A stretch of 34,261 nucleotides of DNA from an uncultured Helicobacter sp. (GTDB taxonomy: Bacteria; Campylobacterota; Campylobacteria; Campylobacterales; Helicobacteraceae): NCBI GenBank assembly GCA_947177485.1, contig CAMWUR010000023.1, forward strand, positions 1 to 34,261, read 5' to 3'. A model generated the notes under the pieces. It made no database searches. It was given only the letters and a program-made list of their open reading frames with translations, and had not been told where the DNA came from. This document shows, piece after piece, positions 1-34,261 of the stretch. Numbering within the stretch: position 1 is the first letter of the stretch; each line of letters opens with the position of its first letter. The position numbers were made by a program, and so were the translations under genes.

Positions 1-31
1 GCTTTGCCTCAACATGACAAATCAAATCTTC

Positions 32-97
32 GGAGGTGCGATTTCAATCGCACATAAACGAGAATCGCATACTAAGTGCGACTCAAGTCGCACCTCC
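32..97. repeat. Two facing copies of a GGAGGTGCGA...TCGCAC palindromic unit
   Basis: The stretch 32-53 folds into a 7-bp hairpin (36-42 with 47-53, 4-base loop). The stretch 76-97 holds a second 7-bp hairpin (76-82 with 87-93, 4-base loop). The two 22-base units are near-identical in opposite orientation, so 32-41 also pairs perfectly with 88-97, which allows an alternative long stem. Two mutually exclusive folds of this sort are typical of REP-like intergenic elements. Confidence 0.7.
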
Positions 98-106
98 AAA
101 TAGGAA

Positions 107-145
107 TGTCATTGCAAGCGTGTGCCCAAAGCAATCCATGACGTT
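107..145 (+). repeat. TGTCATTGC-type intergenic repeat unit, copy A
   Basis: This 39-base unit begins TGTCATTGCAAG and ends CAATCCATGACGTT. A second, reverse-oriented copy lies at 456-494; by hand alignment about 27 of 39 positions match. Units starting TGTCATTGCGAG and containing AGCAATCC are, as I recall, dispersed between genes in several bacteria. No coding role is apparent. Confidence 0.55.
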
Positions 146-250
146 GAGCAACTCGGAATCATTGATTGTTTTGTCTGCTTTGCAGACTCGTAATGATGAA
201 TCTTTGTCATGTTGAGGCAAAGCCGAAACATCTCATTCTTACAACATGAG

Positions 251-301
251 ATTCTTCAGCCTAAAAGGCTTCAGAATGACAAAGCATGAGATTTTTTTTT
301 T
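251..301. repeat. Imperfect hairpin followed by a T10 tract
   Basis: Positions 251-262 pair with 266-277 (ATTCT..AGCCT with AGGCT..AGAAT) apart from a symmetrical 2x2 mismatch, closing a 3-base loop. A run of ten T residues follows at 292-301. It resembles a terminator, but the T-run starts 14 bases after the stem and no gene upstream on this strand is in view. The T10 tract is also long enough to slip. A terminator for a gene left of the window is possible, not shown. Confidence 0.4.
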
Positions 302-327
302 GAGATTCTCAATGTGGTTATTTTCTA

Positions 328-403
328 AGGGGGACAAGGGGCTAGTTGCCATAGCAAACAGATAAGTTTGCGTGTTCAATGATAGCTTCGCCCTTATCCC
401 CCT
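328..403. repeat. 13-bp near-perfect inverted repeat in the ftsW upstream region
   Basis: AGGGGGACAAGGG at 328-340 faces CCCTTATCCCCCT at 391-403; the arms pair at 11 of 13 positions around a 50-base spacer. It belongs to the same non-coding island as the repeats to its left. No reading frame across it looks conserved. Confidence 0.5.
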
Positions 404-455
404 ACAAACCCCTACACGCTTTTTAAGCGAAGCAATCCACGATTCATGCGCACCC

Positions 456-494
456 AACACGTTAGATTGTTTGGAGCAAGCCCTCGCAATGACA
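456..494 (-). repeat. TGTCATTGC-type intergenic repeat unit, copy B (inverted)
   Basis: On the minus strand this reads TGTCATTGCGAG and ends AACGTGTT, matching copy A (107-145) at roughly two thirds of positions in the opposite orientation. Just to the left, 426-442 carries AGCGAAGCAATCCACGA, another fragment of the same family. The pair brackets about 350 bases of non-coding DNA before ftsW. Confidence 0.5.
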
Positions 495-552
495 ATCGTA
501 TTGAAAGCGTGCTATTTTTTATTTCTAAAACTCCTTACAAGCAATTTGTTGC

Positions 553-558
553 TACAAT
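553..558 (+). promoter_or_regulatory. Probable -10 box of ftsW (TACAAT)
   Basis: TACAAT preceded by GC lies 31 bases ahead of the ftsW ATG at 590, with T-rich DNA further upstream and a CAGGAGA ribosome-binding site between. GCTACAAT is the commonest -10 form in this window. Confidence 0.55.
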
Positions 559-589
559 ACCCGTTTCACAACACCACACAGGAGACTTG

Positions 590-1744
590 ATGGTCGATAG
601 AACATTGTTTGTCCTTGCCTCAATCGCCGTCATCATCGGCATTCTGGCGTCCTATTCGCTCTCAAGCTACACGGTGCTTTTTTATGAAACCAATCAATTC
701 CATTTTTTCATACGGCAGCTCATTGCAGGAATCCTCGGAATCACACTCATGTGGCTTATCTCCAAAGGCAATCCCGAACGGATTGTGCAAACGCTCGGAT
801 TCATGCTTTTTTTTGGCTGCATGTTTTTGATGCTCATTATGCACTTCCTGCCCGAAAATCTCGCGAGCAATGCCGGTGGGGCAAAACGTTGGATTCGATT
901 TCCGTTTTTTTCACTCTCACCTGTGGAATTTTTCAAAATCGGCTTTGTCTTTTTTCTTGCTTGGAGCTTCTCACGCAAATACGACACACAAAAAAATATC
1001 AAAGAAGAGCTTCAAATATTCTTGCCCTATGGCATTCTCTTGCTCATTCTCGGCGGGCTCATTGCAATTTTGCAAAACGACTTGGGGCAGATTCTCTTAC
1101 TTGGAATCGTCTTTGTATTCATGCTCCTTTGTGCTGGCGGTAGTTTCAAACTCTTTTTTGCACTCCTACTTGGCACAATTCTAAGCGCGGCAATCCTGAT
1201 TCTAAGCAGCGACCACAGAATCTTGCGCATTAAGCAATGGTGGGCACTCGCACAGAGTTTCATTCTCTCGATTCTGCCCGACAACCTCGCACAAGGATTG
1301 CGAATTGACGATTTGCCCGAGCCCTACCAAATCCAACATTCACTCAATGCCATTCAAAATGGTGGTTTTTTTGGCGAAGGAATCGGCAATGGACTCATCA
1401 AGCTTGGATTCCTAAGCGAAGTACACACCGACATCGTCTTGGCAGGAATCACCGAAGAAGTTGGGATATTTGGCATTGCGCTCTGTGCCGCACTTTTTTT
1501 GGTCATCATCTATCGAATCTTTCGTATCGCAAATCGTAGCGAAACACAGGTGGGCTTTCTCTTTTGCGTGGGGTTTGGAAGCATGCTCGGATTCTCGTTT
1601 TTGCTCAATGCCTATGGAATCTCGGGGCTCACACCCATCAAAGGCATTGCCGTGCCCTTTTATAGCTATGGCGGCAGCTCATTGCTTGCCAATTGCATCG
1701 CAATCGGAATGGTGCTGTGTTTGAGCAAGCAAACAGAGGAATAA
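590..1744 (+). CDS. ftsW: FtsW-type SEDS peptidoglycan glycosyltransferase
   Basis: SEDS-family integral membrane protein of 384 residues that polymerises lipid II into glycan strands; the FtsW branch works at the division septum with a class B penicillin-binding protein. About ten hydrophobic segments are visible. SEDS landmarks are SLSSYTVLFYETN near the N-terminus, a lipid-facing QNDLGQ motif, GGFFGEGIGNG, HTDIVLAGITEEVG and a final PFYSYGGSS. An in-frame extension back to 446 exists, but the ATG at 590 has a good CAGGAGA site and begins exactly at the hydrophobic start of the family, so 590 is chosen. The gene stands alone, convergent with the ATPase gene one base away. FtsW is preferred over its relative RodA on resemblance to remembered Helicobacter FtsW; a RodA assignment is the alternative. 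Confidence 0.85.
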   Translation: MVDRTLFVLASIAVIIGILASYSLSSYTVLFYETNQFHFFIRQLIAGILGITLMWLISKGNPERIVQTLGFMLFFGCMFLMLIMHFLPENLASNAGGAKRWIRFPFFSLSPVEFFKIGFVFFLAWSFSRKYDTQKNIKEELQIFLPYGILLLILGGLIAILQNDLGQILLLGIVFVFMLLCAGGSFKLFFALLLGTILSAAILILSSDHRILRIKQWWALAQSFILSILPDNLAQGLRIDDLPEPYQIQHSLNAIQNGGFFGEGIGNGLIKLGFLSEVHTDIVLAGITEEVGIFGIALCAALFLVIIYRIFRIANRSETQVGFLFCVGFGSMLGFSFLLNAYGISGLTPIKGIAVPFYSYGGSSLLANCIAIGMVLCLSKQTEE

Positions 1745-1745
1745 A

Positions 1746-3413
1746 CTATGGCAAAAGCCGCTTGAGCAAAGCATAGATTCGCTCTAGCTCGTCTTGGACA
1801 TGTTTGTCTCTGTCTTGGATTTGGAGAATCTGCACACGAAACTCTTCGAGCTTTTTATTGATGGTTTGTGAGAAATTATCGATGGATTCTTGTGATTGAT
1901 GAGTCTGTGTTGTTTGGAGTTTGGAGCGAGAATCGACATTTGTATCAGAAGACTCGTTTGTGCGGTGCAAGCTCCGATTCTGCCATTTCGTAAGGAGATT
2001 GTGCTTGTCATACACACGCAAATCTCGTGCAACACCATCTGAATCCACAAAAATTGCAATCGAATCATTTGATTTTTCGACATCATGCACCAAATAGCCA
2101 CCATTTTGCGGCATATCTGTGAAACGTTCAAACACACACAAAAGCTGTTGATGTGCGCACACAACCATGGTCAGCTCGTGTTTGTCAAAGAAAATCGGAT
2201 TTGCTTTGCCAAAACGTGCATTCTGCAAATTGCGATAACAAAATGGCTCGAGTGAGCTGCATGTCGCAATCGAATCATTCCGAAAGCTGATTTGATGCGC
2301 GATATTCACCATCATCTCCTCGACATCATGCTCACCGAGCGTATTTTCGAGCAGGATTCTGTCTTGTACGGACATGAGATATTCAAAACAATTCTCGCGA
2401 CACAACGAAACCTCGGGCAAACAGCGCGGCGCAAGAACGCGATGCGCCTCATCAATAAAAATCGACACAGGCTGAATCTCTTTGAGAAAAATCGTGCGCC
2501 GTGCCAAAAACGCAAAGATTCGCTGGTTGAGCAAACGCGCAATCGATTGCCCGAGTGTGTCGGCATAGATGATGATGATTTTTTGTTGTTCGATGAGCTC
2601 GGGCAAATCAAATCCCTCGCCATTTATGACATTGCATTCAATGCCGTCTTGAATCGTATTGAGTAGACATGACATCACACCATGATTGCCTGTTTCATCA
2701 CCAGAATCTTCCTCTTTGAGTTTCGCATAGCGCGATAGAAAAGCATTAAAACGTTCCGATTCTTCAATCAGGCATAAAAGCGCGTTCTTGTCCTCGTTGC
2801 GCAACTCCTCGACCTCAAGAGTAAGAGACAGATATTGATGCGTAACACGAAATTTTTCCATTAATGCGCGCATCGAGGTAACATTGAGCGTTTCGCCAAT
2901 CCATGCAAATGTTGGATAGATTGGGCGCTCTTTGTCGAGCGGCTCGATATAATCATAATAACTATGGATTTTTTCGAGGATTCCATGTGATTCATACAAG
3001 AAACGTTGCGCAGCATAGAGTGTCTTAAGGAGGCTGCATGCAGAAATGTCCCAATAGTCATATTTTCCGGTAAAAAGCGAGCGATACCATTTTTCGATGT
3101 CTTTGATGGCGATATTAAAGAGAAGATTGAAACGATGTCCCCATATCGGACCAATCTCGACAACATCGCCGAGCCTGCCACATTCATTTGCAAGCTTTTT
3201 AACATGTGCATGGAGATTGCCCTTATAGTCAAAAATCACGACAGAATGCCCTGAATGAAGACGTGATTGGATATTGGGCAAAATATAGCCCGTTGTCTTT
3301 CCGCTCCCTGTTTGTCCAAAGCAAATCGAATTTTTGAAATCGAGCGGCACTAGGATTCCATCATTTCCTTCAAAATTGCCTCCCAAAAAGCCAACAGCCA
3401 CTCCTGACCTCAC
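1746..3413 (-). CDS. Orphan VirD4/HerA-like P-loop ATPase
   Basis: A 555-residue cytosolic ATPase resembling the motor domain of type IV coupling proteins (VirD4/TraG/TrwB) and HerA translocases. Walker A is GQTGSGKTT (residues 33-41); VVIFDYKGN follows, matching the DPKGE region of coupling proteins; Walker B with its glutamate is IFIDEAH near residue 320. No N-terminal membrane anchor is present, unlike VirD4. The last 60 residues are polar with a predicted coiled coil. The start is a GTG whose first bases overlap the sixA stop (GTGA), so it is probably translated by coupling as the last gene of the pal-to-sixA run. No secretion, relaxase or conjugation genes are nearby. The substrate is unknown: DNA pumping is the family expectation, but a housekeeping or defence role is equally open. 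Confidence 0.65.
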   Translation of the reverse strand: MRSGVAVGFLGGNFEGNDGILVPLDFKNSICFGQTGSGKTTGYILPNIQSRLHSGHSVVIFDYKGNLHAHVKKLANECGRLGDVVEIGPIWGHRFNLLFNIAIKDIEKWYRSLFTGKYDYWDISACSLLKTLYAAQRFLYESHGILEKIHSYYDYIEPLDKERPIYPTFAWIGETLNVTSMRALMEKFRVTHQYLSLTLEVEELRNEDKNALLCLIEESERFNAFLSRYAKLKEEDSGDETGNHGVMSCLLNTIQDGIECNVINGEGFDLPELIEQQKIIIIYADTLGQSIARLLNQRIFAFLARRTIFLKEIQPVSIFIDEAHRVLAPRCLPEVSLCRENCFEYLMSVQDRILLENTLGEHDVEEMMVNIAHQISFRNDSIATCSSLEPFCYRNLQNARFGKANPIFFDKHELTMVVCAHQQLLCVFERFTDMPQNGGYLVHDVEKSNDSIAIFVDSDGVARDLRVYDKHNLLTKWQNRSLHRTNESSDTNVDSRSKLQTTQTHQSQESIDNFSQTINKKLEEFRVQILQIQDRDKHVQDELERIYALLKRLLP

Positions 3414-3883
3414 ACAACTTCAATAGACCATTGCTCCTCTTGGAGGCAAAGCGTGAGAAATCCACCCTTCTCCCAGCGCAAGCGGCATTCTCCACATAAA
3501 TGCGCAACAACATGCGACAAATCGTCCTCATGTCCGACAATCACGACAATGACATGCCCTTCGCCCAAGCTTTCTTCGATGAGCTTTAGATAGCCTGCTG
3601 TGCCGCTTTCGGGGTTAATCAGTGCGCTCTGCGATGTGGGGATATTGTCAGGCAAATATTTGAGCATATATTGCGCCGTTGCGACCGAGCGACTCGCTTC
3701 GGAGACAAACACCATATCAATCGCTCGCCTCTTTTGGCGCAGATATTTTGCTATTCTTTTGCCTGCTTGTTTTGCCTGTTTTTTGCCTTTGGGGAGTAGC
3801 GGACGGCTCAAATCCCCTCCGTCCCAGAGATGGCTCTCATACGCCAACGCATGCCGAATGAGTATCAACCGAAAAGAGACCAT
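3410..3883 (-). CDS. sixA: SixA-like histidine phosphatase
   Basis: Short (157 residues) member of the histidine phosphatase superfamily. The catalytic RH dyad is in LILIRHALA near the N-terminus, and the second histidine is in IVGHEDDLSHVV. The length and absence of cap insertions fit SixA, which in E. coli removes phosphate from histidine phosphotransfer domains. Which phosphohistidine is attacked here cannot be read from the sequence. The ATG lies 7 bases after the mtnN stop behind a TGAGGAAAAC site, and the stop overlaps the GTG of the ATPase gene. Confidence 0.8.
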   Translation of the reverse strand: MVSFRLILIRHALAYESHLWDGGDLSRPLLPKGKKQAKQAGKRIAKYLRQKRRAIDMVFVSEASRSVATAQYMLKYLPDNIPTSQSALINPESGTAGYLKLIEESLGEGHVIVVIVGHEDDLSHVVAHLCGECRLRWEKGGFLTLCLQEEQWSIEVV

Positions 3884-3890
3884 GTTTTCC

Positions 3891-4577
3891 TCACATTTGT
3901 TCTAGCATTAGAAAAAGCAAATCGGCACTCTCACGTGCAGATTTTTCAAGGAATGTATCAAAGCTAAAATTTGCATCTGCATCGGCAGCATCGCTAATGG
4001 CACGCAAAATACAAAAGGGCTTGCCCAATGCGGCACAGATTGCAGCAACAGCCGCACCTTCCATTTCGAGCGCAATAGCATTGAACTGCTTTGCAACCCA
4101 ATTCTTGCGTTCAACTGACGCGACAAATTGGTCTCCTGTTGCGATTGTGCCTATCTGAAAGCGGAGATTACGTGATTTTGCGGCATTGATGGCAAGCGCA
4201 TTAAGTTCCGAATCGGCTTCATAGAAAAGAGTCGTCTCGGGGATAAACCCAAACGGATGCCCAAACGCTGTGATGTCAACGTCATGCTGGCAAAGCTTGT
4301 CAGCGATGACCAAATCACCCACCTTGAGACTCTCGGCAATTCCGCCCGCCACACCGCTAAAAATGAGCTTTTGTGCACCAAAACGCAAAAACATCACAGA
4401 CGCCGATAGTGCGGCATTCACCTTGCCAATCTTGCTATACGCAATCACGAGCTCAAGATTTTTATAGCATGCCTCATAATAGCGATTATGTCCAATCTCA
4501 TGCTCTTTTTGTATCTGCACACGCGCAAGAATCGGCGTGATTTCTTCGACCATTGCACCCAAAATTGCTATTTTCAT
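3891..4577 (-). CDS. mtnN: 5'-methylthioadenosine/S-adenosylhomocysteine nucleosidase
   Basis: Hydrolyses adenine from methylthioadenosine and S-adenosylhomocysteine; in Helicobacter and Campylobacter the same enzyme also cleaves 6-amino-6-deoxyfutalosine in the futalosine route to menaquinone. Its 228 residues match the family. Visible active-site positions are Glu12 (GAMVEEI), Glu173 (EMEGAA) and Asp196 (AISDAAD), the same spacing as E. coli Pfs. The ATG overlaps the fabD stop as ATGA, so the two are translationally coupled; a fabD-mtnN pair is also known from H. pylori (my recollection). No menaquinone genes are in the window, so the dual role is inferred from the lineage. Confidence 0.93.
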   Translation of the reverse strand: MKIAILGAMVEEITPILARVQIQKEHEIGHNRYYEACYKNLELVIAYSKIGKVNAALSASVMFLRFGAQKLIFSGVAGGIAESLKVGDLVIADKLCQHDVDITAFGHPFGFIPETTLFYEADSELNALAINAAKSRNLRFQIGTIATGDQFVASVERKNWVAKQFNAIALEMEGAAVAAICAALGKPFCILRAISDAADADANFSFDTFLEKSARESADLLFLMLEQM

Positions 4578-5509
4578 CGTTCTCCTTTGAAACGATTGAG
4601 AGTTTCTTTTAGAGTGGCGCTATCGCTCACATTCAGAGTAGGTTTGGCTGTCAAACGGCTATTAAGCCCTCTAAGCACGTTACCATGACCACATTCAATC
4701 CACACATCAACCTCGTCTTGATATTGTTGTACGCATTGTTTATAGCGCACGGGCGAAACAAGCTGCAAGCCAAGCAATTCAAGCGCCTGTGCAATTGTAT
4801 CATATTTGTTGGTTGTTACATTTGAAACCACACCAAAATGAAATGCCTGTGCCAACGCATTTTTTGCTAATTCTCTAAAAGGCTCGACAATCGGTTCAAG
4901 CAAAGGACAATGGCTCGCCACAGAAATATCCAAAAGCAGCATACGTTTTGCCTTGAGCGTTTCTTTTGCAGCGCTCAAAGACTGCAAATCAGACCGGATT
5001 CCTGCTAAAACAACCTGCCCATCTGTGTTGTAGTTTGCAACCCAAACGCGTTTGCCCTGTTTTTGCTGTTCTTGCACAAAGTTTTCAAGCACAGAATCGG
5101 CAACACCCATCACAACCATCATTCCCGCCGGCTCGGCAGTTTGGGCATTTTGCATGAGCTCGCCCCTTTTGCTAACAAGTTCGAGCGCATTGCGCAAACT
5201 CAAAGCGCCTGCAAGGCAGACTGCACTGATTTCACCAAGCGAATGCCCAAGCGCAAACTGCGGCTTGCACCCGCTCTCATGCTCGAGAATCTGGGCTGCA
5301 ACCACGCTCACAAGCAGAATTGCAGGCTGTGTCCATTGGCTCTGCCCGAGCTTCTCATTTGGTTCAAAAAGCAAGGCGCGCATATCAGTTTGAAGCACAT
5401 CGCTTGCTTCTTCAAAGGCAAGCTTGGCATGGGCAAAATTATCATGCAAATCCTTGCCCATGCCCACTGCCTGACTTCCCTGCCCCGGGCATACAATCGC
5501 GTAACGCAT
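4574..5509 (-). CDS. fabD: Malonyl-CoA:acyl carrier protein transacylase
   Basis: Transfers malonyl from CoA to acyl carrier protein, supplying type II fatty-acid elongation in the cytosol. The 311-residue protein starts MRYAIVCPGQGSQ. It has the nucleophile Ser90 in GHSLGE, the partner His200 in SVASHCP, and a late ECGHGNVLRGL segment normal for FabD. A longer frame reaches 5602, but its extra 31 residues are an Arg/Trp-rich shadow of the slyD tail. The ATG at 5509 is 8 bases after the slyD stop with a weak AGGGC site. It lies between slyD and mtnN in the operon. Confidence 0.95.
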   Translation of the reverse strand: MRYAIVCPGQGSQAVGMGKDLHDNFAHAKLAFEEASDVLQTDMRALLFEPNEKLGQSQWTQPAILLVSVVAAQILEHESGCKPQFALGHSLGEISAVCLAGALSLRNALELVSKRGELMQNAQTAEPAGMMVVMGVADSVLENFVQEQQKQGKRVWVANYNTDGQVVLAGIRSDLQSLSAAKETLKAKRMLLLDISVASHCPLLEPIVEPFRELAKNALAQAFHFGVVSNVTTNKYDTIAQALELLGLQLVSPVRYKQCVQQYQDEVDVWIECGHGNVLRGLNSRLTAKPTLNVSDSATLKETLNRFKGER

Positions 5510-5517
5510 GCGCTGCC

Positions 5518-6063
5518 CTAGTGATGCCCGCCGCAGCAACCGCCGCCACCGCCGCAGCAACCCTCGCCGCCATGCTGATGTCCGCCACCACCACAACCGC
5601 AACCTGTGCTAATGCCATAATCGAGCTCCATTTCGGTCGCATCGCGAATGCCAAGAACGTGGACATGAAAAAGTAGCTCTCTGCCTGCAAGAGGATGATT
5701 ATAGTCGATAATCACCGTCTTATCGTTAAAATCGCGGACAATCACTTGACAATGCTCGCCATTTTCTGCCTGCCCAAAGAGTGTCATGCCCTTTTCAAGT
5801 GTAATGCCCTCAAACTCATCAATCGAAACCTCTTGCACAGCGTCATCAAAACGTTCTCCATAGCCCTTTTCAGGCAGCACAACGATTTTGTGCTCCTCGC
5901 CAACTTTTGCATTCACAAGCGCTTCTTCGAGACCGGGTAACACTTCCCCATTACCCATAATAAACTCGAGCGGTTGTTTGCCAACATTGCTATCGAGCAA
6001 CTCGTCATTACTATTGTCACGTACTTCATATGTGATTGTAAACACTTTTTTGTCTGTTTGCAT
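5518..6063 (-). CDS. slyD: SlyD-type FKBP peptidyl-prolyl isomerase with metal-binding tail
   Basis: Peptidyl-prolyl cis-trans isomerase and chaperone; SlyD also stores nickel and delivers it to NiFe hydrogenase and, in Helicobacter, is linked to urease and hydrogenase maturation. The 181 residues comprise the split FKBP domain (VRDNSND, GNGEVLPGLEEAL, RELLFHVHVLGIRDATEMEL) with its insert-in-flap chaperone domain (about 68-120). The Gly-rich tail from residue 154 has six Cys and four His, including the terminal HH. An AAAGGAAAAC site precedes the ATG. It follows the CpoB-like gene by 10 bases. Confidence 0.93.
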   Translation of the reverse strand: MQTDKKVFTITYEVRDNSNDELLDSNVGKQPLEFIMGNGEVLPGLEEALVNAKVGEEHKIVVLPEKGYGERFDDAVQEVSIDEFEGITLEKGMTLFGQAENGEHCQVIVRDFNDKTVIIDYNHPLAGRELLFHVHVLGIRDATEMELDYGISTGCGCGGGGHQHGGEGCCGGGGGCCGGHH

Positions 6064-6073
6064 TTGTTTTCCT

Positions 6074-7018
6074 TTATTTTAGTTGGGCAAGCTTTTTCTT
6101 GCCCTCTGTTGCTTGTTTGGTTTTCGGATAAGTCTCGATGAGCAGTTCCAAAAATTTTTTTGCATTGGTTTTGTCGCCGATTTTTTCAAAGCAATCAGCC
6201 GCATGCAAAAGCAAAGTGGGGATATAATCAGCTTTATCATATCGTGTTGCGCTGTTTTTATAATGCGCAATGGCATCGGCATAACGTTTTTGCCGATAGG
6301 CAATCTCACCGAGATAAAAAAGGCTTGTTGCGGGCTTGTATTGCTTTGCAAGCGCATGCTCGAGATATTGCCGTGATTGATCGAGTTCGCCTTTGTTAAA
6401 AAACGTAATACCATCACTAAAAACAACACCATTGGCAAGCGAATCAAGTGCCACATTCTTTATTTCATTTTTTGTGGCATTTAAGTCGCTTGCTGGCGCG
6501 GTTATGTTTGTTTCGCTATGCGCAACACGTGTTGTATTCAAATCTCTGTGTTCCTGCACAACCATCTGCGCTCGCTGCTCTACGAACGCTTGTTGCAATG
6601 ATTCAAACTGCGCGTCTAAATCTCTAAACCGCTGTTGGTAACCCTCGTCTGTTTTCTGAATGAGCCCACCGAGCGATTCGATACCCTTTTTGAGAGAATC
6701 AAGGCTTTCATCATACGAACGAAAATGGCTAATGAGTGTCGCATTCATGTCCAAAAATGCCTCTTGGAGCTCCTTTTGCGACACAAAGGGCGAAGCCTGA
6801 TTTTTCGCATAGAGTGTCTGGAGCTTGTTTGCCTGCGAATCAAACAAGCTGCGCATGCCCTCCTGCGTTTCAGCGAGCTGCTGGACAACATTTGCAAGAC
6901 GATAGAGTTCTTTTTGAATTCTATCTTGTTCTTGCTTCTCTGCCCCAAAAACCGAAGGCTCTGCCCACAAAAGGCACAGAGCAAAAGCCACAACAGCACA
7001 AACGACTTTTGCTCTCAT
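6074..7018 (-). CDS. CpoB/YbgF-like periplasmic coiled-coil TPR protein
   Basis: Exported protein (314 residues) with a cleavable signal peptide ending near VFGAEK. A long heptad-like helical region (about 30-135, with repeated glutamine and leucine) follows, then a variable linker and C-terminal TPR repeats with GVVFSDGITFFNKGELDQ and LFYLGEIAYRQKRYADAI. This is the architecture of CpoB/YbgF, which works with Tol-Pal and coordinates outer-membrane constriction with septal peptidoglycan synthesis. The frame opens at TTG 7021, but the next codon (ATG, 7018) has an AAAGGCG site at proper distance. It sits between pal and slyD, 18 bases from pal, which supports the Tol-Pal assignment. Confidence 0.8.
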   Translation of the reverse strand: MRAKVVCAVVAFALCLLWAEPSVFGAEKQEQDRIQKELYRLANVVQQLAETQEGMRSLFDSQANKLQTLYAKNQASPFVSQKELQEAFLDMNATLISHFRSYDESLDSLKKGIESLGGLIQKTDEGYQQRFRDLDAQFESLQQAFVEQRAQMVVQEHRDLNTTRVAHSETNITAPASDLNATKNEIKNVALDSLANGVVFSDGITFFNKGELDQSRQYLEHALAKQYKPATSLFYLGEIAYRQKRYADAIAHYKNSATRYDKADYIPTLLLHAADCFEKIGDKTNAKKFLELLIETYPKTKQATEGKKKLAQLK

Positions 7019-7036
7019 CAATCGCCTTTGGTTGGA

Positions 7037-7540
7037 TTATTTCTTAGGAAGGAGCTTGAACTCAACACGGCGATTCTGCTCCCAGCATTCCTGTGTTTTT
7101 TCACTGCATATTGGATTGGTTTCGCCATAGCTATGCACTTGTTTGGTACGGATTCCATTTCTGCGCAATGCATCGCGCACAGCAACAGCACGTTTTGTGC
7201 CAAGCGCAAAGTTATACGAACCGCTTCCCCATTCATCGGTGTTGCCCTCAAGGCGCACATCGAGATCGCTTGCCTCATTTTTGAGAATCTCGGTATTCGC
7301 ATTCAACACATCGACCATATCAGAGCGAATGTCAAATTTGTCATAATCGAATCGAATATGTTGCAATTTGTCTTGGAGATAGGCGATTCTCTCCTCAAGC
7401 GTATTAAATTGCGATGGGTCTACCGCCCCTTGAACAGGCTGTGTCGTCTCTGTGGTGTTTGCACCAGCACCTTCAGTTACCTCGCAACCAGTCGCTAGCA
7501 ACGCCATTGCTATCGAACCAAGCAATAGATATTTTTTCAT
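7037..7540 (-). CDS. pal: Peptidoglycan-associated lipoprotein Pal
   Basis: Outer-membrane lipoprotein of 167 residues that anchors the envelope by binding peptidoglycan through an OmpA-like domain. The lipobox is LATGC (Cys19). After a Thr/Gly linker, the OmpA-C domain begins near IRFDYDKFDI and contains EGNTDEWGSGSYNFALG, the region that binds diaminopimelate in this family. The ATG has a GGAGATTTC site, and a TATAAT box lies 34 bases upstream, so this is the promoter-proximal gene of the run down to 1746. tolB, usually next to pal, is not in the window. Confidence 0.93.
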   Translation of the reverse strand: MKKYLLLGSIAMALLATGCEVTEGAGANTTETTQPVQGAVDPSQFNTLEERIAYLQDKLQHIRFDYDKFDIRSDMVDVLNANTEILKNEASDLDVRLEGNTDEWGSGSYNFALGTKRAVAVRDALRRNGIRTKQVHSYGETNPICSEKTQECWEQNRRVEFKLLPKK

Positions 7541-7823
7541 GAAATCTCCTTTGCATAAAATTTAAGATTCTGAATTATACACTATTTTTTTAAATCGATT
7601 ACTCCTTTTGAAATTTATCTTGCAGCAAAACAATCTTAACTCACCACTCTTGAGAGCAAACAAAGCAAACGTGGCAATCAAACAGCACAATATTCCAAAT
7701 ACAGAAGAATCCAGCCCCCGCCCCATTTCGTATCAGCATGATTATTCCGAATGATTGCCAACCAGATAAACAACGAATCTGTGGACAACGTGAGCACTCT
7801 TGCAAAAAACGTCGAGATTCTCT
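7541..7823. other. Intergenic spacer between pal and the 7824-8747 gene
   Basis: These 283 bases contain the pal promoter at the left end. The rest has no RNA gene or terminator I can identify. A 54-codon minus-strand frame is open from TTG 7842 to a stop at 7678, overlapping the end of the neighbouring gene in another frame. It lacks a ribosome-binding site and recognisable similarity, so it is not called as a gene. tolB would be expected about here in H. pylori-like order but is absent. Confidence 0.5.
7574..7579 (-). promoter_or_regulatory. -10 box of pal (TATAAT)
   Basis: On the minus strand the sequence reads GTGTATAATTC, 34 bases ahead of the pal ATG at 7540, in AT-rich DNA. It is the only good promoter seen before the pal-cpoB-slyD-fabD-mtnN-sixA-ATPase series, whose genes are separated by 18 bases or less, so it may serve the whole operon. 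Confidence 0.6.
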
Positions 7824-8747
7824 CTAGCCACGTGATACCCAAAACAGGAATATCAATACAGAAAAGGGCAGCACAAGCGTTGTGAGCACAAAAATCGCTG
7901 TGAGCTCAAGTAGCCTATCAACAAGCCCATCGAGAGATTCGACAATCGAATCAATTTGCGCAATCGCACGTTCCTTTGTTTTTTGAAAATGATTGCTTGT
8001 ATTGCTCGCAATTTCTTTTGCATTCTGCCAAAGCGAGGAGAGAAACCCGAGATTCTCCTCATTGTGCGGCATATTCTGTGCTTCTTCTCCCTCGCTAAAA
8101 TCTTGAAACTTTTGGAGATTTTGCAGTCCTGTTTCTTGTGTTTGCAGAATATGAAGATTTTGCGTACGCTTCTCATCGAGGTATCCTTGCTGCAAAAAAT
8201 TGCTGATAACCGCACTTGCAGGGAAACAAAGCCATAAAATGAGCGCGATTTTGCACAACTTTGCCGCAAGAATCGTGGCAAAGCGAAACCCAAAAAAACC
8301 TGCAATGTAAAATAATAATGCAATAGGAAATAGAATTTTGAGGCACACAAAGCTTAAGAAACCAAGACTGAATTGTTGCAATAAAAGCACCAATACAAGC
8401 ACAAACAGAACATTTGCGATGCGCTCAAGATTATCACTCACAACAGCCAAAAGTTCGCCGGGAGCAAGACTCACGCCCACGCCAAGCGGCGTGAAGCTGA
8501 TTTCGCCACGTTGCAACATCGCTACGGTTTTGCTGCTGATTTTGACAATCGCCCATGCTGCTGCCATCTGCGCTAGAGTCGTTGTGTAGTATTCCTCGCT
8601 CACGCGCTCCAAATCACCCACAAACCATAAATCGCGATTTGCGTCTTTTTCGCCAATCTGCACGGGCAAGAGCAACAAGAAGACAAACAATAAGGCAGCA
8701 CCCATAGGTTTATAAAGGAGAAACAAAAACTTTTTGAAGCGAGACAT
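7824..8747 (-). CDS. Uncharacterised multi-pass membrane protein
   Basis: I do not recognise a function. The 307-residue protein has a first membrane helix at about 12-28, a stretch with LGVGVSLAPGELLAVVSDNLER (about 88-109), a cluster of three or four hydrophobic helices at about 112-190, a polar Gln/Glu-rich loop with helical heptads at about 195-280, and a last helix before the end. The GVSLxPGExL...DxxER pattern recalls a family of uncharacterised proteobacterial membrane proteins (from memory, unverified). The ATG has an AAGGATTTTGTT site. It is divergent from the small lipoprotein gene, 69 bases away, and is not coupled to pal. Confidence 0.75.
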   Translation of the reverse strand: MSRFKKFLFLLYKPMGAALLFVFLLLLPVQIGEKDANRDLWFVGDLERVSEEYYTTTLAQMAAAWAIVKISSKTVAMLQRGEISFTPLGVGVSLAPGELLAVVSDNLERIANVLFVLVLVLLLQQFSLGFLSFVCLKILFPIALLFYIAGFFGFRFATILAAKLCKIALILWLCFPASAVISNFLQQGYLDEKRTQNLHILQTQETGLQNLQKFQDFSEGEEAQNMPHNEENLGFLSSLWQNAKEIASNTSNHFQKTKERAIAQIDSIVESLDGLVDRLLELTAIFVLTTLVLPFSVLIFLFWVSRG

Positions 8748-8779
8748 AACAAAATCCTTGAAAATTTATGTTTTTGCGA

Positions 8780-8785
8780 TATAAT
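8780..8785 (+). promoter_or_regulatory. -10 box of the small lipoprotein gene (TATAAT)
   Basis: GCGATATAATAG places a perfect TATAAT 31 bases before the ATG at 8817. A strong AGGAGAGGG ribosome-binding site (8805-8813) lies in between. Confidence 0.6.
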
Positions 8786-8816
8786 AGGGCTGGCAAATTA
8801 TATCAGGAGAGGGACA

Positions 8817-8936
8817 ATGAAAAAAGCTGGCTGGATTCTTGCGCTCGTTGTTTTAGGCGTTTGTTTGAGCGCGTGCAAAGGCAATGATTACCAACACCCC
8901 ATGCACCGCACAGGGCAAGTAAGCATCGCGATTTAA
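8817..8936 (+). CDS. Small lipoprotein (39 residues)
   Basis: A very short gene encoding a lysine-started signal peptide (MKKAGWILALVVLG), a lipobox LSAC with Cys20, and only 19 further residues including the segment YQHPMHRTG. It has a perfect -10 box, an AGGAGAGGG ribosome-binding site and a GC-rich hairpin after the stop, which together make it a real gene despite its size. The mature part is too small for an enzyme. Small lipoproteins of this kind include LptM and entericidin, but the sequence matches neither obviously. It stands alone between two minus-strand genes. Confidence 0.75.
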   Translation: MKKAGWILALVVLGVCLSACKGNDYQHPMHRTGQVSIAI

Positions 8937-8948
8937 CGCTTTGCGTTC

Positions 8949-8976
8949 CCGCGCCGCTCGAAACACAGGGGCGCGG
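8949..8976. terminator. GC-rich hairpin downstream of the small lipoprotein gene
   Basis: CCGCGCC (8949-8955) pairs with GGCGCGG (8970-8976) across a 14-base loop. A smaller AACGC/GCGTT hairpin (8935-8947) overlaps the stop codon. No T-run follows on the plus strand, so intrinsic termination is uncertain. The hairpin could also serve the convergent DUF4105 gene, which ends at 9006. Confidence 0.35.
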
Positions 8977-9005
8977 AATCGCACTTCTATTCTCATCTCA
9001 ACAAC

Positions 9006-10910
9006 TCAAAAATATACCCGCATGCCAATAAGTACGCTATCACGTCTCCGCTGCCGTTTGGGAGCTTGCACATTCTGCCATGCGCGCCATTGCAAGCGCC
9101 CAAAAAGCGCAAGATTTTGAGCAAATTGCCAATGGATTGTGCTTTGTAAATCATTTTCGATTGCTTTGGTTGTGTACAATCGATTCGAAGCTTCAAATGT
9201 CAGCTTGAATGGATAGGAATCAAACGAGAAGCCAAGGGATTGAATCGCTGCTGCAAGCGCGCCATTTGCGTCCGCTGCGAGAATCTCAAAAAGATAATAG
9301 GCGAGCACATCACCGCCAGCAACCTCGCTACCCACGCTCGCCCCAGCGCCAACTTGTGCATAGGGTGCAAGTGAATCATCAAGAATGGGCTTTGCGCCAA
9401 GAAAAAGGCGGTAGGAAAAGGGTGAAAAAAGCTTGCTGTGTGGCACAAACGAGGCGAGCGAAAGCAGCGCGAGTTCTTCAACACGTATTCTGTCGCTATG
9501 CGATTGGAAATGCTGATACGACAACATCAGCCGCACAAACTCAATCTGCGTTCCCGCCAAAAGCCCTCTGTCGCTTTCGCTTCTGTCATGATAGGCAACA
9601 CGTACTTCTGCCGCAAGCGCATTGGAACTCTGCCCACCATCTTTATGCAACATTCCCAAGAACATGCGCGCGCTGCGGTGCGCAAGCAGAGGCGAAGCGG
9701 GCGTTTGCGCGAGCAGAGGCGGGCTTGCCCCAAGCTTGCTGCGCGCTTTGCCAAGATTATGTGCAATTTGCGTGTAGGTCTCTTTGCTGCTTTTGCGAGC
9801 GATATAGTTGTATTCATTGAGTTCAAGTGCAGCTTCGAGCAAGAGCGAATCGCTTTCAGTGTTGCCTCGCAACGTCTCTGGCTGCAAGCTGCCATCGGCA
9901 AGCGCGCGTAAGGTTGCAACCTCGGTAAAATCGAGTCGACTTGTATAGAGCCCTAGCACCGTTCGCTTGCTCGCGCGGTAGTTCATCTCGCCTAAAAGTC
10001 CATTTTCGTCGAGCACAAAGAGCGTCTCGGGAGGAATCACGTGGTAAGTAAACGCATCGCGCAACCGCAAACTTGGGCGCGCCGCCTCAAGAATCCATAG
10101 CAGATTATACGAACAATTCTCATCGAAAAAAAAATAATCGCTATAAATTTCGCGCAATTCCCAAATATGCTCAAAGGCACGCAAAACTTCATGTTCGCTC
10201 ATATTGAGCCGAAACTCCCAAATATCACGACTCTCTGTGTCTTTGTAGTTCTTGAGCGTTTCATAATAAGGCAACATTGTATAATAGCCCTCATAAAGCC
10301 CCAAAAGCCCGCGCACGGCAAATACAAAGCCATTTTCATTCTGTTCATCAGCACGTGCGGCAAAATTCAGCGAATAGGCAAGCAGTCGACTATCAAAATC
10401 ACCCTCGATGAGCAAAAAAGTATGCCCAAACAATGAAGCGGGTGAATTGAAATAGGCGGAAGGGAAAATGATAGAAAGATGCTTAGGATTCAAATAGGCA
10501 CGCATATTGTCATATTCAACGCATGGGACATCAGGGAGATTGTCGAGCGACAAATGCGTTTGCAAAAACCGCAAGCGCGCCGGGAAGCGGCACAGTGCAT
10601 GGGTGTCAAACGGGTGCGTCGACATCTCTTTGAGCGATGGCGTGCTTGGCGGCACAGACGGCGGCGGGGTATAGAACGCAGCAAGCGTTGCGAGCAACTC
10701 TGCATGCGCGTCAAACGCGCCATTTGGGGCATAAAAAAAACGTGAATCGTCAACTTGACTTCGAGCACCAGAATAGTGCAATAAAATGCGCCATTCTTTA
10801 TCGTCGGCAAGTTTCAGATTGGTAGCTTGAATCTTAGCAGATTCTAAATCGACATTATCTGTCGCAAGCGCACAAACAAAAAGCGCAAAAGCAGCCCATA
10901 AAAGGCGCAT
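9006..10910 (-). CDS. DUF4105 (Lnb N-terminal periplasmic domain) protein
   Basis: Exported protein of 634 residues with a signal peptide (cleavage near CALATDN). The middle carries the hallmarks of DUF4105: YFNSPASLFGHTFLLIEGD, the segment around GFVFAVRGLLGLYEGYYTMLPY, and FFFDENCSYNLLWILEAARP. The conserved His (FGHTF) and Cys (DENCSYNLL) suggest a papain/NlpC-like fold. The remaining 250 or so residues alternate like an outer-membrane beta-barrel and end in an aromatic residue (VYF). It may therefore be a surface or periplasmic peptidase, amidase or acyltransferase anchored by a barrel; no substrate can be assigned. The ATG overlaps the DUF3015 stop (TAATG), so the two are coupled. Confidence 0.82.
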   Translation of the reverse strand: MRLLWAAFALFVCALATDNVDLESAKIQATNLKLADDKEWRILLHYSGARSQVDDSRFFYAPNGAFDAHAELLATLAAFYTPPPSVPPSTPSLKEMSTHPFDTHALCRFPARLRFLQTHLSLDNLPDVPCVEYDNMRAYLNPKHLSIIFPSAYFNSPASLFGHTFLLIEGDFDSRLLAYSLNFAARADEQNENGFVFAVRGLLGLYEGYYTMLPYYETLKNYKDTESRDIWEFRLNMSEHEVLRAFEHIWELREIYSDYFFFDENCSYNLLWILEAARPSLRLRDAFTYHVIPPETLFVLDENGLLGEMNYRASKRTVLGLYTSRLDFTEVATLRALADGSLQPETLRGNTESDSLLLEAALELNEYNYIARKSSKETYTQIAHNLGKARSKLGASPPLLAQTPASPLLAHRSARMFLGMLHKDGGQSSNALAAEVRVAYHDRSESDRGLLAGTQIEFVRLMLSYQHFQSHSDRIRVEELALLSLASFVPHSKLFSPFSYRLFLGAKPILDDSLAPYAQVGAGASVGSEVAGGDVLAYYLFEILAADANGALAAAIQSLGFSFDSYPFKLTFEASNRLYTTKAIENDLQSTIHWQFAQNLALFGRLQWRAWQNVQAPKRQRRRDSVLIGMRVYF

Positions 10911-11350
10911 TAGAGAGCTTGAATCGAATCCAGAGTGCTTGCCATATCCACATCAACATTTTGATAGATGGCAAGATAATTCTCCTGCAAGAGTTCCTTA
11001 AAAGCTTGCGTGTCCTCAACTTCGAGCAATTCGGCAAGCGTATCGAGCGTTTCGCCACGAGCTATGGCGATTTCTTTATGTAGCGCGTCCATATTTGCTG
11101 CTACAAATTCTTGCACGCGCTCATCGAGAACAAATTTTGCCTTGCGGCAGTTCATCGTCCCCGAGCTAATCCCAAAAGTCTGCGTGAATGTTGAATGGTT
11201 TGTTGTCGCTTGGAGCGCATAGAGAACAGCGGAATTGGGTTGACTGATGATAATCGTCCCAAGCCCGCAACCTGTTTGACTGTTCGCATTTGCAAACGCG
11301 ACACCACTTAGCGCACTCCATACCATAAAACCTAAAACTAACTTTTTCAT
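10910..11350 (-). CDS. DUF3015 family periplasmic protein
   Basis: A 146-residue exported protein with a signal peptide ending near VAFANA. The mature N-terminus has TGCGLGTII, then QATTNHSTFTQTFGISSGTMNC, the DUF3015 signature, with two cysteines that could form a disulfide. The second half is a helical, acidic region. Its start is placed at ATG 11350, which follows a GGAGTGAAA site; the frame opens earlier at 11377, but those codons are upstream of the -10 box. Function is unknown in the family. Its one-base overlap with the DUF4105 gene suggests a shared process, possibly as a partner of that protein in the periplasm. Confidence 0.8.
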   Translation of the reverse strand: MKKLVLGFMVWSALSGVAFANANSQTGCGLGTIIISQPNSAVLYALQATTNHSTFTQTFGISSGTMNCRKAKFVLDERVQEFVAANMDALHKEIAIARGETLDTLAELLEVEDTQAFKELLQENYLAIYQNVDVDMASTLDSIQAL

Positions 11351-11375
11351 TTTCACTCCATTCAAAATAACGCGC

Positions 11376-11381
11376 ATTATA
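11376..11381 (-). promoter_or_regulatory. -10 box of the DUF3015-DUF4105 pair (TATAAT)
   Basis: On the minus strand TTGCTATAATGCG lies 25 bases ahead of ATG 11350. A small palindrome, CCATTAAATGG (11390-11400), sits where a -35 region or an operator could be. The pair thus appears to be transcribed separately from the chemoreceptor operon that ends at 11411. Confidence 0.55.
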
Positions 11382-11410
11382 GCAAAAGCCCATTAAATGG
11401 CGCTTAACGC

Positions 11411-13351
11411 TTAGTAGCGCTCGGACAGAATCTGCCCAATCACATCGAAGAGCTCGGCACTATTTTTCTCGGCTTCTTCAAATAGATGTACAATTTTTTC
11501 ATTGTCAATCTCTTTTTTGCCATTTTTTAGAATCTCAAGCACAGATTTCACGGCATTGTGTACATGTGCATGCGGGCTTTCAAGCAACGCATAAGATTTG
11601 GTATGCGCAAATTCCTTGCCTGCACCCTCATAATACCATTTACCCAAACGGCAGCTATGGTGGTCGGCACATTCATAATACGTTCCACTATTCATCGCCG
11701 CATAGGCATTTGCTTTGAATAGGATATGGTCGAGCTTAACAAGATTAGAAAAGAGCTCATGGCTGACTTTTTGGTTTGAATCCTTAATCTGCCGACAATT
11801 TTCAATCAAACTTGTCAATGTTGCTTTGAACTCTTCGATATGACCACTGGATTGATTTGCGCTTGTTTCCATTTCATGGCTTCTATCCATCATCTCGTTG
11901 CTGTTTTGTTTCAATACGCTAATATTTGCGCTCACTTCATTGGCGGCTTTTTGTGTTTGTTCGGCGAGCTTGCGCACCTCGTCAGCCACAACGGCAAATC
12001 CGCGTCCATGTTCGCCTGCGCGCGCGGCTTCAATCGCGGCATTCAGCGCGAGCAGATTCGTTTGGTCAGAAATATCTGAAATGAGCGACATGATATGGCT
12101 GATTTGCTCAATATTTCCGACAAGCTGATTCGTATTCTCGCGGTTTTCAGAGATGAGCTGCACGATATATTCGAGGGATTCTGTGAGCATTGCCGTGGTG
12201 TTTTGCACCTCGCTGATGTTTTGTTGTGTGTTGTTATTGCGTTCATTAATCGCATGGACTTGGGTGATATTTTCGCTCAAATGCGTCTGAATATTTTGTG
12301 TGTTCGTAACAAGCCCTCCCAACAAAAGTCCATGCAAGCGATGTGCAATCGATTGTTCGGGCACAATGTCTTTTGCGTCATGTTCTATCGTGTCAGAATC
12401 TGTCGCATCGAGTGTTGCAGGTGCAGACTCTGGCTCTGGCATCGATTCGACTTTACTTTGTGTCTCATATTTTGAATCCTCGATATATTGCACAGCCTGT
12501 GGCTCTTTGGTGCTTTGCCCAACAAGCGCAAATCCAATATACAAGAGAGTACATAGCAAAAACACCACAACAACAGCGACAATCCATTGCGCAAAGAGTG
12601 GCTCGTCTGATGGGATAGGCAACAATGTGAGTGCGGCAAAATTGGGTGCAAAAGCCGCGAGACTCGTCTTGAGCAAAACAGAATCGCCAACGACTGCCAC
12701 ATCGCCGACAAACGCGGCAGAGCGATGGCTCGAAAGCCAAGTGGGAATCTGTGTAAATGAAATGCCTGCAATGCTTGTCCCTCCGGATTGTGTGTTGCCC
12801 ACAGCGATTCGCAATGCACTCCTAGTGTCTAGAAATGGTTGCAAAGGAAAAACAAGCTCGACAGCACCCACAAATCCTTCTGAATCAAGCAATGGCGCAA
12901 CGGCACGTACAAGCACAGAATCATTTGCCACATCAAGTCCCGCGATAATATTATCAGCACGTGCGATATTGCCTAAGAATTGTGCGCCGAGCTTCGCGCT
13001 AGGCGCGCTATCGGCAAGCACATTTAGCTTAGAATCATAGAGCAAAATCCGAGTCGAGACATTCTGCATTTGCGCGTTATAGAGCTGACTTAAGACATTT
13101 ACAAACTGCGTATGAATAGCCGCACTTTGTTGTCTTGCAAGTTTTTTGAGCTCACTCATTTGCGCAATACCAAAGATTCCAACTCGCGCTTGTTCCACCG
13201 CTTGGGCAACAACTTTTTCTACAACTTTTTGTTGTTCCATTGCTTGGCTTAACGAAAGTGCATGGAGATTGCTCACATTATGGTTATAACTCACATACAG
13301 CACAATGAGGCTAACAACAGCCAAAACAAAACATAGAATCGCTTTTTTCAT
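11411..13351 (-). CDS. Methyl-accepting chemotaxis protein with C-terminal CZB domain
   Basis: Transmembrane chemoreceptor of 646 residues. Helix 1 (about 5-22) and helix 2 (about 255-275) bracket a periplasmic sensor resembling a double-Cache fold. No HAMP domain is evident; a Ser/Glu/Asp-rich linker leads instead into the signalling hairpin. The conserved tip is [20 protein letters not shown], about residues 432-452. From about 539 a chemoreceptor zinc-binding (CZB) domain follows, with the first His in [23 protein letters not shown] (Cys near 565) and later His residues. CZB domains bind zinc and sense zinc or hypochlorous acid; in H. pylori the soluble TlpD carries one. The gene follows pepD by 9 bases. 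The ligand of the periplasmic part is unknown. Confidence 0.9.
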
Positions 13352-13360
13352 TCTTTTTCC

Positions 13361-14626
13361 TTAATAATTTTTGAGAATTTCTAAGAGAATGGACTCAAAA
13401 CGTGCAAAGCTTGCAATATCTAGGCGCTCATTCTTAGAATGGGGGTTGTGGATTGTTGGACCAATCGACAGAATCTCGTCTAACTCCAACTTGTTGCGCA
13501 AGATTCCACATTCAAGCCCTGCATGAATCGTCGTTATGGTTGGGTTTTGCTGCTGACTCATAAAGGCATGCTGCGTGATGTCAAGCAGCCGCCCACCCTG
13601 CTCTCTTTCCCATGCGGGATAGAAATGAGTTTGCCCAAACTCTGCACCAAAACCTTCAGAGGCTTTGTGCAATGTTTCGATGAAAGCCAGCAATTCATGC
13701 GTATCGTTGCCACGTGCCATTGCCTGTATGCACACATCGCGCTCACTCTGGACAATCCCAACATTACACGAAAGCTCAACACCAAGCGCTCCTTTTTTCT
13801 GTACGCCCTGCAACAAAGGCAGAGTGAGGAAGGCAAGCACCTTGCGGCAATCCTTATAGGGCGGATTCTGTGCAATTTTCCTCGCGACAAAATGTTCATT
13901 CTCGGGCAATTCCTTGCGCGAGAGCACAACGGCGCGCGCGCTGGCGGCAATTGCGTTGCGCTTTGTGCCTCCATTTATGCTAATGGGATACACATCATCA
14001 AGCCCTTGAATAAATTGCGCAAGTGCGACAATCGCGTTTGTGCTGCCCTCGATGTCGATTCCGCTATGCCCGCCGCGAAAGCCGCACGTAGAGACTTCAT
14101 AGACACCCAAATTCTCTTCGAGATGTAAAAGCGGGAGATTGTCAAAACAAAATGTTACATCAGCGCCACCGGCGCAGCCTACGATAATTTCGTCCAAATC
14201 CTCGCTATCAAGATTGAGCATTGCCTTGCTTTTTGGACGCAATTCAAGCGCATTTGTACCGAGCATTCCGACTTCTTCATCGTTTGTGATGAGCAGCTCG
14301 AGATTCTCAACCGAATCAAATGCACACAGCGCAGCACACAGCGCAGCGCCATTATCCGCCCCAAGCGAGCTGTCAATCGAACACAAAAAACCATCTTTTT
14401 CTATCGGCTCGACCTTTTGTCCAACAAGCACCATGTCATAATGCGCCTGCAAACACAGACGCGGCGAGCCTTTGGAAAATAGCAGATTTTTCGCACTATC
14501 CTCTTGTACATGCAAGTGATGCCGCGCTGCATAGTCTTTGAGCCACGCACACATCTCTTCGGTGTGGAAGCTCGTATGTGGAATCTTGCAAAACTCCAAA
14601 AAAAGCGCCATTGCCTTGCTTATCAT
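13361..14626 (-). CDS. pepD: Aminoacyl-histidine dipeptidase (M20C family)
   Basis: Cytosolic zinc metallopeptidase of 421 residues that hydrolyses Xaa-His and other dipeptides. Metal ligands and catalytic residues of clan MH are visible: His62 (AHYDMV), Asp91 (GADNGAAL), the Glu117-Glu118 pair (TNDEEVG), Asp in NLDSED, and a late His in GPTIHNPHSKNE. A lid domain sits between, from about GGHSGIDI to the region with PLLQGVQKKG. Its length is somewhat below E. coli PepD (about 485). The ATG overlaps the magIII stop as ATGA and has an AAAGGAG site. It belongs to the four-gene minus-strand operon. Confidence 0.9.
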   Translation of the reverse strand: MISKAMALFLEFCKIPHTSFHTEEMCAWLKDYAARHHLHVQEDSAKNLLFSKGSPRLCLQAHYDMVLVGQKVEPIEKDGFLCSIDSSLGADNGAALCAALCAFDSVENLELLITNDEEVGMLGTNALELRPKSKAMLNLDSEDLDEIIVGCAGGADVTFCFDNLPLLHLEENLGVYEVSTCGFRGGHSGIDIEGSTNAIVALAQFIQGLDDVYPISINGGTKRNAIAASARAVVLSRKELPENEHFVARKIAQNPPYKDCRKVLAFLTLPLLQGVQKKGALGVELSCNVGIVQSERDVCIQAMARGNDTHELLAFIETLHKASEGFGAEFGQTHFYPAWEREQGGRLLDITQHAFMSQQQNPTITTIHAGLECGILRNKLELDEILSIGPTIHNPHSKNERLDIASFARFESILLEILKNY

Positions 14627-15309
14627 AGTCTATTCTCCTTTGCAAATTCATCAATCTTGCCATGAAAACGTGCAAAAACACGTTGCAAGCTCGCGCCCGA
14701 GCCATAGAGTGCAAGGGCTTTTTCGCGGTTTGCATAGATTCCATGCATGAGCCATTCCTTAATCTCGGCATAGCCCTCGAACGTGTAGCCAAGAAGCCGC
14801 AAAATTTTGTACGCATAGCGGTCAGCGACCATTTCTTCACGCAACAGCGCATAGCATAGAATCGAATCGGCACTCTCTTGCCCGATTCCTTTTTGGCGCA
14901 AAAGCCATTCACGCGTGCAATGCTCACGCATTGTCTCAAAGTCGCCAAAATCGCGCACAATCGCCACACAAAGCTGTTGCAATACGAGCGACTTTTTGCG
15001 ATAGAGCCCCGCTGGGGCAATGAGACCTTGCAACGTTTCGGGTGCGAGCGAGGCGATATGCATGACATCAAGCAAATTGCGTTCACAGAGATTTGCAAGC
15101 GCGAGCTTGACGCGCTCCCATTGCGCATTTTGCACCAAAACAGCGCCCACGACCACCTCAAAGCTCCCGGCATTAGGCCACCAAAGCGCAAGAGAATCGA
15201 CATAATGTGCAGCCAAATAGCCGGCGCTGCGCAAGAAGCACAAAAGCTCAAAACTATCGCCTATTGCGGCATTTTGCAATGCCAAAAGCGCGCTAGAATC
15301 GAGGCTCAT
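14623..15309 (-). CDS. magIII: MagIII-type 3-methyladenine DNA glycosylase (HhH-GPD family)
   Basis: Base-excision repair glycosylase that removes 3-methyladenine; member of the endonuclease III superfamily without the iron-sulphur cluster. The sequence closely recalls H. pylori MagIII: DSFELLCFLRSAG, WWPNAGSFEVVVGAVLVQNA, the helix-hairpin-helix RQKGIGQESADSILCYA, catalytic-region aspartate in VADRYAYK, and a C-terminal ARFHGKIDEFAKE. No C-terminal four-cysteine motif is present. Two starts are possible: ATG 15321 and ATG 15309. The second makes an ATGA overlap with the upstream stop, like two other junctions in this window, and is preferred slightly; neither has a strong ribosome-binding site. 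Confidence 0.88.
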   Translation of the reverse strand: MSLDSSALLALQNAAIGDSFELLCFLRSAGYLAAHYVDSLALWWPNAGSFEVVVGAVLVQNAQWERVKLALANLCERNLLDVMHIASLAPETLQGLIAPAGLYRKKSLVLQQLCVAIVRDFGDFETMREHCTREWLLRQKGIGQESADSILCYALLREEMVADRYAYKILRLLGYTFEGYAEIKEWLMHGIYANREKALALYGSGASLQRVFARFHGKIDEFAKENRL

Positions 15310-16952
15310 TGTGCGCGCCATTGCTCAAGTTGCGCGTGCAAAGCGATGAGCACAGAATCCCAGTTGTGGGCGTCTTTTTGCACAAAGCGGTAAAGAGACT
15401 CGCCATAGAGGAGATTCCGCCCCTCGATGACTTCATAGCGCCAATCATAATATTTATACAACAGCACACATGTACGCACCCCCAAAGACGCGGCAAGATG
15501 CACAATAGCAGTATCGACACTCACGAGAACATCGAGCTTTAGAATCTCTGCTTGCACATCGGCAAAATCGGCAATCGTACTGCCAATGTCTTTGACCTTA
15601 ACCTTTTGCAATATTTCTTGTTCGTGTTCGGACGGGCTGTATTGCAGGCTCACAAGCTCGACGCCATCGATTGCAAGTGCTTCAATCAGACGTTCTAGCG
15701 GAATATCGCGCACAGAAGAGAGTGGATTCTCTTTGCTGCTTGCATAGCAAAATCCAATTTTCAATTTTTTGTGTTTTCTTTTTGTGGGCAATTGCGGCGC
15801 GGGGAGGCAGGCAAAGTCGCTCGGAGAAGAAACTTTGAGCATAAAGGGCAACGAAGGCAGCGCAAGCGCATAGTCAAAGCCGCTTCGTGGAATCTCGTCA
15901 AGAAGCACAATATTTTTGTGATTCACAATCCCCAAAAAGCCTTGCGCAAAAAGCCGCAAAAGCGGCGACTGCACGACAAGTGTGAGCTCCCCAACCTTTG
16001 TCGCCATCTGTGGCAAAAAACGTGCAAAGAGGATTGTGTCGCCAAAGCCCTGCTCGTCATAGACAAGCAAACGTTTGCCATCAATCTTGGTATTGGGTTT
16101 GACATAAAACGGACGCAATGCAGACGGCATGATGTTCCAACCAAAGCGCGCTTCTGCCATTTTGAATCCCTCTTTAATTTCACCAAAACGAATCAAAAGC
16201 TGGCTATAATTCATCGCTGTGTAGGGAGTTTCTTGGATTTCGAGAGATTTTTTGAAATACTGCTTGCATATTTTAAAAGATTCTTTGTCTGTGTATGTCA
16301 GCTTCTCCAATGTATTCGCATAATTAAAAAAGAAATCGGCACTGCGCGCCTTCTTTGCAAGCTCTTTATAGAGTGCCAAAGCTTCTTGCAGCTGTTCTTT
16401 GCGCGCAAGCAAGCTTGCGAGGTTGATGCCCGCATCGAGCAATCCGAGCTGATAGGATTTTTCATAATATTCTTGCGCAAGCGCGGGATTTGTCCATGAG
16501 AAGAGATTGCCAAGATTGAATAGCGCCTCTTTATCATCGGGATTTTGTTCAAGCAAGATGTCGTAGCATTTTTTTGCATTCTCATCATCATGCAAATCAG
16601 TATAGATTTTTGCGAGGTTATAATAATAATGTGGAATATGATGGTCTTGAATTTTTTGCATAATCTGCAAAGCCTCATGCACCTTGCCAATTCGACGTAG
16701 AATCTCGGCAATATTGACAAGATAATCCTCACGTTGCGAGAAAGTGTAGGCATAGTTCAGCATCTCAAGCGATTTTTGCGTATTGCCAATCGCAAACAAG
16801 GCAAGCCCAGCAAGATTACAAGCCTCATGATGACGTCGGTCGCTATGCAAGATTGCATCGCAGCATGCAAGGCAACGTTGGTGGTCGCCTTGATTATAGT
16901 ATTGTAAGCCATTTTGAAAAAGTAACCGAATGGATTCTCTCCCCTTGCCCAT
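15306..16952 (-). CDS. TPR protein with glycosyltransferase family 9-like domain
   Basis: A 548-residue protein with two parts. The N-terminal half (to about 260) is a series of TPR helices, for example FQNGLQYYNQGDHQRC, HYYYNLAKIYTDLHDDENA and EALFNLGNLFSWTNP. The C-terminal half has the hallmarks of TPR/GT9-like proteins: LLVYDEQGFGDTILFARFLP, IGFCYASSKENP and SVDTAIVHLAASLGVRT. Such proteins occur near surface or flagellar glycosylation loci, but no such cluster is here, so the acceptor is unknown. Start: an open frame runs to 17003, but a TACAAT box at 16993-16998 falls inside it, so ATG 16952 (GGGGATAGG ahead) is preferred. It heads the operon with magIII, pepD and the chemoreceptor. Confidence 0.75.
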   Translation of the reverse strand: MGKGRESIRLLFQNGLQYYNQGDHQRCLACCDAILHSDRRHHEACNLAGLALFAIGNTQKSLEMLNYAYTFSQREDYLVNIAEILRRIGKVHEALQIMQKIQDHHIPHYYYNLAKIYTDLHDDENAKKCYDILLEQNPDDKEALFNLGNLFSWTNPALAQEYYEKSYQLGLLDAGINLASLLARKEQLQEALALYKELAKKARSADFFFNYANTLEKLTYTDKESFKICKQYFKKSLEIQETPYTAMNYSQLLIRFGEIKEGFKMAEARFGWNIMPSALRPFYVKPNTKIDGKRLLVYDEQGFGDTILFARFLPQMATKVGELTLVVQSPLLRLFAQGFLGIVNHKNIVLLDEIPRSGFDYALALPSLPFMLKVSSPSDFACLPAPQLPTKRKHKKLKIGFCYASSKENPLSSVRDIPLERLIEALAIDGVELVSLQYSPSEHEQEILQKVKVKDIGSTIADFADVQAEILKLDVLVSVDTAIVHLAASLGVRTCVLLYKYYDWRYEVIEGRNLLYGESLYRFVQKDAHNWDSVLIALHAQLEQWRAQ

Positions 16953-16992
16953 CCTATCCCCATTGATGATGAAATCATTGAAAAATCGCATA

Positions 16993-16998
16993 ATTGTA
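16993..16998 (-). promoter_or_regulatory. -10 box of the TPR-magIII-pepD-MCP operon (TACAAT)
   Basis: GGCTACAATTATG on the minus strand, 41 bases ahead of the chosen ATG at 16952. It lies back-to-back with the topA promoter at 17048-17053, giving a compact divergent promoter region of about 130 bases between the two starts. Confidence 0.5.
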
Positions 16999-17047
16999 GC
17001 CAAACATGCTTAAAAACAAGAGATTTTCAAAAAACTCTATTTTGTGA

Positions 17048-17053
17048 TAGAAT
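17048..17053 (+). promoter_or_regulatory. -10 box of topA (TAGAAT)
   Basis: TGTGATAGAATCTCC carries TAGAAT 29 bases before the topA ATG at 17083, after an A/T-rich tract. The open frame beginning at 17044 would start within this box, which supports the start at 17083. Confidence 0.5.
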
Positions 17054-17082
17054 CTCCATTTATATCGATATATGAGGTCGAA

Positions 17083-19275
17083 ATGAAATATTTGATAGTC
17101 GTAGAATCCCCCACAAAAGCGAAAACGATTCAGAATTTTTTAGACAAAGAATATACAATCATTGCCTCAAAGGGGCATGTGCGCGACCTACCCAAACACA
17201 GCTTTGGAATCAAGATTGATGGAAACCATTTCGTGCCTGAATATGTCATCGCCAAGGATTATCGCGAGATTGTTGGTGAGATTAAAAAGCTAGCAGACAA
17301 AGCGAGCAAGGTTTTTATCGCAACAGACGAGGATAGAGAGGGTGAAGCAATCGGTTACCATATCGCCATTGCTATCGGTCAAGAACCTCAAGCAATCCCG
17401 CGAATCGCATTTCATGAAATCACCAAAACAGCAATTTTAGACGCGCTCGAGTGTCCACGACAGATTGATATGTACCGCGTCAATGCCCAACAAGCACGGC
17501 GCTTGCTTGATAGAATCGTGGGCTACAAACTCTCGCCCTTGCTTTCATCAAAGATTCAAAAGGGTCTTAGTGCTGGACGCGTGCAGAGTAGCGCACTCAA
17601 GATTATCGTGGATAGAGAACGTGAGATTCGCGCGTTTGTGCCGATTGTGTATTACCTCATCAACGCGACTTTTGATTCTGTTGAATCGGAGCTCGTCAGC
17701 TATAAAAATAAAAAAATTGCAAAAATGGACATTCGCGACAAGAGTTTGGTAGACGAAATCATCGACACAGCAAAGGCGGAATCGTTTGTTGTCGAAAATA
17801 TCGAACACAAAAAGCGCAAGGTTTCGCCACAGCCACCGTTTATGACAAGCACATTGCAACAAAGCGCAAGCTCGCAGCTTGGATTCTCGCCCACGCGCAC
17901 AATGAAAGCAGCGCAAAGTCTCTATGAAGGCGTGAACACACATGAAGGCACAATGGGCGTCATCACCTATATGCGAACCGATAGTCTCAATATCGCTAAA
18001 GAAGCGATTGACGCCGTACGCAAACTCATCAAGGAACGTTTTGGCGCGCCCTATTTACCCAAAAGCCCAAATGTCTATGCAAGCAAAGCAAAGGGTGCAC
18101 AAGAAGCACATGAGGCGATTCGCCCAACTAATCTCGGCTTCACACCAGAGATTGCTGCAAAGCATATCAGCGGTGATAATCTCAAACTCTATACGCTCAT
18201 CTACAACCGATTCCTTGCCTCGCAGATGACGCAAGCCGAGTTTGAACTACAAACAATCCATTTCCAAAGCCCAAGCACACTATTCAAGGCAAATGGGCGC
18301 AAGCTTTTGTTTGACGGATTCTATGCCATTGTAAGCAACGAAGACAAAGATAAGCTACTGCCCAACCTCAAAAAAGGACAAGCTGCAACTCTTAACAAGA
18401 TTGTCGGCAGCGAGCATGAGAGCGAACCGCCACCACGTTTTAGCGAAGCTTCGCTGATTAAAACACTCGAATCTCTTGGCATTGGTCGCCCAAGCACCTA
18501 TGCGCCGACCATTTCGCTGCTTGTCAATCGTAGCTACATCACGCTCAACAAGAGACAGATTGCACCTGAAGAGATTGCATTTCGCGTCATCGAAATGCTC
18601 GAGACACATTTTAATGAAATCGTCGATTCGGATTTCACAGCAAATATGGAAGAAAAGCTTGATGAGATTGCCGAAAACAAGGCAGAGTGGGAAAAGGTAC
18701 TCTGGGATTTCTATGAAAACTTTGAACAGCAAATCCAACAAGGCAAGGCAAATATTCAAAGCCAAAAAATCAGCAACCCAACAGGTGAAATGTGCCCCAA
18801 ATGTGGCAAGGAGCTTGTCGAGCGCGAGAGTCGCTATGGACGCTTTGTGGCATGCAGCGGATACCCAAAATGCAAATACATCAAGCCCACAGAACAACCT
18901 GCAGATAACGAAGAGATTCCACCATGCGAAAAATGCGGCAGTCCAATGGTTACAAAATTTGGTAGAAATGGCTCATTTCTTGCATGCAGCGCCTATCCTG
19001 AATGCAAAAACACACGCTCCTTTAGTGCAACAAAAGAAACAAAAAAGTTGAGTGTACACTGCCCAAAATGTGGCGGCGAGATTGTGCAACGATTCTCAAA
19101 GCGCGGTGCGTTTTTTGGCTGTGGGAATTACCCCAATTGCGATTTCGTCAGCAAATTTGAACCCACAGAGCGCAAATGCCCTGAATGCGGTTCACTTATG
19201 GCAGAGCGCACATTGCGCAACAAAGACATCTATGAATGTGTGAGCTGCAAGTTTAAAGAACCGCGTGAAGGCTAG
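17083..19275 (+). CDS. topA: DNA topoisomerase I
   Basis: Type IA topoisomerase (730 residues) that relaxes negative supercoils. TOPRIM residues are in LIVVESPTKAKTI and ATDEDREGEAI (DxDxE). The nucleophile is Tyr296 in GVITYMRTDSLNI. The C-terminus has four four-cysteine zinc modules beginning MCPKCGKEL, PCEKCGSPM, CPKCGGEI and CPECGSLM, as in other Campylobacterota enzymes. The start at 17083 has a GAGGTCG site and matches the family N-terminus MKYLIVVESP; the upstream in-frame ATG at 17044 lies in the promoter. The stop TAG overlaps the uppP stop on the other strand. Confidence 0.97.
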   Translation: MKYLIVVESPTKAKTIQNFLDKEYTIIASKGHVRDLPKHSFGIKIDGNHFVPEYVIAKDYREIVGEIKKLADKASKVFIATDEDREGEAIGYHIAIAIGQEPQAIPRIAFHEITKTAILDALECPRQIDMYRVNAQQARRLLDRIVGYKLSPLLSSKIQKGLSAGRVQSSALKIIVDREREIRAFVPIVYYLINATFDSVESELVSYKNKKIAKMDIRDKSLVDEIIDTAKAESFVVENIEHKKRKVSPQPPFMTSTLQQSASSQLGFSPTRTMKAAQSLYEGVNTHEGTMGVITYMRTDSLNIAKEAIDAVRKLIKERFGAPYLPKSPNVYASKAKGAQEAHEAIRPTNLGFTPEIAAKHISGDNLKLYTLIYNRFLASQMTQAEFELQTIHFQSPSTLFKANGRKLLFDGFYAIVSNEDKDKLLPNLKKGQAATLNKIVGSEHESEPPPRFSEASLIKTLESLGIGRPSTYAPTISLLVNRSYITLNKRQIAPEEIAFRVIEMLETHFNEIVDSDFTANMEEKLDEIAENKAEWEKVLWDFYENFEQQIQQGKANIQSQKISNPTGEMCPKCGKELVERESRYGRFVACSGYPKCKYIKPTEQPADNEEIPPCEKCGSPMVTKFGRNGSFLACSAYPECKNTRSFSATKETKKLSVHCPKCGGEIVQRFSKRGAFFGCGNYPNCDFVSKFEPTERKCPECGSLMAERTLRNKDIYECVSCKFKEPREG

Positions 19276-20036
19276 AAAGAAAACAGAAACACAATTCCGA
19301 TGAGAATTCGATAGATTCCAAATGGAACAAAATTAAAATGTGCGATGAAAGCAAGCAAAACCTTCATCGCCACAAGTGCCGTAACAAACGCGACAAACAT
19401 GCCAACACTTAAGTTTCCGATATAATCGATTGTAAAGAAATCATGGTGTTTGAGCATGCTATATCCTGATGCAATCACCATTGTTGGAAAAGCAAGCAAA
19501 AAAGAAAATTCAGTTGCTGTTTTGCGGTCAAATCCAAGCAACAATCCACCAATAATCGTTGCGCCACTGCGCGACACGCCCGGAATCAATGCAAGAGATT
19601 GGAAGCAGCCGATGATGAAGGCTTGCTTGAAGCTAATCTCCTCAAAGCAAGAGATAGCATAACGTTTGCCTTTGTGCGTGATTTCGATGAGGATAAAGAC
19701 GATTCCGCCAAGAATCAGTGGATAGGCAATCACGCTCGACGAGAGTAAAGATTCGATGAGATTGTTAAACAAAAAGCCCAATGCTCCTGTGGGCAGAAAT
19801 GCTACGAGAATCTTTGCCCAAAAAGCGCTGCCTGATGCAAACCGCTCCCAAAAGAGGACGAGTAGCGCAAGAATCGAGCCAAGCTGCACAACAACGGCAA
19901 AGTTTTTAAACAACAAATCGTCTGCGTCAATCTCCAAAAAATGGCTCGCCATGAGGAGATGTGCTGTTGAGGAAATGGGGAGAAATTCTGTGAGACCTTC
20001 AACTAAACCTAAAACAATCGCATGATAAAACTCCAC
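19272..20036 (-). CDS. uppP: Undecaprenyl-diphosphatase UppP/BacA
   Basis: Membrane phosphatase (254 residues) that recycles undecaprenyl diphosphate to the monophosphate carrier needed for peptidoglycan and other envelope polymers. Eight or so hydrophobic helices are visible. The signature motifs are VEGLTEFLPISSTAHLL (catalytic Glu region) and the second conserved loop PGVSRSGATI. The frame opens at TTG 20042 directly against an AAGG motif; the GTG at 20036 sits 6 bases after that AAGG and is a better start. It is transcribed away from pycA and converges with topA, sharing the four bases CTAG for both stops. Confidence 0.94.
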   Translation of the reverse strand: MEFYHAIVLGLVEGLTEFLPISSTAHLLMASHFLEIDADDLLFKNFAVVVQLGSILALLVLFWERFASGSAFWAKILVAFLPTGALGFLFNNLIESLLSSSVIAYPLILGGIVFILIEITHKGKRYAISCFEEISFKQAFIIGCFQSLALIPGVSRSGATIIGGLLLGFDRKTATEFSFLLAFPTMVIASGYSMLKHHDFFTIDYIGNLSVGMFVAFVTALVAMKVLLAFIAHFNFVPFGIYRILIGIVFLFSF

Positions 20037-20067
20037 AACCAACCTTTTTCTCGTATTTTCTTGCTAG

Positions 20068-20073
20068 ATTCTA
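20068..20073 (-). promoter_or_regulatory. -10 box of uppP (TAGAAT)
   Basis: Minus-strand GTTAGAATC, 32 bases before the uppP GTG at 20036. It is divergent from the TACAAT box of the biotin carboxylase gene at 20097-20102. Confidence 0.45.
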
Positions 20074-20096
20074 ACATAATTAAAGCCTCTTTTTGC

Positions 20097-20102
20097 TACA
20101 AT
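20097..20102 (+). promoter_or_regulatory. -10 box of the biotin carboxylase gene (TACAAT)
   Basis: TTTGCTACAATGAA, 33 bases before ATG 20135. The leader contains GAGAGGGGGG, a purine-rich ribosome-binding site with six consecutive G (20122-20127) that could in principle slip. Confidence 0.5.
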
Positions 20103-20134
20103 GAAAAAACCAAAAAAGAGAGGGGGGCAGCTCC

Positions 20135-21556
20135 ATGTTTTCCAAGATTTTGATAGCCAACAGAGGCGAAATTGCCGTACGTATTATCAGAGCGTGCAAC
20201 GACCTCAACATTCAGAGTGTTGCAATTTATTCGCGCGCCGACAGAGAAGGACTTGCAGTCAAAATGGCAAGCGAGGCGCATGAGATTAGCGAAGACCCGT
20301 TAAGCGGCTATCTTGATGCCGACAAAATCATCGAAATGGCAAAATTCACAGGAGCAGAAGCCATTCATCCAGGCTATGGCTTTTTGAGTGAAAATGCCGA
20401 TTTTGCACGCAAAGTTACCGAAGCGGGGCTCGTGTGGATTGGACCAAGCAGCGAAGTGATTGCCAAAATGGGCGACAAAAATGCAGCGCGTGAGCTCATG
20501 CGTAAAAATGGAATCCCGATTGTGCCCGGCACCGAGCCACTCAACAAAGAGAGCATGCACACAATCAAACTCTATGCACAAAAAATGGGCTATCCTGTGA
20601 TTCTCAAGGCAAGCAGCGGGGGCGGCGGGCGCGGCATTCGCGTGATTTGGAACGAGAGTGAGCTCGAAGATGGATTCAATGCCTGCAAACGCGAAGCAAA
20701 GGCATTTTTTAAAAATGATGATGTGTTTATGGAAAAATATATCGAAAATCCCAAACATATTGAATTTCAGATTCTCGCTGACAATTATGGCAACACAATC
20801 CACCTACTCGAGCGCGATTGTTCGATTCAGCGCCGTCATCAAAAGCTTGTCGAGATTGCCCCCTCTCCGTCAATCAACAAAGACTTGCGCCGACAAATGG
20901 GTGTTGTCGCTGTTGCTGCCGCAAAAGCTGTGGGCTATTCAAACGCAGGAACGATAGAATTTTTGGTTGACGAAGACAATCGATTCTATTTTATGGAAAT
21001 GAACACACGAATCCAAGTCGAACACGGCGTAACCGAAGAAATCACGGGCTATGACTTGATTGGTAGACAAATCCGCATTGCAAGCGGCGAGATTCTCGAT
21101 ATTGCGCAATCTGATGTCGTGGGGGTTGGATACGCCATCGAGGTACGTATCAACGCCGAAGACGCATGCAACGACTTCGTCCCAAGTCCGGGCAAAATCA
21201 CCGCATATTACCCAGCGCTTGGTCCCTTTGTGCGCGTGGATAGCTGTGTGTATAAAGATTTCGTGATTCCTCCCTATTACGATTCAATGGTTGCAAAACT
21301 CATCGTGCGTGGCTCGAGCTATGCGCTTGCTGTGCGCAAATTGCGCCGCGCGCTGCATGAATTTGACATTCGCGGCGTGCACACCACCTTGCCCTTTTTG
21401 CGCAATATTTGCGATGATAGGGCGTTTCGACGTGGACATTTTGACACCTCGTATATCGAGAAAAAATTGCCCGAGCTGATGCCCGAAGTCAGTCATGACC
21501 CAAGCGATTTAGTCGCCGCAATCGTTGTTGCTCTCGCCGCGCGAACGGGTATGTAA
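20135..21556 (+). CDS. pycA: Biotin carboxylase subunit (AccC/PycA family; probably pyruvate carboxylase subunit A)
   Basis: ATP-grasp biotin carboxylase of 473 residues, with MFSKILIANRGEIAVRIIRA, the nucleotide loop ASSGGGGRGIRV, ERDCSIQRRHQKLVEIAPS and the metal/bicarbonate site MEMNTRIQVEH. Campylobacterota have two such proteins. The fatty-acid AccC starts, as I remember, with an ...ALRALRTIKEMG-type N-terminus. This one has AVRIIRACNDLNIQSVAIYS, NGIPIVPGTEPLNKESM and a C-terminal extension ending in VAAIVVALAAR, which I associate with the PycA paralogue of C. jejuni (also annotated acetyl-CoA carboxylase subunit A). PycA acts with a separate transcarboxylase subunit to turn pyruvate into oxaloacetate. 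No partner subunit or biotin carrier gene is adjacent, so the AccC alternative remains open. Confidence 0.82.
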   Translation: MFSKILIANRGEIAVRIIRACNDLNIQSVAIYSRADREGLAVKMASEAHEISEDPLSGYLDADKIIEMAKFTGAEAIHPGYGFLSENADFARKVTEAGLVWIGPSSEVIAKMGDKNAARELMRKNGIPIVPGTEPLNKESMHTIKLYAQKMGYPVILKASSGGGGRGIRVIWNESELEDGFNACKREAKAFFKNDDVFMEKYIENPKHIEFQILADNYGNTIHLLERDCSIQRRHQKLVEIAPSPSINKDLRRQMGVVAVAAAKAVGYSNAGTIEFLVDEDNRFYFMEMNTRIQVEHGVTEEITGYDLIGRQIRIASGEILDIAQSDVVGVGYAIEVRINAEDACNDFVPSPGKITAYYPALGPFVRVDSCVYKDFVIPPYYDSMVAKLIVRGSSYALAVRKLRRALHEFDIRGVHTTLPFLRNICDDRAFRRGHFDTSYIEKKLPELMPEVSHDPSDLVAAIVVALAARTGM

Positions 21557-21574
21557 CAAGAATCTCATCGAGCT

Positions 21575-22210
21575 ATGATGTCAAAAAACGAAGCAGAAAT
21601 CATCAAAGCAAAATTGCTTGAGCACTATAAGGACGCAAAGAGTGAGCTGCAATTCACGAACCTTTATGAGCTCATCGTCTCTGTGATACTCTCTGCCCAA
21701 TGCACAGATAAGCGCGTGAATCTCATCACACCTGCGCTGTTTGCAGAGTATCCCGACATCATCTCGCTCGCTAACGCGCCACTTCATGCGCTCAAAACGT
21801 TCATTGCAAGTTGCTCGTTTTATAATAATAAAGCAAAAAATCTCATCGCGATGGCGCAAGCCGTTGTGCAACACCATAATGGCGAGATTCCGCTCACACG
21901 CGAAGAGCTCATGCGCCTCCCTGGTGTGGGGCAAAAAACAGCAAATGTTGTGTTGATTGAATATTGTGGGGCAAACTATCTTGCTGTCGATACGCATGTG
22001 TTTCGTACCTCACATCGTTTGGGGCTAAGCGATGCACACAATGCAACCAAAACTGAAGAAGAGCTCACAGAGATTTTCAGAGACAATCTTGGCGCTCTCC
22101 ATCAGGCTTTCGTGCTGTTTGGACGCTACATTTGTAAGGCACAAAAACCATTATGCGAGACATGTTTCCTAGCACAATATTGCAAAACAAACGTTTCATT
22201 CAAGCCATAA
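21575..22210 (+). CDS. nth: Endonuclease III
   Basis: DNA glycosylase/AP lyase (211 residues) for oxidised pyrimidines. The helix-hairpin-helix LPGVGQKTANVVL carries the catalytic Lys121, the catalytic Asp139 is in LAVDTHVFR, and the iron-sulphur cluster ligands are Cys187, 194, 197 and 203 in the C-x6-C-x2-C-x5-C pattern of Nth. Two ATG codons in tandem (21575, 21578) are possible starts. It follows the biotin carboxylase gene by 18 bases and probably shares its transcript. nth next to fliN and tonB also matches H. pylori as I remember it. Confidence 0.95.
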   Translation: MMSKNEAEIIKAKLLEHYKDAKSELQFTNLYELIVSVILSAQCTDKRVNLITPALFAEYPDIISLANAPLHALKTFIASCSFYNNKAKNLIAMAQAVVQHHNGEIPLTREELMRLPGVGQKTANVVLIEYCGANYLAVDTHVFRTSHRLGLSDAHNATKTEEELTEIFRDNLGALHQAFVLFGRYICKAQKPLCETCFLAQYCKTNVSFKP

Positions 22211-22226
22211 ATCAATAAAATTGCGT

Positions 22227-22232
22227 TATAAT
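22227..22232 (+). promoter_or_regulatory. -10 box of the cheX-like/fliN cluster (TATAAT)
   Basis: GCGTTATAATCAAA lies 30 bases before ATG 22262, with an AGGGGAG ribosome-binding site in between. It likely starts the transcript for the CheX-like gene, fliN, the two FliO-like genes and tonB, whose spacing is 12 bases or less. Confidence 0.6.
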
Positions 22233-22261
22233 CAAAATAAAAAATAGGGGAGTCCAATACA

Positions 22262-22693
22262 ATGGATAGTGCTAAGATAAAAGCTTTGCTAAGAGATTCT
22301 TTTTGCGTAGCAATCGAACAGAGTTTAGGAGAATCCCCCAAAGAATGCGTACAAAAACTATCGCAAGGGTATATTTCGAGTTTAGCATTTTCATGTGAAG
22401 GGGATAAATACACCCTCTATATCGTCTCCATGCTCCCATTTTTGCAGCATATCTCGTCTGTCATGCTCTTTGATGACGAGCCGAGCGAGGAAGTCTTGCA
22501 AGACATCTGCAAGGAGCTCGCAAACCTCGTTGCGGGCGTGGCAAAAGTCAGTGCTAACAAAAATAGTGTTGCCTTCGGCATTGCAACGCCGCTATTTGTC
22601 GGTTCTGGAAACTTTCGCGCCCCATTCAATGACTATTGCTATTTTGCATTTGGACAGAATCCTTGCTGTTCGCTCTATTGGATTCGACACTAA
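22262..22693 (+). CDS. CheX/CheC-like domain protein
   Basis: A 143-residue cytosolic protein just upstream of fliN. The CheC/CheX phosphatase signature D/S-x3-E-x2-N is present at residues 81-88 (DICKELAN), followed by AGVAKV and Pro110; the published pattern puts Pro one residue further, so the fit is close but not perfect. If active, it would dephosphorylate CheY-P or a related receiver. The rest alternates strand and helix as expected for this fold, and the protein ends shortly after a short Cys-rich stretch. A non-catalytic structural role at the flagellar switch, beside FliN, is an alternative. Ten bases separate it from fliN. Confidence 0.55.
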   Translation: MDSAKIKALLRDSFCVAIEQSLGESPKECVQKLSQGYISSLAFSCEGDKYTLYIVSMLPFLQHISSVMLFDDEPSEEVLQDICKELANLVAGVAKVSANKNSVAFGIATPLFVGSGNFRAPFNDYCYFAFGQNPCCSLYWIRH

Positions 22694-22702
22694 AGGAAAA
22701 CT

Positions 22703-23065
22703 ATGGAAAAACAAAAACTTGTCCGCAAAGAAGTCAAGCTCGATGCCACACAGCTCCGTCAGCTTGAGCTCTCGAAATATCTTGATGGCGTCATTCATAA
22801 GTATACAGGATTGCTCGATATGGAAGTCGTTTTTACAGCCGAACTTGGTGCAACGCGAATCCCGCTCGCCGAGATTCTGAAATTTGAAAAAGGCTCGATT
22901 ATCGACCTCAACAAACCGGCAGGAGAGAGTGTTGAAACCTTCGTTGATGGGCGGATTATCGGCAAGGGCGAAGTGATGGTCTATGAAAAGAATCTCGCAA
23001 TTCGGATTAATGAAATCCTCGATTCCAACGCAATCATCTATTATCTTGTGCGGGAAAAAGTCTAG
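22703..23065 (+). CDS. fliN: Flagellar motor switch protein FliN
   Basis: C-ring protein of 120 residues consisting mostly of one SpoA domain: LLDMEVVFTAELGATRIPLAEILKFEKGSIIDL, then the loop VDGRIIGKGEVMV and AIRINEIL. FliN forms the lower ring of the switch complex, binds the export ATPase regulator FliH and takes part in CheY-P-dependent switching. The N-terminal 30 residues are charged and helical. Its stop TAG shares a base with the GTG of the following gene. Confidence 0.93.
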   Translation: MEKQKLVRKEVKLDATQLRQLELSKYLDGVIHKYTGLLDMEVVFTAELGATRIPLAEILKFEKGSIIDLNKPAGESVETFVDGRIIGKGEVMVYEKNLAIRINEILDSNAIIYYLVREKV

Positions 23066-23478
23066 TGCGCTTTTGTTGCCTTTTTCTATTGCTCACTTTT
23101 GCATGCGCACAACAGGCGGGTACGATGTTGCGCAATGTCGAATTTTATCCTCGCGAGGAACGTGTAGATATTATGCTTGCCTTTGTCGAACCCTACAATG
23201 AAGAGATTCAAACCGATAGCCAAAAGGGCTATACAACAATTACCTTTCCTAACGCACACATGGAGCAGACACGTGAGCAAAACATTGGCGGCACATTTGG
23301 CATTGAAGCCATTCAGGTTGCCCCGCTTGATGGTGCGTTTGTGGTGATTATCTTGGGTGGCGATTCGTTACGAATCCAAACGACAAAGCTCATCGAGGGC
23401 TATGGATTACGATTGCGGATTACCCAAAAGCCAAGCGACCCTTTGGGCAAGCTCAAAGACACACTCAACGACTTATAA
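23065..23478 (+). CDS. Periplasmic AMIN-like protein, probable split N-terminal part of FliO
   Basis: Exported protein of 137 residues starting at GTG 23065, whose first base is the last base of the fliN stop. A short signal peptide (MRFCCLFLLLTFACA) is followed by a beta-rich domain: NVEFYPREERVDIMLAF, YTTITFPNAHMEQ, a FVVIILGGDSL strand and YGLRLRITQKP, which resembles an AMIN domain. I recall that H. pylori FliO (HP0583), beside fliN, has a large N-terminal periplasmic domain before its membrane helix. Here that domain and the membrane part (next gene, 12 bases on) are separate reading frames. Other readings: an independent peptidoglycan-binding protein. Confidence 0.55.
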   Translation: MRFCCLFLLLTFACAQQAGTMLRNVEFYPREERVDIMLAFVEPYNEEIQTDSQKGYTTITFPNAHMEQTREQNIGGTFGIEAIQVAPLDGAFVVIILGGDSLRIQTTKLIEGYGLRLRITQKPSDPLGKLKDTLNDL

Positions 23479-23490
23479 TAAAGAATCAAT

Positions 23491-23829
23491 ATGGAACAAC
23501 AACTGCCGCAGTATGCACCGCTTTTGGGAGATACCGAATACTTTATCCTGCTTTTATGTATGGTTGGTGTCATCGCCGCACTCTTTATTTGGCGACAAAA
23601 ACTAAGCGGGGGAATGCAGTTCAAAGACATATTCAAAAACAAAGGCGATGACGAGATTATGCTCATCTCCCAAAAGCCCATTGACATCAAAACGCGTCTT
23701 GTCGTGTTTCAAACTAAAGATTGTCGCTACATCGTCTTGCTTGGACAAAATCACGCATTATTAGTCGATAAAATTCCTCAAACTCCACACAAAGATTTTG
23801 AGCACGTTCTCAACCAAGAATCCAAATGA
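23491..23829 (+). CDS. fliO: FliO-like flagellar export membrane protein
   Basis: A 112-residue protein with one hydrophobic helix (YFILLLCMVGVIAALFIW, about 15-32) followed by a cytosolic domain with ISQKPIDIKTRLVVFQTKDCRYIVLLGQNHALLVDKI. This helix plus short beta domain, typical of FliO, sits between fliN and tonB where FliO lies in H. pylori. FliO helps assemble the FliP-FliR export gate. It begins 12 bases after the previous stop and its own stop overlaps the tonB ATG (ATGA). The name rests on architecture and position rather than a strong motif. Confidence 0.65.
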   Translation: MEQQLPQYAPLLGDTEYFILLLCMVGVIAALFIWRQKLSGGMQFKDIFKNKGDDEIMLISQKPIDIKTRLVVFQTKDCRYIVLLGQNHALLVDKIPQTPHKDFEHVLNQESK

Positions 23830-24521
23830 GAAAATATGGCGCAATCAGCCTTGCTCTCTCGCTCTGCATTCATCTTGTTATCATAGGGCTCTTGTATTAT
23901 TGGCTACAACCCAAACCAATGCCGCAACAGCCGCAGCGAATCTCGCTTGGCAATCTCAAGCTCGAAACCCTGCCAAATACACAAATAGCCCCGAAGAATG
24001 TACCACAAGCACCACAGCCAGCCCAACAAACGCCTTTGTCCCCGCAACAGCCCACAACATCGACACAACAAATCTCTCAACAAAAATCAACAAATACGAA
24101 GAAACCGCAAGCAACGTCAAACACAAACACTGCCACAAGCACGCCACCATCGTTTTATGAACTTCTACAAGAAAACTTTCAGAGTCCATGGCAAGAGTTT
24201 TATGGAGAAGAAGCATACAGCCTAAGCAAAGAAGATAAAGCCTATTTAGATGAAAATTATCACAAAATCTACACAATCACGCAACGTAATCTCCGCTACC
24301 CGCCCGAGGCAGGGCGGCTGGGGCTGCAAGGCACAAATCGTGTTGAATTCTATCTGCAACCCAATGGCGACATTACAGATTTGAGAATCACGAGTTCATC
24401 GGGGTATGCGATGTTTGATAAAAATAGCCTGCGTACAATCGAAATTTCGTATAAAGACTACCCTCGCCCCAAAAAGCCGCTCAAGATTATTTTTTATATC
24501 CACTACAAAATCGGCTATTAA
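23826..24521 (+). CDS. tonB: TonB-like energy-transducing protein
   Basis: A 231-residue inner-membrane protein: an N-terminal anchor (about 6-26, LALSLCIHLVIIGLLYYW), a long Pro/Gln/Thr-rich periplasmic linker (about 28-115), and a C-terminal TonB domain with RYPPEAGRLGLQGTNRVEF, LQPNGDITDLRITSSSG and DKNSLRTIE. TonB couples the proton motive force via ExbB/ExbD to outer-membrane receptors for iron, nickel or vitamin B12. exbB and exbD are not in this window. The ATG overlaps the fliO-like stop. The linker reading frame is unusually rich in A and C, which is normal for such Pro/Gln/Thr linkers. Confidence 0.85.
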   Translation: MRKYGAISLALSLCIHLVIIGLLYYWLQPKPMPQQPQRISLGNLKLETLPNTQIAPKNVPQAPQPAQQTPLSPQQPTTSTQQISQQKSTNTKKPQATSNTNTATSTPPSFYELLQENFQSPWQEFYGEEAYSLSKEDKAYLDENYHKIYTITQRNLRYPPEAGRLGLQGTNRVEFYLQPNGDITDLRITSSSGYAMFDKNSLRTIEISYKDYPRPKKPLKIIFYIHYKIGY

Positions 24522-24532
24522 GGCATTGCAGC

Positions 24533-26128
24533 CTAGTGTAGTTCTTGGAATCCGCGCAAACTCTCAAGCAGCGCAAGTACTTTTTTGCTCGCAATGATGT
24601 CTTTTGCCGCATAAAAGCCTTCGGCAATGCTTTGCGTTTGCCCATAGAGATAGAGTGCAGCGCCCATATTGAGCGCAACAAGGTCAAGCTTGGGTGAGGG
24701 TTTATTATGGAAAATATCCATCGTAATGCGCGTATTTTTCTCCACACTGCCACCTGCAAGTAGCGAAGAATCGACATAATCAAGCCCCACTTCAAGCGGG
24801 GTAAAGTCAAAACTTTTGATACTGCCGTCTTTAAGCTCCGTGATATGTGTTGGGGCACATAGCGAGATTTCATCATAGCCATCAAATCCACTCACAACAA
24901 GCGCTCGTTGGATACCTAAAATACTCAAGGATTCTGCCATAATGTCAGTATAGCGCCTATCAAACACGCCAATGAGTTGGTGCGTTACATTTGCGGGGTT
25001 GCTCAAAGGTCCAACGAGGTTGAAAGCTGTTCTAAATCCAAGCGATTTGCGCGCGGGGCTCGCGAAACGTAAAGCGGCATGGTATTTTGCAGCATACAAA
25101 AACGCAAAGCCATGCTGACGATACATCGCCAAGGATTGTTCGGCGCTTAGGTTGGTGTCGATTCCTAAGCTCTGTAACAAATCGGCGCTGCCACTCTTGC
25201 TCGTTACCGCTCTGTTGCCATGTTTGATGATATGCACACCCCCACTTGCAAGCAATAAAGCTGTCGTTGTTGAGACATTGAATGTTTTTTGTGCGCTCCC
25301 GCCTGTACCGACAATATCAAGCCGTTTGTCATGGACATCAAGCACCCTAAAAGATAGCGCCTTTTTCTTAAGCAGGCTTGCAAATCCTGCGAGTTCTTCG
25401 CTATTCACACCCTTGACTTCCAAAAGACTTAGAAACGCGCCAATCTGCGCGTCATTGAGCGCGCCTTCGGTGATTTCGTCCATGATATGATAGGCTTCTT
25501 TGAAATTGAGCGATTCAAGGCGCAAAATCTTTTGGAGATAGAGTTGCGTGGGCGGGTTCTCGCGGCGGTAATGCAGGAAGTTTTGCAGCATTTGCATGCC
25601 ATGTTCTGTGCCAATCGATTCGGGGTGAAACTGCAAACCCATGAGCGCATATTCTTTGTGCTCAACAGCCATGACATCGCCATCTTCGCTTGTTGCGGCG
25701 ATGATAAAATCTTCGCTAATCGCTTCTTTTTGACCCACGAGTGAATGGTAGCGCGCCACCTTGACTTTGGGTGGGATATGCCGAAAAAGCCCCTTACCAT
25801 GATGGTCAATCGATTCGACTTTGCCATGTACAATATGTCGAGCATTGACAATCGGAGTACCAAACGCAGCAAGAATCGCCTGATGTCCCAAACAGATTCC
25901 AAGAATCGGAATCTTGCCACAAAAATGCTGCACAACGGCGATAGAAATGCCCGCCTCGCTCGGCGTGCGCGGACCTGGACCAATCAAGATGTGCGTGGGC
26001 TTGAGTGCAGCGATTGCATCGATTGTGATTCTATCGTTGCGCACCACCTTAAGGCTATGCCCAAGCTGTGCGATGGCTTGCGCAATATTGTAGGTAAAAG
26101 AATCATAATTATCAATGAGCAATATCAT
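24533..26128 (-). CDS. trpGD: Bifunctional TrpGD: anthranilate synthase glutaminase/anthranilate phosphoribosyltransferase
   Basis: A 531-residue fusion for the first two steps of tryptophan synthesis. The class I glutaminase (1-190) has Cys79 in LGICLGHQ and the His168/Glu170 pair in LQFHPES. After a short linker, TrpD (about 200-531) has the PRPP-binding DIVGTGGS, the KHGNRAVTSKSGSADLL segment and NLVGPLSNPA. The fused form, as in E. coli and C. jejuni, is the one I would expect in this phylum. Its ATG overlaps the trpE stop by 17 bases, so expression is coupled. trpC, trpF, trpB and trpA are not in this window. Confidence 0.95.
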   Translation of the reverse strand: MILLIDNYDSFTYNIAQAIAQLGHSLKVVRNDRITIDAIAALKPTHILIGPGPRTPSEAGISIAVVQHFCGKIPILGICLGHQAILAAFGTPIVNARHIVHGKVESIDHHGKGLFRHIPPKVKVARYHSLVGQKEAISEDFIIAATSEDGDVMAVEHKEYALMGLQFHPESIGTEHGMQMLQNFLHYRRENPPTQLYLQKILRLESLNFKEAYHIMDEITEGALNDAQIGAFLSLLEVKGVNSEELAGFASLLKKKALSFRVLDVHDKRLDIVGTGGSAQKTFNVSTTTALLLASGGVHIIKHGNRAVTSKSGSADLLQSLGIDTNLSAEQSLAMYRQHGFAFLYAAKYHAALRFASPARKSLGFRTAFNLVGPLSNPANVTHQLIGVFDRRYTDIMAESLSILGIQRALVVSGFDGYDEISLCAPTHITELKDGSIKSFDFTPLEVGLDYVDSSLLAGGSVEKNTRITMDIFHNKPSPKLDLVALNMGAALYLYGQTQSIAEGFYAAKDIIASKKVLALLESLRGFQELH

Positions 26129-27578
26129 TCATGTTCCTCATCGAGCTTGTATCAAGGGATTCTTCGCTTGCACCCCCTGTGATAGCATAGAGCAATGAGC
26201 GCATTTTATTGTGTGTCTCTTGCCATTCCTCGTCTGGATTTGAATCATAGACAATCCCCCCACCTGCTTGTAGGTAATACACGCCATCGCGATACAAGGC
26301 AGTACGCAGAGTGATGCAACTATTGAGATTATTTTTATGGTCGATATAGCCCAAACAGCCGGCATAAAATCCACGCGCATGCGTTTCGAGACGCGCAATC
26401 AATTCAATAGCAGCAATCTTTGGTGCGCCAGAAACCGTGCCTGCAGGAAAGGTAGCATGCAAAATATCACGAATGGTTTTATCTGCACTCAATGTGGCAC
26501 TGATTTCAGACGCGATATGCGTAATCCGCGCCGTTTTTTCAAGGGTCTTGAACTTCTCAACCACAACCGAACCCGGCTTGCTCACCTTTGCAAGATCATT
26601 GCGCCCCAAATCAACAAGCATGAGATGTTCGGCATTTTCTTTGATATTGTCGAGCAATTGCGATTCGAGCACTCTGTCTTCTTCGCGGTCAGCCCCACGT
26701 CTGCAGCTGCCTGCAATCGGGCGCAAGGTGAGTTTGTCGTCATCGAGCTTCACCATAATCTCTGGGCTTGCGCCCAACAAAATAAAATCATCAAAATCAC
26801 AATAGAACATATAGGGACTAGGATTTTCATGACGCAAATTCTTATAGGCTGCAAGCGGAGGCAAGGTGGTGTGCACCTCAAGTGAGCGCGAAGGCACACA
26901 TTGCATGACATTGCCTTGATAAATCTCATCTTGAATCGTGCGCACAAAGTCTTGATATGGAATCTCATGGTCCATAATCGTTGCATGGTGAATCTGTGAT
27001 GTTTGTGGTACATCATTTTGTTGTAACAAATCACAAAGAGAATCGAGCCGCTGTTGTGTAGGGACAAACGATTCTCCTGCATAGCTCAAGCAAAAAAGAT
27101 GTGCAGAATCGTAGAGATGGTCAAATACAAGAATCTCGCGCGGAAATACAAATGCACAATCATAATGTGGAACACGCTTGGGTGCATGAAAAGTGACGTT
27201 TTCGATTTCAGAAAAAAACTCAAATCCCAAATAGCCGATTCCACCAAGTGGGAGCGGAAAATCAAAGTCAGCTTGTACTTCTGGAGCAAATGAGCGAAAA
27301 TGCGCAAGCCATTCAAGATAGTCTTTCGTGCTATCAAGCGCACTCAAATCATGCCGACTCGTTTCATCGAGTAAAAAATATTGTCCCGACTCTTTGATGA
27401 GCATAAAAGCAGGAGCGAGAACAAGCAATGAATAGCGTCCGCGACCACTTGACAAATAGGCAGATTCGAGCAAAAATTTTCCCTTGAGCTTCTCAAATGC
27501 ACTCAAGGGCGTGAGTGTATGCGCCAAAATTTTTTTGTGAATCATCTGCCCACTTGATGTAGGGGCGAGCGGCAACAT
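26112..27578 (-). CDS. trpE: Anthranilate synthase component I
   Basis: Converts chorismate to anthranilate with ammonia from TrpG (488 residues). An N-terminal FLLESA motif corresponds to the tryptophan feedback site LLES, which argues for TrpE rather than PabB. Catalytic chorismate-binding motifs follow: ILLGASPEIMVKL, LRPIAGSCRRG, ENAEHLMLVDLGRNDL, FPAGTVSGAPK and the final QAGGGIVYDSNPDEE. The ATG (27578) overlaps the hsrA stop as TAATG; a second ATG at 27545 is an alternative start. Placement directly behind hsrA, without a separate promoter or leader peptide, suggests that expression depends on hsrA transcription. Confidence 0.93.
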   Translation of the reverse strand: MLPLAPTSSGQMIHKKILAHTLTPLSAFEKLKGKFLLESAYLSSGRGRYSLLVLAPAFMLIKESGQYFLLDETSRHDLSALDSTKDYLEWLAHFRSFAPEVQADFDFPLPLGGIGYLGFEFFSEIENVTFHAPKRVPHYDCAFVFPREILVFDHLYDSAHLFCLSYAGESFVPTQQRLDSLCDLLQQNDVPQTSQIHHATIMDHEIPYQDFVRTIQDEIYQGNVMQCVPSRSLEVHTTLPPLAAYKNLRHENPSPYMFYCDFDDFILLGASPEIMVKLDDDKLTLRPIAGSCRRGADREEDRVLESQLLDNIKENAEHLMLVDLGRNDLAKVSKPGSVVVEKFKTLEKTARITHIASEISATLSADKTIRDILHATFPAGTVSGAPKIAAIELIARLETHARGFYAGCLGYIDHKNNLNSCITLRTALYRDGVYYLQAGGGIVYDSNPDEEWQETHNKMRSLLYAITGGASEESLDTSSMRNMNDIAH

Positions 27579-28255
27579 TAACTATTTGCCTCTTTGGGAT
27601 AGCAAAAACGATAGCCTCTGCGGCGCACGGTTTCAATCGTTGCGATATTAAGCGGCTTGTCCATTTTCTGTCGAATCTGATTAATCGCCACTTCAATCAC
27701 ATTGGGTGTTACAAGCTCGGGCTCCTCCCAAATCGCATCAAGCAATTGCTCTTTGGAAACAATCTGGTCACGGTGACGCGCGAGATGTGTGAGCACTTCA
27801 AACGGCTTGCCTTTGAGCTCGATTTCTTCGCCATTATACGTAATTTTTTCTTCATCGGGATTGATTGTAAGCGATTCGATTTCGATAAGATTTGTACCAC
27901 CAAAGCGCAAGCGCGCTTCGATTCGAGCCACCAAAACATCAAAATCAAAGGGCTTTTTGATATAATCATCTGCTCCTGCTCGAAGTGCCTCTATCTCACT
28001 TTCTTTATCTTCGCGGTCAGAGAGAATCACGACGGCAGTACGAGGAGATTTGGATTTGACGGGCATGATAATGTCGATTCCGTTTCCATCAGGAAGTGTC
28101 CAATCCGTGAGAACCAAGTCATAATTGCGAATGCTAATATAGTACTCGCCATCTTTGAGATTCTCTGCCACATCGGCTTGATAATTTAGTTCTGCAAGCC
28201 CATCTGCAAGGGTCTTGGTTAAGGTAATTTCGTCTTCTATAATGAGTATACGCAT
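27578..28255 (-). CDS. hsrA: HsrA/CosR orphan response regulator (OmpR family)
   Basis: Essential orphan regulator (225 residues) of Campylobacterota. The C-terminal winged-helix domain is nearly identical to what I remember of H. pylori HP1043 and C. jejuni CosR: KGKPFEVLTHLARHRDQIVS, PELVTPNVIEVAINQIRQKM and RRRGYRFCYPK. The receiver has a full acidic pocket, with Glu8/Asp9, Asp51 in LVLTDWTLPDG, Ser79 and Lys101. Published H. pylori HsrA, by contrast, lacks an acceptor Asp. No histidine kinase gene is nearby. A TACAAT box and a tandem TTTAAG-ATTAAC sequence lie upstream; the first gene of the hsrA-trpE-trpGD operon. Confidence 0.95.
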   Translation of the reverse strand: MRILIIEDEITLTKTLADGLAELNYQADVAENLKDGEYYISIRNYDLVLTDWTLPDGNGIDIIMPVKSKSPRTAVVILSDREDKESEIEALRAGADDYIKKPFDFDVLVARIEARLRFGGTNLIEIESLTINPDEEKITYNGEEIELKGKPFEVLTHLARHRDQIVSKEQLLDAIWEEPELVTPNVIEVAINQIRQKMDKPLNIATIETVRRRGYRFCYPKEANS

Positions 28256-28297
28256 AGAACTCCTTTGGCTCTCTTGAGATTTGGTTGAATAGGAGTT

Positions 28298-28303
28298 ATT
28301 GTA
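28298..28303 (-). promoter_or_regulatory. -10 box of hsrA with possible operator upstream
   Basis: TACAAT on the minus strand lies 42 bases before the hsrA ATG at 28255. About 12 bases further up (28315-28326) is TTTAAGATTAAC, two TTAA-containing half-sites in tandem, near the -35 position. HsrA and CosR are known to bind TTAA-type direct repeats and their own promoters, so autoregulation is plausible but only inferred. Confidence 0.4.
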
Positions 28304-28392
28304 GCATATTTTTAGTTAATCTTAAACTTTTTGACACGTTTTTGAGAGAAATTCCTCCACATCGCCCATCTTGACGTTTGGATGCTTTGGCG

Positions 28393-28956
28393 CTATGCCC
28401 GCAAATCCAGCATCATGTTAACATGCACTGCTTCTCTTGTGGGTGAGGATTCTTGCTCATAGAGAACCCCTGACTCAACCACAATCCGCTTGCTAAACCA
28501 ATGTTGTGTCTCGGGCAGCTGCTCCTCTAGCCCTTCATACTTATATTGTTGGCGCTCCTGCTGTGTGCGGCGCAAGGAATCATTGTTACCATTTGGAACA
28601 AGATTCTTCACAATCGCCCATGCACCATAGCTTTCATCGAGATCAATAAAAAAACCTGAAGATTGCACAGAATCATTGTCTGTATCGCGCAACATCTGCT
28701 GTTCAAAAACCTGAAAATCTTGCTTTAACATCTCGGTATAGTCGCTGTCTTTTGCCATTTTTTGCAAGATATTCACAGGTAGCATGAGATGATTGTTGCC
28801 CTCATTTCTAAAGACATTCTTTACATTTGGAATCCCCACTTCAATCTGCATTCCCGAAAATCTCTGCTTGAGATTCTGCAAAAGCGCATTCGCCTTGGGA
28901 GGGATTCCAGAAAGGCTGTTGTAACTTCGTGTTGCTTTGTTGTTCCAAACTTGCAT
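28393..28956 (-). CDS. Hypothetical protein, possibly sigma54-dependent
   Basis: A 187-residue soluble protein with no signal peptide or membrane segment. I do not recognise a function. It begins MQVWNNKATRSYNSLSG, contains NHLMLPVNILQKMAKDSDY and a stretch FFIDLDESYGAWAIVK, and ends in LDLRA. Its style recalls uncharacterised Campylobacterota proteins of the DUF6033 kind, which I have not been able to check. An AAAGGAGC ribosome-binding site precedes the ATG. A sigma54-type element (28980-28995) sits at the right distance, which would place the gene in the flagellar RpoN regulon of these bacteria. It is 43 bases downstream of the CopD-like gene. Confidence 0.7.
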   Translation of the reverse strand: MQVWNNKATRSYNSLSGIPPKANALLQNLKQRFSGMQIEVGIPNVKNVFRNEGNNHLMLPVNILQKMAKDSDYTEMLKQDFQVFEQQMLRDTDNDSVQSSGFFIDLDESYGAWAIVKNLVPNGNNDSLRRTQQERQQYKYEGLEEQLPETQHWFSKRIVVESGVLYEQESSPTREAVHVNMMLDLRA

Positions 28957-28979
28957 AGTCGCTCCTTTGGAAAAATTTC

Positions 28980-28995
28980 AGCAAAGAACGTTCCA
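28980..28995 (-). promoter_or_regulatory. Candidate sigma54 (-24/-12) promoter
   Basis: The minus strand reads TGGAAC, five bases, TTGCT. This keeps the invariant GG and GC doublets ten bases apart and differs from the TGGCAC-N5-TTGCW consensus at one position. Transcription would begin near 28970, about 14 bases before ATG 28956, with the AAAGGAGC site in that leader. No TATAAT-like box competes. Confidence 0.5.
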
Positions 28996-28999
28996 CGTC

Positions 29000-29440
29000 T
29001 CACCAGCCATAAAAAGCAAATTTTGCCAACACCACAATCAAAAAGCCCAAACAAAGCGCTACGGGGTGAATGATTTTGCTGACCGGATTGGGCTTGTGGA
29101 GAAACTTGCAACTTAGTGAAATGATGACCATGGCGACAATGAGCAATGCAAGGACAATTTTAAGCAACAAGAGACGTTGCAGATTTGTTGCGAAATAGCC
29201 AACATCAGAATTGAAATAGAATCCAAACATTGCTCCGCCTGTGAGAACAAGCAACAAAAGACAAAGGGGCATAATCTTTGTGCCACGTGCAGAAATCACG
29301 GAAAACATGCGATCTGCAAACTCATCGCCAAGCTTTTTGCGCACAAGAGACAGCAGCACAACATCAGTAAAAATAAAGCCCAAAAAAATAATCGCGCAGC
29401 ACAGATGCACAACCAAGAAATAAGGATACATCACCGACAT
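29000..29440 (-). CDS. Four-helix membrane protein, CopD-like
   Basis: A 146-residue integral membrane protein with four hydrophobic helices, at about 5-30, 57-77, 90-110 and 122-142. The first helix contains LVVHLCCAIIFLGFIFTDVVLL, with a histidine, and a pattern seen in small CopD-like proteins of this phylum. The CopD family is linked to copper handling, and related four-helix proteins bind haem; only His12 and one later His are visible, so neither function can be asserted. An AAGGAGGAACA ribosome-binding site precedes the ATG. It stands upstream of the hypothetical gene that has its own sigma54-like promoter. Confidence 0.6.
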   Translation of the reverse strand: MSVMYPYFLVVHLCCAIIFLGFIFTDVVLLSLVRKKLGDEFADRMFSVISARGTKIMPLCLLLLVLTGGAMFGFYFNSDVGYFATNLQRLLLLKIVLALLIVAMVIISLSCKFLHKPNPVSKIIHPVALCLGFLIVVLAKFAFYGW

Positions 29441-29495
29441 TGTTCCTCCTTATATCACATCGACGATAGATAGCACAAAGAAGCTTAAAAAATAT

Positions 29496-30338
29496 TTATT
29501 CGTCTTCACCAAGCACGATGGGCTGCACAAAGGGCACATGTGTCCCAACAACAGGAATCTTCTCCCGCTTGTATTCTTGCAAAAGCCGCGTGCGTGTGCG
29601 TGCAGCCAACGCGCCGTCATGGTCATAGGTTGTCGAAATCCATGGCGCATGTGTCTGAACAGCGAAATGATGCAACAAATCAGCAAAGAATAGGAACGTA
29701 TCGTCTTTATAGGCGAATTTGACAACAACATGCCCTGGTGTGTGCCCATACGCAGGAGAAGTCGAAATTTGTAATGTGCTTTGGGGGAATAGATTGATGT
29801 TGTGTTCAATAAAAATGCGCCTCTTGCCAAAGCTTTCAAATGCCTTGCGCGCCGTATCATTGGTGCTTGCTGTCCAAAAATCGTACTCCTTTTTGTCTAT
29901 CATGAGTGTTGCATTCGGGAAATTGCTCTCGCCTTTTTCATTCAAAATTGCGCCAATATGGTCGCCATGCCCGTGCGTGATGAGGATATGCGTGATGTCA
30001 CTAAATTGCAGCCCAACCTCGCGCAAAGCACTCTGCAACACCGCTGTGGTGCTCGCAAAACCTGTATCGACAAGCAGATGATAATTAGGCGCTTTGACAA
30101 GCACGATATTATGCTCATTAAACGGCATTCTATATTGATAGATTATCTCTTTTTCCTCGTCAGTTTGGGGCAGCAAAATGCTCGTATTGATGTCGCGCTT
30201 GGCGAGCGAAAGCACAATCACTTCGGCACTGCCCATTTTCGTATGATACATTGCAACCTCTGCCCACAAGCAACCAAACAACAGGAAAAAAATAAATCGT
30301 GGTATGCAGTATGACATCAAGTTAGAAGCGATGCGCAT
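29496..30338 (-). CDS. Secreted metallo-beta-lactamase-fold hydrolase
   Basis: An exported MBL-fold protein of 280 residues. The N-terminal hydrophobic segment (about 10-27, ending CLWAEVA) looks like a signal peptide. The zinc site is complete: THGHGDH at 121-127 (HxHxDH), GHTPGHV, Asp in FFADLLHH and a late THVPF histidine. VDTGFAS is the first MBL strand motif. Family members include lactonases, glyoxalase II-like enzymes and beta-lactamases; this sequence resembles the lactonase/glyoxylase type more than class B beta-lactamases, but the substrate is unknown. The ATG has an AAAGGAGAGAAAC site, and a near-perfect sigma70 promoter lies just upstream. Confidence 0.82.
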   Translation of the reverse strand: MRIASNLMSYCIPRFIFFLLFGCLWAEVAMYHTKMGSAEVIVLSLAKRDINTSILLPQTDEEKEIIYQYRMPFNEHNIVLVKAPNYHLLVDTGFASTTAVLQSALREVGLQFSDITHILITHGHGDHIGAILNEKGESNFPNATLMIDKKEYDFWTASTNDTARKAFESFGKRRIFIEHNINLFPQSTLQISTSPAYGHTPGHVVVKFAYKDDTFLFFADLLHHFAVQTHAPWISTTYDHDGALAARTRTRLLQEYKREKIPVVGTHVPFVQPIVLGEDE

Positions 30339-30373
30339 GTTTCTCTCCTTTTCGGGCTTCTCTTTTGCGCCAC

Positions 30374-30402
30374 ATTATACATGCAACTACCCACAAAGTC
30401 AA
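30374..30402 (-). promoter_or_regulatory. Consensus sigma70 promoter of the MBL-fold gene
   Basis: On the minus strand: TTGACT (30402-30397), a 17-base spacer, then TATAAT (30379-30374). This is the only promoter in the window with both elements near consensus, so constitutive strong transcription of the MBL gene is expected. The znuA gene starts divergently at 30462. Confidence 0.75.
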
Positions 30403-30461
30403 GTTTTAAGAAATAAATAAGCCCAACTTTGCTACAAATCCATATTTAAACAAGGATTCCA

Positions 30462-31307
30462 ATGCGACTTTTATTTCTATTCCTCATGAGCTTTGTATGT
30501 GCTAAACCTATTGTGAGTGTCAGCATTCCCCCGCAAGCATTTTTTGTGGAGCAGATTGCAGGCGATTTGTTTGAAATTCAAATCATCATTCCGCCTAATA
30601 CCGATGAGCATAACTTTGAGCTCAAGCCTCAAACCATGCAAGCACTCGAAAAAAGCACCATCTATTTCACGATTGGCTTAGAACTCGAGTCTGTATTGCT
30701 ACAAAAATTGCAACAATATAAAAATATTCGGATTGTCCCAACCAACAAAGGGCTTGCGAGTTTGCCAAACATGCACAGCGCGCACGAGCATGCGCACGAC
30801 CATGAACATGGCGAGAACGACCCGCATATCTGGCTTGACCCAATCTTGGTTCAAGAACAGGCGAGAATCATCGCGCATGCACTTGGAGAACGTTTCGCGA
30901 AAAACAAAGATGTCTTTATGAAGAATCTTGAGATTTTTCAAGCAAAACTTACAGAACTTGACGCGCAGATTCGCGAGCAATTTAAGGATAAAACATTTAG
31001 AGATTTTATCATCTACCACCCCTCGTGGGGATATTTCGCACATCGCTATGACTTGCGTCAGATTCCGATAGAAATCGAGGGCAAAGAGCCCAAACCAAGA
31101 GACTTGCAACGTCTGATGAAACGTATCGAGAGAGAAAATTTCCGCGCGATTTTCGTCCAACAAGGATTCCCCGATTCACTCGCAAAAACCATTGCGCAGA
31201 GTTGTAAGGGTTGCAATATTGAGATTCTCACGCTCGACCATCTCGCAGAGGACTGGGAACAGAATCTGCTTGAATCGGCACGCAAGATTGCCCAAAGCTT
31301 GCAATGA
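30462..31307 (+). CDS. znuA: Zinc ABC transporter periplasmic-binding protein
   Basis: Cluster A-I metal-binding protein (281 residues) that captures zinc in the periplasm and hands it to ZnuB. Signal peptide MRLLFLFLMSFVCA. A histidine-rich loop (HSAHEHAHDHEHGENDPH, about residues 106-123) is the mark of zinc rather than manganese proteins. Candidate ligands are His in TDEHNFELKP, DPHIWLD, and His in YHPSWGYFAH. The start is ATG 30462 after CAAGGATT; a GCTACAAAT sequence at 30431-30439 may be part of its promoter. znuC begins 7 bases after its stop. A Zur or Fur site could not be identified by eye. Confidence 0.9.
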   Translation: MRLLFLFLMSFVCAKPIVSVSIPPQAFFVEQIAGDLFEIQIIIPPNTDEHNFELKPQTMQALEKSTIYFTIGLELESVLLQKLQQYKNIRIVPTNKGLASLPNMHSAHEHAHDHEHGENDPHIWLDPILVQEQARIIAHALGERFAKNKDVFMKNLEIFQAKLTELDAQIREQFKDKTFRDFIIYHPSWGYFAHRYDLRQIPIEIEGKEPKPRDLQRLMKRIERENFRAIFVQQGFPDSLAKTIAQSCKGCNIEILTLDHLAEDWEQNLLESARKIAQSLQ

Positions 31308-31314
31308 TTGCGCC

Positions 31315-32067
31315 ATGCAACTCTTTCATATTTCGCATCTCAACTACCACTATGGCAGCGAGGAGATTCTACACGACATCAATCTAGAATATGACAATCA
31401 AGATTTTCTCGCCATTATAGGACCAAATGGCGGAGGAAAATCAACTTTGATGAAAATCATCTTATCACTTTTGCCAACCAAAAATGCCATTTTTTTAGAC
31501 CATATCCAACAAAAAGATATGGGCTATGTACCACAAAATACATTAGCAAATCCAAACTTTCCCATTCGCGTTCTTGATGTTGTTTTGATGGGGCTTATCA
31601 ACCAAAAAATATGGGGATTTTATACCAAAAAGGACAGACAAAAAGCCTTGCAGATTCTACAAAAAGTCGGCATGCAAGATTATTGGGATAAGCGCATGGA
31701 TACCCTAAGCGGCGGGCAGCGCCAACGCGTGTTTATCGCGCGAGCGCTCGTGAGCAAGAGTAAGCTCATGCTGCTCGATGAACCCACAGCGAGCCTTGAT
31801 TCTAAAAGCGCCATTCAAATCTACGAGCTGCTCAACACCTTGCATGGCGAAGGAGTGGGAATCATCACAATTTGTCATGACATCAATCTTGTCCTTGCAT
31901 ACTGCAATAAAATCGCCTATCTCAACAAACAACTTTTTTTGCATGAAAACACAAAAGAACAATCCAAAACTGACTTTCTCAAACATCTTGAAAATCATCA
32001 TCATCATTTTTGCTCCGTTGAGATGAGTCTCAAAGAATGTCCTTGCGAAAGACATGAACATGGTTGA
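31315..32067 (+). CDS. znuC: Zinc ABC transporter ATP-binding protein
   Basis: ATPase of the ZnuABC importer (250 residues). Walker A GPNGGGKST (36-44), signature LSGGQRQR and Walker B LMLLDEPTASLD are intact, followed by a switch His in TICHDINL. A His-rich C-terminus (ENHHHHFCS and a final CERHEHG) suggests zinc binding or regulation. An open frame extends upstream to 31192, but MQLFHISHLNYHYG at 31315 is the family start and lies just after znuA. The last 14 bases overlap znuB. Confidence 0.93.
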   Translation: MQLFHISHLNYHYGSEEILHDINLEYDNQDFLAIIGPNGGGKSTLMKIILSLLPTKNAIFLDHIQQKDMGYVPQNTLANPNFPIRVLDVVLMGLINQKIWGFYTKKDRQKALQILQKVGMQDYWDKRMDTLSGGQRQRVFIARALVSKSKLMLLDEPTASLDSKSAIQIYELLNTLHGEGVGIITICHDINLVLAYCNKIAYLNKQLFLHENTKEQSKTDFLKHLENHHHHFCSVEMSLKECPCERHEHG

Positions 32068-32857
32068 GATTCTTACATTTGAGTTTTTTCAAAATGCCAT
32101 TTTGGCAAGCGTCCTTGTCAGCATTGCCTGTGGAATCATTGGTTCTCTTATCATGATTAACCGCCTCTTTTCAATGGCAGGCGGAATCACACACGCCGCC
32201 TTTGGAGGGATTGGAATCGCGTTTTATTTTGGATTGCCCTTGTTTATTTCAACCTCTCTATTTACACTTTTTATCGGATTTCTAGTCGCTTTTCTGACAC
32301 AGCACAAACCGCATCGAAGCGATAGCATTATCGCTGTGATTTGGGCATTTGGCATGGCTTTGGGGCTCATTTTGCTTGACCTTACTCCGGGCTACAAAAG
32401 CGACATCATGGCATATCTTTTTGGGAGCATTCTAGCAATTTCAAAACAAGATTTAAACATCATGCTTATTTCGGATTGCATTTTTGCCCTTCTTATCACC
32501 CTCTTCTATCGTCAATTTGAAGCCATTAGCTTTGATAGAGACTTTGCGCAGACAAAAGGTGTCGCCACAACCTTTTTTCACTATCTCCTTATCGCAATGA
32601 TTGCGTTTTGTATCGTCATTTGCATTAAGGCTGTCGGGCTCATTTTGGTCATCGCCCTGCTCTCAATCCCCTGCTTCATCGCCGAAACATTCACCAAAAA
32701 GCTCGGCTCGATGATGCTTGTGGCAAGCTGCTTGAGTCTGCTCTTTTGCCTCGTTGGGCTCACGCTTAGCTACTATGCCAACCTAACAAGCAGCGCGATG
32801 ATTATCATGGTCGCATGTGTGGGATTCGCATTGTGCCTGCTGCCGCGCTCGCACTAA
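32054..32857 (+). CDS. znuB: Zinc ABC transporter permease
   Basis: Membrane permease (267 residues) of the ABC-3 family, with about eight to nine hydrophobic helices and the family motif GGITHAAFGGIGIAFYFG. The EAA-like coupling loop around FEAISFDRDFAQTKGV contacts ZnuC. Two ATG codons, 32054 and 32060, are possible; either overlaps the znuC end, so translation is coupled. Together with the preceding genes it forms a complete zinc importer operon. Confidence 0.93.
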   Translation: MNMVEILTFEFFQNAILASVLVSIACGIIGSLIMINRLFSMAGGITHAAFGGIGIAFYFGLPLFISTSLFTLFIGFLVAFLTQHKPHRSDSIIAVIWAFGMALGLILLDLTPGYKSDIMAYLFGSILAISKQDLNIMLISDCIFALLITLFYRQFEAISFDRDFAQTKGVATTFFHYLLIAMIAFCIVICIKAVGLILVIALLSIPCFIAETFTKKLGSMMLVASCLSLLFCLVGLTLSYYANLTSSAMIIMVACVGFALCLLPRSH

Positions 32858-32884
32858 TTTACAATCTCATGTTAGAATCTGCTA

Positions 32885-32890
32885 TATAAT
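32885..32890 (+). promoter_or_regulatory. -10 box of the TerC-like gene (TATAAT)
   Basis: GCTATATAATGTATG places TATAAT 15 bases before ATG 32906, with a TGGAG site at 32896-32900. The box starts 27 bases after the znuB stop, so the TerC gene can be transcribed independently of the zinc operon. The 5' leader would be only about 10 bases. Confidence 0.5.
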
Positions 32891-32905
32891 GTATGTGGAG
32901 ATTTT

Positions 32906-33883
32906 ATGAAATATTTTGCTTTCTCAACCCTCTTTGCCGCCGCTGGGCTCGTTGTTGCTTTTTTGTTTCTCGGTGGGGCAAGCGCCGCATACATCGTCTT
33001 TTTGCTCGCCCTGCTCGAAATCTCTATCTCATTCGATAACGCCGTCATCAACGCAAAAGTTTTGGAACAAATGGACGCAAAATGGCGCAACCGATTCATC
33101 GTGTTTGGAATCCCTATCGCCGTCTTTGGCGTGCGCTTCATCTTGCCCATCATTATTGTTGCACTTGCAAGCTCACGCGGATTCTTCGAAATCACAGAGC
33201 TCGCACTCAATGACGCAAGCGCCTATGCCGCGCTGTTGCAAGACGTGATGGGCACAATCTACGCCTTTGGCGGTGCGTTTTTGCTGATGGTTTTTCTTGA
33301 ATTTTTCTTTGATGAAGAGCGCGATGTCGTGTGGATTGCGCCACTCGAGACAAATCGTTGGGTACAAACAATCAGCCGCGTTCATTTCGCCGAGCTGTTC
33401 ATCGCCGCTGTGGTGGGAATCGCACTGCTTGCGATGAGCGGGCAAATCGCGATTGGAATCGCCTATTTCATCGGGCTCGCACTCTACGCACTCATTCGCG
33501 GAATCGATTCTGCACTCGCCAAAACGGGTGCAAAAAGCGGAATCATCGGCTTTCTCTATCTCGAAGTTCTCGATGCGAGCTTCTCGCTTGATGGCGTCAT
33601 CGGCGCGTTCGCGCTAAGCAACAATGTCTTTGTCATCATGCTTGGGCTTGCCATCGGCGCGTTCTATGTGCGCTCGCTCACGATTTATTTTGTCGAAAAA
33701 AAGACACTTTCGGAGTTTATCTTTCTCGAGCATGGCGCGCGCTACGCCATCTTTTTGCTCGCAATCTTGATGTTTGTCCAAATCTTTACCCATATCCCAG
33801 AATCGGTCATAGGCAGCGTTGGAATCATCGTCATCGCCAGCGCGTTTGTGCATTCGATTCTGCACAAAAGGCGCGGGGGGTAG
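32906..33883 (+). CDS. TerC/DUF475 family integral membrane protein
   Basis: A 325-residue polytopic protein of the DUF475/TerC group. The paired acidic motifs of the family are visible: ISFDNAVINAKVLEQM in the first half and ASFSLDGVIGAFALSNN in the second. About nine hydrophobic helices are spread along it, and the end is charged (HSILHKRRGG). TerC relatives are linked to tellurite resistance and to manganese or calcium export. Following znuB by 48 bases suggests a metal-related role, but the gene has its own -10 box. The last coding bases contain a run of six G (33875-33880). Confidence 0.85.
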   Translation: MKYFAFSTLFAAAGLVVAFLFLGGASAAYIVFLLALLEISISFDNAVINAKVLEQMDAKWRNRFIVFGIPIAVFGVRFILPIIIVALASSRGFFEITELALNDASAYAALLQDVMGTIYAFGGAFLLMVFLEFFFDEERDVVWIAPLETNRWVQTISRVHFAELFIAAVVGIALLAMSGQIAIGIAYFIGLALYALIRGIDSALAKTGAKSGIIGFLYLEVLDASFSLDGVIGAFALSNNVFVIMLGLAIGAFYVRSLTIYFVEKKTLSEFIFLEHGARYAIFLLAILMFVQIFTHIPESVIGSVGIIVIASAFVHSILHKRRGG

Positions 33884-33896
33884 TTGTGCGGAGGTA

Positions 33897-34208
33897 CTAC
33901 TTCTTCTTTTGCTCGCGTTCAAGAGCATACAGTAGTATTTTTTTCTCTATCTTTTTCCGTTCAGAAAAAGGAAACGATTCGTATGCTTCTTGCGCATTCC
34001 AACAATCTTTGGCTTCAGAAGACAATGTTGCTTTAATTTTGTCCGTATCTGTAGGCTCAATATCCATAAGCTGCGCTTTCATAATTGCCTCTGTTATAAC
34101 ACCTGTGCAACCTTTATCGACCATAGTATGCGCAAGTTCGTCAAGATTATTTTTATAATACTCAACGCTCCTGACGCTATCACCACAACCTGCTAGCAAG
34201 AAGAGGAA
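33897..34208 (-). CDS. EexN-like lipoprotein, 5' end missing
   Basis: Partial gene on the minus strand. Upstream of the cysteine the frame reads FLFLLAGCG, the end of a lipoprotein signal peptide, so the start codon must lie further right, where only poly-G is present. The mature protein begins CGDSVRSVEYYKNNLDELA, which recalls EexN entry-exclusion lipoproteins found in Campylobacterota. It then has a Cys/Asn region (AKDCWNAQEAY) and a Lys-rich end. EexN proteins block redundant conjugation, but many copies sit outside plasmids and may do something else. No conjugation genes are adjacent. Confidence in the lipoprotein is high, in the family moderate. Confidence 0.6.
   Translation of the reverse strand, partial: FLFLLAGCGDSVRSVEYYKNNLDELAHTMVDKGCTGVITEAIMKAQLMDIEPTDTDKIKATLSSEAKDCWNAQEAYESFPFSERKKIEKKILLYALEREQKKK

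Positions 34209-34261
<53 letters not shown>

What the first reader, a model, noticed from the sequence alone, without database searches (positions are those of the whole stretch)
28393..28995. Hypothetical gene under a probable sigma54 promoter
A TGGAAC-N5-TTGCT element sits 24 bases ahead of the ATG of an unknown 187-residue protein. In this phylum RpoN mainly drives flagellar genes, so the product could be an undescribed flagellar or motility factor.
Basis: partly seen in the sequence, partly recalled or inferred. Interest (0 to 1): 0.55.

Follow-up and report, generated by a model that had tools for sequence, protein, structure and literature searches.

The report
Flagella-co-regulated DUF6033 accessory protein gene
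A small unknown gene in a Helicobacter genome is very probably switched on together with the flagellum genes, and the company it keeps suggests that its protein is a cargo that leaves the cell through the flagellum rather than a part of the motor.

Summary
TGGAACGTTCTTTGCT lies at 28995-28980 on the minus strand, 23 bases before the ATG of a 187-codon ORF. One exact match in the window is itself no surprise (0.76 expected), but the element is intergenic, correctly placed, and kept in three relatives while its spacer changes. The protein is a divergent DUF6033 member (Pfam score just below cut-off; two orthologues above it). Of nine DUF6033 units in five genomes of the genus, six have an exact sigma54 element, two a one-mismatch form, one a sigma28-like box; several in other genera have sigma28-like boxes. 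The genome has one RpoN and one strong sigma54 activator, FlgR-like, so the promoter very probably belongs to the flagellar regulon. It is not a core flagellar part: most flagellated relatives lack it. The same regulon holds relatives of proteins that in Campylobacter need the flagellum to reach the supernatant, and its proteins, this one included, have polar N-termini. I read it as a flagellum-co-expressed, probably flagellum-exported accessory protein. Promoter and regulon: strong. Export: inference. DUF6033 and PF19498 occur in no paper of the library searched.

The parts
28980..28995 (-). sigma54 (RpoN) -24/-12 promoter element TGGAAC-GTTCT-TTGCT
   Evidence: Only exact match in the window; consensus positions conserved in G003, G001 and G004 while the spacer varies
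28969..28969 (-). predicted transcription start (about 12 bases past the -12 GC; +/- 2), giving a leader of about 13 nt
   Evidence: Inference from the usual spacing of sigma54 promoters (recalled); not measured
28962..28968 (-). ribosome-binding site AAAGGAG
   Evidence: Read from the sequence; identical in G003 and G001
28393..28956 (-). 187-codon gene, divergent DUF6033 family protein (P0001)
   Evidence: Pfam PF19498 E 8e-5, 23 bits against cut-off 25; orthologues G003 27.6 and G004 27.4 bits, above it; profile comparison with other DUF6033 proteins 97.2%
28558..28899 (-). stretch matching the DUF6033 profile (residues 20-133), with the motifs NILQKMAKD and SSGFF(I/V)(D/N)LD
28396..28410 (-). 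C-terminal tail LDLRA, of a type shared with other DUF6033 proteins and the unrelated DUF4885-like protein
   Evidence: 17 of 340 ORFs carry the tail, 13 of them DUF6033 and 2 DUF4885-like; the pattern was chosen after seeing the sequences

Best explanation
The gene is a class-2 (RpoN/FlgR-dependent) member of the flagellar regulon. When the flagellar export gate is built, FlgR activates sigma54-polymerase at TGGAAC-N5-TTGCT and a short-leader mRNA for one DUF6033 protein is made. The protein is not a core flagellar part. Most likely it is an accessory substrate of the flagellar type III export apparatus: a polar N-terminus without acidic residues serves as the export signal, and the conserved middle domain acts outside the cell or in the flagellar lumen or sheath. 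Supported here by sequence: promoter, conservation, family, regulon. Inferred: activation by FlgR, export and any external role.
For: Promoter: exact, intergenic, correctly spaced, conserved with a variable spacer in three relatives, although the next gene upstream differs in G003. Family: of nine DUF6033 transcription units in the five genomes of the genus, six have an exact sigma54 element, two a conserved one-mismatch AGGAACAC(C/G)ATTTGCT, one a sigma28-like ACCGATAT. Of 14 DUF6033 genes outside the sigma54 units, 6 have CGATAT at -30 to -37, against 7 of 422 background ORFs (Fisher 5e-7). Regulator: one RpoN; the only strong Sigma54_activat match is a receiver plus AAA+ protein of 380 aa with no DNA-binding domain found after the lid, the anatomy described for H. 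pylori FlgR (PMC3930126, passages). Regulon: 82 exact sites against 9 for the reversed pattern; at least 22 lie 20-60 bases before an ORF with a Shine-Dalgarno, among them flagellins, FlgL-type and rod-type proteins and the HP1076 FliS co-chaperone. Export: the regulon includes two Cj0814-family relatives and, at a gap of 135, a SprA-related protein; in C. jejuni, SprA-related CJM1_0395, and CJM1_0791 (Cj0814 by my reading), need the flagellum to appear in supernatants (PMC5223770, abstract and passages). N+S+T+Q in residues 2-31 is 0.40 in the target; none of 28 window control ORFs reaches that; all 22 sigma54-preceded ORFs against controls P = 1.6e-6.
Against: No expression or secretion data. 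The predicted leader is only about 13 nt, with the ribosome-binding site starting at about +2. Only 2 of 9 Cj0814-like matches in the genome (C46 and one of three on C26) had a sigma54 element ahead of them where examined, both below the NCBIfam cut-off, so that family is not sigma54-driven as a rule. The authors of PMC5223770 warn that CJM1_0791 is a putative lipoprotein whose absence could be indirect. N-terminal composition is a weak predictor (a cytoplasmic co-chaperone, L018, scores the same 0.40), and the window controls are longest ORFs, some perhaps mis-started. Eight of 14 DUF6033 genes outside the sigma54 units lack CGATAT at that place; several have a TATAAT-like box. Structure prediction failed (mean pLDDT 42.6).
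Confidence: 0.6

Rival explanations
1. Cytoplasmic partner: the protein is in the flagellar regulon but stays inside as a chaperone, assembly helper or regulator, as HP1076 (FliS co-chaperone) does in the same regulon.
For: A sigma54-preceded FliS_cochap/HP1076 homologue is present (L018, E 6e-20); the C. jejuni orthologue Cj1650 falls in an rpoN mutant (PMC3353397, passages). The HP1076-like protein has the same N-terminal polarity, 0.40, so polarity does not exclude this.
Against: No similarity to a chaperone family. Patchy distribution with paralogue expansion fits cargo better than core export machinery.
Confidence: 0.22
2. Structural or sheath accessory: the protein is exported but stays bound to hook, filament or sheath and tunes motility.
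For: Same regulon as hook and filament genes; the LD(V/L/I)(R/K)A tail resembles that of a 72-aa Flg_bbr_C protein ending LLDIKA in the same genome.
Against: No flagellar structural domain in P0001; missing from most flagellated relatives.
Confidence: 0.1
3. The sigma54 match is a chance occurrence and the gene has a housekeeping promoter.
For: 0.76 exact matches are expected in the window.
Against: Position, conservation with a variable spacer, and recurrence ahead of paralogues and orthologues.
Confidence: 0.05

Closest known systems
DUF6033 (Pfam PF19498)
   Same: Central residues 20-133 match; orthologues score above the cut-off; shared NILQKMAxD and SGFxI motifs.
   Different: P0001 itself scores 23 bits against a cut-off of 25; its C-terminal part aligns poorly with other members.
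C. jejuni flagellar co-expressed determinants (Feds)
   Same: Non-structural proteins driven by a flagellar sigma factor.
   Different: Feds are described as sigma28-dependent (PMC5223770, passages); here the promoter is sigma54-type. No sequence relation was tested.
CiaC (Cj1242) of C. jejuni
   Same: RpoN-dependent gene, annotated hypothetical, whose product is secreted by the flagellar apparatus (PMC3353397, passages).
   Different: No sequence relation tested; secretion of P0001 is not shown.
HP1076/Cj1650 FliS co-chaperone (PF16522)
   Same: Small non-structural protein of the same RpoN regulon.
   Different: P0001 does not match PF16522; the genome's own HP1076-like protein is L018.
Cj0814 family (NF046095) and SprA-related (PF12118) proteins
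   Same: Members lie behind sigma54 elements in the same genome.
   Different: Different protein families; profile comparison of DUF6033 with the Cj0814-like set is negative (0.7%).

Membership tests
DUF6033 (PF19498) | Profile score at or above the gathering cut-off of 25 bits | tested here: inconclusive
   P0001 23.0 bits, below; orthologues G003 27.6 and G004 27.4 bits, above
DUF6033 (PF19498) | Homology of the P0001 group to other members | tested here: met
   Profile-profile 97.2%, E 4e-11 over 87 columns against nine other DUF6033 proteins; one of the nine, L062, itself scores 23.9 bits
RpoN-dependent flagellar regulon | -24/-12 element correctly placed and conserved | tested here: met
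RpoN-dependent flagellar regulon | RpoN and an FlgR-type activator in the genome, without other strong activators | tested here: met
   three further weak matches to PF00158 (E 1e-7 to 1e-3, in frames of 477-861 aa) were read as other AAA+ proteins and not examined
RpoN-dependent flagellar regulon | Loss of transcript in an rpoN mutant | not testable with these tools
   No expression data
Flagellum-exported accessory proteins (Fed/Cia-like) | Flagellum-dependent presence outside the cell | not testable with these tools
   Only N-terminal composition and regulon company
Core flagellar component | Present wherever flagella are present | tested here: not met
   4 of 59 genomes with the single-sequence search; flagellin in 121 of 121 family genomes

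The most novel reading that the evidence does not exclude
DUF6033 and DUF4885-like proteins are cargo classes of the Campylobacterota flagellar export apparatus. They are wired to whichever flagellar sigma factor the lineage uses (sigma54 here, sigma28 in other genera) and carry a common C-terminal tail, hydrophobic-D/N-hydrophobic-R/K-A/V-COOH, that a shared chaperone, sorting or processing factor reads. In this genus the cargo set has grown into an arsenal.
Probability: 0.15. Interest if true: 0.65.

Novelty: new member of a known kind. Interest (0 to 1): 0.42.

Why it matters
It gives a first functional context, the flagellar regulon, to a domain of unknown function for which the library searched holds no paper, and a short list of testable candidates for flagellum-dependent export in Helicobacter. 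It also suggests that one accessory family has moved between sigma54 and sigma28 control while staying tied to the flagellum, which would say that the timing of its expression, not one particular promoter, is what is selected.

Tried and rejected
Rejected: chance promoter (conservation and recurrence); core flagellar part (distribution); LigD_N and other weak Pfam/NCBIfam hits (E 0.02-0.06); a solved-structure relative (only hit E 0.87, a calmodulin chain); homology of DUF6033 to the Cj0814-like or DUF4885-like proteins (0.7% and 2.3%); a DUF6033 relative on plasmids (one query, L063:4286-4963, no match). Presence against flagellation is uninformative because all 121 family genomes have flagellin.

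Led nowhere: AlphaFold2 with four sequences gave mean pLDDT 42.6, so no fold search was run. The genome-contig scan returned three named relatives only. A genome-wide DNA pattern for the C-terminal tail gave 16 matches against 9 for the reversed control. Five end ORFs of at least 60 codons, the target included: a Flg_bbr_C mini-protein and three others (L174, L175, L180) whose families were not scanned. Of these four, three had no sigma54 site or sigma28-like box near the start, and the start of the fourth (L175) lay outside the fetched stretch, so this does not support the tail as a mark of the regulon.

Selection to know: the first N-terminal test used 12 hand-picked unknown proteins; one search repeats it with all 22 ORFs that I had listed at a gap of 20-60. 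Sites inside long genes were dropped as promoters by reading, and weaker cases (L019, L024, L103, L110, L120, L121, L122, L136) were left out. The 22 are a minimum: one search shows a further site (L106, contig C26) just before an internal Met of an ORF that one search had counted as 'inside a gene'. The sigma28 background of 422 ORFs includes DUF6033 genes themselves, which makes the test conservative.

Full report
The observation. On the minus strand the window reads gacgTGGAACgttctTTGCTgaaatttttccAAAGGAGcgactATG. The ORF 28393-28956 has 187 codons. The element, 28980-28995, lies in the 43 bases between this ATG and the stop of the next ORF upstream, at 29000. It is the only exact match to TGGNAYN5TTGCW in the window, but 0.76 are expected by chance, so the match alone proves little.

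Why the promoter is believed. In genomes G003 and G001, whose orthologues are 84% identical, all consensus positions are the same (TGGAACACTCTTTGCT, TGGAACGCTCTTTGCT), the spacer varies, and the gap to the ATG is identical. In G004 (37% identity over the alignment; 42% in the matched stretch) the element is TGGAATACTATTTGCT, 40 bases before the ATG. In G003 the next gene upstream is a different one, so promoter and gene stay together while the neighbour changes. Named records of these relatives are Helicobacter sp. Mgla_MAG_ref_184, an uncultured Helicobacter and Helicobacter sp. 15-1451.

What the protein is. Pfam gives DUF6033 at 23 bits (cut-off 25); the orthologues of G003 and G004 exceed the cut-off. 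Profile comparison with other DUF6033 proteins gives 97.2%. The genome has four DUF6033 matches in three units: the target; a run of three ORFs on contig C29 whose first two score 83.5 and 87.6 bits (the third is not recognised by Pfam); and a short one on C47. C29 has an exact element 32 bases before the likely ATG; C47 has a one-mismatch element AGGAACACGATTTGCT that its G003 counterpart keeps as AGGAACACCATTTGCT. Of nine units in the five genomes of the genus, six have exact elements, two the one-mismatch form, and one (G001 C9, a tandem pair) a sigma28-like ACCGATAT instead.

Other genera. In a sample of 397 genomes of the phylum, 15 match DUF6033 at E <= 0.001, 13 of them with a match over the cut-off. 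Of 14 DUF6033 genes outside the sigma54 units, none has an exact sigma54 element within 120 bases, while six have CGATAT at -30 to -37, as do 7 of 422 background ORFs (P = 5e-7). CGATAT is, from recall, the core of the Campylobacterota sigma28 -10 element. Some of these genes are orthologues of each other, so they are not independent; eight of 14 lack the exact box, and some of these have a TATAAT-like box.

The regulon. The genome has one RpoN. Of four matches to the sigma54-activator domain only one is strong; it has a receiver, the AAA+ domain and its lid, and no further domain was found behind it, as described for H. pylori FlgR, which lacks a DNA-binding domain (PMC3930126, passages). There are 82 exact sites, against 9 for the reversed pattern. 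Most lie inside genes. At least 22 lie 20-60 bases before an ORF with a Shine-Dalgarno. Recognised among these are a flagellin-like protein, FlgL-type and rod-type proteins and the FliS co-chaperone, a FlaB-type flagellin, and by eye FlgI and FliK. An HP1233-family protein is over its cut-off; HP1233 and HP1120 appear among genes changed in an H. pylori csrA mutant in which rpoN falls (PMC5368276, passages). In C. jejuni 17 genes fall in an rpoN mutant: 12 flagellar, two (Cj0040, Cj1465) within flagellar clusters, and Cj0243c, CiaC and the HP1076 orthologue (PMC3353397, passages).

Why export is the favoured function. Two sigma54-preceded proteins match the Cj0814 'flagellar-dependent secreted' family below its cut-off, and one, at a gap of 135, is SprA-related. 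In C. jejuni CJM1_0395 (SprA-related) and CJM1_0791 depend on the flagellum for presence in supernatants (PMC5223770, abstract and passages); that CJM1_0791 equals Cj0814 is my inference, and the authors allow that its loss may be indirect. The genome has nine Cj0814-like matches and only two of them showed a sigma54 element. The first 30 residues after Met of the 22 sigma54-preceded proteins are rich in N, S, T and Q (0.35 against 0.175 in 28 window ORFs, P = 1.6e-6); the target has 0.40, above every control, and no acidic residue. The group includes flagellar proteins and a co-chaperone, so it supports export only modestly.

Not a core flagellar part. The single-sequence search finds the gene in 4 of 59 genomes, all of one genus, while flagellin is in 121 of 121 genomes of the family and in all 15 DUF6033 carriers tested.

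A side observation. The target ends in LDLRA. Of 340 ORFs of at least 150 codons in the fetched loci, 17 end in [LIMV][DNE][VILMT][RKQES][AVIMS]; 13 are DUF6033 proteins and two are the DUF4885-like pair L119/L164, which show no homology to DUF6033. L119 has a sigma54 element in this genome, and the L164 protein lies next to a DUF6033 gene in G270. The pattern was drawn after seeing the sequences, some of the 13 are orthologues, and a genome-wide follow-up did not tie the tail to sigma54 promoters.

Novelty. DUF6033, PF19498 and DUF4885 occur in none of the papers of the library. The kind of thing, a non-structural gene in the flagellar regulon with a possibly exported product, is known from Campylobacter. 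I therefore score it as a new member of a known kind.

Noticed in passing
L155, L156, L157, L158 (G000 contigs C1, C26, C57, C46): Nine Cj0814-family matches in clusters, next to small proteins with Sec-like signal peptides; a C39-peptidase-like gene lies in the C26 cluster (L156:5433-6002) and in the G090 cluster (L162:179-802). It looks like an expanded secretion-linked gene set.
   Followed up: partly
L063 upstream of 5739 (G000 C29); L077 upstream of the DUF6033 gene (G270): Homopolymer tracts (a run of C upstream of the sigma54 site; a run of G just before a TATAAT-like box) ahead of DUF6033 genes, possibly phase-variable.
   Followed up: no
window 28396-28410; L119; L164; L165: Shared C-terminal tail LD(V/L/I/M)(R/K)(A/V) in DUF6033 and unrelated DUF4885-like proteins; a 72-aa protein with a flagellar rod C-terminal domain ends LLDIKA.
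   Followed up: partly
L108:762-1967 (G000 C27): A 402-residue sigma54-preceded protein with an EF-hand-like stretch just below the Pfam cut-off and a very polar N-terminus.
   Followed up: no
window 24533-28255 and 30462-32857: Ordinary neighbours: anthranilate synthase and phosphoribosyltransferase genes, an OmpR-type response regulator, a zinc ABC transporter.
   Followed up: no
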